Shown here: one piece after another, positions 1 to 64,000 of the stretch
Layout of the letters: the number at the start of each line of letters is the position of its first letter
Numbering within the stretch: the stretch's first letter is position 1
From: an uncultured Alphaproteobacteria bacterium
GTDB taxonomy: Bacteria > Pseudomonadota > Alphaproteobacteria > HIMB59 > GCA-002718135
Direction of reading: 5' to 3'
DNA: 64,000 nt
Assembly: GCA_902588745.1 (NCBI GenBank)
Contig: CACIQI010000001.1
Location: forward strand, 139,924-203,923
Notes under the pieces: generated by a model
Database searches by the model: none
Seen by the model: only the letters and a program-made list of their open reading frames with translations
Told to the model about the DNA's origin: nothing
Program-made: the position numbers and the translations under genes

Positions 1-1
1 T

Positions 2-631
2 AAACTTACAAAAGATAATTACAAACCTTCACAAAATAAATTTGAAGCCTTATCATCTCATGACTCACTGGTAAATTTTTCAAATTCTTTAAAAACTTTA
101 TCAATATCATTATTAAAAATCATAAATGATATTAGATTTTTAGCATCTGGACCTAGATCAGGATTAGGAGAATTAATTTTACCTGCTAATGAACCTGGAT
201 CATCAATTATGCCTGGAAAAGTTAATCCCACACAAATTGAGGCCTTAAGCATGGTTTGTGTTCAAGTAATTGGAAATAGTACAACCGTGGATCTTGCAGG
301 ATCAAATGGTCACTTTCAATTAAATACTTATAAACCAGTTATAGCCTTTAACATTATTCAGTCATTAAACCTTCTTAGTGATGGAATTAAAAGTTTTAAT
401 AATAATTGTTTAAAAGGATTAAAAGCAAATAAAGAAATTATTGATAATCATTTAAATAATTCTTTAATGCTTGTTACCGCCTTAAATAAAAGTATTGGAT
501 ATGATAATGCAGCTAAGATTGCAAAAAAAGCCTTCAGTGAGAATTTAACTCTAAAGGAAGCGGCTTTAAAATTAAAACTAATTTCAGAAAAAGATTTTGA
601 TAAAATAGTCGATCCAAAAAAAATGATCTAA
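2..631 (+). CDS. fumC: Fumarate hydratase class II, C-terminal part (5' end outside window)
   Basis: This is the last 209 or so residues of a class II fumarase, which interconverts fumarate and malate in the TCA cycle as a cytoplasmic homotetramer. The reading frame is open from base 2. The superfamily signature [11 protein letters not shown] (fumarase/aspartase/argininosuccinate lyase loop carrying the catalytic serine) is encoded at about 200-232, followed by the helical core and C-terminal domain. Full-length FumC is about 460 residues, so a little over half is missing upstream. An internal ATG at 209 lies inside the signature and is not a real start. The stop codon directly abuts the convergent lpxC stop, with no terminator between them. 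Identification is secure from the signature and the flanking sequence. Confidence 0.95.
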
Positions 632-1507
632 CTAAATGTATTCGTAATTATTTTTATCGGCAAACAAAGATCTTAATAGCAAATTATTTAAGTGATGGCC
701 TGATTTATTTCCTAAGAAATAACCTTGAATTGGAGAGCCTGCTAAATACAAATCACCGATAGAATCAAGAATTTTATGTCTCACAAACTCATCTTTGAAA
801 CGCAAACCATCTGAATTTAGTATTTTACTTTCTCCAACAACAACAGCATTATCTAAGGAACCACCAAGTGCTAAACCATTTGATCTTAACATATCAACAT
901 CTCTTTCAAATCCAAAAGTACGGGCTGAAGCAATGTCAGTTTTATAATTCCCATTTACTAATTGTAAATGACAGCTTTGTTTACTAACTAACTTGCTAGG
1001 AAAATCGATTTCAAAATCTATTGAAAACTGATCATTAGGTTTTAATTCTACAGATGCATCGTTATTTTCTACTTTAATATTTTTTTTAACTTTTAAAATT
1101 TTTCTTCTTTTATTTAAACTTTGAATAGAAGTTTGATCAATCAGATCAACAAACTTAATTGAACTACCATCCATGATAGGCACCTCTGGTCCATCAATCT
1201 CAATTTTAATATTATCTATATGCAATCCTGATAAAGCACTCATTAAATGCTCTATGGTTGATACACTAGTACCAGTTTGATTGCTTATAGTTGTACTTAG
1301 TTTTGTACTGCTTACATTTGACCATAAAGCCTCAATTAGATTATTATCTTTTATATCTTTTCGAATAAAGTTAATTCCGTAATCAGCTTCAGCTGGAAAT
1401 AATTTCATTGTTACTTCTTTTCCAGTATGAAGTCCTATGCCTCTTATTAATAGTGGTTTGCCAATTGTCTGTTGCTGATGGCTAGATGTTTTAGATATGT
1501 CTATCAT
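632..1507 (-). CDS. lpxC: UDP-3-O-acyl-N-acetylglucosamine deacetylase
   Basis: Zn-dependent deacetylase performing the committed step of lipid A synthesis in the cytoplasm, so the cell makes LPS. The 291-residue length is normal. The N-terminal GIGLHTGK motif, the zinc-ligand region (HLMSALSGLHIDN) and the later HKILDSIGDL segment with zinc-binding His and Asp are all visible. It follows ftsZ, as is usual in proteobacteria. The ATG at 1507 is the only start that keeps the conserved N-terminus, yet it has no Shine-Dalgarno sequence: a perfect terminator-like hairpin (1511-1538) ends 3 nt upstream. Expression may therefore depend on readthrough from ftsZ or on the hairpin itself. Identity is certain; the regulation is inference. 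Confidence 0.97.
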   Translation of the reverse strand: MIDISKTSSHQQQTIGKPLLIRGIGLHTGKEVTMKLFPAEADYGINFIRKDIKDNNLIEALWSNVSSTKLSTTISNQTGTSVSTIEHLMSALSGLHIDNIKIEIDGPEVPIMDGSSIKFVDLIDQTSIQSLNKRRKILKVKKNIKVENNDASVELKPNDQFSIDFEIDFPSKLVSKQSCHLQLVNGNYKTDIASARTFGFERDVDMLRSNGLALGGSLDNAVVVGESKILNSDGLRFKDEFVRHKILDSIGDLYLAGSPIQGYFLGNKSGHHLNNLLLRSLFADKNNYEYI

Positions 1508-1510
1508 TTT

Positions 1511-1539
1511 AAAAAAGTGCTGATTTCAGCACTTTTTTT
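1511..1539 (-). terminator. Perfect hairpin with U-tract between ftsZ and lpxC
   Basis: A 12-bp perfect stem (AAAAAAGTGCTG / CAGCACTTTTTT) with a 4-nt loop, followed on the minus strand by a T-run. It has the form of an intrinsic terminator and, being symmetrical, could work on either strand. It lies in the 101-bp ftsZ-lpxC gap, with its T-run ending 3-4 nt before the lpxC start codon, so it occupies the lpxC leader. Confidence 0.8.
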
Positions 1540-1608
1540 AATATATATTTTTGGCGATCTTAACAACTAACCTAATATTTCAAAATATTGCAAATAATAT
1601 CCTAAATA

Positions 1609-3258
1609 TTAGTTAGCTTGTCTTCTAAGGAAGGTAGGTATATCCAGAAGTTCTTCCTCTGTCTCCTGATTGAACTCTTCATCAATTTCTGAAGTTTCAG
1701 TCTCTTCAGCACTAAACTCCTCTTTTTCATCAACACTTAGGTTATTATCTTCAGAGTTTTTATATTCTGAATCATTTTCTTCAATTTTTTCATCTGAAGA
1801 TGCAAAAACTGGTTCAGTCTTCTGTAGAACTTCATTTTCTGAAGCAATATCTTCAAATTTATTTTCAGTAGAAAGAGTATCAAATAAGCTCAACCTTCTT
1901 ACACTTGTTTCATTTGGTTTTTCAATATTTGAAGATGAGTCTAAAATTTCCTCAGAAATATTATCAGTTTCAATTTGATCTGCAGCTTCTAAAACTTCAT
2001 TTTGTTCAAATACTTTGTCATCAATATTTTCTTCTGAACTTGCAGTCTCTATTTGATTAATATTTATTTGCTCATCTAGATCAATATTTTCGGTATTTTG
2101 ATTATTGGGAATTTCCTCTTTTGAGCCCTCATTAATCTCTTCATCTAAGATGCTTTCATTTTGCAAAGAATGATCCTGCAATACTGAACTTTTGGTGAAT
2201 GACTCAGGCTTTTCAAAATCTTGTTTATATATATCATTATTTATATTTATTGGAGCAAAGTTTTCTATAGGTTTAGCTAATATATTATTGTTTGCATCAA
2301 TACCTGTTGCAACAATACTAACTCTTACAACACCTTCAAGTCTATCATCACATGTTGTTCCATAAATTATGTTTGCTTCTTCATCAACTTCTTGTTTGAT
2401 TCTATTTGCAGCTTCATCAACTTCATATAATGTGATGTCTTTGCCGCCAGTAATATTAATTATTAGACCTTTTGCACCTTTAAGAGACACATCATCAATT
2501 AATGGATTTGCAATAGCTGCTTCAGCAGCTGCAATTGCTCTACCTTCACCTTGCGCTTCACCAGTACCCATCATAGCTTTACCCATTTCAGACATAACAG
2601 TTTTGATATCTGAGAAATCTAAATTTATCATTCCAGGCTGAACCATAAGATCAGTTACACCTCTGACACCTGCATACAGGACATCATCTGCCATCTTAAA
2701 AGCATCAGAGAAAGTGGTTTTTTCATTGGCGATCCTAAACAAATTTTGGTTTGGTATTGTTAGCAATGTATCAACATACTGTTGCAGTTCTTCAATCCCT
2801 TTCTCAGCTAACTTCATCCTTTGAGAGCCCTCAAAATGAAAAGGTTTAGTTACTACACCAACAGTAAGTATTCCTTTTTCTCTTGCTAATTTTGCAATAA
2901 CTGGTGCAGCTCCTGTACCAGTACCACCACCCATACCAGCAGCTATAAAAAGCATATGACTACCTTCAAACTTTTCACTTAAATCTTGAATTGCTTCTTC
3001 TGCAGCCTGTCTTCCAATATCAGGCCTCATTCCAGCACCTAAACCTTTTGTGCTGTTTAATCCTAATTGAATTTTGTTTGTACAACTTGAAATTTGTAAA
3101 GCTTGTGCATCTGTATTAGCTATTAAAAAGTCTACGCCTTCTAAATTAGCATTAATCATGTTGTTAACTGCATTTCCACCAGATCCGCCTACTCCTAAAA
3201 CTGTAATTTTAGGATGTAAGTTTTGTGCTACATCTTGTATTGAAATATTGATAGTCAT
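1609..3258 (-). CDS. ftsZ: Cell division GTPase FtsZ with long acidic C-terminal linker
   Basis: Tubulin-like GTPase that forms the Z ring at the division site. The nucleotide-binding [10 protein letters not shown] lies near residues 22-31 and the tubulin signature GGGTGTG at 110-116; the globular part ends near residue 320. An acidic, Glu/Asp/Ser/Asn-rich, low-complexity linker of about 210 residues follows, ending in the conserved C-terminal peptide [13 protein letters not shown] that binds FtsA and other partners. At 549 residues it is longer than E. coli FtsZ (383) but resembles other alphaproteobacterial FtsZ proteins with extended linkers. The ATG at 3258 has a GGAG ribosome site 8 nt upstream. 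An 80-bp gap separates it from ftsA, the largest within the cluster, so it may have its own promoter. Confidence 0.98.
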
Positions 3259-3338
3259 TGTAATCTCCGCCGTTTTTATATAGTTTTTAACGATTTATGT
3301 TCGAAATCGTCAATATAATTTACTAGATATAGTATTAT

Positions 3339-4559
3339 CTAAATATATTGATCAAGCCAAGAAAAAAAGCTTGATATTCCTTGTTTTTTTGAGTTTTTTG
3401 ATTGATTTGATAGAAAATCAATTTTAAACAAGTCTCGGTCATACAATATAGATCCGATAATGTCGCAAAAATTTGGTTTTTTAAAATTATTTTCCAAATT
3501 TAATTGATCTAATGGACTTGATACTCTTACACCACTTGCAAAAATTGTTTCTACATATTTCGTAATATTATCCATCATTGCACCACCACCAGTTAAAACT
3601 ACGTTATTTAATTTTTTACTTCTTAAATTATTGTCTCTAATTTTTTGCCAAATCATTTCTAAAGTTTCTTCAATACGAGGTCTAATAATTGCATTTAAAC
3701 TTGATCTTGTTATCTGTTTAAATGTATTTTTGTCACCTGAAACGACTGGAATTTCTATTATTTCATGATCATCGCTTGGTGATGAAACTAAAGAACCATA
3801 TAAAGTTTTTAACCTTTCAGCGCTTGAAATAGTAGTTGATAATCCTCTAGCAATATCTAATGTAACGTTATTACTACCAACACCTATTGCATCTCCATAC
3901 ACAAATTTATTATTTTCAAAAACTGATATAGAGGATGTTGAATGACCTAAGTCTATGCAAATAGTTCCAAGTTCTTTTTCATCTGTTGTAAGTGATGATA
4001 AAGATGAAGATAATGGAGAAGGTATATAATTATCAATATTAAGTTTTAATTTTTTGATAACACTAGAAATATTATCTGAATATTTTTTTAGAATATATAT
4101 TTTATAAAAGTTAATTTTAATATTATCTGAATAATTTCCAATCGGGGCGTTGAAATATAGATTATTATCGATATCATATGAGGTTATATTATTAAATATT
4201 TCAAATTTTTCATTAGGATTATTAAAATATTCCGATTGATTAATTATTTTTTTTAGATGTAGTTCAGAAATTCTCTCATTTTTTAATTCTATTTCTGAGC
4301 TGTAATAATGAGAATTAGAATTCAACAAAGATAAATTAAGGTTAATAGAATTTAATTTGGTTTGAGATTGTTTTTCAGCCTCTATAACCAAAGATTTTAT
4401 CTGGTCATGTAAATTTTCAAAATTTAAAATAATATTTTTTTTAATATTATTATTAGGAGCAGTAGAAATCGATAAGATATTAATATTCTCAGTATTCTTA
4501 TAATCAGCAATAACAAACGATATTTTTGAATTACCAATATCTAAACCAGCTTTAATCAT
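3339..4559 (-). CDS. ftsA: Cell division protein FtsA
   Basis: Actin-like ATPase that tethers FtsZ filaments to the inner membrane and recruits later division proteins. The N-terminal phosphate-1 motif GLDIGNSKISF, a phosphate-2 region (ICIDLGHSTSSISVF) and the adenosine-binding VVLTGGGAMM are all visible. The C-terminus (FSSFFSWLDQYI) is an amphipathic helix, as expected for the membrane-targeting sequence. The 406-residue length is close to the family norm. Its ATG overlaps the 3' end of ftsQ by 8 nt, which implies translational coupling. Confidence 0.96.
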   Translation of the reverse strand: MIKAGLDIGNSKISFVIADYKNTENINILSISTAPNNNIKKNIILNFENLHDQIKSLVIEAEKQSQTKLNSINLNLSLLNSNSHYYSSEIELKNERISELHLKKIINQSEYFNNPNEKFEIFNNITSYDIDNNLYFNAPIGNYSDNIKINFYKIYILKKYSDNISSVIKKLKLNIDNYIPSPLSSSLSSLTTDEKELGTICIDLGHSTSSISVFENNKFVYGDAIGVGSNNVTLDIARGLSTTISSAERLKTLYGSLVSSPSDDHEIIEIPVVSGDKNTFKQITRSSLNAIIRPRIEETLEMIWQKIRDNNLRSKKLNNVVLTGGGAMMDNITKYVETIFASGVRVSSPLDQLNLENNFKKPNFCDIIGSILYDRDLFKIDFLSNQSKNSKKQGISSFFSWLDQYI

Positions 4560-5325
4560 TTAAATTAATTAAGATTGTTTTTTTTAAATTTCTTAAATCA
4601 TATGTTTTTACATTATTAATATCTGTTTCGCTAAGTTTATTTTGTATCATAATAAAATTCTGAATAGATGTATTTGGATCTTCTTCTGAAAGCATTAATT
4701 TCACATCACCGTATAAATTTATATCCCATCTTCTTTTATTCAGGAATTCTAAACTCTCTATTTGATATTTATTCTCAAAATCATTGTTTTTTAAAATATT
4801 AATTAATGAATTAGCTTTTAAGTTTGAAGAATTACCCTTAAAGATTAACAATGACTGATTAGTGAAATCTTTAATATAAATTTGATCTATAATTTTTCCA
4901 TTTTCATCAAAAGCAAAGTATTTCTTGTTAAAAAAATAAATTCCTATAGGCTTATATTCTTCAATTGTAATAAATAAAGTATCTTTATAATTCGTATTTA
5001 AATATATTTCTTTGACCCAATTATTTTCTTTTATAGAATCATTAATTTTATCCAATGGTAACAAAAAAATTGAAGTTTCTATATAATTTTGCAGTTTGTC
5101 TTCTATAAATTTTGATTCAATTTTCTCTAAACCCGAAATATCAAACTGTGTAAATTGATATTGGAAGTTTTCTGAAAAACTCTGAATTATATTTTTTGAA
5201 ATCTCAATTATACTATTTTTATTAGAATATAGAAAAAAAGAAAAAATAATTAAAAATAAGAAAATACAAAAATAAGTAAGTGATCTGAAACTTAAGACAA
5301 ATCTTCTTCTATTAATATTATTCAT
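4552..5325 (-). CDS. ftsQ: Cell division protein FtsQ
   Basis: Bitopic inner-membrane protein linking FtsBL and the late septal machinery. A basic N-terminus (RRRFVLSFRS) precedes one hydrophobic segment at about residues 15-32; a periplasmic POTRA-like domain follows (FDISGLEKIESKFIEDKL), then the beta domain. At 257 residues it is typical. Sequence conservation of FtsQ is always weak, so the call rests on topology, the POTRA pattern and its place between ddl and ftsA. Ribosome loading probably couples it to ddl, whose stop codon lies 1 nt away. Confidence 0.93.
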   Translation of the reverse strand: MNNINRRRFVLSFRSLTYFCIFLFLIIFSFFLYSNKNSIIEISKNIIQSFSENFQYQFTQFDISGLEKIESKFIEDKLQNYIETSIFLLPLDKINDSIKENNWVKEIYLNTNYKDTLFITIEEYKPIGIYFFNKKYFAFDENGKIIDQIYIKDFTNQSLLIFKGNSSNLKANSLINILKNNDFENKYQIESLEFLNKRRWDINLYGDVKLMLSEEDPNTSIQNFIMIQNKLSETDINNVKTYDLRNLKKTILINLND

Positions 5326-5326
5326 A

Positions 5327-6277
5327 CTAATAATTTAAATTTTTGATCAAAATAAAAATGATTTTAGAAAAAGGTAAACCTTTATAATTAGCTTGTTCAG
5401 GTAATAGAGATATAGGAGTAAGCCCAGGTTGAGTATTTGTTTCTAAAAAGAAAATTTTATTTTTTTTTGTATCAAAAATAAAATCAGTTCTTGCAAGTGA
5501 ATTACAACCTAAGAGTTTATGAGCTTTAGTAGCAAGTTTAAGACATTTAGCATAATTTATTTTGTTTAACTTAGCTGGCAAAATATGTTTAGCGTAACCT
5601 TTAGAATATTTTGCCTTATAATCGAAGAAATTATTTTTTGATTTTATCTCTGTAACTGCGAGTGCTTGAATTTTTTTATCTAATTTAATAGTTGAAACTG
5701 TAAGCTCCCTTCCAGATATATACTCTTCTATTAAAATTTCTTTGTGATTATTAAGTTCCTTTTTAAATTTTTCTAAATTAGAAATTAAAATATTAAATTC
5801 TTTTTGATTTTTTATTATTTTTATACCAAAACTTGAACCACTTCTATTGGGCTTAATAACAAATTTTTTTAACTTACTTTTGATAGTAATTAATTTCTTC
5901 TCATTCAAATCATTTATTTTTAAAAGATAATATTTTGGAGACATTAATTTATTTTTAATAATTTTTTTCTTAGAGGCAGATTTATTAAAACATAGATTAG
6001 ATGATTTTATATTTGAATGAGAAAAAGGTATTTTATTTTTTTTTAAAATTTTTTGACTTTGTCCATCTTCACCAAAGGGGCCATGTAAAGCATTAATACA
6101 AACAAAATTTTTATAATTAATTATTTTTTTATGAAAGTTTTTAGGATTAACTCTTAATGTCTTAAACTTTAATTTATTTTGATTAAGAATTTTTTGAATT
6201 TCCCTAGAGGTTACCAAAGATACATCATGCTCTTCATTATTACCTCCTTCTAGAATTAAAATTTTTTTATTTCTCAC
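5327..6277 (-). CDS. ddl: D-alanine--D-alanine ligase
   Basis: ATP-grasp ligase that makes the D-Ala-D-Ala dipeptide for peptidoglycan precursors in the cytoplasm. The N-terminal motif ILEGGNNEEHDVSLVT, the HGPFGEDGQSQ segment, the ATP-grasp region (VIKPNRSGSSFGIKII) and the C-terminal metal-binding ETNTQPGLTP are all present. The 316-residue length is normal. The start is a GTG at 6277 lying 11 nt inside the end of murB, with a GGGAGG ribosome site a little far upstream. It sits between murB and ftsQ, as in many alphaproteobacteria. Very Lys/Asn-rich composition reflects the low GC. Confidence 0.96.
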   Translation of the reverse strand: MRNKKILILEGGNNEEHDVSLVTSREIQKILNQNKLKFKTLRVNPKNFHKKIINYKNFVCINALHGPFGEDGQSQKILKKNKIPFSHSNIKSSNLCFNKSASKKKIIKNKLMSPKYYLLKINDLNEKKLITIKSKLKKFVIKPNRSGSSFGIKIIKNQKEFNILISNLEKFKKELNNHKEILIEEYISGRELTVSTIKLDKKIQALAVTEIKSKNNFFDYKAKYSKGYAKHILPAKLNKINYAKCLKLATKAHKLLGCNSLARTDFIFDTKKNKIFFLETNTQPGLTPISLLPEQANYKGLPFSKIIFILIKNLNY

Positions 6278-7163
6278 CTATTATTTTTACCTCCCATTCC
6301 AATTTTACATTAAATTTGGCATATACTTTCTCAACAATACTTTTACCTAGGTTTTCTATATCTGTTGCTGAAGCACTTCCCCTATTAATTAAAAAATTTG
6401 CATGTTTATCACTCACATATGCATCTCCAAAATTGGCACCTTTACATCCTGCTTCCTCAATTAGTTTTGCTGCATGAAGATTTTCAGGATTTTTGAAAGT
6501 ACTACCAGAAGTTTTATTTTTTATTGGCTGAGATTCTAAACGTTTATTCTTTATTGCATTAATCTTGTCTTTTATTAAATTTTTTTCTCCATAATTAAAA
6601 TTAAATATAGCTTTTGTAACTATATCTGTATTATTTATTTTTGAAGATCTATATTTTAGATTTAGTTTATCTTTAGTAATTATTCTTCTTTGACCAAAAT
6701 TATCACAAATCTCAATGCTATTTATAACATCTGCAGTTTCAGAACCATAACAGCCTGCATTCATTTTAACTGCTCCACCTATTGATCCTGGAATACCACT
6801 ATAAAATTCAAAACCCTCTATATTTTGTCTCAATGCATAATTTGATAAATTAATATCTAAAATACTAGCACCAACTTCAAGTTTGTTATCATTAATTTTA
6901 ATAGTATTAAAACCTTTTCCTAATTTTATAAGAGTTCCATTATAACCATTATCTCTAATTAAAAGATTTGAACCTGAGCCTATTATATAAAAATTTTCAT
7001 TATTTATTTCATTTAATATAATTTCTAACTCTAAATTATCTTCAACTATTGCAAATATTTTTGCATTACCTCCTGTTCTAAACCAAGTATGTTTACCAGC
7101 ATTATAATCTGAGTAAATTTTACTTTTAAGTTGATCAGCTAATTCTATAATTTTTTTTGACAT
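6267..7163 (-). CDS. murB: UDP-N-acetylenolpyruvoylglucosamine reductase
   Basis: FAD/NADPH enzyme that reduces enolpyruvyl-UDP-GlcNAc to UDP-MurNAc. The N-terminal NAGKHTWFRTGGNA, the FAD-binding region (YIIGSGSNLLIRDNGY), the GSIGGAVKMNAGCYG motif and the C-terminal SGSTFKNPE with its catalytic serine match the family, as does the VSDKHANFLIN segment. At 298 residues it resembles the type II, shorter MurB proteins. The start codon overlaps the murC stop by 1 nt and the 3' end overlaps ddl by 11 nt. Confidence 0.97.
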   Translation of the reverse strand: MSKKIIELADQLKSKIYSDYNAGKHTWFRTGGNAKIFAIVEDNLELEIILNEINNENFYIIGSGSNLLIRDNGYNGTLIKLGKGFNTIKINDNKLEVGASILDINLSNYALRQNIEGFEFYSGIPGSIGGAVKMNAGCYGSETADVINSIEICDNFGQRRIITKDKLNLKYRSSKINNTDIVTKAIFNFNYGEKNLIKDKINAIKNKRLESQPIKNKTSGSTFKNPENLHAAKLIEEAGCKGANFGDAYVSDKHANFLINRGSASATDIENLGKSIVEKVYAKFNVKLEWEVKIIGEK

Positions 7164-8533
7164 TAGTTATTCAAATATTTTTTTGCAATACTTGATATTG
7201 AACCCGCGCCCATAAAAACAATTGTAGTTTGATACATTGTATGAGGTTTCATTAATTTATTTAAATCAGCTATATTCTTTAAATATGTAGTATTTTTGTT
7301 TTTTTTTAATATTTTAGAATATATGTCTTTTGAAGTTGCGCCTTTGATAATCTTTTCTCCAGCTGAATAAGTTTCTAATAAAAATAAATAATCAACTTTA
7401 GATAAAACTTTTATGAATTCTCTAATTAGTATTTTAGTTCTAGTGTATCTGTGTGGTTGAAAAACAACTATTACTTTATTTTTTAGACTTTTAGCTGCAC
7501 TTAATGTAGCTGCAATTTCTGTTGGATGATGTGCATAATCATCATACACAAAGGATTTATTTTTTTTTCCAATAAATGAGAATCTTCTTTTTACACCTAC
7601 ATAATTAGTCAATGCGTTATTAATATCTTTATTTTTTATTCCACTTAGTTTGGCTGCAATAATACTTGCAGTTGCATTTAAAATATTATGATTGCCGATT
7701 GCATTGATAGTAAATTTATAATTAGAAGAATGAATAATTTTATTCTTAATATTTAATTTAAAAGAAGTTTTTAGTTTATTTTGTATAATGTCAAAGATTA
7801 ATACATCTGCTTTTTTATTTTTCATTGAATAAGTTAAAATATTTCTAGTTTTTATTTTGTTAATTAATAGTTTTAGATTCTTATCATCGTAACACATTAT
7901 TGTAGTTCCATAAAACGGAAGAAGGTTTATAAATTTTTCAAAAGCATTAATTAAATTTTTCTTTGACTTATAAAAATCCATGTGTTCAATATCTAAATTA
8001 GTAATTATTGATATTTGATGTGGGAGTTTTAAAAAGCTTCCATCACTTTCGTCAGCTTCAACAATCATCCACTCCCCTTTTCCATAACGATTATTTTTAG
8101 AAAAAGAATTTATAATACCGCCATTAACAATAGTAGGATCTAAACCTGCTTCATTAAAAATATTTCCTACCAAACTAGTAGTAGTAGTTTTTCCGTGAGA
8201 TCCAGCTATGGCAATAGATTTTTTATTTTTCATTAATTCTGCAAGCATATCAGCTCGAGAAAGAACAGGGATTTTTTTGATATATGCCTCTTTTATTTCA
8301 GGATTATTTTTTTTAATAGCTGATGAATAAACAATAGCATGAGCATTTTTAATATTTTTTTTATTATGTCCTAAAAAAAATTTTATACCTTTTTTCTTTA
8401 ATCTTTGGGTATTGTCATTTACTGATATATCACTACCCTGGATCAAATATCCTTTATCTAGCATCAATTCTGCAATACCAGACATTCCTATTCCTGAAAT
8501 ACCTATAAAATGAATTTTACTGTTAATTTGCAT
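7163..8533 (-). CDS. murC: UDP-N-acetylmuramate--L-alanine ligase
   Basis: ATP-dependent ligase that adds L-Ala to UDP-MurNAc, the first step of stem-peptide assembly. The UDP-binding IGISGIGMSGIAELM region, the P-loop GSHGKTTTTSLVG (about residues 111-123), the EADESDGSF and NLDIEHMDFY motifs and the YDDYAHHPTEI motif are diagnostic of MurC among the Mur ligases. The 456-residue length is normal. It overlaps murG by 11 nt and murB by 1 nt, consistent with one transcript. Confidence 0.98.
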   Translation of the reverse strand: MQINSKIHFIGISGIGMSGIAELMLDKGYLIQGSDISVNDNTQRLKKKGIKFFLGHNKKNIKNAHAIVYSSAIKKNNPEIKEAYIKKIPVLSRADMLAELMKNKKSIAIAGSHGKTTTTSLVGNIFNEAGLDPTIVNGGIINSFSKNNRYGKGEWMIVEADESDGSFLKLPHQISIITNLDIEHMDFYKSKKNLINAFEKFINLLPFYGTTIMCYDDKNLKLLINKIKTRNILTYSMKNKKADVLIFDIIQNKLKTSFKLNIKNKIIHSSNYKFTINAIGNHNILNATASIIAAKLSGIKNKDINNALTNYVGVKRRFSFIGKKNKSFVYDDYAHHPTEIAATLSAAKSLKNKVIVVFQPHRYTRTKILIREFIKVLSKVDYLFLLETYSAGEKIIKGATSKDIYSKILKKNKNTTYLKNIADLNKLMKPHTMYQTTIVFMGAGSISSIAKKYLNN

Positions 8534-9608
8534 TTACTATTAATTTATAAATTAAAGTGTTACAGTTTTTAACTTTAATCATATCAAATTTTTTATTCAT
8601 TGATTCTAATTTACTTTCATTACTATATGTTTCATAAATATGTCTTTTTGCTTTGTCTAAATCATCATTATTTTGATCAAAAATTATGGCTAAGTCATGT
8701 TTAGCTAATATTTCAGCATTAAAAAATTGATGATTATCTTTTGATGAAGGTAAAGGAATTAATATCGAGGGAAGTTTAAAGTTAATTAAATCAACAATTG
8801 TTCCTGCTCCAGCTCTGCATATTGCTAAATTAGAATTAGCTAGTATTTCATCTACATTTATAAAAAAATCTTTCATAATTATTTGTGATTTAACATTTTG
8901 TAATTCCGCTTCATATTTTTTTATTAAATGTTTAGAACACTGAAATATAAATTTAGCTTTTATAATTTTTTCGTCATCTATAATTTTAATGAGATTTGTT
9001 GCAAAATTTGATACAAATTCTGATCCTTGACTGCCACCAGAAATAAAAATTGTAAATTTACTATCAGAATTTTTATTGCTTATGTTATTATTTTTTTGAA
9101 AATTATTTTCTGGAGAACCAACTACAAATATTTTATCTTTAAACTTTGAATTAATTTTAGATTTAATATCAAAATTTAAAAATAATTTATTTGAAAAATT
9201 CAAAAAAAATTTATTCGTTCTTCCTATTATTGAATTTTGTTCATGTATATAAAGTTTAACTTTATAAATTGGTTTAAATAACATACATATTAACATTGGA
9301 GAAAACGAAGCATAACTTCCAAAAGAAATACAATGGGATGGTTTTAATAAAAATATAATAATGAATGATTGAATTAATCCTAATAAAATTTGAAATATGC
9401 CAAAGATTTTAAATATTAGTTTTCCATTCAAATTTGACGAGCTAATTATAAAAATTTTTCCATTATAATTTTCAAAATATTTATAACCTCTTTTGTCAGT
9501 TATAATTGAGCAATTTATATTTTTAACAGACAAATAATTGGCAAAATTTTTTGCTGGTATAACATGTCCACCTGTTCCTCCTGTAATTAGTAAAAAATTT
9601 TCTTTCAT
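8523..9608 (-). CDS. murG: Undecaprenyldiphospho-muramoylpentapeptide beta-N-acetylglucosaminyltransferase
   Basis: Peripheral inner-membrane GT28 glycosyltransferase that adds GlcNAc to lipid I, producing lipid II. The N-terminal glycine-rich ITGGTGGHVIPA loop, the EQNSIIGRTN motif, a second G-loop (FISGGSQGSEF) and the UDP-GlcNAc-binding CRAGAGTIVDL are visible. At 361 residues it is the expected size. It overlaps ftsW by 4 nt and murC by 11 nt. Confidence 0.97.
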   Translation of the reverse strand: MKENFLLITGGTGGHVIPAKNFANYLSVKNINCSIITDKRGYKYFENYNGKIFIISSSNLNGKLIFKIFGIFQILLGLIQSFIIIFLLKPSHCISFGSYASFSPMLICMLFKPIYKVKLYIHEQNSIIGRTNKFFLNFSNKLFLNFDIKSKINSKFKDKIFVVGSPENNFQKNNNISNKNSDSKFTIFISGGSQGSEFVSNFATNLIKIIDDEKIIKAKFIFQCSKHLIKKYEAELQNVKSQIIMKDFFINVDEILANSNLAICRAGAGTIVDLINFKLPSILIPLPSSKDNHQFFNAEILAKHDLAIIFDQNNDDLDKAKRHIYETYSNESKLESMNKKFDMIKVKNCNTLIYKLIVNAN

Positions 9609-10666
9609 AATTCTTCATTTTTTTTGTTTGTAAGAGATAATAAAAAACCAAATAAAATTGCTATTGATATCATTGAAGAACCTCCATAACTTACAAATGG
9701 CAGTGTCATACCCTTTGTTGGTATAAGGCCCAGCGAGCTAAAGATATTAATTAAGCATTGTAATCCAAATGAGCAAATTAAACCACTAATTGCTATAATT
9801 TTATAAGGATCTTCAAGTTGTAGAACTTTTAATAAGCTTCTTATTATAATAGATAGAATTATAAAAATAATTATTAAACAAAAAATAAATCCTAATTCTT
9901 CTCCAGCAACAGCAAAAATAAAATCAGTGTTAGCATCAGGAATTTTTTCTTTTAAAATACCTTGCCCTGGACCCTTTCCAAGTAGTCCGCCATTTTTGAA
10001 AGCTTGAATACTTAAATCTATTTGGTATGTATCAGTCCCGCCTAATCCGCCAAGAAATGAATTAATTCTTGATTGAACATGATCAAAAATAAAATAAGAA
10101 AAAATTGAAATTCCTATTATAAATAAAAATGCAACTATAACTAAAAAAATCGATAAACCAGCAACAAATAACTGGCAAAAAAAAGTTGCTGACAGTAAAA
10201 CTGTCATTCCCAAATCAGGCTGCATAAGTATTAAAGATAAAAGCAAGAAGAAAAAAACAAACAGTAAAGGTAAATAAAATTTTTTATCTTCTATAGATTT
10301 ACTTATACACCATGCAGTCAATATGACAAAAATAGGCTTAATTATCTCTGAAGGTTGAAGTGTAAAGTTAAATATTTGAAACCATCTCTTAGCGCCTTTA
10401 ACTTCGTAATCTAAAAAAAGTATTAGCAGTATTATTATTAATAAAATAATAAATGAAAATAATGAAATTCTTCTTATATTTTTACTATTTAAGTCTGATA
10501 ACGCAATAAGTAAGAAAACTGAAAAAAGAAAAAAAATAGAGTGTCTATTTATGGATAAATTTTCATCTATGGAAAATGAAAGTATTAATCCCGTAAAACC
10601 CAATGAAAATATTAATGTAATGTTAATTCTATCAATTGAACTCCACCAATTCTTTAAATATTCCAT
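9605..10666 (-). CDS. ftsW: Septal peptidoglycan polymerase FtsW (SEDS family)
   Basis: Polytopic SEDS glycosyltransferase that polymerises lipid II at the septum together with FtsI. About ten hydrophobic segments are visible. Conserved SEDS signatures include GAKRWFQIFNFTLQPSEIIKP, QPDLGMTVLL, the periplasmic GKGPGQGILKEKIPDANTDF region and the C-terminal GLIPTKGMTLPFVSYGGSS. The 353-residue length is slightly short but complete. It begins 2 nt after murD and overlaps murG by 4 nt. Its place in the dcw cluster favours FtsW over the paralogue RodA. Confidence 0.96.
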   Translation of the reverse strand: MEYLKNWWSSIDRINITLIFSLGFTGLILSFSIDENLSINRHSIFFLFSVFLLIALSDLNSKNIRRISLFSFIILLIIILLILFLDYEVKGAKRWFQIFNFTLQPSEIIKPIFVILTAWCISKSIEDKKFYLPLLFVFFFLLLSLILMQPDLGMTVLLSATFFCQLFVAGLSIFLVIVAFLFIIGISIFSYFIFDHVQSRINSFLGGLGGTDTYQIDLSIQAFKNGGLLGKGPGQGILKEKIPDANTDFIFAVAGEELGFIFCLIIIFIILSIIIRSLLKVLQLEDPYKIIAISGLICSFGLQCLINIFSSLGLIPTKGMTLPFVSYGGSSMISIAILFGFLLSLTNKKNEEL

Positions 10667-10668
10667 GG

Positions 10669-11985
10669 TTAATTTATATAATTTTTAATTAATTTATTAA
10701 AATGTATGCCTCTTTCTTCAAAATTTTTGTATTGATCATAAGAGGCACATGCAGGAGCGAACAATATAGTTGATTGATTTGAATTTTTTTTAATATCCTT
10801 GAAAGTTTCTTTGATAACTGATTTTAAATTTGCCAATTTTTTTACAACTAATTCTTTTTTTAATTTTTTTTCAATGAAATTTCCTGATTTTCCGTAAGTG
10901 TATACACAGGTAATTTTATTTTTATATTTTAGAAGAATTTCAAAATTTTTTTCTTTAGCTATGCCCCCTAAGATTAGGTAAATATTATTATAATTTACAA
11001 CTGAATTTATTGTTGAATTTAAATTAGTAGATTTACTATTATTTACTATTTTTAATTTATTATTTGTAAAAATTGTAGATGATCTAAATGGCAGACCCTT
11101 AAATGTTTTAATAACCTTAAGAAAATTAGATTCTGGAATTTTTAATATTTTGCTACATATGTATGCTATTAAAATATTTTGAATATTAAAATTACCTTCT
11201 AAATCTTTTGAGATTTTTTTTATAAATAATTTTTTGTTTTTTTTGAAGTAGTTATCTAGAATATAATCATTGTTAGCAAAACAATCAGCTGATTTATCGA
11301 CTAAAGAAAAACTAATTTTATTTTTAATTTTTTTTTGATTAAATATCTTTCTAGAATAAATATCATCAATTGATAACAAATTAATTCCATTTTTAGTAAT
11401 AATATTTTTCTTCTGACTAACATAATCACTAATACCTTTGTATCTATCTAAATGATCACCAGATAGATTTGTTATTACTGATATTCTACTATCAAGTGAC
11501 TTAACTGTTTCTAATTGAAAAGAACTTAATTCGATAACATGAAATTTATATTTTTTTTTAAGAAGAAAAGCATTGCATAATGATTCCCCAATATTACCCC
11601 CAACAAATGTTTTAATATTATTTTTTTTTAAAATGTCTCCTATTAATTTGGTTGTTGTTGATTTCCCATTTGTGCCAGTAATAGCTACAATCTTTTGATT
11701 TGTTAAATTCGAAATATATAAATTTAAATCTCTATTTACTTTTTTAGATATATTTTTTCTTTTAAATTTTTTTTGTCTTAAGGATATTCCTGGGCTAACA
11801 AAAATTTTTTTAAAATCACTCAAATTATCTTTTTTTATATTAAAAAAATAATCTTTATTGTAATTTTTTTTTATAGCCTTTCTTACTATTGGATTATCAT
11901 CCCACATCTTAAATTTTATTTTTTTATTTTCAAAATAATTTACTATAGAAAGTCCTGATTTTTGAATTCCATAAATTAAATACAT
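10669..11985 (-). CDS. murD: UDP-N-acetylmuramoyl-L-alanine--D-glutamate ligase
   Basis: ATP-dependent ligase adding D-Glu to UDP-MurNAc-L-Ala. The P-loop AITGTNGKSTTTKLI, the ELSSFQLE motif and the NLSGDHLDRY motif are clear, and the C-terminus has the substrate-binding FAPACASYDQYKNFEERG. I place the start at the ATG at 11985, which shares one base with the mraY stop (TAATG); this gives 438 residues and begins with MYLIYGIQKSG. A longer frame reaches 12042 but would add 19 residues from inside mraY. Many Lys and Asn residues, as in neighbouring Mur ligases. Confidence 0.96.
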   Translation of the reverse strand: MYLIYGIQKSGLSIVNYFENKKIKFKMWDDNPIVRKAIKKNYNKDYFFNIKKDNLSDFKKIFVSPGISLRQKKFKRKNISKKVNRDLNLYISNLTNQKIVAITGTNGKSTTTKLIGDILKKNNIKTFVGGNIGESLCNAFLLKKKYKFHVIELSSFQLETVKSLDSRISVITNLSGDHLDRYKGISDYVSQKKNIITKNGINLLSIDDIYSRKIFNQKKIKNKISFSLVDKSADCFANNDYILDNYFKKNKKLFIKKISKDLEGNFNIQNILIAYICSKILKIPESNFLKVIKTFKGLPFRSSTIFTNNKLKIVNNSKSTNLNSTINSVVNYNNIYLILGGIAKEKNFEILLKYKNKITCVYTYGKSGNFIEKKLKKELVVKKLANLKSVIKETFKDIKKNSNQSTILFAPACASYDQYKNFEERGIHFNKLIKNYIN

Positions 11986-13073
11986 TATCTTATTCTTAAA
12001 GTTGCAAGACCTATCAAAGCTAATACAATTGTAATTATCCAAAAACGAATAACTATTGTTGACTCAGGCCATCCCTTTTTTTCAAAATGATGATGTAGTG
12101 GAGCCATTAAAAAAACCCTTTTTCCTGTCATTTTAAAAATGAATACTTGGATTACTACAGACAGGGTTTCTAGAACAAATAAACCTCCTATTATTGCAAG
12201 AAGAATTTCATGTTTGCATATTATTGCTACTGAGCCTAAAGAGCCGCCTAATGCTAAAGATCCTGTATCACCCATAAAAACTTTAGCAGGTGGTGCGTTA
12301 AACCAAAGAAAACCTAAAGCCGCTCCAATTAAAGAACCACAAAAAACTGCTAATTCACCGGTTCCAGGAATATATTGGATAAGTAAATAATTAGAAAAAA
12401 CTATATTACCTGAAACATAAGCTATGAAAGCAAAAGACATAGCAACTATCATTACAGGGACAATTGCTAAACCATCAAGTCCATCAGTTAGATTTACTGC
12501 ATTAGCTGATCCAATAATTATAAATATGGAAATTAGAAAATAAAATATTCCAAAATCTATAATTAAATTTTTAAAGAAAGGAAATGTCATAGATTTGCTT
12601 ATACTTGGATCTAAATTTATAAGAATTAAATATGTAATGAAAAAAGAAAAAATGATTTGAAATATAATTCTTATTTTTGATGAAATACCCTTACTTGTAT
12701 TTGATTTGATTTTACTGTAGTCATCTGCAAAACCAATAGATCCAAAAATTAAAATAGTTAAAAGTAAAATCCATATAAAAATATTTTGTAAATCAGCCCA
12801 AATAATTGTTGAAACAAAAACACTTAGAATAATCAACAGGCCACCCATTGTAGGAGTACCTTTTTTTGCAATTATATGTGACTCTGGACCATCATCTCTT
12901 ATTGGCTGGCCAGTTGGCTGAACATTTGATAATTTGTTAATAATATAATTTCCAAATATGAGAGAAAAAAATAATCCAGTAAGAATAGAGGCGCCAGTTC
13001 TAAATGTTATATAACTAAAAATATTTAGAAAACTAAATAAAGATTGGTATTCAAAGGCCAAATATTTAATCAA
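11985..13073 (-). CDS. mraY: Phospho-N-acetylmuramoyl-pentapeptide-transferase
   Basis: Integral membrane enzyme transferring phospho-MurNAc-pentapeptide to undecaprenyl phosphate (lipid I). About ten membrane segments are visible, with the conserved KKGTPTMGG, FADDYSK, NAVNLTDGLDGLA (catalytic Asp and Mg-binding region), FMGDTGSLALGG and PLHHHFEKKGWPE motifs. At 362 residues it is normal. The start is a TTG at 13073 that overlaps the murF stop as TTGA; the protein beginning there (NIFSYITFRTG near residue 17) aligns with the expected N-terminus, and no ATG gives a better fit. The weak start may be compensated by coupling to murF. Confidence 0.97.
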   Translation of the reverse strand: MIKYLAFEYQSLFSFLNIFSYITFRTGASILTGLFFSLIFGNYIINKLSNVQPTGQPIRDDGPESHIIAKKGTPTMGGLLIILSVFVSTIIWADLQNIFIWILLLTILIFGSIGFADDYSKIKSNTSKGISSKIRIIFQIIFSFFITYLILINLDPSISKSMTFPFFKNLIIDFGIFYFLISIFIIIGSANAVNLTDGLDGLAIVPVMIVAMSFAFIAYVSGNIVFSNYLLIQYIPGTGELAVFCGSLIGAALGFLWFNAPPAKVFMGDTGSLALGGSLGSVAIICKHEILLAIIGGLFVLETLSVVIQVFIFKMTGKRVFLMAPLHHHFEKKGWPESTIVIRFWIITIVLALIGLATLRIR

Positions 13074-14434
13074 ATCGATACCTGTTTTAATAATATTTTT
13101 GCAAACTTATTTATTTTTGTCGAATTAGAACATTTAATTAAAATAATGTCATTATTATGCACTTTCTCTTTTAAAAATTGCATAATTTTATTTGTATTTT
13201 TAAAATGGATAAATTCATTATTTGGATTTAAATTTTTTACAGATAATTCAAAGAATTCGCCACATAAAATTACAAATTTAAAAATAGTGGCATCTAATTG
13301 TTGTAGTAATTTATAATGAATTTTATAAGAATTATTTCCTAATTCATTCATTGTCCCTAGAATTATTATTTTTTTATTATTTTTTACTTTGATATTTTCT
13401 AAGTTTTTTATGCTTTGCAACATTGTATCAGGATTAGCATTATAAGATTCATCAATAATATTTATTTTTTTTTTATTTAAAGAAATTTTATGAACCAATC
13501 CCCTACCTTCCACTGGTTTTAAAAACTTGAAACGATTTAAAACTGATTTAATGTTCAGAGAATTTTCATTATAAAATGCAAGACAAAATAATAAGTTATT
13601 TAATCTATGCATTACTATTTCATCAGTAACAATGTTAACCTTTTTTTTATTAATTGATAAAGTTACTTTATGTAATTTTTTAAAGGGAGATATTTTTTTA
13701 ATAAAATATTTTTTTGAAGAATTATCAATTCGAATTATTTTAAGATTTTTTTCTTTTTTTGCTTTTGTGATTAAAATATTTTCAGATTTAGAAGAAACAT
13801 TGAGATATAGCTTTTTCCTATTATTATTATATTTAGAAATAAATATATCAGCTTTTTCTCTGGCAATATTATTTTTAGTTTGAAAATTTTCAAGGTGAGT
13901 AGATTGTATATTTGTAATAAATACCTCTGATGGTTTAACTAAATTACTAAGAAATTTTATCTCACCAAAATTATTTGTTCCAATTTCAAAAATTGCATAA
14001 TTTGATTTTAAATTTAAATTTAGTAAAGAAATTAATACACCTAACTGATTATTATAACTTTTCTTTGAATAAGAAATGGTACGATCTTTTTTTAAGAAAA
14101 ATGCTAAAGTTTCTTTTAAAGTAGTTTTACCAGCACTGCCAGTAATGCCTATTACTTTACCTTTGTATAAATCTCGTTTCGTTTTTGCTATTTTTGAAAG
14201 ATATTTATAAATATCATTTACATATAAAATTTTTTTATTTTTTTTGAAATTTTTATTATCAGTTACACAAAACTTTGCACCTTTATCTATTGCTTCATTT
14301 AAAAAATTGTTTCCATGAAACCTTTTACCTTTTAAAGCAAGAAATATATCACCACTTTTAATATCTTTACTTGATATTTGAATTTTATCTTTTTTAGATA
14401 TTATATATTTCTCTAATTGATTTAATTCGATCAT
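13070..14434 (-). CDS. murF: UDP-N-acetylmuramoyl-tripeptide--D-alanyl-D-alanine ligase
   Basis: ATP-dependent ligase adding D-Ala-D-Ala (the Ddl product) to the UDP-MurNAc-tripeptide. The N-terminal DIKSGDIFLALKGKRFHGN segment, the P-loop GITGSAGKTTLKE, the EIGTNNFGEI motif, TNIQSTHLENF and DESYNANPDTM are characteristic of MurF. The 454-residue length matches the family. It overlaps murE by 1 nt and mraY by 4 nt. Confidence 0.97.
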   Translation of the reverse strand: MIELNQLEKYIISKKDKIQISSKDIKSGDIFLALKGKRFHGNNFLNEAIDKGAKFCVTDNKNFKKNKKILYVNDIYKYLSKIAKTKRDLYKGKVIGITGSAGKTTLKETLAFFLKKDRTISYSKKSYNNQLGVLISLLNLNLKSNYAIFEIGTNNFGEIKFLSNLVKPSEVFITNIQSTHLENFQTKNNIAREKADIFISKYNNNRKKLYLNVSSKSENILITKAKKEKNLKIIRIDNSSKKYFIKKISPFKKLHKVTLSINKKKVNIVTDEIVMHRLNNLLFCLAFYNENSLNIKSVLNRFKFLKPVEGRGLVHKISLNKKKINIIDESYNANPDTMLQSIKNLENIKVKNNKKIIILGTMNELGNNSYKIHYKLLQQLDATIFKFVILCGEFFELSVKNLNPNNEFIHFKNTNKIMQFLKEKVHNNDIILIKCSNSTKINKFAKILLKQVSI

Positions 14435-15852
14435 TAATTTAATAATTGTTTAACAACTGTAAAATCATCAAACTTAATTGTTTTATTTTTTAAAACTTGA
14501 AATTTTTCGTGCCCTTTACCTGCTACTATTAAAATTTCATTCATTTTTAATTCTTTAATAGCTAATTTAATTGCTTTTCTTCTATCAGATACTTCCATAG
14601 CTCTAGAACAATACTTAAGAATATTTTTCCTTATTTTAGATGGATTTTCGTTTCTAGGATTGTCATCCGTTATATAAATTTTATCAGCATATTTATTTGC
14701 AATTAATGCCATAGATTTTCGCTTACTTTTATCTCTATCACCGCCGCAACCAAATAAAATTGATGGTTTCATTTTTTTGATTTTATAAGCAAGTAGAATT
14801 TTTTTCAACGCGTCTGGTGTATGTGCATAATCAATAATAATTTTTGATTTTTTTTTCTTATACTCAATTGTTTGCAAACGACCTGATGGATTTGTAACTT
14901 TTGATAATACTCTTATAATTTTACTTTGACTAATATTAAGTGCTAAGCAACATGTAATTGCGCATTCTAAATTTTCTAATTCTATATTTGTTTTAAGTTT
15001 TAGATTTTCTAGTTTATATTTAGTATTGTTAATATTCAAATATACAAAATCATTGATTTTCATTAATTTTATATTTTTATTTCCGAAATATTTAAATTTT
15101 ACGTTTTTTTTTATCAATGTTTTTTTTAATTCGGATAAGATGTTTAATCTTGAATTAATTATAGCAAATCCAGAATTTACTAAATGATTAGAGAAAAGTT
15201 TAATTTTAGATTTTTTATAATTTGAGAATGTTTTATGGTAATCAAGATGATCTTTTGAAATGTTTGTAATAGCTGCAATATTTATAGGATAATTTCTTAA
15301 CCTGTTTTGTTCTAGAGCGTGACTTGAAGCTTCAAAAATGAAAATATTTTTGTCTTTTTTATTCGAAGATCCGTATCTAAATAATTCTTCATAGGCAGGT
15401 GTTGTTAAATTTATATCATTTATTTTTTTTCCGTTTACAAAATGTCCTAAAGTACCAACCATTGTATTATTATATTTTAGTGAATTAAGAATTTTTGAAA
15501 TATACCAAACAACTGATGTCTTTCCATTGGTACCTGTAACTGCTAGTGTTTTAAAGGGAAGATTACTATGAAGCTTATTTAATAAATAATATATCTCAAA
15601 ATTAATATTAGATACAACAAATTGAGGAATTTTTAAGTTTTTAATATATTTATTTGAAATTATAGCAGGAGTTTTATTCTTAAGTACTTCATCTAAATAA
15701 ATCTTTTTTACCTTTGTATTTTTGTCATAAACAAACAACGTTTTGTTATTAGTAAATTTTGAGTTAGAGGTAATTGCAGAGAAATATTTATTTTTATTAA
15801 AGTTGTACGTTTTATTTACTCTTATAACATTTGATAAATTAGACAGTAGCAT
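14434..15852 (-). CDS. murE: UDP-N-acetylmuramoyl-tripeptide synthetase (meso-DAP adding)
   Basis: ATP-dependent ligase adding the third stem-peptide residue. The P-loop AVTGTNGKTSVVWY, the FEASSHALEQNR motif, TNISKDHLDYH and the C-terminal DDNPRNENP are present; DNPR is the known selectivity motif for meso-diaminopimelate rather than lysine, consistent with a Gram-negative wall. At 472 residues it is slightly short but complete. Its 5' end overlaps the 3' end of ftsI by 14 nt. Confidence 0.97.
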   Translation of the reverse strand: MLLSNLSNVIRVNKTYNFNKNKYFSAITSNSKFTNNKTLFVYDKNTKVKKIYLDEVLKNKTPAIISNKYIKNLKIPQFVVSNINFEIYYLLNKLHSNLPFKTLAVTGTNGKTSVVWYISKILNSLKYNNTMVGTLGHFVNGKKINDINLTTPAYEELFRYGSSNKKDKNIFIFEASSHALEQNRLRNYPINIAAITNISKDHLDYHKTFSNYKKSKIKLFSNHLVNSGFAIINSRLNILSELKKTLIKKNVKFKYFGNKNIKLMKINDFVYLNINNTKYKLENLKLKTNIELENLECAITCCLALNISQSKIIRVLSKVTNPSGRLQTIEYKKKKSKIIIDYAHTPDALKKILLAYKIKKMKPSILFGCGGDRDKSKRKSMALIANKYADKIYITDDNPRNENPSKIRKNILKYCSRAMEVSDRRKAIKLAIKELKMNEILIVAGKGHEKFQVLKNKTIKFDDFTVVKQLLN

Positions 15853-17488
15853 TTAATTTTCTATATAAAAAATTTGTGTCTACTTTTAGAAGATTATCAT
15901 TTTTATCTTTTGAAATATTAAACAGGCTTATAATATTAATAATAATATCTTTTACCAAGGGTGCATTTACTCTTGCTCCAGTCATTCTTTGTTTAGTGCC
16001 TGTTTCTTTTTTTGGATACTCAATAGCAGTGTAAACTACATATTTTGGATTATTTGTTGGGAATATTCCAATAAAGGATGTTAAATTTCTATCCTTATAG
16101 TATCCACCATTTGGATTTAGTAATTCTGATGTTCCCGTTTTACCTCCTACAGAATAACCATCTACTTTTACTCTAGGACCAGTGTATTCGGTCTTGAGAA
16201 CGACAGAATTTAATAAATTGATAAAGAATTTAGATGATTCTTTATTATTAAAAATTTGATTTTGTTCAAATTGTTTGTTTAATTGAAGTGTAGGAAAAAC
16301 CTCATTCCCATTATTCGCTAATGAAGCATAAGCTTTAACTAAATGAAGAGGTGTAATTGCAAATCCATGACCAAATCCTATCGTTGCTGTTTCTAGCTTA
16401 CCCCAATTATATTTATTTCCTAAAGGAGCTGAGCTTTCTTTATTTTCTATATTTATTTTTTTATTGAAACCTATTTTTTCAAAAAATTCTATTTGGTTTT
16501 TTTTTCCAATCAAAGTAGCAATCTGAGCTGTACCAATGTTGGATGATTCAACAATTATTTTTTCAACATCATAAATACCATTATCTTTGTATTTATCATG
16601 ATCACTTATATTTAAATATTTTTTTGTAACATCAAAAGTCATTTGAGGATCTATAATATCTAAATCAAATCCAATAGCGGCAGTTATTGGTTTGAAAGTT
16701 GATCCCATTTCATAATTAGACTGAAAAACTCTATTCATTAAATTATTGTTATTATATGAGGATTTGTCCTCAGGATTATAATCAGGTAAGCTTACTGATG
16801 ATAAGATTTGACCGTTAGTAATATCCATAACTATAGCTAAACCGGATTCAGCTTTATAATTATTTATGGTTTTTAAAAGATTTTCTCTAACCAACTGCTG
16901 CAAATTAGTATCAATACTAATAATTATATCTTGTGATTTTGCGAGATCATTTTCAAAATACCTCTCAATTCCACTCTGGCCAATTTGATCAATATCTACA
17001 TATCCAAGAATATGTGACAACGTATTCTTATAGGGATATATTCTTTTAAATTCCTTATGAGCTTTGATGTTTATTTCACCAAGATTAATTATTTCTTGAT
17101 ATTCAACTGGAGATATATTTCTTTTTATCCAAATAAATTTACTTGTTGATAATAATTTTTTTTCTATTTTTTTTATATCTAAATCAAGAATTAATCCCAA
17201 TTTATTTGCTAGTTCTTTTTTATTTTTTATCTTATTAGGGTTAATTGATATAGAGATACTTTCAATTGAGGTAGCAATTATATTTCCATTCCTATCATAA
17301 ATACTACCCCTAATATCTTTTTTTACATAATTAGTAGTATCATCAATCAGATCGGGAAAGAGCATAATTGAAGAGATTCTATAAATAGAAATAAAATAAA
17401 CAAAGATAAAAATTGTAATTGAAAAAAAAACTCTTCTATGAAGTAATTTTAAAGAGTCACTATCAAATAACTTAAGTTTATTTAACAT
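15839..17488 (-). CDS. ftsI: Septal peptidoglycan transpeptidase FtsI (PBP3)
   Basis: Bitopic inner-membrane class B penicillin-binding protein that cross-links septal peptidoglycan in complex with FtsW. One membrane helix lies at about residues 20-38, then the dimerisation domain (DIRGSIYDRNG) and the transpeptidase domain with the active-site motif STFK at 263-266, SSN near 315 and KTGT near 450. The 549-residue length is typical. It follows ftsL with a 3-nt gap. Confidence 0.97.
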   Translation of the reverse strand: MLNKLKLFDSDSLKLLHRRVFFSITIFIFVYFISIYRISSIMLFPDLIDDTTNYVKKDIRGSIYDRNGNIIATSIESISISINPNKIKNKKELANKLGLILDLDIKKIEKKLLSTSKFIWIKRNISPVEYQEIINLGEINIKAHKEFKRIYPYKNTLSHILGYVDIDQIGQSGIERYFENDLAKSQDIIISIDTNLQQLVRENLLKTINNYKAESGLAIVMDITNGQILSSVSLPDYNPEDKSSYNNNNLMNRVFQSNYEMGSTFKPITAAIGFDLDIIDPQMTFDVTKKYLNISDHDKYKDNGIYDVEKIIVESSNIGTAQIATLIGKKNQIEFFEKIGFNKKINIENKESSAPLGNKYNWGKLETATIGFGHGFAITPLHLVKAYASLANNGNEVFPTLQLNKQFEQNQIFNNKESSKFFINLLNSVVLKTEYTGPRVKVDGYSVGGKTGTSELLNPNGGYYKDRNLTSFIGIFPTNNPKYVVYTAIEYPKKETGTKQRMTGARVNAPLVKDIIINIISLFNISKDKNDNLLKVDTNFLYRKLNATV

Positions 17489-17491
17489 AAA

Positions 17492-17806
17492 TTAATTATT
17501 TGAACTGACAAGCTTTATATTTTTATCTTGATTTGAAAGTTCTTTCATTCTTACAATAAGAGGAACATTATTGTTATGAGTTTCATGAAAATACAATTCA
17601 TATAATGTTTTTAAATATGAGCTATTTTGATGAGCAGCTAGTTCAATCTTATTTATTTTTAAGTTTTCTGAAATCTTAGAAATTTTCATTTTCAGATTAA
17701 GATTATTTTTTTCGATTTCTCTTGTATTGTTGGCAATAAAAATCATTGAAAAAACTAATATTAAATTAAGAATTAAAAAGAATATAATTGATTTAGTATA
17801 TTTCAT
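17492..17806 (-). CDS. ftsL: FtsL-like division protein
   Basis: Small bitopic protein (104 residues) with a basic start, one membrane helix at about residues 7-25 and a predicted periplasmic coiled-coil stretch (NTREIEKNNLNLKMKISKISENL), as in FtsL, which links FtsQB to FtsWI. Its sequence alone would not identify it because FtsL is poorly conserved. The call rests on size, topology and the exact position between rsmH and ftsI, which is the ftsL slot in nearly all proteobacterial dcw clusters. Confidence 0.85.
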   Translation of the reverse strand: MKYTKSIIFFLILNLILVFSMIFIANNTREIEKNNLNLKMKISKISENLKINKIELAAHQNSSYLKTLYELYFHETHNNNVPLIVRMKELSNQDKNIKLVSSNN

Positions 17807-17808
17807 TA

Positions 17809-18747
17809 TTAAATTTTCTGAGCTACCCGAAGTTTTGCTGATCTAGATCTGGGATTTTCTAAAATCTCAGAAGCTGATGGCAATATTGGTTTTTTGGTGA
17901 TTATTTTAAGTTGAGTTGCCAGTTTATCAGGTAACTCCGGGTAGTGGCGGGAGGAACGCCATCGTTTACCACTATTGTGGTTAAAAAAATCTTTCACAAT
18001 TCTATCTTCTAGACTTTGGAAAGAAACTACTAAAATTAAACCATCTTTATTTAAAATCTTTAAAGTTTTTTCTAAACTAGTCTTTAGTTCATTTAACTCA
18101 TCATTTACATAAATTCTAATTGCCTGAAATGTTTTTGTAGCTGGATGAATCTTGTTTTTTAATTGATTCTTTTTTGGTAAACTTTTTTTAATAATATTTG
18201 ATAATTCTATTGTGTCACTAATAAATTTTATTTTTCTATTTTTTACTATTTCTTTTGCAATAACTCTTGAATAACGTTCTTCTCCATATTGATAAATTAT
18301 GTCAGCTAAATTTTTTTCTTCATAATTATTAATTATATCATAAGCATTTTTATCTGAAACACCCATTCTCATATCTAGTGGTCCAGATTTGTTGAATGAA
18401 AAACCTCTTTGCGCATTATCTATTTGATTTGAGCTTGTACCTATATCAAAAAGAATTATGTCAAATTTTTTATCTTTAAATTTTGTATTATTTACTATTT
18501 CTTCAATTTTACTAAATTTATCATTTATTAGAATAAAATTTGAAAATTTAGATTTTATTTCTTTTGCAAATATTTTTGAAATTGGATCTCTATCTATTGC
18601 TAACAATTGATTTACATTAAATTTTTCAAGAATAGTTTTTGAATAGCCACCACCACCAAAAGTTGCATCTATTACATTTATGGATTTTTTTAATGGTAGA
18701 AAGGATATTATTTCATTAATCATTACTGAATTATGTAAATTTTCCAT
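17809..18747 (-). CDS. rsmH: 16S rRNA m4C1402 N4-methyltransferase
   Basis: S-adenosylmethionine-dependent methyltransferase (formerly MraW) that methylates N4 of C1402 in the ribosomal P site. The N-terminal HNSVMINEII, the SAM-binding DATFGGGGYSKTIL, the FDIGTSSNQIDNAQRGFSF segment and PATKTFQAIRIYVNDEL are strong family markers, and the C-terminal SRSAKLRVA tail is typical. At 312 residues it is complete. It starts 1 nt after mraZ. Confidence 0.98.
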   Translation of the reverse strand: MENLHNSVMINEIISFLPLKKSINVIDATFGGGGYSKTILEKFNVNQLLAIDRDPISKIFAKEIKSKFSNFILINDKFSKIEEIVNNTKFKDKKFDIILFDIGTSSNQIDNAQRGFSFNKSGPLDMRMGVSDKNAYDIINNYEEKNLADIIYQYGEERYSRVIAKEIVKNRKIKFISDTIELSNIIKKSLPKKNQLKNKIHPATKTFQAIRIYVNDELNELKTSLEKTLKILNKDGLILVVSFQSLEDRIVKDFFNHNSGKRWRSSRHYPELPDKLATQLKIITKKPILPSASEILENPRSRSAKLRVAQKI

Positions 18748-18748
18748 A

Positions 18749-19210
18749 TTATTTTTGTTGTGTTAACATCATACGTAATGATTTTTTTTCTTTTAAAAGA
18801 CGTCTTCTTGAATCTTCAGTATTTTTTAAACCTTGTTTAGGTTCCCATATCTGAAAAAAATGTCCTTGACCGAAAAAAGCTGCCTCTGTTTTTATACCTG
18901 CATATAATTTTAATTCTTCTGGAATTAAAAACCTTCCTTCTTTATCAATATTAGTTGTAACTATTTCAGAAAATATTGATGTTGAGAAATCATCATAATC
19001 TTCCGAAAAAAAATCTAGGTTGTTAATTCTTTTTGCGATTTCTTTTAATCTTCCAACACCACATCCTTCAATAGATGATGATTTAATAGATTTGTATAAA
19101 ATAATTTCATTTCTGTTAGCTTTAGGAAGAACATTTCTAAAACTAGAAGGGAGAGAAATTCTTCCCTTTTTATCTATTTTATTAAAATATTTAGATACAA
19201 ATAAATCCAT
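18749..19210 (-). CDS. mraZ: Transcriptional regulator MraZ
   Basis: Two tandem AbrB/SpoVT-like swapped-hairpin domains: the first contains KGRISLPSSFRNVL (about residues 15-28) and the second KEGRFLIPEELK (about 91-102). MraZ forms a ring-shaped oligomer that binds short TGGG-type repeats and represses its own operon in E. coli. Here it is the first gene of the cluster and four such repeats lie directly upstream of its start codon. The 153-residue length is normal. Confidence 0.96.
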   Translation of the reverse strand: MDLFVSKYFNKIDKKGRISLPSSFRNVLPKANRNEIILYKSIKSSSIEGCGVGRLKEIAKRINNLDFFSEDYDDFSTSIFSEIVTTNIDKEGRFLIPEELKLYAGIKTEAAFFGQGHFFQIWEPKQGLKNTEDSRRRLLKEKKSLRMMLTQQK

Positions 19211-19215
19211 CTTAA

Positions 19216-19250
19216 ATGGGTTATCATGGGATTATATGGGCGTCAATGGG
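19216..19250. promoter_or_regulatory. Four ATGGG direct repeats, probable MraZ boxes
   Basis: On the plus strand ATGGG occurs at 19216-19220, 19226-19230, 19236-19240 and 19246-19250, an exact 10-bp period, so all four copies face the same side of the helix. Spacers (TTATC, ATTAT, CGTCA) are unrelated. The array begins 6 bp upstream of the mraZ start codon. E. coli MraZ is known to bind TGGGN repeats spaced by 5 bp at its own promoter. Relative to mraZ transcription the boxes read CCCAT. Confidence 0.82.
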
Positions 19251-19296
19251 TATATGAATTATTCATAAATGTTCTTTGTATGTTCTCAATAAATAT

Positions 19297-19632
19297 AGAT
19301 GGTGCATAAGCCGGGTTCTGTAATTTAATAAAAATTGATGATCATTAATCTAGAACAAATGTCACCATTTGTTTCAAGCAGTCTACCCGAATAGCTCAGC
19401 TGGAACTGATTGCTATTCCTATTTGACCTTGCTCCAAAAAGGGTTTGCAAAGCCTTTTTTGTTACCAAAAAAGCGGTAAGCTCTTACCTTACCTTTTCAC
19501 CCTTACCTTTTCAGGCGGTATATTTTCTGTTGCACTTTCCCTAAGCTTTCACTTGCCAGGTGTTACCTGGTTTTTTTTCCAGTGGAGCCCGGACTTTCCT
19601 CTTGATTACTCAAGCGATCATCGCACCATCTA
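19297..19632 (-). ncRNA. rnpB: RNase P RNA
   Basis: Catalytic RNA of ribonuclease P, which matures tRNA 5' ends. Reading the minus strand, the 5' end AGATGGTGCGATG pairs with the 3' end GCACCATCT (helix P1). The universally conserved GAGGAAAGTCCGGGCTCC block (CR I, about 19577-19594) and the 3' partner ACAGAACCCGGCTTATG (CR V, about 19306-19322) form helix P4. GGTAGACTGCTTGA (about 19375-19390) is also typical. Length is about 336 nt; ends are set by the P1 pairing and could shift by a few bases. In alphaproteobacteria rnpB often lies upstream of mraZ, as here. Confidence 0.95.
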
Positions 19633-19650
19633 AATTTCTATTAAATTTAT

Positions 19651-20397
19651 TTATTTTTTCGTCAACATAAAATTAAATAGATGTGTAATTAAAGATATAT
19701 ATAAAAGTTTGTTTTTTAGTCTATCCTCGTTATTTAAATATCTATTTCTATATGCGCTAATAAGTTTGCTATAAAGTTTAGAATTGTTATAAACTTCACG
19801 AGTATCGTATCCTATTAATGATAGTGCTAAAATTATCTTATGTTTTTGTAACTTTAAATTACAATTTTTAAACCATTCTTCAATTATTTTAATTTCACTA
19901 ACTTTTAACTTTTTAAATTTTAAAACAATTTTTGATGATAAAAGTGACTTCCATGGAAAGTTTTTACCAGGGTCTTGTTTCCTAAAAGGAGCAATATCAG
20001 AATGTCCTAAAACACTACTTTTATTAATTTTATAATTTTTTTGTAATTTTGTTAAAAGTTTTTTTAATGAAGACATCATTTTATAAGTAAATTTATTATT
20101 CTTTCCAAATGGATTGTAATCAAGCTCTATTCCAATTGATATTGAATTAATATTTGTAATATTATTCCAAAATGACTTACCCGCATGCCAAGCTCTAAAT
20201 TTATCATCTACCAAGGCGTATATTGTTCCATTTTGAGATATAAGATAATGAGAGCTGACTTTTTTTTCTTTATCGCATAAATGCAAGATAGCATCTTTAT
20301 TATTTTTTAAGGCTGTATAATGAATTATAATTAACTTTATTTTTGAATTTCTTCTTGAATTATAATTTGGAGATTTGTATTTGGTTATATATTTCAT
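19651..20397 (-). CDS. N-acetylmuramoyl-L-alanine amidase, AmpD/AmiD type
   Basis: Amidase_2 (PGRP-like) zinc hydrolase that splits the MurNAc-L-Ala bond. A zinc-ligand His at 26 (LIIIHYT), the SSHYLISQNGTIYALVDD core, the WHAGKSFW segment and the LGHSDIAPFRKQDPGKNFPW motif are visible; the last carries the second His and the Asp/Lys region. There is no signal peptide, so it may act in the cytoplasm on recycled anhydro-muropeptides like AmpD, although the C-terminal extension of about 80 residues (168-248), resembling a peptidoglycan-binding helical domain, is more AmiD-like. It lies just upstream of rnpB and diverges from bamD. Confidence 0.88.
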   Translation of the reverse strand: MKYITKYKSPNYNSRRNSKIKLIIIHYTALKNNKDAILHLCDKEKKVSSHYLISQNGTIYALVDDKFRAWHAGKSFWNNITNINSISIGIELDYNPFGKNNKFTYKMMSSLKKLLTKLQKNYKINKSSVLGHSDIAPFRKQDPGKNFPWKSLLSSKIVLKFKKLKVSEIKIIEEWFKNCNLKLQKHKIILALSLIGYDTREVYNNSKLYSKLISAYRNRYLNNEDRLKNKLLYISLITHLFNFMLTKK

Positions 20398-20430
20398 TCA
20401 AATTTTTAAATTAAAATATATAAATAAAAT

Positions 20431-25457
<5,027 letters not shown>

Positions 25458-25536
25458 TTTTTTGCTATATTAGAGATATATATAATGTAATTTATAAACT
25501 ATATTAAATAATAGTTTAGATATTAGTGATCAGTCT

Positions 25537-26322
25537 ATGAGTAAAAGAATTATAATTCTATTTTTTGTATTTTTCAGCTTACTTTCCTATAAAGTAATTG
25601 CAAGTGATGCTGATCAAGTACGTACTGACTCAGAGGATTTTGAAACAACCACGATTGAGGATGAAATATATGATCCTTTTGAATCAGTGAATAGAGCCAT
25701 ATTTAGTTTTAATAATGTAGCTGATAGAATTGTTTTAGAGCCAATTTCAAAAGGCTACAAAAAATTACCTTCTCCACTACAAAGTGGAATAAATAATTTT
25801 TTGAGTAATTTAAGAGCTCCCTTGGTTGTTGTGAATCAATTATTACAAGGTCAAGGCGAAAATGCCATTCAATCATCAGGAAGATTTATTCTTAATAGCA
25901 CCGTGGGTGTATTTGGGTTATTTGATGTAGCTGAAAAGATGGGACTCGAAGAAAAAGAGGAAGATTATGGCCAAACTCTTGCAACTTGGGGCATTGGAGA
26001 TGGTTTTTATATTGTCCTTCCTTTATTTGGCCCGTCAAATCTAAGAGATGCATCTGGGATGGTCTTAACAATGTTAACTGACCCGATCAATGCCTATGCG
26101 GTTAGTGAAGGAGAAGCTTGGCTTGTACCAATGCGAACAGCTGCTAATGCAGTAGATCAAAGATCACAAATCATTGATGAAGTAAATGCATTAAGAGATA
26201 ATTCTATTGATTATTATGCTGCAGTAAGAAGCTCATACTATCAAAATCGTAATGCGGCAATTAATAATGTCGATGACTCAGAATTAACACCTCTACCTCT
26301 AATTAGCATTGAATTTGAATAA
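25537..26322 (+). CDS. mlaA: Phospholipid-trafficking protein MlaA (VacJ family)
   Basis: MlaA normally sits in the outer membrane and removes mislocalised phospholipids from the outer leaflet, passing them to MlaC. The family core is clear: YDPFESVNRAIFSFN, LPSPLQSGINNFLSNLRAP, the NSTVGVFGLFDVA segment and EDYGQTLATWGIGDGFYIVLP, then GPSNLRDASG. The N-terminus is a cleavable signal peptide ending about VIAS, with no cysteine, so the usual lipid anchor is absent; the protein has an extra acidic segment after the signal (residues 24-45). It overlaps mlaC by 1 nt. Confidence 0.93.
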   Translation: MSKRIIILFFVFFSLLSYKVIASDADQVRTDSEDFETTTIEDEIYDPFESVNRAIFSFNNVADRIVLEPISKGYKKLPSPLQSGINNFLSNLRAPLVVVNQLLQGQGENAIQSSGRFILNSTVGVFGLFDVAEKMGLEEKEEDYGQTLATWGIGDGFYIVLPLFGPSNLRDASGMVLTMLTDPINAYAVSEGEAWLVPMRTAANAVDQRSQIIDEVNALRDNSIDYYAAVRSSYYQNRNAAINNVDDSELTPLPLISIEFE

Positions 26323-26924
26323 TGAAGTTTAATTTAATTATAATTTTTTTTATAATCTTTATTTCAAAAAATTTATATTCTGACGAAACCTCAGAATGGC
26401 TTAAAAGAGAAATAGATATTATTCTTGAAGCTTACAAAAATCAAAATCTCTCAAATGAAAACAGGTTTCTTTTAATTGAAAAAACGATAAACAATAATTT
26501 TGCTGGAACTGGCATTGCTAAATTTGTTGCAGGAGAAGCTTGGAAAAAATCAAATAAAAATACAAAAACAATATATATTGAAAATTTTAAAAGACATTTG
26601 GCACTAAATATAGCCTCAATGATGCAAGGTTATTCAGACCAAACTTATGAATTAACAAAATCAAAACATGATAACAAAAATCAAGTCACTTTGATAGATA
26701 TGGAGATTTTTTCAGATACTGGATCAGTAGTTGTAACATGGAGAGTAAAAGAATCAAAAGATCGATTTTTTGTTATTGATTTAATTGTTGCTGATATTTC
26801 TTTAGTAGTAACAAAAAGATCAGAATTTAATTCAATGTTAAAAAAAGTTGATAATGATCTTTCAAAATTTAATGAAGTTTTGTTTGAACAAAATCAGATA
26901 AGTTACAACAAAATTGCTAACTAA
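26322..26924 (+). CDS. mlaC: Phospholipid-binding protein MlaC
   Basis: Periplasmic shuttle (Tol_Tol_Ttg2/MlaC family) that carries phospholipid between MlaA and the inner-membrane MlaFEDB complex. It has a signal peptide (residues 1-20, about ISKNLYSDE) and then a 180-residue domain with FAGTGIAKFVAGEAWKKSN, NFKRHLALNIASMMQGYS, VTWRVKESKDRFFVIDLIVADISLVVTKRSEFNSML, the typical MlaC pattern. The mlaA-mlaC pair without mlaDEF is common in alphaproteobacteria. The 3' end overlaps the convergent GH1 gene by 8 nt. Confidence 0.9.
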   Translation: MKFNLIIIFFIIFISKNLYSDETSEWLKREIDIILEAYKNQNLSNENRFLLIEKTINNNFAGTGIAKFVAGEAWKKSNKNTKTIYIENFKRHLALNIASMMQGYSDQTYELTKSKHDNKNQVTLIDMEIFSDTGSVVVTWRVKESKDRFFVIDLIVADISLVVTKRSEFNSMLKKVDNDLSKFNEVLFEQNQISYNKIAN

Positions 26925-28278
26925 TTACTGAACTTTCTATAAGATTTTTATAAAAGAAAAATGAATCTTTTGGAATTCTTTTCTGATTTTCATAGTCTAT
27001 ATAAACCATACCAAATCTCATATCATATCCCCTATGCCATTCAAAATTATCTGTAAAAGACCACGCATAAAAACCTCGAACATCAGCCCCATCATAGATT
27101 GCTTTATTTAAGCAAGTTAGATATCGTTTATAAAAACTAATTCTTTCTTCATCTGATATCGTATTTTTTTCTGATAATACATCTTCAGTTGCTACACCAT
27201 TTTCGGTTATATAAATTACCGGACTTCCATATTTTTCTTTTACTTGCATAATTTGATCATAAAAAGAAGATGGAGCAATTTCCCAACCCATCGGATTTAT
27301 TTCAGCATCATCAGGAGGAGGAAGTAAAGTAAAACCTGCATCATTATTTGTTTTAGCTCCCATAAATAATTTGTCACTTGGATCTGCTTGAACATGAAAA
27401 TGTGAATAAAAATTAAGTCCAAAATAATCTAATTTTTGTTTAATTATTTTCATATCTCCATCCTTAATTATATCTTTCATTTGCTGAGCAATATATAGAT
27501 CATAATTTCCTAAATATTGAGGATCTGTAAATAAAGTATTGAAAAAAACATTTGCAATTCTTGAGGCCTCAATGTCTTTTTCTTTATTGGAATTTGATTT
27601 AATTGGAGCCATAACATTAACACAACCACATTTAAGATCGGATGAAATTGATCTCATTTCTTTAATAGAATATCCGTGTGATAAATTCACATGATGTACA
27701 GCCTGTAATGTTTTTGTAAAATCACTTATACCAGGAGCCATTATTCCTTGTCCGTATCCAGCAAGAGTAAAAACTACAGGTTCATTAAATGTTGAGAATT
27801 TTTTAACCCTATCACAAGTATTTGATACAACAATATTTGTAAATTCTGTAAACCAATCTGAAGATTCTCTATTTGACCAACCACCTTTATCTTGTAAAAT
27901 TTGAGGTAAATCCCAATGATAAAGACATATAAAAGGTTCAATATTTTTTTCTAAAAGTGTGTCAATAACACGATTGTAAAAATCTAAACCTTTTTGATTT
28001 ACTTTGCCAATACCATCTGGGAGAATTCTAGACCATGCAGTAGAAAGGCGGAAACTTTTTAATCCAGCTTCTTTCATTAAGGAAATATCTTCTTTATAAT
28101 TATTGTAAAAATCACAAGTTATATTTGCATTTTCATCATTATGAACATTACCTTTAGTTTGAGTAAAAGTATCCCAAATACTGGGAGATTTTCCATCAAT
28201 ATTCCAAGCACCTTCTATTTGATAGGCTGCAGATGATGCACCCCAAATAAAATCAGATGGAAATTTAATTTCTGACAT
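26917..28278 (-). CDS. GH1 beta-glycosidase (beta-glucosidase type)
   Basis: Retaining family 1 glycoside hydrolase. The N-terminal signature FPSDFIWGASSAAYQIEG, the acid/base Glu at residue 166 in TFNEP and the nucleophile Glu at residue 359 in YITENG are all present, along with the C-terminal YAWSFTDNFEWHRGY aglycone/glycone site. At 453 residues it is a complete cytoplasmic enzyme with no signal peptide, so it splits imported glycosides. It is the last gene of the operon starting at the binding protein (34308), which suggests that the transporter carries beta-glucosides or related disaccharides. Whether the sugar is glucose, galactose or fucose cannot be read from sequence. Confidence 0.93.
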   Translation of the reverse strand: MSEIKFPSDFIWGASSAAYQIEGAWNIDGKSPSIWDTFTQTKGNVHNDENANITCDFYNNYKEDISLMKEAGLKSFRLSTAWSRILPDGIGKVNQKGLDFYNRVIDTLLEKNIEPFICLYHWDLPQILQDKGGWSNRESSDWFTEFTNIVVSNTCDRVKKFSTFNEPVVFTLAGYGQGIMAPGISDFTKTLQAVHHVNLSHGYSIKEMRSISSDLKCGCVNVMAPIKSNSNKEKDIEASRIANVFFNTLFTDPQYLGNYDLYIAQQMKDIIKDGDMKIIKQKLDYFGLNFYSHFHVQADPSDKLFMGAKTNNDAGFTLLPPPDDAEINPMGWEIAPSSFYDQIMQVKEKYGSPVIYITENGVATEDVLSEKNTISDEERISFYKRYLTCLNKAIYDGADVRGFYAWSFTDNFEWHRGYDMRFGMVYIDYENQKRIPKDSFFFYKNLIESSVIS

Positions 28279-28280
28279 AT

Positions 28281-29405
28281 TTAAATTTTAAGTTTACTTA
28301 TTTCTTCTTCAGTTAGTAAATCTGGTTGTTCAGGATTTGTAGTTAAAATATAAGATCTTTTTTCTTCTGCAGATTTTATTATACCATCCATTATTTCTAA
28401 AACATGAAGAGATAATTCAAGTGAACACCTTGCTTTACGATTTTTAGCAATTGAATCAATCATTTCTGAAAGCCCAATACCTCTATAATTTGCTTTTTTA
28501 TTTCCATCATTATCACTCTTGTTAGGTATACCTAATAACATTTTATCATTATTGATTACTTCCCAATCTTTATCTTTTTGAGATATTAATAAATCGCCAC
28601 TAAAAAAATTGGGGTCAGGCACAATCATACTTCCATCTAATCCATAGAGCTCGATCGTGGAGTGATTATTTTTCCAAACATCCCAAGTACAAAAAAACTG
28701 GATTTTAGCATTATTTGTAAATTCTAACGATCCCATTAATGTTGTTGGTGTTTCAACTTTAATTTTATCACCGTATCTAGGTTGGCTTGTTATTGTTCGC
28801 TCGTTTGTAGCAGTTCCACTAATTGAATTTATTTGTTTAATTGATCCAATTAGGTTTACTAATTGAGTAATGTAATAAACACCAACATCAAAAACTGGTC
28901 CGGCTCCAGGCTTAAAGAAAAAATCAGGATTAGGATGCCAATGCTCCATCCCGTGAGACATTAAATTAAATGTACCTAGAACAATTTTACCTATCTTATT
29001 GTCTTCAATTAATTTTCTAGCTTTTTGGCCTGCAGCTCCTAGAAAAGTATCTGGTGCACACCCAACATATAAACCCTTTTCATCTGCTAATTTTTGTATC
29101 TCTAAACCTTCTTTAAAATTCATTGCTAAAGGCTTTTCACTAAAACAGTGTTTTCCATTATGTAGTGATTTTGTAATAATTTCTTTATGAGCAGCAGGAA
29201 TTGTTAAGTTAATGATTAAATCAATTTCATTACTTTCTAAAATTTCCTCAACTGAGAGAGATTTAACATTATATTTAGATGCAGCATTAGAAGCAGCTTC
29301 CTTATTAATATCAGCGCAAGCAACTATTTCGAAATTATTAAATATTTTTTGACATTCAAAATAAGTCTCAGAAATATTCCCACAACCAATAATTCCAATA
29401 TTCAT
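28281..29405 (-). CDS. Gfo/Idh/MocA-family NAD(P)-dependent sugar dehydrogenase
   Basis: Rossmann-fold oxidoreductase (N-terminal GIIGCGNISETYF) with the family EKP motif (CFSEKPLAMNF, catalytic-site lysine) near residue 92 and the C-terminal alpha/beta domain containing GAGPVFDVGVYYI. At 374 residues it is normal. Such enzymes oxidise or reduce cyclic polyols, sugars or sugar acids. Being co-operonic with a TIM-barrel isomerase and a GH1 glycosidase suggests a 3-keto-sugar or inositol-like catabolic step. The substrate is unknown; overlap with the upstream isomerase gene is 1 nt. Confidence 0.88.
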   Translation of the reverse strand: MNIGIIGCGNISETYFECQKIFNNFEIVACADINKEAASNAASKYNVKSLSVEEILESNEIDLIINLTIPAAHKEIITKSLHNGKHCFSEKPLAMNFKEGLEIQKLADEKGLYVGCAPDTFLGAAGQKARKLIEDNKIGKIVLGTFNLMSHGMEHWHPNPDFFFKPGAGPVFDVGVYYITQLVNLIGSIKQINSISGTATNERTITSQPRYGDKIKVETPTTLMGSLEFTNNAKIQFFCTWDVWKNNHSTIELYGLDGSMIVPDPNFFSGDLLISQKDKDWEVINNDKMLLGIPNKSDNDGNKKANYRGIGLSEMIDSIAKNRKARCSLELSLHVLEIMDGIIKSAEEKRSYILTTNPEQPDLLTEEEISKLKI

Positions 29406-30178
29406 TAAATTGTCTCTAAATATTCTAAAGACTTTGTTGTGTATTCTTTATAATCTTTTGGATCATCGTGTTCTAGTACAAAAACTTCACATGGTGTTTT
29501 TTTAACTTCTGCAAGAAACTTTGGCCAATCTATGAAACCTTCTCCTACAGCAGATTGTTCACTATGATCTAATAGATTTTTTGTTTCATCAAAAAAATCT
29601 TTCAAGTGACAGCCAATAATTTTATTTTTGTATTTTCCTATCCAATCAAGTGGATCTGCTTTTCCAGCAACTGCCCATCCAAGATCAAGTTCCATTTTTA
29701 GATTTTCATTGTGATCCATCATACATTCTATTGGAAGCTTACCACTAGGAAGAGGTCTAAATTCAAATGAATGATTATGATAACCAAGAGTTAGACCATT
29801 ATCTTCATACGTTTGTACATATGATGAGAGATCTTTACCAAAGTTATTCCAAGTGTCTTCATCAAGATCAAAATTTGAAGCAAAATCTTTACTAAATTTT
29901 TCAGGTACAGAAGGCACTATCGCATGCTTAATATTTAGATATTTCATCCTACTAATTGTATCTTCTGTATTTGTAATTGCTTGAAAACTTATGTGAGAAG
30001 ATTTTATAGAAATACTATTTTCTTCCATCATTGATTTAAAATTATCTAAATCAATTTTATCTAAATCAAATAATTCAATATTTTTAATTCCAGACTCAGA
30101 TAGGAATTTAAATATTGGCTCGTAAGGTTGAAATTTTCTTGTTGTGTACAACTGCATTGTTACTTCGTTTCTATTCAT
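29405..30178 (-). CDS. Sugar phosphate isomerase/epimerase (AP-endonuclease 2 TIM barrel)
   Basis: TIM-barrel metalloenzyme of the IolE/IolI/xylose-isomerase-like superfamily. Metal-ligand and active-site segments are visible: GYHNHSFEF, MELDLGWAVAGKADP, IGCHLKDFFD and VLEHDDPKDY. At 257 residues with no signal peptide it is cytoplasmic. It is positioned between the ABC ATPase and a Gfo/Idh dehydrogenase with 1-nt overlaps, so it is part of one transcript and probably acts on the dehydrogenase product. The exact reaction (isomerase, epimerase or dehydratase) cannot be inferred. Confidence 0.85.
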   Translation of the reverse strand: MNRNEVTMQLYTTRKFQPYEPIFKFLSESGIKNIELFDLDKIDLDNFKSMMEENSISIKSSHISFQAITNTEDTISRMKYLNIKHAIVPSVPEKFSKDFASNFDLDEDTWNNFGKDLSSYVQTYEDNGLTLGYHNHSFEFRPLPSGKLPIECMMDHNENLKMELDLGWAVAGKADPLDWIGKYKNKIIGCHLKDFFDETKNLLDHSEQSAVGEGFIDWPKFLAEVKKTPCEVFVLEHDDPKDYKEYTTKSLEYLETI

Positions 30179-31251
30179 TAAATTCTCTCCTCAGATTTAC
30201 TATCGAATATTGAAGATTTATTTATATCAAATGAAATGTTTATTTCATCATTTAAATTAAAATTTGAACTTCCTTCTAGCCTTATAGATATTGGGTTACC
30301 TTCAACACTAGTCCACACAAGAGTATCTGCACCCATAGGTTCCACTAATTCAACTTTACATTGAATAGAATTTTCATTTTTTTCTATGTTTATATTTTCA
30401 GGTCTTATTCCAAAGACAACCTCTTGATCATTCATCAAATTATTTATATTTTCATACTTAGAAATATCAATTTGTTTTTTTCCAACAATTATATTTTGAC
30501 TTGATTTATCAAATTTAGCTTTTAAAAAATTCATGCTCGGAGATCCAATAAACCCAGCCACAAATAAATTAGCTGGTTTGTTATAAATTTGTTTAGGTGT
30601 ATCTAATTGCTGTATTAATCCATCTTTCATAACAGATATACGGTCCGCAAGCGTCATAGCTTCTATTTGATCATGAGTAACGTAAATCATAGTGTTTGAT
30701 AAATCTCTATGAAGTTTTTTAATTTCATAGCGTAGTTCAGCTCTTAATTTTGCATCAAGGTTACTTAAAGGTTCGTCAAATAAAAAAACTTTTGCATCTC
30801 TAACCAAAGCTCTACCAATAGCAACACGCTGCCTTTGACCTCCAGAGAGTTGAGAAGGCTTTCTTTTAAGTAATTCATTTATTTGTAGGAGATTTGCAGC
30901 TTTTTTAATTTTTTCATTAATTAAATCTTTTGCCGTACCCATCATTCTTAAACCAAATGATAAATTTTTCTCGACAGTCATACTTGGGTATAATGCGTAA
31001 GATTGAAATACCATTCCTATGTGTCTATCTTTTGGCTCTTTCCATGTAACGTTATCATCTTCAATCCAAATCTGTCCATCAGTTAAATCCAAAAGACCTG
31101 CTATACAGTTTAATAAAGTAGTTTTTCCACAACCTGAAGGGCCAAGCAAAACCATGAATTCTCCCTCTTTAATATCTAGACTTAAATCATTTAATATTTC
31201 AGTTTTTCCATAACTGAAGGATATATTTTTTACTTCAACACTATTTTTCAT
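30178..31251 (-). CDS. ABC transporter ATP-binding protein, UgpC/MsmK/GtsD type
   Basis: Cytoplasmic ATPase of a carbohydrate (CUT1) importer. Walker A GPSGCGKTT, signature LSGGQRQRVAIGRAL and Walker B VFLFDEPLSNLDA are intact, and a C-terminal TOBE/regulatory domain (FGIRPENINIEKN) follows. I choose the ATG at 31251 (357 residues, MKNSVEVKNISF), with an AGGGGTGAGT ribosome site and a 2-nt gap after the permease stop; a longer frame to 31296 only adds permease sequence. It is the only CUT1-type ATPase in the window, so it may also serve the ATPase-less transporter at 37437-40578. Confidence 0.93.
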   Translation of the reverse strand: MKNSVEVKNISFSYGKTEILNDLSLDIKEGEFMVLLGPSGCGKTTLLNCIAGLLDLTDGQIWIEDDNVTWKEPKDRHIGMVFQSYALYPSMTVEKNLSFGLRMMGTAKDLINEKIKKAANLLQINELLKRKPSQLSGGQRQRVAIGRALVRDAKVFLFDEPLSNLDAKLRAELRYEIKKLHRDLSNTMIYVTHDQIEAMTLADRISVMKDGLIQQLDTPKQIYNKPANLFVAGFIGSPSMNFLKAKFDKSSQNIIVGKKQIDISKYENINNLMNDQEVVFGIRPENINIEKNENSIQCKVELVEPMGADTLVWTSVEGNPISIRLEGSSNFNLNDEINISFDINKSSIFDSKSEERI

Positions 31252-31253
31252 AC

Positions 31254-32135
31254 TCACCCCTTTATTGCCCCAGCTGCTATTCCACGCACAAACCATCTTC
31301 CAGAAATAAAGTATACAAAAAGAGGAACTAGAGAAGTTAATATTGTTGCTGACATATCTACATTATACTCGGCAACACCATAATCTACTTGCACAATATT
31401 ATTTAATTGAACTGTCATTGGTTGGTTATCTCTTCCTGCAAAAACTAATCCTAGAAGAAAATCATTCCAAATTCCTGTAACTTGAAGAATGACAGCTACG
31501 ATAGTTATGGGAGTAGACATTGGAATTATTACATAAAAAAATATTTTTATAAAATTACCGCCATCTATTCTGGCAGCTTTAAATAGATCTATTGGAAGAC
31601 TCGCGTAAAAATTTCTGAAGATAAGTGTTAGTATTGGCATACCAAAAATAGTATGAACAAGTATGATGCCTGGTAAAGAAGAATAAATACCTAAGAAGTC
31701 TTCTATTTTTAAAAGTGGGTACACCATTACTTGATAAGGAATAAATGCACCAAACATACATAGGCCAAAAAAGAAGTATGCTCCCCTAAAACGCCAAAAA
31801 GCTAATGCATATCCATTAAGTGCACTTAAAGCTACGGATACAATTACACTAGGTACAGTTATCTTTACGGAGTTAACAAAACCTGGTTTCAATCCCTCAC
31901 ATACAAATCCTGTACAGGCTTGAGACCAGGCTTTTGGCCAAGCATAAAAACTAAGTTCTTTCGGGAGGTTTAAAATATTAGCAGCTCTTATTTCATCCAT
32001 ATCTTTAAGAGAAGTAATGATCATTACATATAAGGGCATTAAAAAAAATAATGCACACATAATTATGAAACAATACAAACCTACTCTTCCAACTGTAAGG
32101 TGTTTTGGTCGAGGTCCTTTAGGAATAGTAGACAT
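31254..32135 (-). CDS. Sugar ABC transporter permease, GtsC (MalG) type
   Basis: Inner-membrane permease with about six membrane helices and the cytoplasmic EAA loop KAARIDGGNFIKIFF that docks the ATPase (about residues 186-200). The segment between helices 1 and 2 includes ACTGFVCEGLKPGFVNSVK, which I recall as typical of glucose/mannose-type (GtsC) permeases. The 293-residue length is normal. It overlaps the partner permease by 1 nt. Confidence 0.92.
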   Translation of the reverse strand: MSTIPKGPRPKHLTVGRVGLYCFIIMCALFFLMPLYVMIITSLKDMDEIRAANILNLPKELSFYAWPKAWSQACTGFVCEGLKPGFVNSVKITVPSVIVSVALSALNGYALAFWRFRGAYFFFGLCMFGAFIPYQVMVYPLLKIEDFLGIYSSLPGIILVHTIFGMPILTLIFRNFYASLPIDLFKAARIDGGNFIKIFFYVIIPMSTPITIVAVILQVTGIWNDFLLGLVFAGRDNQPMTVQLNNIVQVDYGVAEYNVDMSATILTSLVPLFVYFISGRWFVRGIAAGAIKG

Positions 32136-33016
32136 TAGTTATTTGCGTATTTGTTTCTTAGATAAAATTCATAAAAAGCCCAAGGAGCAAGAATACATAC
32201 AACTGAAATAAACATTATTATAGAAGCTGCAAAAGCTTGTCCTAAATTTGCTCTACTAAAAAAATTCTCCATTACATACATTGCTGGTGTTGTGGTAGCA
32301 TATCCTGGTCCACCAGATGTAAGGGCTAAAATTAAATCATAGACTTTTACTACACCTGCTGCAATCAAGACAATTGCAGTTACTACCATTGGTCTTAACA
32401 TCGGCAGAATAACAAAAATATAAGATTTCCATTTAGCTACACCTTCAATACTAAGTGATTTCCAAATATCTTCATCAATTCCTCTGAGTCCTGCTAACAT
32501 TAACACCATTACAAAACCTGCACCTTGCCAAACAGCAGCTATACAAACAGCATAGATTGCAAGATCTCTATTTACCAACCAGTCTAGTTCAAACCATGTC
32601 ATACCCCACATGTGCATTGAATTCTCTAGACCAAATGTTGGGTTTAAAACCCATTTCCAGACTAAACCAGTAACAACGAAGGACATAGCATAAGGGTATA
32701 AAAAAATTGTTCTAAATAAACTCTCACCTCTTATTTTTTGATCAATTAAAACTGCTAATAGAAAACCAATGATCAGACACCCAATTGTAAACACAAAACC
32801 ATAAATAAAAATATTTTCTACAGCTACATCCCATTTTCTTTGTTTAAATAATCTTTCGTATTGATCGAAACCAACATAGTTCATTACTGGAACTAATTTC
32901 GAATTTGTTAGAGAATAAACAAAGGAATAAATAATACATCCAACAAAGACAGTTAAAGATATAACTATCATCGGTAACAGTGCTATTTTTGCAGCTATAT
33001 TTCTATAAAAAGGCAT
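32135..33016 (-). CDS. Sugar ABC transporter permease, GtsB (MalF) type
   Basis: Inner-membrane permease with about six membrane helices, the N-terminal partner of the heterodimer. The EAA-like loop is KSLSIEGVAKWKSYIFVILPML (about residues 185-206). At 293 residues it lacks the large periplasmic insertion of E. coli MalF. The ATG at 33016 starts 8 nt downstream of the hairpin at 33025-33054, which separates it from the binding-protein gene. No clear Shine-Dalgarno. Confidence 0.92.
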   Translation of the reverse strand: MPFYRNIAAKIALLPMIVISLTVFVGCIIYSFVYSLTNSKLVPVMNYVGFDQYERLFKQRKWDVAVENIFIYGFVFTIGCLIIGFLLAVLIDQKIRGESLFRTIFLYPYAMSFVVTGLVWKWVLNPTFGLENSMHMWGMTWFELDWLVNRDLAIYAVCIAAVWQGAGFVMVLMLAGLRGIDEDIWKSLSIEGVAKWKSYIFVILPMLRPMVVTAIVLIAAGVVKVYDLILALTSGGPGYATTTPAMYVMENFFSRANLGQAFAASIIMFISVVCILAPWAFYEFYLRNKYANN

Positions 33017-33024
33017 AAAATGTT

Positions 33025-33054
33025 AAATGGCAGGATAAATTAATCCTGCCATTT
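33025..33054 (-). terminator. 12-bp perfect hairpin between binding-protein and permease genes
   Basis: AAATGGCAGGAT (33025-33036) pairs perfectly with ATCCTGCCATTT (33043-33054) around a 6-nt loop, directly after the binding-protein stop. Only three T residues follow on the transcribed strand, so partial termination or 3'-end protection is more likely than full termination. This allows more binding protein than permease. Confidence 0.75.
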
Positions 33055-33063
33055 CGTATATAT

Positions 33064-34308
33064 TTAAAGTCCGCTTGTTAAAACGCCTTCTAAGTCGTCC
33101 ATTACTTGAGCAACAGTGTAATTAGGATCATTTCTAAATTCAGAAATAATATCACCCCATGCTGCAGTGAATGCAGGAGTATTCCAATCATCACTTTCTC
33201 TCATAATTGCATCTGGATTTTGAATTAAATCTAAACCCATTTGCATACATGCGTCAGCTGCAGAAGTATCAACGTCAAGTCTCATTGGTAGAGAACCTTT
33301 AGCATTGTTAAATTTAGCCTGTACAGTTGGATTAACCATCATACTTGCCATTGCTAGCTGAGCATCTTTTACTTTTGGATCATCATTTTTAGGAAAAACA
33401 AATACATCACCACCAAGAGCAACATATTTTTCTTTACCAGGAATTACACAAGAATAATCAACCATTGCTTCTTGTCCAGCAACAGCAAATTCACCTCTTG
33501 CCCAGTCTCCCATAACTTGCATTGCAGCTTTTCCTTCGATAACCATAGCTGTAGTATCATTCCATAATCTTCCAGGAGAACCTTCATCTGTGAATTGATT
33601 TAATTCTCTGTAAGTATTTAAAACTGACTCAAATCTTCCATCTCTAAACGCATCTAGATCTTTATCTCTATAAATTGACTGCATTAGAGGAAAGCCCATG
33701 ATTGAAGATGCAACAACATCAAACATACCAGATTCTTGCCATCCCTGACCACCTAGTGCCAATGGAATGATTCCAGCTTCTTGAATTTTTGGAGCTCCAG
33801 CTAAAAATTCCTCAAAAGTTTGAGGCACTGGTAAACCAACTTGTTTGTAAACATCATTGTTGATCCACATCCATTGCCAGCTGTGAATATTTACAGGTAC
33901 ACAATAAAATTCACCTTCAAATTCACAAGTTTCAATTAATTCAGGTGGGTAAATAAAATCTCTCCAACCCTCTGCAGAAGCAACTTCTTCAAGTGATTGA
34001 AGTAAACCTTGCTCCACTAAATCAACAAATTGTTTTGATACGTTGAACTGTGCTGCAGTTGGTGGGTTTCCACCAATAATTCTGTTTACAGTAGTTCCTC
34101 TTGCATTATCACCACCAGTGATTGCAGTGTCAATCCAAGTATTACCCATTTCTTCCCAAGCTTTAGCAAATTCTGAAATTGCAGCTTGCTCTCCACCAGA
34201 AGTCCACCAGTGAATAACTTCAGCTTCCATGTGGCCAGCAGCCTTGGAAGCGTTAGTAAAAGATAGGGGTACAAATATAGTTAATAATATTGAAAAAAAT
34301 TTTTTCAT
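33064..34308 (-). CDS. Extracellular sugar-binding protein, GtsA-like (glucose/glucoside)
   Basis: Periplasmic family 1 solute-binding protein with a signal peptide (residues 1-23, cleavage about SKAAG). The start of the mature part, VIHWWTSGGEQAAISEFAKA, and NIHSWQWMWIN match glucose/mannose-type binding proteins of GtsABCD systems. At 414 residues it is typical. The ATG at 34308 has a GGGAGG ribosome site 7 nt upstream; a TTG-initiated extension to 34341 reaches into the promoter/operator region and is rejected. It heads the operon 33064 to 26917 and is divergent from the LacI regulator, with a palindromic operator between. Confidence 0.92.
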   Translation of the reverse strand: MKKFFSILLTIFVPLSFTNASKAAGHMEAEVIHWWTSGGEQAAISEFAKAWEEMGNTWIDTAITGGDNARGTTVNRIIGGNPPTAAQFNVSKQFVDLVEQGLLQSLEEVASAEGWRDFIYPPELIETCEFEGEFYCVPVNIHSWQWMWINNDVYKQVGLPVPQTFEEFLAGAPKIQEAGIIPLALGGQGWQESGMFDVVASSIMGFPLMQSIYRDKDLDAFRDGRFESVLNTYRELNQFTDEGSPGRLWNDTTAMVIEGKAAMQVMGDWARGEFAVAGQEAMVDYSCVIPGKEKYVALGGDVFVFPKNDDPKVKDAQLAMASMMVNPTVQAKFNNAKGSLPMRLDVDTSAADACMQMGLDLIQNPDAIMRESDDWNTPAFTAAWGDIISEFRNDPNYTVAQVMDDLEGVLTSGL

Positions 34309-34334
34309 TATTTTCCTCCCTTTTTTAAAATAAA

Positions 34335-34366
34335 TTGACAATTTAGTAAAACGTTTTACTTGTCAA
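34335..34366. promoter_or_regulatory. LacI-family operator and probable promoter of the glucoside operon
   Basis: A perfect 16-bp palindrome, AGTAAAACGTTTTACT (34345-34360), with the central CG typical of LacI-family operators, lies in the 101-bp gap between the binding-protein gene (minus) and the lacI-type gene (plus). On the minus strand TTGACA (34366-34361) directly precedes it and would be a -35 element, so the bound repressor would sit in the spacer. The -10 element (about 34338-34343) is weak. Confidence 0.82.
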
Positions 34367-34409
34367 GCCAAATAGTATTATTTAATTTAATTAATAGATT
34401 TTAATTATT

Positions 34410-35447
34410 ATGAAGAAAAATAAGAAAATAAATATTGTTGGTTTATCTCAAAAATTAGGTTTATCAGTAAGTTCAGTATCAAGAGCACTGAATGGATATG
34501 ACAATATATCACAGAAAACAAAAGATAAAATTTTTAAAACAGCAAAGAAATATAACTACTTTCCAGATTTAAATGCCAAAAGATTAGCTTCCAAAAAAAC
34601 GGATACAATTGCTTTTATTTCATCTATAGATCCTGACGCACCAGATCACGTTGTTTTGCAGTTTCTTGCAGGAATTACTCTTGGGATAAAAAATACAAAC
34701 ACTGAATTAATAACAAAATTTTGCTTAAATGAAGATGAAGAAATGAATTATTTCAAAAAACTCATTAGCACAGGTCAAGCAGATAAATTTATTTTTTATA
34801 AAATTAAAAAAAATGATGAAAGAGTTCATTTCTTAAACCAAAGAGGAATTAAATTTGTAACTTGGGGTAGAACTAACAATCAAACAGAGCATGCTTGGAT
34901 TGATCTGGATAATAAGAAAAGTATAGAACTGTTAATGGATAAGCTTTCAAATAATGGTCATAAAAGAATTGCTTTTATCAATGTTCATCGAAGTTTTAAT
35001 TATGGAGCACAAAGAAAAGCTGCTTATGAAAGTTCAATAAAAAATTTACAACTGCAATATTCAAATGAATATTATCAAGATAGTTTAATCGAAACTGTTG
35101 AGTCAGGATCAGCCATAACAAAGTATTTATTAAGTTTAAAAAAACCTCCCACTGCCATAATTTGTTCTCATCTTCGTTTTTTTACTGGTTGTTTGTTAAA
35201 ATGTCAGGATATGAAATTAGAAATTGGAAAAGATATTTCTGTGGTAGGATTTAATGACCAGGATAGTTATTTAAGCTCTCAAAATCTTACATATATTTCA
35301 CACCCATTAATGGAAATGGGGAAACAATCTGTAAAAATTTTACAGAACCTAGAACAAGATATATCAATAAAAAAAATATCTACTTTAATTGAGCCAATAT
35401 TAAATGAAGGAACAAGTCACAAAATCAAAAAAACTAAATTAAGATAG
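34410..35447 (+). CDS. LacI-family transcriptional regulator
   Basis: The N-terminal helix-turn-helix and hinge (GLSQKLGLSVSSVSRALNGY, about residues 11-30) precede a hinge with LASKKTDTIAF and a periplasmic-binding-like sugar domain. At 345 residues it is standard. It is transcribed divergently from the GtsABCD-like operon with a perfect palindromic operator between them, so it very probably represses that operon and is released by its sugar or a derivative. The 3' end overlaps the convergent aldo/keto reductase gene by 9 nt. Confidence 0.93.
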   Translation: MKKNKKINIVGLSQKLGLSVSSVSRALNGYDNISQKTKDKIFKTAKKYNYFPDLNAKRLASKKTDTIAFISSIDPDAPDHVVLQFLAGITLGIKNTNTELITKFCLNEDEEMNYFKKLISTGQADKFIFYKIKKNDERVHFLNQRGIKFVTWGRTNNQTEHAWIDLDNKKSIELLMDKLSNNGHKRIAFINVHRSFNYGAQRKAAYESSIKNLQLQYSNEYYQDSLIETVESGSAITKYLLSLKKPPTAIICSHLRFFTGCLLKCQDMKLEIGKDISVVGFNDQDSYLSSQNLTYISHPLMEMGKQSVKILQNLEQDISIKKISTLIEPILNEGTSHKIKKTKLR

Positions 35448-36395
35448 ATTTAACCAATTAATTTCTTCCTTTGTTAATTCTATATCTAAGCAAGGTAGTG
35501 TAGTGTCAAGCTCATCAATTGTTCGTGGTCCAATTAATGCAAATGATGGAAAAGATTGATTGATGGTCCAGCTTGCTGCTATATTATGTGCAGTACATCC
35601 TTTTTTTTCAGCTAGTTCCATTGCTCTTTTTTTTCTTTCTCTATTATCTTCACTGTCATAACAACTAATAGGGCCACTTGAGTTCTCACCTGGAGCTCTA
35701 TAAGTTTCTGCTTTAGTAATTTTGTCTTCAATTTCTTGTGTAATAGCATCAGGTAAAAAATAACCTCTTGCCTGACTAGACCAAGACATATGAGATTTTT
35801 GAGTAGAATGTAGATACTCTAATGTTTCATTTACATTAGATGACAAGCAACCACTCCAAAGTGGATTAATCATTTTAGCAAGAGCTAAATTATTATTAAG
35901 AATAGACATTTCTTGTTTATTATTTTTTTGTGCCCATTCATTTCCTTCTTTGAATCTTTCAATAGTCCAATTAGAGCCGCCAAATATTTTAATTCTGCCT
36001 CTTTCTTTCTCTTTATTTAAAACATCCATAAATTCTTCAACAGGATAATCAGTATTATCTCGGTGCATAATATAAATATCAACATAATCAGTATTCATTC
36101 TTTCAAGAGAGATTGTTAATTGTTTTGAAATAGCTTCAGGATTGCAATCAGGCGTGTGAGCACCTTTGCCAAGTATTAAAACATCTTTTCTGTTGTTATT
36201 GTTTTTTAACCATTGTCCTAAAACTTTTTCGTGATTACCGCCACCATAGATGAATGCTGTATCAAACATATTACCACCGACTTCAATCCAATGATCCCAC
36301 AACTTTGAAGCTTCGTTAATATCATCTTGGTTATCACATCCCATAACAAGTTTGGAAATGTCTTTATCTATTCCTTCTATTCTATCATATTTCAT
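35439..36395 (-). CDS. Aldo/keto reductase
   Basis: NADP-dependent (alpha/beta)8 oxidoreductase. The catalytic tetrad is complete: Asp45 and Tyr50 (MFDTAFIYGGG), Lys77 (LGKGAH) and His111 (IMHRD). The C-terminal FALIGPRTIDEL is the nucleotide-binding segment. At 318 residues it is normal and cytoplasmic. It overlaps the preceding Gfo/Idh gene by 4 nt (ATGA), the last gene of module II, so it probably handles a sugar aldehyde or keto-sugar. Substrate unknown. Confidence 0.9.
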   Translation of the reverse strand: MKYDRIEGIDKDISKLVMGCDNQDDINEASKLWDHWIEVGGNMFDTAFIYGGGNHEKVLGQWLKNNNNRKDVLILGKGAHTPDCNPEAISKQLTISLERMNTDYVDIYIMHRDNTDYPVEEFMDVLNKEKERGRIKIFGGSNWTIERFKEGNEWAQKNNKQEMSILNNNLALAKMINPLWSGCLSSNVNETLEYLHSTQKSHMSWSSQARGYFLPDAITQEIEDKITKAETYRAPGENSSGPISCYDSEDNRERKKRAMELAEKKGCTAHNIAASWTINQSFPSFALIGPRTIDELDTTLPCLDIELTKEEINWLNLS

Positions 36396-37435
36396 ATTTC
36401 ATCCTGTGGTAGTTTATAATTTACTTTCTCTCTCCATGTATCAAGAGCTTGAAGATTTCCTAATGTATCTTCCCAAGTCATTGCTGGATGAGGAGGTTGT
36501 GTTTTTTCTTTTGCAATACACTGACTTGCAAGTTCTCCTTCAAAGAAAAACAAATGCTCTGGGCCTTTAACATCTATAATATCTTCGTTACCATTTTTTG
36601 TAATAATTATTTTAGCATGGTAAGGCCCACCTTCTCTTCCAGGCATCCATGGGTCTGGCAACTCAATTGTACCTTCCGACCCAGTAATAACTGCATTATT
36701 TTTCATACTTTCCATAACTGCTGTTGAGACTTTTGCTTTGATACCATTTTTGAATTCTAAATTTGCATGTGCAACTTCATCAACACCTGTTTCCCCTATT
36801 CTCGCTTCAGCATCTATAAATTTAGGTTCTAAAAATTTTTCACCAGTTGCTACACCAGCAATTAATCTAGAAAAAGAAATAGGATAAAGACCAACATCAA
36901 GAATACCTCCGCCTGCTAAATTTTTATTAAATAATCTGTGATCTGGTATAGTTTTACCCATATCAAAACCAAAAGAAGCTTCAATTGATGTTATATCTCC
37001 TATCGTTTTATTTTTTATTACCTCTAAAAGTTTTGGAATTTGAGGATGACAACGATACATAAAGCCTTCCATATAGAATACTCCAGCTTCTTTTACTGCC
37101 TCTATAATTTTTTTACCTTCGATTAAATTTACAGCACCTGGTTTTTCACAAAGAACATGTTTTCCTTTACCTGCAGCTTTTATTGTCCATTCAGCGTGCA
37201 AAGTATGTGGTGTGGAAATATAAATAGCATCGATATGTTCTGAGTTTATAATATCATCATAATTATCAAATCTAAAATCAGGATGAATATCGTATTTATC
37301 GCCAAAGTTTTTTCGGCGATCATCATTTTTACTTGCTATACTAACCAGCTGCCCAGAGTAAGAACCTTTTAGTCCGTCTGCAAAATTATTTGCTATACTT
37401 CCTGGCCCAATAATTCCCCATTTAATTTTTTCCAT
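36392..37435 (-). CDS. Gfo/Idh/MocA-family oxidoreductase
   Basis: Rossmann dehydrogenase (KWGIIGPGSIANNFADGL) with an intact EKP motif (HVLCEKPGAVN) and the C-terminal domain with GGGILDVGLYPIS. I set the start at the ATG at 37435 (347 residues), 1 nt after the permease stop, with AAAGG upstream; the longer frame to 37489 reads permease DNA. It resembles dihydrodiol/xylose-type dehydrogenases of this family. As part of module II, its likely substrate is the imported sugar or a product of it. Confidence 0.88.
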   Translation of the reverse strand: MEKIKWGIIGPGSIANNFADGLKGSYSGQLVSIASKNDDRRKNFGDKYDIHPDFRFDNYDDIINSEHIDAIYISTPHTLHAEWTIKAAGKGKHVLCEKPGAVNLIEGKKIIEAVKEAGVFYMEGFMYRCHPQIPKLLEVIKNKTIGDITSIEASFGFDMGKTIPDHRLFNKNLAGGGILDVGLYPISFSRLIAGVATGEKFLEPKFIDAEARIGETGVDEVAHANLEFKNGIKAKVSTAVMESMKNNAVITGSEGTIELPDPWMPGREGGPYHAKIIITKNGNEDIIDVKGPEHLFFFEGELASQCIAKEKTQPPHPAMTWEDTLGNLQALDTWREKVNYKLPQDEI

Positions 37436-37436
37436 A

Positions 37437-39263
37437 TTAACCTTTGACAGCTCCAGCTGATAGGCCTGCAATGTAATATTTTTGAACAAAAGAAAAAATA
37501 ACTATAATTGGAATTGTCGTTAAGGTTGCAAAAGCCATAGCTTGTCCATACTGCGGCTCTTGTCCAACACTAAGCGCAAATACTTCCGTCATGCCAAGAG
37601 GGATAGTGTAATTAAGGTCATCCCTTAATATTATAAGAGGCCATAAGAAACTATTCCATGAATTAACAAATGTAATGATTGCTAGAGTAGCAATACCAGG
37701 CCACACAAGTGGGACAACTATTTGCCAAAATATTCTGAATTCACCAGCCCCATCTGATCTTGCTGCTTGAATTAATTCATCAGGAACAGACGTGATGAAT
37801 TGTCTCATCATAAAAATTCCTATAGCAGGAGCAACAAAAGGAATGATTAGTCCCGATAAAGTATCATTCATTCCCATTCTACCCACTAAAACATAAAGAG
37901 GAATCATTATAATTGGAAAAGGTATCATTGCAGTTGCTACCATAAATATGAAAAGCCTGTTTTTTCCTTTAAAGTTATATTTTGCAAATGCATACCCGGC
38001 TAAAGTACATAAAAAAATTGTTAGAATAGTAACAGCAATAGCAACAAAGAAGGAATTGAATATCCATAAACTTGCTGGAAACTCAGTAAACAATTTTGTT
38101 ACATTTTCCCAATTAGGACTTTTAGACCACATAATTGGAGGCCATGCCATTATTTCTGCTGTTGATTTTACTGAAGAGGTAAGCATAAAAGCATAAGGTA
38201 TAAGTGTTATCAAACCTATGATTGTTATTATAAAATTTAATGAATATTTACCAATTTTTGGAGATAAAGATTTTTTACTAGAACTAGAAGACTCTATTGG
38301 AAAAATATTAGCAATAAAATCTATAATAGGAGATAAAATTCTCTCAATAAAACTTTTTTTAGCGTCCTGATCTAAATTGGATGCAAATGATCTAAATTGA
38401 AATAATGATATAGCTAAAATACAGATGAACATAAATACACCAATAGAAGAACCGAACCCTAATTTGAGTTGATTGAAACCTCTTTCCATCATGTAAACAA
38501 CCATTGATTTAGCATGAGTTGGAACATCGTTTCCACTATACATAACAAATACATCCTCGAATATTTGGAATGATCCAATAGAAACAATTATACAAACAAA
38601 TAGTGTTACTGGTGCTAGTTGAGGAAGCGTAACATACCAAAATTGATGCCAAGCCGTTGCACCATCTATTTTTGCAGCTTCATACAAAGTTCTATCTATA
38701 AATTGCAAACCAGCTAAAAAATAAATACAGGTTAAACCAGTCCATCTCCATATTACTAACATCATCACAGACCACTTTGAGGTTGCTGAAGATTCAACCC
38801 AATTGATTGGTTCAATTCCAATAAATCCAATTACATAATTAAGTAATCCAAATTCACTATTTAATATCATCTTGAAAGTTAATGCAGCCGCAACAACCGA
38901 AGTAACAATCGGTGAGAAAAATACTAAACGCCAAAAAGGTTTTAGTTTTAAGCTATGACTATTTAGAGCAAGAGCTAATAAAAGAGCCAGAGGAATAGTA
39001 ATAAATACACTGCCAGCAGAATAAAATACTGTATTTTGAAAAGTTTCCCAAAAATTTTGGTCTTTAAAGAATAAATATTCAAAATTTCCCCACCCCCTAG
39101 GTTTAGGAGCTTTTACACCTTTCCATTTGTAAAAAGCTAAAATAAAAGAAGCTATGGTAGGTAATAGAAAAAAAATTGTAAAAATAATATAAAATGGAGA
39201 TATAAAAAAATACGGTGCAACCTTTTCGGGTCTTAATCTTCGACTATTACTCACAACTGACAT
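37437..39263 (-). CDS. Fused MalF-MalG-type sugar ABC permease (two permease domains in one chain)
   Basis: One 608-residue polypeptide contains both halves of a CUT1 permease. Residues 1-300 form a MalF-type domain with EAA loop YEAAKIDGATAWHQFW (about 195-209). A hydrophilic linker rich in Ser and Lys (about 305-345) follows. Residues 345-608 form a MalG-type domain with EAA loop QAARSDGAGEFRIFW (about 500-515) and the typical end AGLSAGAVKG. These are normally two genes. There is no frameshift or internal stop, and the reading frame is continuous. No ATPase gene follows, so an ATPase from elsewhere must serve it. Confidence 0.9.
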   Translation of the reverse strand: MSVVSNSRRLRPEKVAPYFFISPFYIIFTIFFLLPTIASFILAFYKWKGVKAPKPRGWGNFEYLFFKDQNFWETFQNTVFYSAGSVFITIPLALLLALALNSHSLKLKPFWRLVFFSPIVTSVVAAALTFKMILNSEFGLLNYVIGFIGIEPINWVESSATSKWSVMMLVIWRWTGLTCIYFLAGLQFIDRTLYEAAKIDGATAWHQFWYVTLPQLAPVTLFVCIIVSIGSFQIFEDVFVMYSGNDVPTHAKSMVVYMMERGFNQLKLGFGSSIGVFMFICILAISLFQFRSFASNLDQDAKKSFIERILSPIIDFIANIFPIESSSSSKKSLSPKIGKYSLNFIITIIGLITLIPYAFMLTSSVKSTAEIMAWPPIMWSKSPNWENVTKLFTEFPASLWIFNSFFVAIAVTILTIFLCTLAGYAFAKYNFKGKNRLFIFMVATAMIPFPIIMIPLYVLVGRMGMNDTLSGLIIPFVAPAIGIFMMRQFITSVPDELIQAARSDGAGEFRIFWQIVVPLVWPGIATLAIITFVNSWNSFLWPLIILRDDLNYTIPLGMTEVFALSVGQEPQYGQAMAFATLTTIPIIVIFSFVQKYYIAGLSAGAVKG

Positions 39264-39288
39264 ATTATTATTTTGATTTGATTTTTAA

Positions 39289-39317
39289 AAAGCAGGGTAA
39301 AAACCCTGCTTTAAAAA
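39289..39317 (-). terminator. Hairpin with T-run between binding-protein and fused permease genes
   Basis: AAAGCAGGG (39289-39297) pairs with CCCTGCTTT (39304-39312) around a 6-nt loop. On the minus strand the stem is followed by TTTTT, so this is a good intrinsic terminator, probably leaky. It lies directly after the stop of the binding-protein gene. Confidence 0.75.
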
Positions 39318-39324
39318 TTATCGT

Positions 39325-40578
39325 CTATAAAAAGTCAAGTTCATCCTGAACTTGTGAAATGAACCTTTCATGAGCTTCCTCAGCCGTGATTTCTCCATTA
39401 GCTAGTAATGTTGTTAAATCACGAGAAACACTATCAATAATAGCTCGACCAACATGCTGATAGTCATCAGCACTTGAACCAGCTACAGAAATGAATGGTT
39501 CAGCAAATTTTTGACCTCCATAAAAATCAAATTTTTTATCTGCAATTCTTGGATCTTCAAGAGCAGCCAATAAAGTAGGCATTCCTCCGAAGAAATCATA
39601 TTTTGCAATTTGACCTTCATATGAAAAGTAAGCGAGTTCAAGTAACTTTTTAGCAACGTCTACAGCTTCTGAAGATTTATGAATGGCAAAACCAGTTCCA
39701 CCCCAGTGAAAAGTTTTATATCCTTCATCTCCCCAAGTAGGAAGAGGAGCAACTCTCCACTCACCAGATTGTGTATCCTTAACTGTAGGTTGTAAACAAC
39801 AGTTGTTATACCAGTCAGGCGCCATAGTTCCTACAGTTTGCTTTGAATTGTAAAGAACACCAGGTGTTTGACCCCAATAGTCAGTAGTATAATTAATTAC
39901 TCCGGATGCAAAAGCTTCTTCTTGGAATTTTAAAACCTCCATGAAAAGATCTTCATCCATTTCAAATTCACCATCTTCATTGAAGAATTTACCACCAGCT
40001 TGTTGGTACATTCCAATAAATCTTAACTCAGATAGCATCATTGAAATTCCATCTTTTGCTAAAATTTTTCCAGTTTCCATAAACTCATCCCAAGTTTTTG
40101 GTACTGATTTACCATAACTTTCAAGAATGCTTGGGTTGTAGTAATAGACCATATAACAGCCTTCACTTTCAATTCCATATATCTCACCATTAGTGTGAGT
40201 CCAAGCAGCTACTTTTCCTGGATTCCATTGAGACATGTCACCGTACATATCTGTTAGTGGTACAAAGTTGTCTGAAATAATATCATCAACCATAAATAGA
40301 CCAAAACCGCTTATCTCAATTCCTAAAAGATCAGTATGTTCAGAACCTGAAGCAATCGCCGTTAAACTGTTTGTAGCCATATCAGGCGTAACTTGAAAAT
40401 CAAAAGTAATATTATCATCTGGAAATGCAGCTTGCACTTCTTCAAGATAAGTATTGAAATAATCAACATAGAGCTGGTTATGCGTCCACATTGAAAGTGT
40501 AATATCTCTAGCATTTGAAGTTGATGAAAACCCAACTAAAACTGCAAGAGACAAAATTAAGGATTTAATTAATTTCAT
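39325..40578 (-). CDS. Extracellular sugar-binding protein (family 1)
   Basis: Periplasmic solute-binding protein of the MalE-like SBP_bac_1 family, 417 residues. A signal peptide (residues 1-23, cleavage about SNARD) precedes DITLSMWTHNQLYVDYFNTYL. The segment GTGFAIHKSSEAVDVAKKLLEL is typical of this family. A strong AAAGGGAGGAATAG ribosome site precedes the ATG at 40578. It precedes the fused permease and so defines module II; the ligand is unknown. It is less like glucose-type binding proteins than the one at 33064-34308. Confidence 0.9.
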   Translation of the reverse strand: MKLIKSLILSLAVLVGFSSTSNARDITLSMWTHNQLYVDYFNTYLEEVQAAFPDDNITFDFQVTPDMATNSLTAIASGSEHTDLLGIEISGFGLFMVDDIISDNFVPLTDMYGDMSQWNPGKVAAWTHTNGEIYGIESEGCYMVYYYNPSILESYGKSVPKTWDEFMETGKILAKDGISMMLSELRFIGMYQQAGGKFFNEDGEFEMDEDLFMEVLKFQEEAFASGVINYTTDYWGQTPGVLYNSKQTVGTMAPDWYNNCCLQPTVKDTQSGEWRVAPLPTWGDEGYKTFHWGGTGFAIHKSSEAVDVAKKLLELAYFSYEGQIAKYDFFGGMPTLLAALEDPRIADKKFDFYGGQKFAEPFISVAGSSADDYQHVGRAIIDSVSRDLTTLLANGEITAEEAHERFISQVQDELDFL

Positions 40579-40671
40579 CTATTCCTCCCTTTAATATATC
40601 TTTTAAAAGTTAAATTGATCGAAAAATCAAGATAAAAAAAATGTATTTAACTATTAAATAATCTTGTTTTT

Positions 40672-41499
40672 TTAGTTATTTGGTGAAAGCACTTGCTCGT
40701 GAGGCATTACTATTTTTTTTTGAAATTCAGTGAGATTTGAAAGTAGTTTTTTTGAAGGTCGATAAGGGTGTCTGAAAAAACCCCAAGAAGGCCCATATCT
40801 GTAAACAACAATTCTTCTTTCTCCTTTATTTGTTCTTTTTGCAGAACCATGACAAAGTGAATCAACAAATAATAGTCCATCACCAGCTTTTAAATAAATT
40901 TCTTTTGAAGCTGTCATATTCTCAGCAGATGTAACTTTTCCTTTTTTCATAGAATGTTTTTCAAATTCTGGATGACGTATATTTGATTTATGAGAAGAAG
41001 GTATAATAACTGTACCACCATCACCTGGACCGATATCACTTAGTGCCAATAAAATATTTACTTGTCCGCAATGAAACTTCCCTTCCTGAAATCTAAAATG
41101 ATTTCTTTGAAGTCCTTCATGATGACCAGAGTGAATTCCTATAGCTTCACCCGGCCCTCTTATATTAGCAAAGTTTTCATCAATAAATAAAGGTCCATGA
41201 TGTTGATCAAAAGTATTTTTACCTCCAACAAAATGAAGCATATGATTTATCCATGAAGGATGATCAATTAATTTTTCAAACGGTTTTCCAGCTTCATAAA
41301 TTTGTTGAAGATTTAAACCTTCTTTGCCACCGTAATTATGACCATGAACATATCCAGCCCATTCATTATTTTTTAAAATTTTTAATTTATCTAAAATTTT
41401 ATTAAGATCTTTTAGTTCTTTTTTAGTTAATGCATTTTCAATTATTAAATATCCATTTAGATCAAACAAATATTCATCAAGCTTTGAAACTTTTTTCAT
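40672..41499 (-). CDS. Phytanoyl-CoA dioxygenase (PhyH) family protein, HxG variant
   Basis: Double-stranded beta-helix protein of the PhyH family. FHCGQVNILLALSDIGPGDGGTVIIPSSH and LCHGSAKRT with distal His217 and Arg229 are typical. In the position expected for the HxD iron ligands I see GIHSG (His123, Gly125), so the acidic ligand appears to be replaced by glycine. A large subfamily of bacterial PhyH proteins shares this, and its chemistry is not established. I take the ATG at 41499 (275 residues); a TTG at 41517 would add six residues. It sits between the aldolase and binding-protein genes of module II. Substrate unknown. Confidence 0.8.
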   Translation of the reverse strand: MKKVSKLDEYLFDLNGYLIIENALTKKELKDLNKILDKLKILKNNEWAGYVHGHNYGGKEGLNLQQIYEAGKPFEKLIDHPSWINHMLHFVGGKNTFDQHHGPLFIDENFANIRGPGEAIGIHSGHHEGLQRNHFRFQEGKFHCGQVNILLALSDIGPGDGGTVIIPSSHKSNIRHPEFEKHSMKKGKVTSAENMTASKEIYLKAGDGLLFVDSLCHGSAKRTNKGERRIVVYRYGPSWGFFRHPYRPSKKLLSNLTEFQKKIVMPHEQVLSPNN

Positions 41500-41540
41500 A
41501 TTTATTATTTGAAGCAAAAATTATTTTTTTTCAATTAAAA

Positions 41541-42605
41541 TTAATTAATGACTGCTTTAAATTCGCCAGATTTATATCTTGTAGCCATTTCCCCCAAAGA
41601 TATGGAATTAATAGAAGAGGCATTCCCTGCTGTTCCAAATTCTTGAAGTCTACTTTTTACAACTTCTTTCATTGCGTCTTTTGAAAGTAATAAATATTTT
41701 CTAGGATCAAATTGAGAGGGGTTTTCATGGAAATATTTTCTCACTGCAGCTGTGGCTGCTAGTCTTAAATCTGTATCAACATTAACTTTTCTAACACCAT
41801 GTTTAATACCTTCTTGAATTTCGGAAACAGGCACACCATAAGTTTCTTTAATTTTTCCACCATATTCATTAATAGTTTTTATTAATTTTTGTGGTACAGA
41901 AGATGATCCATGCATAACTAAATGAGTATTTGGAAGTCTTGAATGTATTTCTTTAATTCTATCGATTGCTAAAATATCACCTGTAGGTGGTCTAGAAAAT
42001 TTATATGCACCATGACTTGTTCCTATGGCAATTGCTAGAGCATCAACATTTGTTGCTTTAACAAAATCTGAAGCCTCATTTGGATCTGTTAACAATTGGT
42101 CATGATCAAGTTTACCTTCTGCTCCAACACCATCTTCTTTTTCACCAGTTCCAGTTTCTAAAGAGCCTAAACATCCAATTTCACCTTCTACTGACACTCC
42201 CAATGCATGAGCCATATCCGTAGTTTCTCTTGTAACTCTAACATTATAATCAAAATCTGAAGGTGTTTTTTGATCATCTAATAAAGAACCATCCATCATT
42301 ACGGAGGTAAAACCAAGATCGATGCAATTTTTACAATCTGATGGAGAACCACCGTGATCTTGATGTAAAACAGTTGGGATGTCTGAAAACTCATCCATTG
42401 CTGCTTCAACTAATTTTTTAACAAAAATTGGTCCAGCATATTTTCTAGCAGCTCCAGACGCTTGCAGAATTACAGGGCTATTTAATTCTTTAGCCCCTTC
42501 CATTATTGCTCTTATTGCTTCTAAGTTATTTACATTAAAAGCTGGTACACCATAATTATTTTCAGCAGCATGATCTAATAGTTGTCGAAGCGAAATTAAT
42601 GACAT
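41541..42605 (-). CDS. Class II fructose-bisphosphate aldolase family protein
   Basis: Zn-dependent aldolase of the Calvin-type (CbbA-like) subgroup. [13 protein letters not shown], the catalytic Asp83 and zinc His in LHQDHGG (80-86), [27 protein letters not shown] and MHGSSSVP with the NVDTDLRLA phosphate site are present. At 354 residues it matches that subgroup. It can work in glycolysis/gluconeogenesis. Its position as the first gene of module II suggests it may also serve sugar catabolism. It diverges from the MFS gene. Confidence 0.93.
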
Positions 42606-42649
42606 ATGACAACTCTAATAAACATAATAACAATTAATTCAACTAAACA

Positions 42650-43762
42650 GTGAAAGAAATTTTAAAATATTCTTGCCTAATTTTTTTATATGCATTGTCA
42701 CATAGTTATTTAGCAACATGTTTTGCTATTGATTTAAAAATAAAAGGTTATGAAGAACGTTACATAGGTCTATCGTTATCATTATGGGGTATTGGAGTTA
42801 TTTTAGGAGCATTATTACATAATTTAATAAGAAAAAAATTAAATTTGATTTCAACAATTTTGTATGGTTCATTGATTCAATTTACATTCTCATTAATTTT
42901 TTTATTTGATCAGAATACTTTCCTTGTAGCTTTAATGCAATTTGTTATGGGTATAACAAGCACAATTAATTCATTAACGCTTGAATCACACATCAGCTCT
43001 AAATTTAAAAAATCATCTGGTTTCTACATATCTTTATTTTGGTCATCTGCTGGATTAGGCGCAATTACTGGAAGTCTATTTATAGCAATTAATGGTATAA
43101 ATAATTTTACCTATTATTTAGCTGTTTTATTTTTTCTTATGCATTTTATTCCAATCTATTTATTTCGTTTATCTATTAGTAAAATTGCTATTGAAAACCT
43201 TAGTCTTAAATTATCTAAAAACGTTTTAAGTAAAATTAAATATTTACTTTTTTGTGTAATATTATTTGGTGTATGTGATGCTGGATTCAGTTCTTTATTT
43301 CCATCTTACTTATTAGAAGAAAATTATAGTGATAAGCAAATTGGAAGAATTAATTTTTTAGCAGGAGCAATAGCATTATTTTTTTATCCATTTATGGGCA
43401 AGCTAGTTGACAATTATAATAAAACTATAATTTTTAATTTATTTTGCTTCATTAACTTAATTAACTTATTAGTACTTTATTCAATTAGTGATTTTTATAT
43501 CTATGTAATTTGTGTTGCTTTTTACTATTATACAATTGGGACAGTTTTTTTAATTACATTTAATATTGTTGGAAAAAAACTTGAAGGAGGAGTTATAGTT
43601 TTTGGAATAGCAGGACACTATATAAGTGAGAATATCGGGAGTTTTCTTGGACCTAATCTTATTGGAAATATTATTAATATAAATATAAATTATTTCTTTT
43701 TAGTTTTTTTTGTTATCTATATTTTAATTATAGGATTATTTAATTTTAATAATTTTAAATGA
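42650..43762 (+). CDS. Major facilitator superfamily permease
   Basis: Membrane protein with about 12 hydrophobic segments over 370 residues; LSLSLWGIGVILGALL and FGIAGHYISENIGSFLGPNLIG are MFS-like. The start is GTG at 42650, preceded in frame by a stop at 42644, with no visible ribosome site. It resembles small drug/sugar MFS transporters, but the substrate cannot be assigned. It is divergent from the aldolase and 17 nt upstream of a Gfo/Idh gene in the same direction, so the two are probably co-transcribed. Confidence 0.8.
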   Translation: MKEILKYSCLIFLYALSHSYLATCFAIDLKIKGYEERYIGLSLSLWGIGVILGALLHNLIRKKLNLISTILYGSLIQFTFSLIFLFDQNTFLVALMQFVMGITSTINSLTLESHISSKFKKSSGFYISLFWSSAGLGAITGSLFIAINGINNFTYYLAVLFFLMHFIPIYLFRLSISKIAIENLSLKLSKNVLSKIKYLLFCVILFGVCDAGFSSLFPSYLLEENYSDKQIGRINFLAGAIALFFYPFMGKLVDNYNKTIIFNLFCFINLINLLVLYSISDFYIYVICVAFYYYTIGTVFLITFNIVGKKLEGGVIVFGIAGHYISENIGSFLGPNLIGNIINININYFFLVFFVIYILIIGLFNFNNFK

Positions 43763-43779
43763 CTATAAAATAATAAAAT

Positions 43780-44946
43780 ATGGAAAAAAATTTAAGTATA
43801 GCTCTAATAGGCTTAGGTTTTGGAGCTGATTTTATTCCGATCTATCTTAATCATCCATTAGTTAGAAAATTAACAATTTTTGATACAAATATTCAAGTTT
43901 TAGAAGAGGTTGGAAATCGATTTGAATTGGCAATTAAAGCTAGAAGCTTTGAAGAAATACTTGATGATAAAAGTATTGATGCAGTACATTTAGTAACACC
44001 AATACCTCTACATGCAAAACAAACAATTGATGTCTTTCAATCTGGTAAACATTGTGCGTGTACTGTTCCAATGGCGACAAGTATTAAAGATCTATTAGAA
44101 ATATTAAAAGCCCAAAAAAAAAGTAATAAAGTTTATATGGGAATGGAAACTGCAGTTTACACACGTCATTTCATATACGCACAAGAAATGTTAAAAAATG
44201 ATAAAATTGGTAGAATTCAATTGCTTAGAGGAGCGCATTATCAAGATATGGAAAAATGGCCTTCTTATTGGATGGGATTACCACCTATGCATTATGCTAC
44301 ACACGCAATTTCTCCTGTTCTTGCTTTAGCCAATACACATGCCAAATCTGTACATTGTTTTGGTTCAGGAGTTATGCGTAAAGAACTAATAAATCAATAC
44401 AATAATCCTTACCCAGTTGAAACGGCAATTTTTGAATTAGAATATGATACACCTCTTGCAGCTGAAGTAACTCGAAGTTTATTTCACACGGCAAGAGATT
44501 ATACTGAAAGTTTTAATGTATACGGAGAAAAGGGAACGTTTGAATGGCAGCAACTTGAAAATGATAATCCTGTAGTATTTGAAATGAACCCAGATGAAAA
44601 ATCTTCACATATTCCAAGCTTGGGCAGAGGTAATAAAATTACTTTTGAGCATATCAATGTACCAGATCGCCAAGATTTACTACCTAAAGAAATAGCTCGT
44701 TTTACTAAAGAAGAAATATTTAATAAAGATAAAGAGCATCTTAGTTTTATTCAAGGTGGTGGTCATCATGGATCTCACCCACATCTTGTTAATGAATTTG
44801 TAATAAGTATTCATGAAAATCGGCAACCATGGCCAAATGGATCAATTACTGCTAATTGGACGGCAGCAGGAATTTGTGCACATGAATCCGCAATGGATGG
44901 TGGTCGCAAAATATTAATTCCAAATTTTCAAAAAGATTTTGAATAA
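43780..44946 (+). CDS. Gfo/Idh/MocA-family protein with altered EKP motif
   Basis: Rossmann-fold protein (ALIGLGFGADFIP) of 388 residues. The C-terminal region has ITANWTAAGICAHESAMDGGR, usual for the family. In place of the EKP motif after KHC, the sequence is ACTVPMATS (about residues 93-101), so the family catalytic-site lysine is missing. A sub-group of Gfo/Idh proteins does carry TVP here, and its activity is not established. It is probably co-transcribed with the MFS permease gene. Its 3' end lies 11 nt from the convergent tRNA. Confidence 0.83.
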   Translation: MEKNLSIALIGLGFGADFIPIYLNHPLVRKLTIFDTNIQVLEEVGNRFELAIKARSFEEILDDKSIDAVHLVTPIPLHAKQTIDVFQSGKHCACTVPMATSIKDLLEILKAQKKSNKVYMGMETAVYTRHFIYAQEMLKNDKIGRIQLLRGAHYQDMEKWPSYWMGLPPMHYATHAISPVLALANTHAKSVHCFGSGVMRKELINQYNNPYPVETAIFELEYDTPLAAEVTRSLFHTARDYTESFNVYGEKGTFEWQQLENDNPVVFEMNPDEKSSHIPSLGRGNKITFEHINVPDRQDLLPKEIARFTKEEIFNKDKEHLSFIQGGGHHGSHPHLVNEFVISIHENRQPWPNGSITANWTAAGICAHESAMDGGRKILIPNFQKDFE

Positions 44947-44957
44947 AATACTTTAAA

Positions 44958-45034
44958 TGGTGGGCCCTCAGGGACTTGAACCCCGGACCACCCCGTTATG
45001 AGCGGGGCGCTCTAACCAACTGAGCTAAGAGCCC
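44958..45034 (-). tRNA. tRNA with CAU anticodon, probably tRNA-Ile2 (lysidine) rather than elongator Met
   Basis: 77 nt with a complete cloverleaf on the minus strand: acceptor stem GGGCTCT / AGGGCCC (one U-G pair), D arm GCTC..GAGC, anticodon stem CCCCG / CGGGG with loop CTCATAA (anticodon CAT), T arm CGGGG / CCCTG with TTCAAGT, discriminator A and encoded CCA (44958-44960). A CAU anticodon can be elongator Met, initiator Met or Ile2; a paired G1-C72 argues against initiator, and the GGGC acceptor start and C4-G69 fit tRNA-Ile2, modified by TilS. The Ile2/Met choice is not certain. Confidence 0.9.
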
Positions 45035-45082
45035 TTTTTTTTTACCTTATAGATTATTATAAATATTTTAATAATAGTTATT

Positions 45083-45283
45083 TTAGGAAATAAACATTTT
45101 TTTAACTGCATTGTAAAAATCTTCAGTTACAGTAAAATAAAAGCCATTTTCCTCATGTAACGAATTATTTCCATGACCATTTTCAGTATGAAAATCTGTA
45201 AGATGCTTAAAAAAATTATTTATATCTGGGATTTTATATTTTCTTCCGTCATCACTTGTTACAAAATAGTTTTTACTATTCAC
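45083..45283 (-). CDS. Small hypothetical protein (66 aa) coupled to the ABC ATPase gene
   Basis: Begins with ATG at 45283, 8 nt inside the end of the dipeptide-type ATPase gene, and ends before the tRNA gene. The protein is soluble, mixed-charge and has no membrane segment (SDDGRKYKIPDINNFFKHL, then FYFTVTEDFYNAVKKM). I do not recognise a family. Coupled overlap, operon position and codon use like the neighbours suggest it is a real gene. No function is proposed. Confidence 0.6.
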   Translation of the reverse strand: MNSKNYFVTSDDGRKYKIPDINNFFKHLTDFHTENGHGNNSLHEENGFYFTVTEDFYNAVKKMFIS

Positions 45284-46904
45284 CTATAACCTCAAAAGCT
45301 GATTGAACTAATTGTTTGGTATAGTCGTTTACTGGATTATCGAGTACATTTTTAGTAATCCCTTCTTCAATTACTTTTCCATCTTTCATAACCAAAGTAT
45401 AATGACACAGCGATCGAATTACTTTCAAATTATGGCTAATGAAAATATATGACAAATTGTGATTTCTTCTTAAAGATCTCAACAAATCAATAATTTGTGC
45501 CTGAATAGATAAATCCAATGCAGAAGTTGGTTCATCAAGTAAAATAAATTCTGGATTTAAAATTATAGCTCTAGCAATTGCAATTCTTTGCCTTTGGCCA
45601 CCTGAAAATTCATGAGGGAAACGATGAAGGACAGCTTCATCAAGATTTACTTCATTTAGTGTTTTTTTTATTAAATCGTCTTTTTCTTTTTTTGATAAAT
45701 CTTTTCTATTTATTTCTAATCCCTCACCTATTATTTGTTTTATTGTATGTCTAGGATTTAAAGAGGAAAAAGGATCTTGAAAAACAATCTGCATATGTTC
45801 TCTTAAATCTTTTAATTGCTTAGTATTGTAATCTTGTATTTCTTCATCTTTAAAAAATATTTTTCCAGAATTTATATCTTGTAGTTTTATAAGTGACATT
45901 CCAAGTGTGCTTTTACCTGATCCACTTTCTCCAACAATCCCTATGGTTTCACCATAACGCGCTTTAATATCAACATTATTTACTGCAATTAATTCTGTTT
46001 TCTTTTGATTAAAAAAATTCCCTTTTTTCAATGTAAATTTAACAGTGCATTGCTGTCCTTGTATTATATAATCTTTATTGCTTGCATCATAAGGATCTGG
46101 CTCACCACTAGGTTCAGAATTAATTAAATGTTTTGTATATTCATGTTGAGGGTTATTAAATACATCTTCTGTAATACCTCTCTCAACTATTTTTCCATAT
46201 CGCATTACACATATTCTATCACTAGTTTTTCTTACAACAGTTAAATCATGTGTAATAAGCATAATTGCCATTCCATATTTTTTTTGGAGATCCTTTAGCA
46301 ATTTTAATATTTGTGATTGTATTGTAACATCTAAAGCAGTTGTTGGTTCATCAGCTATTAATAAGTCAGGTCTATTTGCAATAGCCATTGCAATCATAAC
46401 TCTTTGTCTTTGACCCCCTGATAACTGATGCGGATATTGATTTAATCTTTCTTCTGGTTGAGGAATCTGAACTTCTTTTAATAATTCAAGGGCTCTCTCT
46501 TTTGCAACAATCTTATCAATTTTATTGTGTTCTCGTAATACCTCTATCAATTGACTACCAATTCTATGAAGAGGATTCAAACTTGTAAGAGGTTCTTGAA
46601 ATATCATAGTAATAGTATCACCTCTAATTTGTCTCATCTGTTCCTGAGTTAAATTTGTAATATCTACATCTTTAAACTCAATCTTGAAATTTGACCCAAT
46701 TGATGAATTCTTAGGTAGCATTTTCATAATAGTTCTAGCAGTTACTGATTTTCCTGAACCTGACTCTCCAACAACAGCAAGGGTTTCACCTTTCATTATG
46801 TCAAAAGATATATCATTTACTGCATTGACAACTCCTCCCTCTACACTGAATTTTACTTCAGCATTTTTCAGATCTAATAATTTCTGATTATTTTGTGACT
46901 GCAT
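45276..46904 (-). CDS. Fused dual ABC ATPase of an oligopeptide/oligosaccharide importer (YejF type)
   Basis: 542 residues with two complete ATPase domains in tandem: first Walker A GESGSGKSVTA and signature LSGGQRQRVMIAMAIANRP, Walker B LLIADEPTTALDV; second GESGSGKSTLGM, FSGGQRQRIAIARAI and ILLDEPTSALDL. This is the YejF/DppDF-fused architecture. The 5' end overlaps the YejE-like permease by 17 nt and its 3' end the 66-aa gene. It energises the transporter formed with 46888-51117. Ligand class (peptide or oligosaccharide) is undecided by this gene alone. Confidence 0.93.
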   Translation of the reverse strand: MQSQNNQKLLDLKNAEVKFSVEGGVVNAVNDISFDIMKGETLAVVGESGSGKSVTARTIMKMLPKNSSIGSNFKIEFKDVDITNLTQEQMRQIRGDTITMIFQEPLTSLNPLHRIGSQLIEVLREHNKIDKIVAKERALELLKEVQIPQPEERLNQYPHQLSGGQRQRVMIAMAIANRPDLLIADEPTTALDVTIQSQILKLLKDLQKKYGMAIMLITHDLTVVRKTSDRICVMRYGKIVERGITEDVFNNPQHEYTKHLINSEPSGEPDPYDASNKDYIIQGQQCTVKFTLKKGNFFNQKKTELIAVNNVDIKARYGETIGIVGESGSGKSTLGMSLIKLQDINSGKIFFKDEEIQDYNTKQLKDLREHMQIVFQDPFSSLNPRHTIKQIIGEGLEINRKDLSKKEKDDLIKKTLNEVNLDEAVLHRFPHEFSGGQRQRIAIARAIILNPEFILLDEPTSALDLSIQAQIIDLLRSLRRNHNLSYIFISHNLKVIRSLCHYTLVMKDGKVIEEGITKNVLDNPVNDYTKQLVQSAFEVIGE

Positions 46905-48015
46905 ATGGATCTACCGCGTCCCTTATTCCGTCTCCAAAAGCATTAAAAGCTAAAACAGTTAATATAATCATTCCAACTGGAGAAATCATCCAGGGAGCAT
47001 ATGCAAAGCTCTGTATATCTAAAGCCTGATTTAACATTACACCCCATGAAACCATAGGATGCTGAACACCAACTCCGATGAAGCTTAAAAAAGTTTCAAC
47101 CAAAATAATTAGAGGAATACAAAATGATGTCCAGACAATAACGTGAGATAAAGTATTTGGAAATATATGTTGAATCATTATTCTTGATCTAGATGCACCT
47201 AAAGCTCTTGCTGCTCTAACAAATTCTAGGTTTCTTACTAAAAAAGTTTTACCTCTAATCTCTCTAGCAATTGATGCCCAATTTAATAAAACAATTATTC
47301 CAGCAAATAGTACAAACACTGTCGTCTCATCGGCTCTTTTGGGCAAGAGAGCTACCAACGCAAAATATAATGGATAGGATGGAAATGATAATGCAAATTC
47401 TGTCACTCTTTGCGCTATTAAATCATACGTTCCTCCAAAATATCCTGAGCTTATACCTACCATTAATCCAATAACCAATGATGCTGAAACTGCAAGCAAA
47501 GCAAAGAGCATAGTAATTTGTGTTCCTACAAACATTCTTGAAAGAATATCTCTCCCCATATTATCAGTACCCAATAAGTGAATATTACCTTCGTTATTCC
47601 CAAATAACCTAAGTTTAGTCTTAAAACCAAAAAAAGAATATTCATCACCCTGAATAAAAAAATAAATAGGTATCATTTCATCTGAATTAGAATATGAAAA
47701 TTCAAAAGTTTCCATATCCATTTCTTCAATAAGTTTGTATACAAATGGTCTTAAATGAAAATTACCTTCAGAGTCTATAAATCGAATTAATTGTGGAGGA
47801 TTATATAATTCATCCTGAACAGTTTTCTTATAACTATGAGGTGATAGAAATTCTGCAAAAAAAGCAATAAAAAAAATAAACAACACACCATATAAACCAA
47901 ACATTCCATAACGATTTTTTTTTAATCTTAAATATGATAGGTGCCAATGGGAATTTATATTTGAAAATTTTTGTTCCTCAGCATTAAGAGATCCATTTTT
48001 ATTTTTGGAAGTCAT
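46888..48015 (-). CDS. ABC permease, YejE/DppC type
   Basis: Inner-membrane permease of the dipeptide/oligopeptide class, 375 residues. It has one N-terminal helix (FGLYGVLFIFFIAFFAEFLSP), a periplasmic segment of about 80 residues typical of YejE, and the C-terminal five-helix domain with LGTDNMGRDILSRMFVG and the EAA loop RAARALGASRSRIMIQHIFPN. It overlaps the YejB-type permease stop by 1 nt. The periplasmic segment (EFSYSNSDEMIPIYFF) is unusual in sequence, but its position is that of YejE. Confidence 0.92.
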   Translation of the reverse strand: MTSKNKNGSLNAEEQKFSNINSHWHLSYLRLKKNRYGMFGLYGVLFIFFIAFFAEFLSPHSYKKTVQDELYNPPQLIRFIDSEGNFHLRPFVYKLIEEMDMETFEFSYSNSDEMIPIYFFIQGDEYSFFGFKTKLRLFGNNEGNIHLLGTDNMGRDILSRMFVGTQITMLFALLAVSASLVIGLMVGISSGYFGGTYDLIAQRVTEFALSFPSYPLYFALVALLPKRADETTVFVLFAGIIVLLNWASIAREIRGKTFLVRNLEFVRAARALGASRSRIMIQHIFPNTLSHVIVWTSFCIPLIILVETFLSFIGVGVQHPMVSWGVMLNQALDIQSFAYAPWMISPVGMIILTVLAFNAFGDGIRDAVDPYAVTK

Positions 48016-49040
48016 TAAGCTTCACCTCCGGACATATCTCTAATACGAGGGTCAAGTAATGCCAATATTATATCTGCAATAAAATTACCAATTACTAAAA
48101 CAAGAGATAAGATCAAAAAAATTGAAGATGCAACATAAATATCCATTGTGGTAACGGATGATAAAATCAATGGTCCAATAGTTGGTATTGCTAATACAAT
48201 TGCTACTTCAATCTCTCCTTCAATTAAATAGCCAACGCTTCTTCCTTGATTCATGATTATTGGATGTAAAGCGTTTGGAACACCATGTTTCCATATAATC
48301 TTACTTTCCTTTAACCCTTTAGCCCTTGCGGTTTCTATAAATTGCATTTTTAAAACATCTAATAAGTTACCTCGCATCATTCTCATTTGATATCCTGCTC
48401 CTACAAAACTTCCAACTGCAATAATTGGCCAGGTATGGAGCAAGAAATCCCATGTTTTCGCAAGACTCCACCATCCCTCTTGTAAAACATATTCTTGAGA
48501 AAATATTGAGCCGTAATATGGTGAATGAAACTTAATAGCCCAGAAATATAATATAACTAACGCTACAATAAACTTAGGAATTGAAAAAGCTAAAAATGTA
48601 AAGACCGTAGCCAGTTGATCACCAAGCTGATATTGATGTGTAGCAGCATAGACACCAGCTAATATCCCAATAGTTACGGCATTAAAATAACATATAAAGG
48701 CTAATAATAATGTTCGAGGAACTCTATCACCTATTGCATCATTTACTGATCTTTGTTGAATAAATGATTCTCCTAAATCCCAATAAAGAGTGATATTTTT
48801 TACCCAATTAAAATATTGAATGTAAAGTGGTTTATCTAAACCTAATCTAACTCTTAAAGCTTCAGCTTGAGCCTCAGCATCCTCTTCACTGACACCTCCC
48901 ATTGACATTGTTTGAGCTTTCCATTGAGTTGCATAATCACCAGGCATTGCCTGAACAAGAAGAAAAGCAACAAGAGTTATAGCAATTAATAAAGGTATAG
49001 TTGCAATAATTCGTTTTAATAAAAAAAATAAAAAAGCCAT
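48015..49040 (-). CDS. ABC permease, YejB/DppB type
   Basis: Inner-membrane permease, 341 residues, with six membrane segments. The N-terminal KRIIATIPLLIAITLVAFLLVQAMPGD is typical, and the EAA loop ETARAKGLKESKIIWKHGVPNA (about residues 231-252) is present. It starts 9 nt before the hairpin that follows the binding-protein gene. Paired with the YejE-type permease and the dual ATPase. Confidence 0.92.
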   Translation of the reverse strand: MAFLFFLLKRIIATIPLLIAITLVAFLLVQAMPGDYATQWKAQTMSMGGVSEEDAEAQAEALRVRLGLDKPLYIQYFNWVKNITLYWDLGESFIQQRSVNDAIGDRVPRTLLLAFICYFNAVTIGILAGVYAATHQYQLGDQLATVFTFLAFSIPKFIVALVILYFWAIKFHSPYYGSIFSQEYVLQEGWWSLAKTWDFLLHTWPIIAVGSFVGAGYQMRMMRGNLLDVLKMQFIETARAKGLKESKIIWKHGVPNALHPIIMNQGRSVGYLIEGEIEVAIVLAIPTIGPLILSSVTTMDIYVASSIFLILSLVLVIGNFIADIILALLDPRIRDMSGGEA

Positions 49041-49052
49041 AAATTATAAAAC

Positions 49053-49074
49053 TGGCCCATTAAAAAATGGGCCA
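49053..49074 (-). terminator. Hairpin between the family-5 binding-protein and permease genes
   Basis: TGGCCCAT (49053-49060) pairs with ATGGGCCA (49067-49074) around a 6-nt loop just after the binding-protein stop; TTTTAT follows on the minus strand. As for the other two modules, partial termination here would favour binding-protein mRNA over permease mRNA. Confidence 0.65.
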
Positions 49075-49089
49075 ATGTATTGATTTTAT

Positions 49090-51117
49090 TTATTTATATT
49101 CAGCTAAAACACCAGGCAAGAACTCATCTATTTGATCAGCTTTAGGGGTATAAAGTCTTTCCCTAAATATTGCATCTTCACCCCATTCGTACATATATAC
49201 TGGAGTGCCTGGATGATTATTCTTTATCCTCTTATTAATTAAAAGTGCAGCAGGTGTTTGTATTAAACCTATAGAATATAGATTTTCAGTACTTACCTTT
49301 TGAATTTCGTAAGCTTTTTCAGCAACAACTTTCAAATCATTTGTAGCAAGAATGTCGTTACCTAAATCAGCTAAAGTTTTTTCAAATGGAAGTAAATCAC
49401 CTTCATTACTTTTATGTTGAACAGGATTTTCAGGAGTTATTGGTAACTCATCAGCCATGTTTTTCGTTACAACAAGCCAATTATGTCTATTAATATATAA
49501 ATTCCAATTTCCCGAATCAGTAATTCCAGCCGTATCGTTTGAAGGTTTTAATATAGGTTTTAATCCTACCGCTTCAAACATTGGAACTATACTATCCCCA
49601 ATTTTAATATCAGTGGACCTTTCATTACTGAAAAGAATATCCAACGCTATATCTTCTCCTCCATTAGGAAAATTTCTGATACCGTTTCCATCACTATCAA
49701 TAAGACCTAAACCATCTAAGATTGAATTGGCACCATCAACATTGTATCCATAATAAATAGAATCCTCAAAGCGATGAAAAGGAGATCCTGCAGAAAATCC
49801 TCCAGCATGAGGATGGAAGAAAGGACCTCTCGCAACAGATTGACCCATAGTGTCTCTATCCATTGCATGAGAAAGTGCTTTTCTAAACTCCAAGTTTCTG
49901 AAAAGTTTTCTTAACTCCCTATCATAATCATCTTGAGCTCCAAATTCAGAGGAAAGATTTACATATAATTTCCATGTCAAAGATCTAGAACCAAAGACTG
50001 ATCTAACAGGCGAGTTAGGGTCTTTATTTTGCTTTAAGGCTTCTACGTAGTTACCAGGATTTTCCATATTAGAATAATCACCAGTTCCTGCTAGAGCTTG
50101 CGTAGTTCTATCATCCCATGTCGTTAATTTATAAATCGTTTCATGGTAATATGGAAGTTGATTACATTCTTCATCAACTTTCCAATAATAAGGATTTCTT
50201 TTCATCACCACCAGTTCGTCAATTTTATGAGCAACTGGAACATAAGCTCCAAGTGTTGCTATAGGCACTTCATCAGGTGGTAAAGCCATTGTATATGAAT
50301 CGTAAGTTGCATCACTATTATAATCTGGGTGATGTTGTTTTAAAATGTGAGAAGGCCCTGGAGCACCTCCCATATGCGCAAGCTGTGATAGAACAGCATT
50401 ACCTTTTGGAGAATCAAAATTAAACCTAAACGAATATGGTCCTAAAATATCAACTGTCGTTCCTGCACCAAGAGCATCCTTTGGAAGCCTCGAGTTTACA
50501 TTTGCATTTTGAACATTATCGTTCCACCAAAAATCAATATCTTCAGTATCAAATGGATCTCCATCAGACCATTTTACACCTTCAACTAAATTCATAGTTA
50601 AAGTAGTACGATCGCTATTAAACTCCCAGTCAGTTGCTAGGTTTGGAAGAGGTAAAGCTTCTTCAGGTTTAACTTGCCATAGTGGACCAAGTCTTGTTAA
50701 TGATTGCATTAACTGCATGCTAATGCCACCCCAACCTTGATGTTGTCCAGCCATCCAGTTCCAACCTTCAGGTCTTCCTCCAATAACATGACGGAATGTT
50801 CCGCCATAATCACCAATTCCATCAACCATTTGAGCCTTTGACATCATCATTGGTGTTTTTGGAAGTCTTTCAGCAACTGGTGGTAGTTTTCCAGCTTCAA
50901 CATAAGCTGCAGTTAAAGGAGCTTCATTATAACTATCACAACTTTTGTAAGAGTATAAATCATCTCTTCCAACTAATTCAACTTCTATACCTGACATACT
51001 TTTATCAGGTGGTAGAGTTTCAAGAGCACTAGCACCAGAAGTCATAGCAACCATGCTGACACCTACAAGTAAACTTGCTGCTTTACTCTTGAAAGTAAAT
51101 TTGGTTTCAATACCCAT
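49090..51117 (-). CDS. Large family-5 extracellular binding protein (oligopeptide or alpha-galactoside type)
   Basis: 675-residue periplasmic SBP_bac_5 protein with a signal peptide (residues 1-32, cleavage about SGASA). Typical segments are LATDWEFNSDRTTLTMNLVEGVKWSDG and the RKLFRNLEFRKALSHAMDRD helix. It is much larger than DppA (about 530). Some SBP_bac_5 proteins of this size class, such as the rhizobial AgpA, bind alpha-galactosides rather than peptides; two GH4 genes and a MelA lie next to it, so an oligosaccharide ligand is plausible. An AAAGGGAGGAT ribosome site precedes the ATG at 51117. Confidence 0.87.
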   Translation of the reverse strand: MGIETKFTFKSKAASLLVGVSMVAMTSGASALETLPPDKSMSGIEVELVGRDDLYSYKSCDSYNEAPLTAAYVEAGKLPPVAERLPKTPMMMSKAQMVDGIGDYGGTFRHVIGGRPEGWNWMAGQHQGWGGISMQLMQSLTRLGPLWQVKPEEALPLPNLATDWEFNSDRTTLTMNLVEGVKWSDGDPFDTEDIDFWWNDNVQNANVNSRLPKDALGAGTTVDILGPYSFRFNFDSPKGNAVLSQLAHMGGAPGPSHILKQHHPDYNSDATYDSYTMALPPDEVPIATLGAYVPVAHKIDELVVMKRNPYYWKVDEECNQLPYYHETIYKLTTWDDRTTQALAGTGDYSNMENPGNYVEALKQNKDPNSPVRSVFGSRSLTWKLYVNLSSEFGAQDDYDRELRKLFRNLEFRKALSHAMDRDTMGQSVARGPFFHPHAGGFSAGSPFHRFEDSIYYGYNVDGANSILDGLGLIDSDGNGIRNFPNGGEDIALDILFSNERSTDIKIGDSIVPMFEAVGLKPILKPSNDTAGITDSGNWNLYINRHNWLVVTKNMADELPITPENPVQHKSNEGDLLPFEKTLADLGNDILATNDLKVVAEKAYEIQKVSTENLYSIGLIQTPAALLINKRIKNNHPGTPVYMYEWGEDAIFRERLYTPKADQIDEFLPGVLAEYK

Positions 51118-51147
51118 TTTATCCTCCCTTTGAATAATTTTAATAAA

Positions 51148-51196
51148 AGTAAAAAGTTTTTTTTACTCAAAATCAATAACAATTATAAATGTTATT
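51148..51196. promoter_or_regulatory. Inverted repeats upstream of the family-5 binding-protein gene
   Basis: Two AT-rich inverted repeats lie in the 87-bp gap: AGTAAAAA...TTTTTACT (51148-51167) and AATAACA...TGTTATT (51175-51196). The second begins 8 nt after the halogenase stop and could be a weak terminator for it; the first could be an operator for the binding-protein promoter. Half-sites of the first resemble those of the LacI operator at 34345-34360 but with a different spacing. Confidence 0.4.
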
Positions 51197-51204
51197 CAGT
51201 TAAT

Positions 51205-52734
51205 CTAAGAATTTACTGAAAGATTAATAAATTGGCTGTGAGTAAGGGAATCCTTGATTATTTCGTTAAATTTGTCAGAAAAATCATTGTAATATTTTCT
51301 TGATGTTGATCGTAAATCATATTTGCTCATTTGTTCTCTTGCGGATTCCTTACTTAATAAACCAAGACCATCAACGACTGGGTAGTATAACTGTGATTGT
51401 ACATGGGGAAGACCAGAGAGATAATCATCAAAATGATCAAGACTTGGAAGTTCATCTTGCCATAAAGAAATAAATTTTTTTGTTTCTTCGCTTATACATT
51501 CATCTGCAACGTATTGCCAAAATTTGGAGTCTCTTCTTTTGGAAACATAGTGCATATTTAAAAAAGTTTTAAAATCATCAAATTGTCGTCCAATTCGATT
51601 ATTAAAATTAGATATTAATTCTTCATTATTAAAGTCCATTTCTTTCTTAAGATATTCAGTTGCAAATAAAATAATTTGAATCAAAGTACTATGAATAGAA
51701 GTAGCTTCTAAGGGTTCGAGGAAGCCAGATGATAAACCGATAGCTAAACAATTTTTAACCCAGTATTTTTCTAACCTACCACTATTAAACTTAATGTCTC
51801 GTCTTGGTTCAATTTTGTGTCCAAGAACTTTTTCTATTTCTTCTTGTGCTTGATCAGGTGAGATAAATTGATCACAATAAACATAACCAGCACCAATTCT
51901 TTCTTGTGTAGGAATTTGCCACATCCATCCATACTTTTGGGCCCAGGCTAATGTATAATTAATGTAGTTTTCTTCTTTTATATCTAAAAAAAATGGCATC
52001 GCTCTATTTACAGGAAGATTATCTTGATAAGAGATCCATTTGGTTTTGAACACATCTCCAATAATCAATTTTTTAAAACCACTACAATCAATAACTAAAT
52101 CAACATCCAATTCCAAACCGCTTTCAAAACATAGAGATGTAATTGTTCCATCTGCATTTTGTGTTGAAGATGTGTAAATATCATCAATAATCTCAATATT
52201 TTTAGATCTTTTATTTAAATAGCTTGCAACTTGAGAATTATCAAAATGATATGCATAATAAAATGGGCTTATTAGTTCTAAATTATTATTTTTAAAAGTA
52301 TAAGGTACTTTTTTATTTTGCATAAGCATTGTATGCAAATGAATTTCAGAAACTGGTCTTCCAGCAGCGACAGCATATGCTTTTAAATATTCAAAATTTT
52401 CTGGTTTATTTTTTGGAGCAATTAATTGCGGATCATCTATAGGTCCATAATACGTATACCCTAATTCTTTCCAGTCTTTATGTACTATTCCAAATTTTAA
52501 TGTAGCTTTTGTTTCTTTCAAAAAATCAGATTCATCTAAATTATATTTTTTTAAAAATTCATAAAATATACTGGTAGTCCCCTCTCCAACACCAATTGTT
52601 GGTATTTTAGAAGACTCTATTATTTTAACATTTGTATTAAGTTTGTTAGAATAAAAAAAGTCACTTAATATATATGCAGCTAGCCATCCAGCAGTACCTC
52701 CACCTAAAATTACGACATTTTTTATTTCTTTCAT
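51205..52734 (-). CDS. Flavin-dependent tryptophan-halogenase family protein
   Basis: 509-residue FAD protein. GGGTAG (residues 11-16) is the dinucleotide-binding motif; Lys80 (ATLKFG) lies at the position of the catalytic lysine of PrnA-type halogenases; WMWQIP at 270-275 is the halogenase-specific WxWxIP motif; and LEPLEATS (339-346) contains the glutamate equivalent to the catalytic one. All key residues for hypohalous-acid chemistry are thus present. It follows a GH4 gene by 3 nt, which is unusual: the expected substrate, tryptophan or an indole, has no obvious link to sugars. No separate flavin reductase gene is visible in the window. Confidence 0.9.
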   Translation of the reverse strand: MKEIKNVVILGGGTAGWLAAYILSDFFYSNKLNTNVKIIESSKIPTIGVGEGTTSIFYEFLKKYNLDESDFLKETKATLKFGIVHKDWKELGYTYYGPIDDPQLIAPKNKPENFEYLKAYAVAAGRPVSEIHLHTMLMQNKKVPYTFKNNNLELISPFYYAYHFDNSQVASYLNKRSKNIEIIDDIYTSSTQNADGTITSLCFESGLELDVDLVIDCSGFKKLIIGDVFKTKWISYQDNLPVNRAMPFFLDIKEENYINYTLAWAQKYGWMWQIPTQERIGAGYVYCDQFISPDQAQEEIEKVLGHKIEPRRDIKFNSGRLEKYWVKNCLAIGLSSGFLEPLEATSIHSTLIQIILFATEYLKKEMDFNNEELISNFNNRIGRQFDDFKTFLNMHYVSKRRDSKFWQYVADECISEETKKFISLWQDELPSLDHFDDYLSGLPHVQSQLYYPVVDGLGLLSKESAREQMSKYDLRSTSRKYYNDFSDKFNEIIKDSLTHSQFINLSVNS

Positions 52735-52737
52735 TGC

Positions 52738-54222
52738 TTAAGCATCAAATTCGAATGCTTGTGCTTCCACAAGTAAAGAAGATGCTTGATCATTTTTTAG
52801 TTCTTCAGGAGATCTAGTTTTCATTCTTGCAGCACCTTTAAAATTTTTCTTTTTTACATTAGAATTTTTAATTCTCTCTAGAGCTGGTTCAATTTCGTTT
52901 TGATATTGAGGAAGCCATTTAGATTGAGCTACAATCATTTCATCTACCATAGACCAAACTTCATCAGGTGCACAAACTGCACTAACTAATGGATCTTGCA
53001 AAACTGCTAATTTTAATAAATTTAAATCTCCGTCTATTGCAGCTTTGACTGCCATTCTTTGAACATCTATCGATGTTCTACAGAGTGATGCACAGGCCAT
53101 TGGAAGCTCCACACCTTTAATCATTTTAATTCCATCTTTATCAACTGTTCCGGTACTTTCAATAACACAGTCATCTGGTAAATTTGTTATAGTACCATTA
53201 TTAACTACATTAAAATGACCACGATAAGGTCTATCTGTCTCAATTGACTCTATTATATAACTACCATGCTCAGAAGATCTTTTATGATTATTTAAATCGA
53301 TACCCGACTCACTTAAAAATTTTTCAAAGTCTTCTTCAAACCAATTTCTTTTCTCTGAAGTAACTCTTAAATATCCTCCCGTTTCGCCATGTATCCAATT
53401 GGACAAATCTATCCATTTAGGAATATCCTCAACTTTTTTTCTATACCATGGAAGATACTCGCTTAAATGGCCATTACTTTCAGTAGAAAATAAACCAAAT
53501 CTTTTCAGAATATCAATTCTTACTTTTTCTTGTTTAGAAATTTCTGGATGTCTTTCCAATGCATCTACAAGTTCTTCTTTTGATACTTTTTTTCCTTTGA
53601 ATTTCAGATCTATGTACCAGGTCATATGATTAATTCCGCTACACATATATTCAAGATCCTTAGAGTTTTCTGATCCTAATGCTTTAGAGATTAGTTTTGC
53701 ACCACCCTGAACACCGTGACATAGTCCAACAGTATTTACTTTTGCTTCTGATATTGCTGCCCAAGTGTTCATGGCCATTGGATTTGAATAATTCAAAAAC
53801 AAAGCATTTGAATCCGAATAAGATTTTATGTCTTTACAAAAATTTAAGGTTTGGGGAATATTTCTTTGACCATATAGAATTCCTCCAGCGCAAATGGTGT
53901 CCCCTACACACTGATCTACACCATATTGAAGAGGAATATTAATATCATGCTCAAATGCTTCTAGTCCTCCAATACGTGTACAATTAATTATATATTTTGC
54001 TCCCTCCAATGCTTTTTTTCTATCAGTTGATTGTTCAATAGTTGCTGGAAGATTATTAGCATCAATATCTTTTTGGATAAGTTTTGAAACAAAATTTAAA
54101 TTTTTTTCAGAGATATCGTGAAAAAAAAAATTTGTATCATGAAATTCAGGAACCTTTAGCAGATCTCTTACTAATGTTTGAGTAAATCCTATACTTCCAG
54201 CTCCAATAAAACTAACTTTCAT
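52738..54222 (-). CDS. GH4 glycoside hydrolase (alpha-galactosidase/alpha-glucuronidase group)
   Basis: NAD- and Mn-dependent family 4 hydrolase using a redox mechanism. The Rossmann motif FIGAGSIGFTQTLVRDLL, the YSNPMAM segment (about 145-151), metal ligands Cys168 and His169 in GLCHGVQ and His199 in SGINHM are all present. At 494 residues it is larger than the second GH4 in the window and differs from it throughout, so it is not a recent duplicate. Substrate could be an alpha-galactoside, alpha-glucoside or alpha-glucuronide. It is the first gene of an operon with the halogenase. Confidence 0.93.
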   Translation of the reverse strand: MKVSFIGAGSIGFTQTLVRDLLKVPEFHDTNFFFHDISEKNLNFVSKLIQKDIDANNLPATIEQSTDRKKALEGAKYIINCTRIGGLEAFEHDINIPLQYGVDQCVGDTICAGGILYGQRNIPQTLNFCKDIKSYSDSNALFLNYSNPMAMNTWAAISEAKVNTVGLCHGVQGGAKLISKALGSENSKDLEYMCSGINHMTWYIDLKFKGKKVSKEELVDALERHPEISKQEKVRIDILKRFGLFSTESNGHLSEYLPWYRKKVEDIPKWIDLSNWIHGETGGYLRVTSEKRNWFEEDFEKFLSESGIDLNNHKRSSEHGSYIIESIETDRPYRGHFNVVNNGTITNLPDDCVIESTGTVDKDGIKMIKGVELPMACASLCRTSIDVQRMAVKAAIDGDLNLLKLAVLQDPLVSAVCAPDEVWSMVDEMIVAQSKWLPQYQNEIEPALERIKNSNVKKKNFKGAARMKTRSPEELKNDQASSLLVEAQAFEFDA

Positions 54223-54294
54223 ATTTATATATCCTATACTCCCTAATATTTATTGACAATATTTAATTTATCAAAGAAATTAAAGTTTATTTAT

Positions 54295-55035
54295 ATGAGT
54301 GACATAAAGGAATTCATCTCAAATGGCTTTGTCCTAAAGAAAAAACTCTTTTCTAATGAAGAAATCAATAAATTAAATCAATATATAGCCATTAGAAAAG
54401 ATAAAGAAGAAAGTGCAAGAGAGACTAATACTTCAACTGGAAAATTAACAATGACAATGTGGAATCATCCTTCAGAGGATTTATTTGGAAAATTCTCTAC
54501 TAATGAAAGAATAGTCAAACCAATGGAAATATTCTTAAATGATGAAGTTTATCATTATCATTCTAAAATTATTTGGAAAAATCCAGGTGATGGTGGATTT
54601 GATTGGCATCAAGATTATGGTTATTGGTATCACAATGCTTGTCTTTATCCAGATATGGCATCATGTTTTATAATGTTAGATAAAGCAGATAAAGAAAATG
54701 GTTGTCTCAAAGTATTAAAGGGTTCTCATCGTGTTGGAAGAATTAGCCATGCACGATCAGACACACCCGAACAAACAGCAGATACTGAAAGAATAAGAGA
54801 ATTAGAAAAAAGACATGAGTCTGTTTATATTGAAGCAGAACCAGGAGATGCATTATTCTTTCATGCAAATCTATTGCACTCTTCTGATGCAAATAAATCA
54901 CAAAATTCTAGAAGAACATTAATAGTGTGCTTTAATACTAAATCCAATAATCCTTATAAAGAAATTGGACATGCTTCTTATAACCAGTTAAAAGTAGCAA
55001 ATCATAATTCAATTATGGAGTATAAAATTGACTAA
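54295..55035 (+). CDS. Fe(II)/2-oxoglutarate-dependent PhyH family oxygenase
   Basis: PhyH-type oxygenase of 246 residues with a complete facial triad: His105 and Asp107 in DWHQDYGYWYHN and distal His195 in LLHSSDANK, with Arg206/207 (SRRTLIV) for 2-oxoglutarate. It therefore should be catalytically active. I start at the ATG at 54295; a TTG at 54253 would add 14 residues. It is divergent from the first GH4 gene and overlaps melA by 8 nt, so it is co-translated with melA and the PanB-like gene. It probably hydroxylates a small metabolite; which one is unknown. Confidence 0.87.
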   Translation: MSDIKEFISNGFVLKKKLFSNEEINKLNQYIAIRKDKEESARETNTSTGKLTMTMWNHPSEDLFGKFSTNERIVKPMEIFLNDEVYHYHSKIIWKNPGDGGFDWHQDYGYWYHNACLYPDMASCFIMLDKADKENGCLKVLKGSHRVGRISHARSDTPEQTADTERIRELEKRHESVYIEAEPGDALFFHANLLHSSDANKSQNSRRTLIVCFNTKSNNPYKEIGHASYNQLKVANHNSIMEYKID

Positions 55036-56389
55036 ACTCACAATCATTGGTGCTGGTAGCGCAGTATTTACAAAAAATATTTTTACAGATTTAATGTTCA
55101 TTGATGATTTTAAAAAAATGGATATTGCACTTGTAGATATTGATGAAAAAAGATTAAAAATATCACATGAATTATTAGACGTAATTGCAAAAAAGTTAAA
55201 TGCATCTCCTAATATAAAATCATACACTAATAGAAAAGAAGCTTTAGCAGGTTCTGATTTTGTTCAGTCAACTATACAGGTAGGTGGATACAAACCATCA
55301 ACAGTAATCGATTTTGATATTCCAAATCAGTTTGGGTTAAAACAGACAATAGCTGATACCCTTGGTATTGGTGGAATTATGAGGGGTCTAAGAACGATTC
55401 CCGTTTTAGTAGATATTGGTAAAGACATAATGGATCTTTGTCCAAATTCTATATGGTTACAATATGTAAACCCAATGTGTTCAAATATGATAGCAATAAA
55501 TAATGCTTGCCCTGGAATTAAATCAATAGGACTTTGTCATTCTGTACAAGGAACTGCAGAAATGCTCGCGAGAGATTTAAATGAAAAAATTGAGGATATT
55601 GATTATCTATGTGCTGGAATTAACCACATGGCTTTCTATAAAAAATTTACAAAAAAGAATGGCAATGGTGGAGAAGATCTTTACCCAAAATTAAAGAAAT
55701 TAGCTGATGATATTGTTAGTGATAAAATAACATCAACTAGAAGTATAGGTAAAGATAGTGAATCAGATAAAGTACTACATGAAAAAGTAAGATACGAAAT
55801 TTTAAGACGATTTGGTTATTTTGTTACAGAGTCTAGCGAACATTTTGCTGAATACGTTCCATGGTTCATAAAGCAGAACAGACAAGATTTAATTGATCAA
55901 TATAAAATTCCCATAGAAGAATACATTGATAGATGTGAAAATAATATCAAGCTTTGGGATGACTTGGAAAAAGATATGACACCCATACATAATCAACCTC
56001 TAAAAAGAGGTAAGGAATATGCATCATACATAATGGATGCTGTAGCAAACAACAATGAAGTAACAATTAATGGTAATGTGATGAATGATGGATATATTGA
56101 TAATTTACCATCAAATTGTTGTGTCGAAGTTCCTTGTTTAATTAATTCAAAAGGTAATCAACCGCAAAAAACAGGTCACTTACCAGAGCATTTAGCAGCT
56201 TTAATGCGAACTAATATAAATGTTCAAATATTGACTGCTGAAGCTGCATTAACAAATAAAAAAGAGCACATCTATCATGCTGCAATGCTTGACCCCCTTA
56301 CTGGAGCTAATTTATCTATTGATGAAATATATGCAATGGTTGATAGGTTAATTGAAGCACATGGGAATTACTTACCCAAATATAATTAA
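55028..56389 (+). CDS. melA: Alpha-galactosidase MelA (GH4)
   Basis: 453-residue GH4 enzyme that resembles E. coli MelA closely along its length: TIIGAGSAVFTKNI, TIADTLGIGGIMR, YVNPMCSN, GLCHSVQGTAEMLARDLN (Cys170 and His171 metal ligands), CAGINHMAFY (His200), FVTESSEHFAEY and DNLPSNCCVEVPC. MelA hydrolyses melibiose and other alpha-galactosides with NAD+ and Mn2+. The start is a TTG at 55028 overlapping the PhyH gene by 8 nt, and its stop shares one base with the next ATG. The neighbouring uptake system probably brings in the substrate. Confidence 0.95.
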   Translation: MTKLTIIGAGSAVFTKNIFTDLMFIDDFKKMDIALVDIDEKRLKISHELLDVIAKKLNASPNIKSYTNRKEALAGSDFVQSTIQVGGYKPSTVIDFDIPNQFGLKQTIADTLGIGGIMRGLRTIPVLVDIGKDIMDLCPNSIWLQYVNPMCSNMIAINNACPGIKSIGLCHSVQGTAEMLARDLNEKIEDIDYLCAGINHMAFYKKFTKKNGNGGEDLYPKLKKLADDIVSDKITSTRSIGKDSESDKVLHEKVRYEILRRFGYFVTESSEHFAEYVPWFIKQNRQDLIDQYKIPIEEYIDRCENNIKLWDDLEKDMTPIHNQPLKRGKEYASYIMDAVANNNEVTINGNVMNDGYIDNLPSNCCVEVPCLINSKGNQPQKTGHLPEHLAALMRTNINVQILTAEAALTNKKEHIYHAAMLDPLTGANLSIDEIYAMVDRLIEAHGNYLPKYN

Positions 56390-57216
56390 TGTCAAAACTT
56401 ACAGTTAAAGATTTATTTGATAAAAAAGGAAAAGTTAAATTAACAGAACTATATGTAACAAATGCTTTAGAAGCATATGCAGCTGAACAAGCTGGTATAG
56501 ATATTCAAATTGTTTCATTTAAAAAAGATACATTAAGAACAGGTGTGCCTACAAATAGATGGTTTAGGGATGCACATATTAAAGATATTCGTGATGCAGC
56601 ACCAAATACATTTATGATTTATGGCCTTGGTCAATTGTCTTCTCCAGATAAAGCAATTGATGCTGCTCTTATTGCAAGGGAAAATGGGGCCGATGCAGTT
56701 TATTGCGGTAATAGTCCAAAATATATAGAAGCTCTTCGAAATGAAGGATTGCCAGCTGTCAGTCATATAGGCTTAATACCTTATAAAAGTACATGGACTG
56801 GTGGTTTTAAAGCAGTAGGAAAAGATGCTATTTCCGCCTACAAAGTTTATCAAGATGCTTTGGCATACGATCAAGCAGGTGCAATTGGTCTTGAGGTAGA
56901 ATGCGTGCCAGATAGAGTTGCAGAAATTATTACAAAAAAAGTTAATTTATTAACGTTATCTATGGGAAGTGGTCCTAAATGTGATGTTGAGTTTTTATTT
57001 ATTCAAGATGTTATAGGTACTAATACTGATAGAGTGCCTCGTCACGCAAAAGTATTTAAGGATACAAATAAATCCTATGAGCAGCTATTAGTTGATACAA
57101 TAGAAGGACTTAAAAATTTTGTGAAGGATGTAAATAATAAAAAATTTCCAACTCCATCAAATATTGTAGAAATAAAAGATGAAGAGTTTGAAAAATTTTT
57201 AAATAAGATTGGTTAG
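56389..57216 (+). CDS. PanB-like (ketopantoate hydroxymethyltransferase family) protein lacking expected metal ligands
   Basis: 275-residue TIM-barrel protein of the PEP mutase/PanB superfamily. Similarity to PanB is clear in the second half: AVSHIGLIPYKST, GGFKAVGKDAISAY, the GLEVECVP motif with the equivalent of catalytic Glu181 (here Glu171), SMGSGPKCDVEF and FIQDVIG. In the first half, where PanB has metal ligands in VGDSL, VADLPF and KLEGG, I see IVSFKKD, IYGLGQ and VYCGNS instead. It is therefore probably not a normal pantothenate enzyme. It overlaps melA by 1 nt, suggesting a role in the same pathway. Its 3' end overlaps the convergent hydrolase gene. Confidence 0.78.
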   Translation: MSKLTVKDLFDKKGKVKLTELYVTNALEAYAAEQAGIDIQIVSFKKDTLRTGVPTNRWFRDAHIKDIRDAAPNTFMIYGLGQLSSPDKAIDAALIARENGADAVYCGNSPKYIEALRNEGLPAVSHIGLIPYKSTWTGGFKAVGKDAISAYKVYQDALAYDQAGAIGLEVECVPDRVAEIITKKVNLLTLSMGSGPKCDVEFLFIQDVIGTNTDRVPRHAKVFKDTNKSYEQLLVDTIEGLKNFVKDVNNKKFPTPSNIVEIKDEEFEKFLNKIG

Positions 57217-58040
57217 ATATTTATTGTTAATAAATCTTCTCCAATTATTGGATTTTTGCCAAAATCTTTTTTTACAATTTTCTTTAATTTTGAAACATTA
57301 AATCTTGTTGGGACAAAATGTGTTAAAACAAGTTTTTTACAATTTGTTAATTTAGCTACTTTGCCAACAAGTTTACTTGGAGTATGATATTCTTTAACAT
57401 TATGTAAAGTTTTTTTTGTTCTTAATTTAGATGTTTTATTCATTTCATATTCTATAAAAACTTCATGAAGTAAAACATCGGAGTTCTCTGCATTTTGCAT
57501 CAAACTTTCACACGGTCTTGTATCGCCACTTATAGTTAATTTCTTCTTGTTATTATAAAATGAAAAACCATAAGCAAATGGCACTGGCTTATGATCTACT
57601 TCAAAATATCTAAACTTTATATCTTTTATATTTATTGAACCTGTTTTATTAAATTCATAAACTTTATATTTGAGAGCTTTTGTTGATTTTCTTTTTTCAT
57701 AAGAAATTCTTAATTTTCGTTCATTTTTCCATGCTAGAAAAATTTGATCAACAAATTTTTTTGTTCCTTTAGGACCATATATTTTCCAAATTGTATCTCT
57801 ATCCGAGTGCCAAGATGATATAATGAGTTGATATAGATCTATTACATGATCTGTGTGTAAATGTGTAAGTAATAAAGCATCAATCTCTGCTGAAGAATGT
57901 CCACTTTGATTTAATCTTTGTGTTACACCAGAACCACAATCAATTAGGATTTTAGTTTTTTTTGAATAAATTAAGTTTGCTGAACCACACCTTTTATAAT
58001 CAATAGAGGGGCAGCCAGTTCCTAGAAGCGTAAGCTTCAT
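57213..58040 (-). CDS. RNase Z-like metallo-beta-lactamase-fold hydrolase
   Basis: 275-residue MBL-fold protein. The Zn motif THLHTDH (His60, His62, Asp64, His65) is intact; LTISGDTRPCESL and HEVFIEYEM, then LTHFVPTRF, follow the RNase Z/arylsulfatase/AtsA-like layout. There is no obvious exosite arm of classical RNase Z, so phosphodiesterase activity on RNA or a cyclic nucleotide is possible. Its ATG shares a base with the rpoD stop (TAATG), so it is coupled to rpoD. Confidence 0.82.
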   Translation of the reverse strand: MKLTLLGTGCPSIDYKRCGSANLIYSKKTKILIDCGSGVTQRLNQSGHSSAEIDALLLTHLHTDHVIDLYQLIISSWHSDRDTIWKIYGPKGTKKFVDQIFLAWKNERKLRISYEKRKSTKALKYKVYEFNKTGSINIKDIKFRYFEVDHKPVPFAYGFSFYNNKKKLTISGDTRPCESLMQNAENSDVLLHEVFIEYEMNKTSKLRTKKTLHNVKEYHTPSKLVGKVAKLTNCKKLVLTHFVPTRFNVSKLKKIVKKDFGKNPIIGEDLLTINI

Positions 58041-60193
58041 TATTCGTCAAGAAATGTTTTTAACTTTCTGGCTCTAGTTGGGTGCTTTAGTTTTCGTAAG
58101 GCTTTAGCTTCAATTTGTCTTATTCTTTCCCTAGTTACACTAAATTGCTGACCAACTTCTTCTAAAGTATGGTCACTATTCATACCAATACCAAAACGCA
58201 TTCTTAAAACTCTTTCTTCTCTTGGTGTTAAAGATGATAAAATTCTTGTAGTAGTGTCACGTAATGAGCTTTTTACTGCTGCTTCAATAGGTATAAGAGC
58301 ATTTTTATCCTCTATAAAATCTCCTAGTGAACTATCTTCTTCGTCCCCAACAGGTGTTTCCAAGCTAATAGGTTCTTTAGCAATTTTTAGAACTTTTTTG
58401 ACTTTATCTAATGGCATATGCAGTCTATCTGCTAACTCATTAGGTGTTGGTTCTCTTCCAATCTCAGACATTATCTGTCTTGTTGTCCTTACTATTTTAT
58501 TAATTGTTTCTATCATGTGAACAGGAATTCTTATTGTTCTGGCTTGATCAGCAATTGACCTCGTAATGGCTTGTCTTATCCACCATGTTGCATAAGTAGA
58601 AAATTTATATCCTCTTCTATATTCAAACTTATCTACTGCTTTCATAAGACCAATATTGCCTTCTTGTATTAAATCTAAAAATTGTAATCCTCTATTAGTA
58701 TATTTTTTTGCAATCGAAATTACTAATCTTAAATTAGATTCAATCATCTCTTTTTTAGCTCTATTTGCGGATCTTTCACCTTGCTGAACTGTACCAACAA
58801 TTCTTCTGAATTCAGATAAGGGTAATTCAGAAGCAGTTTGTATTTCTTTTATTTCTTCAATATTTTTATTAATTTCTATATGGTTTCTATTAATAAATTT
58901 TTCCCAATTCTTATCTTTTGTTGCCAATAAACTTTGTATCCAGTTTTTTTCGAAATTAAAATTTAAGTATTGATTAACAAAGTCTTCCCTTTTTACACCT
59001 GAACTTGTTGCCATACGTAGCATTTTACCTTCTCTTAAGAGAAGTTTTTTATTTAGTTCATACAAAGCCTCCATAAGAGCTTCAATAGTTGTTGAATTAA
59101 AATGAACTGCTTTCATTGCAGCAACCATTTCTTTTTGTATCTTTAAATATTTTTTTTCTAAAGATATAAAAGTTTTCTCATTTTTTTTATCAGCATTGAT
59201 TAATTCTTGACTATGTTTTTGAAGCTTTTTGAATAACTTTGTAATGTCGTTGAAATCGTTAAGTACTTTTGGTTTGAGTTTTTCCTCCATAGCTGCAAGT
59301 GAAACATTGAGGCTGTCATCATCATCGTCATCTTGTTGTTGATCATTATCATTATTGTTTTCACTGTTATCATCATTATCTTTATCTTTCTTATCATCTT
59401 CTTTATCTCCACCACCACTCTCAATTAACTTAAATGTATCATCAAGTTTTGAATCAGAGATATCTGACATATCATACGTTGCCTCTAAATCCACTATATC
59501 CCTTAAAAGCATTGTCCCATCTTTAATAGCATCTTTCCAACTTATTATTGATCTAATTGTCATAGGACTTTCACATATGGCCCCTATCATTTTTTCTCTT
59601 CCTGCTTCAATTCTCTTGGCGATAGCGATTTCTCCTTCTCTACTAAGCAGTTCAACCGCACCCATATCTCTAAGATATAATCTTACAGGATCATCAGTTT
59701 TTCCAGTTTGTTTTTTTTCTTGATCCTCAGATCCTTCTTCAGTTTTATCTGATTGCTCTTTTGCAATGGAAATTAATTCTTTTGCTTCTTCTTCAGAATA
59801 AATTTTAATATTATTAGAAGTAATAAAATTTTTAAATTTAATAATATTTTCCTCAAGTCTAAGTTTTTTAGGAATTGCTTTTTCAATTATTTTTTGGGTG
59901 TATATGCCGTCAACTTTGTGTTTATTGATTAATTTTGTAAAAATCTCTTTGATCTTATCATCAAATCCAGAGATAGCTTTTGGAATTTTTTTTGGTTTAT
60001 TTTCTTTTGTTGTTTTATTTGAGGGTGTCTTGATTATTTTGTTTGTTATTTTTTTTTTGCTTTTTTTAATGGCACTATTTTTTGAAGATTTGTTAGATTT
60101 TAATAGTGATTTTTTTTTTCTTGGTTTTTTAATAGTAGATTTTTTGGATGTAATTGCTTTTTTCTTAACAGCTTTTTTTTTCTTTTTTACCAT
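58040..60193 (-). CDS. rpoD: Primary sigma factor RpoD (sigma-70)
   Basis: 717 residues. The N-terminal 70 are almost all Lys/Ser/Thr/Asn; region 1.1-like sequence follows. Region 1.2 ([22 protein letters not shown], from about 167), a non-conserved region with an acidic Asp/Asn-rich stretch (about 258-300), region 2 ([50 protein letters not shown]), region 3 and region 4.2 ([25 protein letters not shown]) are complete. It follows dnaG with a 4-nt gap, the usual order in alphaproteobacteria. Confidence 0.97.
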
Positions 60194-60197
60194 AACT

Positions 60198-61946
60198 CTA
60201 TTCTAATAATTCTTCATTATCATGAAGGTTAATAGCGATATCCCTTAATTCATCCCATGTCATTGATGATGAACCTTTTTGTATATCATTTAGGCTTTTA
60301 TTTATTTTTTTCAAATTTGAAAGTCTTGTATTAAGATTATTTATAGATTCTTTGATTTCTTTTATAGCTTCACTAGTTTCATAATCCTTACGGACATAAG
60401 GAAATAGTTGAAAAATGGTAATATCTCTGGTTTTTTCATAAATTTCAAAAATCGTATTTGGAAAAATATTTGGATCGATATTATCTAAATCAATTTCGGA
60501 AAATTCAGACTTGTGTATAAAATTTAAGAATTCAGTCTGTTTATTATTTAACAAATCAGTTTCCACTAAGTGTTCATATATCTCTTTTCTTAATTTTACA
60601 TTATTTAAATAGGCAGTAAGAAAAGAATAAATTTGTTTGTCTTTTAATGAAGGTCTTTTTGGAATAATATTTATTGATTTTTTATTGCTTGAGAGCGATT
60701 TTAGTTTTTTAAAAAATAAAGTTTTGAACTCATTTTTATAAAAATATTTTATTTTACTATCTTTTATATTGCTTACTAATTGATCAATATAGTTATCATA
60801 AATAACTTTATTATCAGGTTTTTGAAGATCAATTGATTTTGAAGACTCTTGAAATATAAAATCAACGATGGAAAGTGGATTTTTTAAATAGTTGGCAAAT
60901 TTATTTAGTGAAAATTCATTAATATAAGTATCTGGATCATATCCATTTGGAAGAACAACGAATTGTAATAATTTATCAGGGGTTAAATGAGGCAACGACA
61001 TTATTGCACTTTTATACGATGCTTTTAATCCAGAGGTATCTCCATCAAACATCATTGTTGGTTTATTTACATATTTCCAAGATAACAGAAGATGGTTATC
61101 TGTTAAAGAAGTGCCAAGTGGAGCTACAGCAGTTTTGATTTTTTTGTCATATAAGCTGATTACATCCATATAACCTTCGCAAATTAACATATTTTTTTTT
61201 GACCTTATATTCTGTTTGGCGTTATAAAGATTGTACAAAATATTTCTTTTTTTAAAAAAATTGCTTTCAGGTGAATTTATATATTTTGGATTTGAATTGT
61301 TTAAAACTCTGCCTCCAAATCCAACAATTTTTCCATATTCATTTGCAATTGGAAACATCAACCTATTGTAAAAAAAATCACGAATTTTGTTATTTTTATC
61401 TAATTTAACAACATTACTTTCTAGAATTTCGTTATCACTAAAATCTTGTTCTTTTAGAAATTCGTAAAGAGTTTTTTTGGGATTAGAAGAAAAGCCTAGC
61501 TTAAAATATTTAATTGTTTCATTTGTTAAATTTCTTTTAATTAAATATTCTTTACAAAGATTACTTTTATAAAGATTGTCTTGAAACCATTTTGTTGAAA
61601 TTTCTAAAATCTTATAAATTTTATCATTTTTTTTATTTATATTTGCATCAAAGTTATCAACTATTTTAATACCAACTCTTTGAGCTAATTCTTTTACAGC
61701 CTCTGGAAAAGAAAAGTTATAAAGTTCGGTATATATTGTAAAAATATCCCCCTTAGCCCCACAACCAAAACAATAATAAGAGCCTAAATCATCATTTATT
61801 TTGCAAGATGGAGTTTTTTCATCATGAAAAGGACAGCAGCACCAACTATCTTTGCCTTTTTTTATAACCTTTGTTTTTTTTTCGATTTCTTGTGAAAGAA
61901 TAATTTTTGATTTAATTAATTCAAGATCATTTTTTGAAAATGACAT
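60198..61946 (-). CDS. dnaG: DNA primase
   Basis: Makes RNA primers for replication. The N-terminal CHC2 zinc finger ([22 protein letters not shown]), the RNA polymerase core with [19 protein letters not shown], and the TOPRIM domain ([26 protein letters not shown]) are present. The 582-residue length is normal. It shares one base with the yqeY stop and precedes rpoD, together a macromolecular synthesis-type operon. Confidence 0.97.
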
Positions 61947-62401
61947 TAATTACCTAATAAAGATTTAGCTATTTTTCCAACTAATCCCATATCTATTTTT
62001 CCAGTATATTTATTCTTAATTATTTTCATAAGTGCACCCATGTCTTTGATGGATGTAAAATTATTCTCAGAAATTATATTCTTTATAATTAAATTTATTT
62101 CATCTTCATCCATTTGCTTGGGTAAAAATTTTTCTATTACTTTGATTTCATTTAGTTCATTTTCAATAAGATCTTTCCGATTCGCTTTTTCGAATGCTTC
62201 TATTGAGTCTTTTCTTTGTTTTACTAAATTTTGAAGTAAACTTAAAACATCAGAATCGGTTAGAGCATCTTTTTTACCTCTAAGAGAAATTTCCTTATCT
62301 TTAATCGCGCTCTTTATTAATCGTAAAGTATTTATTGAATTACTATCCTTTTCTTTGATAGAATTGTTATAATCACTTTCAATTTTATCCTTTAAGCTCA
62401 T
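61946..62401 (-). CDS. yqeY: GatB/YqeY domain protein
   Basis: 151-residue protein of the YqeY family, related to the C-terminal tRNA-binding domain of GatB. LRLIKSAIKDKEISLRGKKDALTDSDVLSLLQNLVKQRKDS, KFLPKQMDEDEI and GALMKIIKNKYTGKIDMGLVGKIAKSLL are typical. The precise role is not established; it may act on aminoacyl-tRNA. First gene of the yqeY-dnaG-rpoD operon and divergent from carA. Confidence 0.93.
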   Translation of the reverse strand: MSLKDKIESDYNNSIKEKDSNSINTLRLIKSAIKDKEISLRGKKDALTDSDVLSLLQNLVKQRKDSIEAFEKANRKDLIENELNEIKVIEKFLPKQMDEDEINLIIKNIISENNFTSIKDMGALMKIIKNKYTGKIDMGLVGKIAKSLLGN

Positions 62402-62466
62402 ATTTTTTTTCTTTCTAATAAATTTTATTTAATAATATAATTCTTCTTTTTAATTTCAACTAATCC

Positions 62467-62495
62467 TTGACTACATTGTTATAAATGCCTACTAA
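62467..62495 (+). promoter_or_regulatory. Possible sigma-70 promoter of carAB
   Basis: TTGACT (62467-62472) and TACTAA (62490-62495) with a 17-nt spacer, within the 120-bp gap between yqeY and carA. The transcript would begin near 62502, about 20 nt before the carA ATG. The -10 matches consensus at only 4 of 6 positions, so this is a tentative call. No other feature is seen in the gap. Confidence 0.4.
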
Positions 62496-62521
62496 CTATC
62501 ATTTTGCTTCATGTAAATATA

Positions 62522-63691
62522 ATGGAAGTTTTAAAAAAAGAACCACATATACACAATAAAACTGCAGTTCTTGTATTAGAAAATGGTGAAATCTTATGGG
62601 GTTATGGTTTAGGAGAGAAAAAGGCTGCAGTAGGAGAACTTTGTTTTAATACCTCTCAAACTGGATATCAAGAAGCATTATCTGATCCCTCATATACAAA
62701 ACAAATCATTACATTTACTTTTCCACATGTTGGAATTGTAGGCACAAATCAAGAAGATCAAGAGTCAAAAAAAATCTACGCTGATGGTTGTGTAATAAAT
62801 CAGCCATTATCAGAATATTCAAATTGGAGAGCAGAAGATGATTTAAATTCATATTTTTTAAAAAACAAAATTCCATGTATTTTTGGAATTGATACCAGAT
62901 ACTTAACTAAAAAATTATCTGTCGAGGGAGCTAAAAAGGCAGCAATTATTCACTTTGGAGAAGGTGAAAATAAAATTGAAAAACTTAAAACTCAAATAAA
63001 TGAGTGGAAAGGTCTTCAAAATTTAGATTTGGCTGGGATAGTATCGACAGAGCAAAACTATAATTGGCAAAAAGGAATATGGAAAAGTGATAAATTAATA
63101 AAAAGAAAATTTAAATATAATGTTACTTGTTTAGACTTTGGTATCAAAAATAATATTTTAAGAAATCTTAATGAATTTAACCTTAACCCAACTGTATTAA
63201 ACTTATTTTCTAGCTACGAAGAAATAATAGAAACTGATCCTTCAGGAATTTTTTTATCAAACGGCCCTGGTGATCCTTATGCTACAGGTAGTAAAATAGT
63301 TGATGTAATTAAAAAATTAATTGATGATAATATTCCAATATTTGGAATATGTTTAGGGCATCAAATTTTAGGATTGGCATTAAATGCAAAGACTAAAAAA
63401 ATGTTTCAAGGTCACAGAGGTTCTAACCATCCTGTCAAAAATCTTACAACAGGCATTGTTGAAATTACTTCTCAAAATCATGGCTTTGAAGTTGATAGAG
63501 ATAGTTTTGGCAAAGATATAATTGAAACTCATGTTTCGCTATTTGACGGGACTAATGAAGGTTTAAAACATAAGCATTTACCAGTATTTAGTGTGCAATA
63601 TCATCCAGAGGCATCCCCTGGTCCACATGATAGTCATTATTTGTTTGAAGAATTTTATAAACTTATTGAGAAAAATGCCAAAAAGAACTGA
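62522..63691 (+). CDS. carA: Carbamoyl phosphate synthase small (glutaminase) subunit
   Basis: Releases ammonia from glutamine and passes it to CarB for carbamoyl phosphate (pyrimidines, arginine). The N-terminal domain has [23 protein letters not shown]; the class I glutaminase domain has SNGPGDP, the nucleophile Cys in [10 protein letters not shown] and the His-Glu of [10 protein letters not shown] take the ATG at 62522 (389 residues); a TTG at 62504 would add six residues. No clear ribosome site. Its end overlaps carB by 17 nt. Confidence 0.97.
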
Positions 63692-64000
63692 CATAAATAA
63701 AATATTAATAGTAGGTGCAGGTCCTATAGTTATTGGTCAAGCTTGTGAATTTGATTACTCGGGTGCTCAGGCATGTAAGTCTCTCAAAGATGAAGGTTAC
63801 GAAATTGTATTAATTAATTCAAATCCTGCAACAATAATGACTGATCCAGAATTAGCTGATCAAACTTATATTGAACCTATAACTAATGAATTTGTTGAAA
63901 AAATAATTGAAATCGAAAAACCAGATGCTCTTCTACCAACAATGGGAGGGCAAACTGCTTTAAACGTTTCAATGGAACTTTTTAATAATCGTATACTTGA
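63675..64000 (+). CDS. carB: Carbamoyl phosphate synthase large subunit, N-terminal part (runs off window)
   Basis: Starts at the ATG at 63675, inside the last 17 nt of carA, in the +2 frame relative to it. The first 108 residues are visible: [44 protein letters not shown] and [12 protein letters not shown], the usual start of the CarB carboxyphosphate (ATP-grasp) half. The full protein of about 1,070 residues extends beyond base 64000. Overlap with carA implies coupled translation of the 1:1 complex. Confidence 0.97.

Follow-up and report, generated by a model that had tools for sequence, protein, structure and literature searches.

The window, by which we mean the whole 64,000-nucleotide stretch of DNA that was analysed from an uncultured alphaproteobacterium, encodes a member of a separate protein family derived from ketopantoate hydroxymethyltransferase (PanB, EC 2.1.2.11), in which the residues for metal and keto-acid binding have been lost and whose genes recur beside oxygenase genes. 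Gene order strongly indicates that these PanB-like proteins serve pathways containing an oxygenase, and the family probably represents the PanB fold with different partners and a different reaction. Regarding that reaction, we consider it an even call that the PanB-like proteins are PanB descendants that would load tetrahydrofolate (THF) with the one-carbon unit from oxidised O-methyl groups.

The PanB-like gene occupies positions 56389–57216 of the window on the plus strand and encodes, from an ATG start, a protein of 275 residues without the PanB metal ligands. The preceding gene encodes a melA-like GH4 glycosidase (55028–56389, plus strand; NF011657, 595.6 bits against a cut-off of 486), and, as the first-pass annotation had observed, the two genes share one base, with the melA-like frame ending on the first base of the PanB-like frame (junction TAATG). 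The melA frame in turn overlaps by 8 bases an open reading frame for a PhyH-family 2-oxoglutarate/Fe(II) oxygenase (54253–55035, plus strand; PF05721, E 4.9e-32), which was taken from a TTG codon and may start later, and which displays an HxD...H pattern plus a subsequent Arg that we take to be the PhyH oxygenase motif. A second GH4 gene (52738–54222, minus strand) diverges from the PhyH gene and also lies beside PhyH in several relatives; we list it as context, its membership in the locus being unsure. A gene for a tryptophan-halogenase-family flavoprotein (51205–52734, minus strand; PF04820, E 3e-106) comes directly after this GH4 gene and is followed in turn by genes for a family-5 solute-binding protein and its transporter; such a flavoprotein is an unusual partner for a glycosidase. 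Comparison with 18 orthologues indicates that the PanB-like gene is under purifying selection (dN 0.018–0.138, dS 0.11–1.49).

The kinship with PanB that had been proposed from the sequence was confirmed, but not its restriction to the second half of the protein: the Pfam model PF02548 matches residues 3–255 (E 1.8e-38), which indicates that the kinship spans the entire protein. Neither NCBIfam PanB model reached its cut-off, the scores being 107 bits (cut-off 207.55) and 116.6 bits (cut-off 272). An AlphaFold2 model built from 14 sequences reached a pLDDT of 83.6 and a pTM of 0.83, with residues 46–58, the loop past the position of D45, falling below a pLDDT of 50. When this model was compared with known structures, six PanB entries scored Z 23.3–30.0 and the best non-PanB entry Z 16.6, which shows that the predicted structure is a PanB-type barrel and not merely that of some PEP-mutase relative. 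Superposition on E. coli PanB (1m3u) gave Z 28.5 and an rmsd of 2.8 over 244 residues at 21% identity.

To describe the active site, we numbered a 145-row alignment on E. coli K-12 PanB (row L174) and based the column table and the tree on the 85 rows that were left after dropping rows at least 85% alike. In the E. coli enzyme, we take D45, D84 and E114 to be the metal ligands, S46 and K112 to bind the keto acid, and H136 and E181 to be catalytic or active-site residues. The window protein carries F44, K45, G79, Y105 and G107 in place of D45, S46, D84, K112 and E114, respectively, and retains H136 as H126 and E181 as E171. Across the family, D84, K112 and E114 are each found in 0 of 42 PanB-like rows and D45 in 1 of 42, whereas all four are present in 37 of 37 canonical PanBs; Ser or Thr at position 46 is likewise found in 1/42 PanB-like rows and 37/37 canonical ones. 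Before thinning, the counts for D84, K112, E114 and D45 among 93 distinct PanB-like members were 0, 0, 0 and 1. An Asp stands one column past the D45 position in 16 of the 42 rows, where it is possibly a remnant of that ligand; neither this shifted Asp nor the single row with D45 restores the other ligands, which leaves the reading unchanged. The stretch from 45 to 68 comprises 24 residues in canonical rows, 20 in the clade of the window and 3–20 in the PanB-like family, where it is usually shorter. Two predictions of the first-pass annotation, that the metal ligands were lost and that the catalytic Glu was kept, thus hold for the family as well as for the window, and two Asp and one Glu did not reappear in either the 145-row alignment or the profile alignments made with five PanB chains.

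Other parts of the PanB site have been conserved. H136, G138, P141, G174, E181, G203 and D217 (E. coli numbering) are present in 42/42 PanB-like rows and in all rows of both sides of the tree; the codons for the window's H126 (56764–56766, plus strand) and E171 (56899–56901, plus strand) thus specify residues found in 42/42 PanB-like and 43/43 other rows. Three further residues are invariant in the family, namely E169 (V179 in E. coli; codon 56893–56895, plus strand; 42/42), F204 and H219 (F229 in E. coli), which brings the invariant polar residues to H126, E169, E171, D199, D207 and H219. The only lysines kept in at least 80% of the 42 rows are K13 and K145.

We searched 289 genomes, sampled class-wide and including the genus and order of the window, with a profile of 12 PanB-like members, listing matches to E 1e-25. 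Sixteen of these genomes hold PanB-like members at 247 bits or more, and the other listed matches score at most 176 bits. In a maximum-likelihood tree of the 85 non-redundant rows, two of which derive from short contigs of metagenome bins carrying the labels Ilumatobacter and Gammaproteobacteria, all 42 PanB-like members fall on one side of a branch with 100/100 support, which establishes a distinct subfamily of PanB origin that includes the window protein. The family also occurs in 270 plasmid records. The annotated rows examined call its members 3-methyl-2-oxobutanoate hydroxymethyltransferase, and a pantothenate GO term is attached to several of them; this annotation looks wrong.

An intermediate group of PanBs (loci L106–L112; genomes G244, G123, G124, G146, G241, G164 and G088) is the first to split off within the canonical part of the tree. 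In 6/6 intermediate rows D84 is replaced by Cys or Ser and E114 by Gln, and Glu stands at 179, so that the replacement of these two ligands and the Glu are common to the intermediates and the PanB-like family; in contrast, the intermediates keep D45, S46 and K112, and they have Phe at 229 where the PanB-like family has His. This residue pattern suggests how the PanB site may have been dismantled. Among the intermediates, L108 adjoins a PhyH gene, L112 an FA-hydroxylase gene (by Pfam) and L106 a methyltransferase gene. An oxygenase as the regular partner of this group was rejected, since custom HMMs found one in 2/7 loci, one of them a 36-bit match, and Pfam added L112 as a third.

We examined the neighbours of the PanB-like genes in the 16 class-sampled genomes by counting Pfam matches to desaturases (PF00487), PhyH (PF05721) and FA-hydroxylases (PF04116) within 3 kb. 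Such an oxygenase gene lies near 14 of 22 PanB-like genes, compared with 1.16 expected given how many such genes there are, and near 1 of 12 other PanBs in the same genomes, where 0.48 was expected; that one case is an intermediate, and the canonical PanBs give 0/11. In the genus of the window (G000, the window's own genome, and G220), 8/8 PanB-like genes have an oxygenase, and beyond it 6/14 do, against about 0.36 expected. Of the 8/22 PanB-like genes without an oxygenase within 3 kb, three are on contigs lacking any such match. Over all loci, custom HMMs found an oxygenase by 63/81 distinct PanB-like genes and by 1/39 canonical genes, the latter a weak 38.7-bit PhyH match 2.6 kb away; this count is not independent, as the HMMs were seeded from family neighbours and the loci chosen for sequence diversity. 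The same HMMs placed a MocE ferredoxin by 40/81 PanB-like and 0/39 canonical genes. PurU was found by 6/81 PanB-like genes and 0/39 canonical ones, and was rejected as a family-wide partner on account of its small number; MelA was rejected in the same role because it is confined to the clade of the window.

The gene orders behind these counts are varied. On many rhizobial plasmids, mocD-mocE-mocF-PanB-like recurs, with purU following next in four of the loci examined (L056, L058, L062 and L190), three of which also have mocB- and mocR-like genes alongside according to their annotation; in one rhizobial locus iolG follows the PanB-like gene. MocF is missing from two other loci in which MocD and MocE accompany the PanB-like gene, and a Bradyrhizobium row reads ribokinase, PanB-like, sterol desaturase, Rieske, sugar-isomerase-like, FAD reductase, with two of the Bradyrhizobium records carrying an identical PanB-like protein. 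Within the window's own genome, the paralogue on contig C13 lies among MocF, MocE, MocD and FA-hydroxylase genes, and a tandem PanB-like pair on contig C4 lies between PhyH genes. A tandem PanB-like pair with three PhyH genes around it lies at L115 (7217–11351), with L048 and L129 in relatives. At L123 (6594–8030) an aldehyde dehydrogenase gene (PF00171) stands between MocD and the PanB-like gene, and L130 (7055–8491) has the same arrangement, judged by position, length and a similar start. At L104 (4857–15661) the PanB-like gene is part of what looks like an inositol-type catabolic cluster, along with PurU, MocE and genes resembling Gfo/Idh and sugar isomerases.

Within the clade of the window, melA directly adjoins the PanB-like gene in 19/20 orthologous loci (18/19 in L006–L024, plus L175; window included), and in the window melA is the nearest partner, with the oxygenase one gene further. 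Of the 12 loci whose sequence extends far enough, 8 have PhyH and/or MocD immediately upstream of melA (G000, G003, G023, G034, G220, G027, G016 and G028), the order in G220 being PhyH, MocD, MelA, PanB-like. Sugar-ABC-transporter-like genes, 25–32% identical to window genes, replace the oxygenase in G031, G024 and G008, and both the oxygenase and melA are absent in G026. Because the upstream oxygenase is lacking in 4/12 loci, the oxygenase link is looser here than the clade's position in the family might lead one to expect. The suggestion that the enzyme acts on a sugar or a sugar-derived keto acid is less well supported: the melA link speaks for it within the clade, but the keto-acid and metal residues are gone and the partner of the family at large is an oxygenase.

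The reaction scheme that we propose begins with an oxygenase, which may be a PhyH dioxygenase, an enzyme of the FA-hydroxylase type, or a MocD-type desaturase served by a Rieske ferredoxin and a reductase. It would hydroxylate an O-methyl substituent on a sugar or cyclitol, giving R-O-CH2OH, and the PanB-like enzyme would pass the CH2 unit, taken from nascent formaldehyde or directly from the hemiacetal, to THF to yield 5,10-methylene-THF. PanB itself makes ketopantoate from ketoisovalerate and CH2-THF, and the proposed step would be the folate half-reaction of PanB minus the keto acid, with the barrel, His136 and Glu181 retained. PurU, where present, would convert 10-formyl-THF to formate and THF. 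The moc-type and iolG neighbours suggest an O-methylated cyclitol or sugar as substrate; for the window, our guess is that an O-methylated galactoside-type substrate might be handled by a pathway of PhyH, the melA-like enzyme and the PanB-like protein. The PhyH and desaturase families catalyse many other reactions, and we know of no THF-bound PanB structure. Going by the residue pattern, in which the enolate-making part appears lost and the rest kept, formaldehyde-THF transfer would be a better fit than an aldolase. Our more specific reading, which we hold tentatively and at somewhat less than even confidence, is that the family comprises dedicated THF-dependent formaldehyde-capture enzymes or direct hemiacetal-to-THF methylene transferases, which would have arisen from PanB through loss of the keto-acid portion of its active site and would pair with membrane desaturase/hydroxylase-type oxygenases at some loci and with PhyH dioxygenases at others.

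Several observations bear on this folate route. A glutathione-dependent formaldehyde dehydrogenase over the cut-off was found in none of 6/6 genomes of the window's order, three of which gave weaker alcohol-dehydrogenase matches, which fits the folate route. PurU over the cut-off was likewise found in none of 4/4 genomes of that order, which counts against the proposal. As stated in the available text of PMC7073904, spontaneous condensation of formaldehyde with THF is too slow for effective assimilation, and that study weighed PanB as a promiscuous catalyst in E. coli and left room for an uncharacterised enzyme. Deleting panB together with ltaE left the formaldehyde-dependent growth of E. coli unchanged (PMC7073904, in the same text), so that ordinary PanB is not known to catalyse the formaldehyde-THF step.

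We weighed THF transfer against four other explanations, of which a genuine second ketopantoate hydroxymethyltransferase is the least credible. The PF02548 match and the names in the records would agree with such an enzyme, but the keto-acid and metal residues are absent, and the window's own genome already holds a canonical panB. That genome (G000) has five PF02548 genes, namely the canonical panB, which is on contig C2 with all ligands present, and four PanB-like genes (the window copy, the one on C13 and the tandem pair on C4), and panC is present as well. The separate canonical panB for which the first-pass annotation advised looking elsewhere in the genome was thus found, and neither of the two findings that it named as refuting its view applies here; its view that the enzyme has probably been repurposed is supported. 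Among the sampled genomes in which a PanB-like gene is the only PF02548 gene, 4/5 lack panC, which argues against pantoate synthesis; where another PanB is present, 10/11 have panC, the exception being G184. G288 (locus L098), which is 98% complete, carries panC and, apart from its PanB-like gene, no PanB, as a true PanB would predict, and is either an assembly gap or a true exception. A canonical panB, panC and aspartate decarboxylase gene stand in a row among insertion sequences on an Enterococcus faecium plasmid (L063). On the residues, the NCBIfam scores, the genome content and the panC distribution, we reject the second-PanB explanation. We also regard as very unlikely a non-catalytic oxygenase partner, such as a scaffold, chaperone or regulator: the placement of the gene beside or among oxygenase subunits would suit it, but the six polar residues listed above are invariant in 42/42 rows, and two of them, H126 and E171, match active-site residues of PanB.

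The two remaining explanations retain a catalytic role. A repurposed PEP-mutase-superfamily aldolase or lyase seems unlikely, though not far-fetched; it would make or break a carbon-carbon bond in a sugar, or in a keto acid derived from one, that the GH4 and PhyH enzymes produce. The adjoining GH4 gene in nearly all orthologous loci of the clade agrees with it, as do the ribose-type ABC transporter, ribokinase or sugar-isomerase-like genes in several family loci and the Asp one column past D45. However, with D84, K112 and E114 absent from every PanB-like row and K13 and K145 the only well-kept lysines, neither type of aldolase is easy to write, and across the family the gene is partnered by an oxygenase, in many loci together with the MocE ferredoxin. 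We hold as doubtful, and marginally less likely still, a folate-independent lyase or hydrolase that merely accelerates the collapse of the hemiacetal R-O-CH2OH into formaldehyde and the alcohol, or that deals with some other unstable product of the oxygenase. Gene order fits this equally well, and acid-base chemistry could be served by the conserved His and the two Glu; however, hemiacetals collapse unaided, and THF is suggested both by the PurU genes in six loci and by PanB's folate ancestry.

Full-text searches found, among the matches listed, no literature on a PanB-like protein beside oxygenases; a folate-cleaving side reaction of PanB is described in PMC4814558, and the available part of PMC10308909 makes no mention of pantothenate, phytanoyl, galactosidase, panB, methyl or folate. 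The PanB-like family is a concrete candidate for the uncharacterised formaldehyde-THF enzyme for which the available text of PMC7073904, which also names the formaldehyde-activating enzyme Fae, left room. If THF transfer is the true reaction, the family would supply an enzyme for the entry of formaldehyde into the folate pool, for which that text judged the spontaneous step too slow, and would add an overlooked gene to rhizopine and O-methylinositol catabolism. It would also explain how formaldehyde from methylated sugars is handled without the glutathione route in the window's order, which we presume to be marine, and would offer a ready part for synthetic methylotrophy.

Compared with PanB (E. 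coli b0134, 1m3u), the window protein has in common the full-length fold, H136, E181, D209, D217 and several glycines, but at about 20% identity it lacks D45, S46, D84, K112 and E114, and the PanB-like proteins have Glu at 179, His at 229 and oxygenase neighbours. In the rhizopine operon, MocDEF removes the methyl group of rhizopine, and the PanB-like gene stands next after mocF in several rhizobial loci. Homologues of MocD, MocE and MocF flank the C13 paralogue, whereas no MocD oxygenase, MocE ferredoxin or MocF reductase lies beside the window copy, which has PhyH and GH4 instead. The available parts of two studies state that mocDEF is needed for rhizopine catabolism and name the rhizopine genes mocDEF, mocR, mocBA and mocC, with the PanB-like gene and purU unnamed there (PMC10107442, PMC3538637). 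If our reading is true, the PanB-like enzyme would do the same job as Fae, the capture of formaldehyde on a pterin carrier, and would be its natural THF counterpart, turning a toxic demethylation into a one-carbon gain. Fae itself has a fold that differs from that of PanB and uses tetrahydromethanopterin, not THF.
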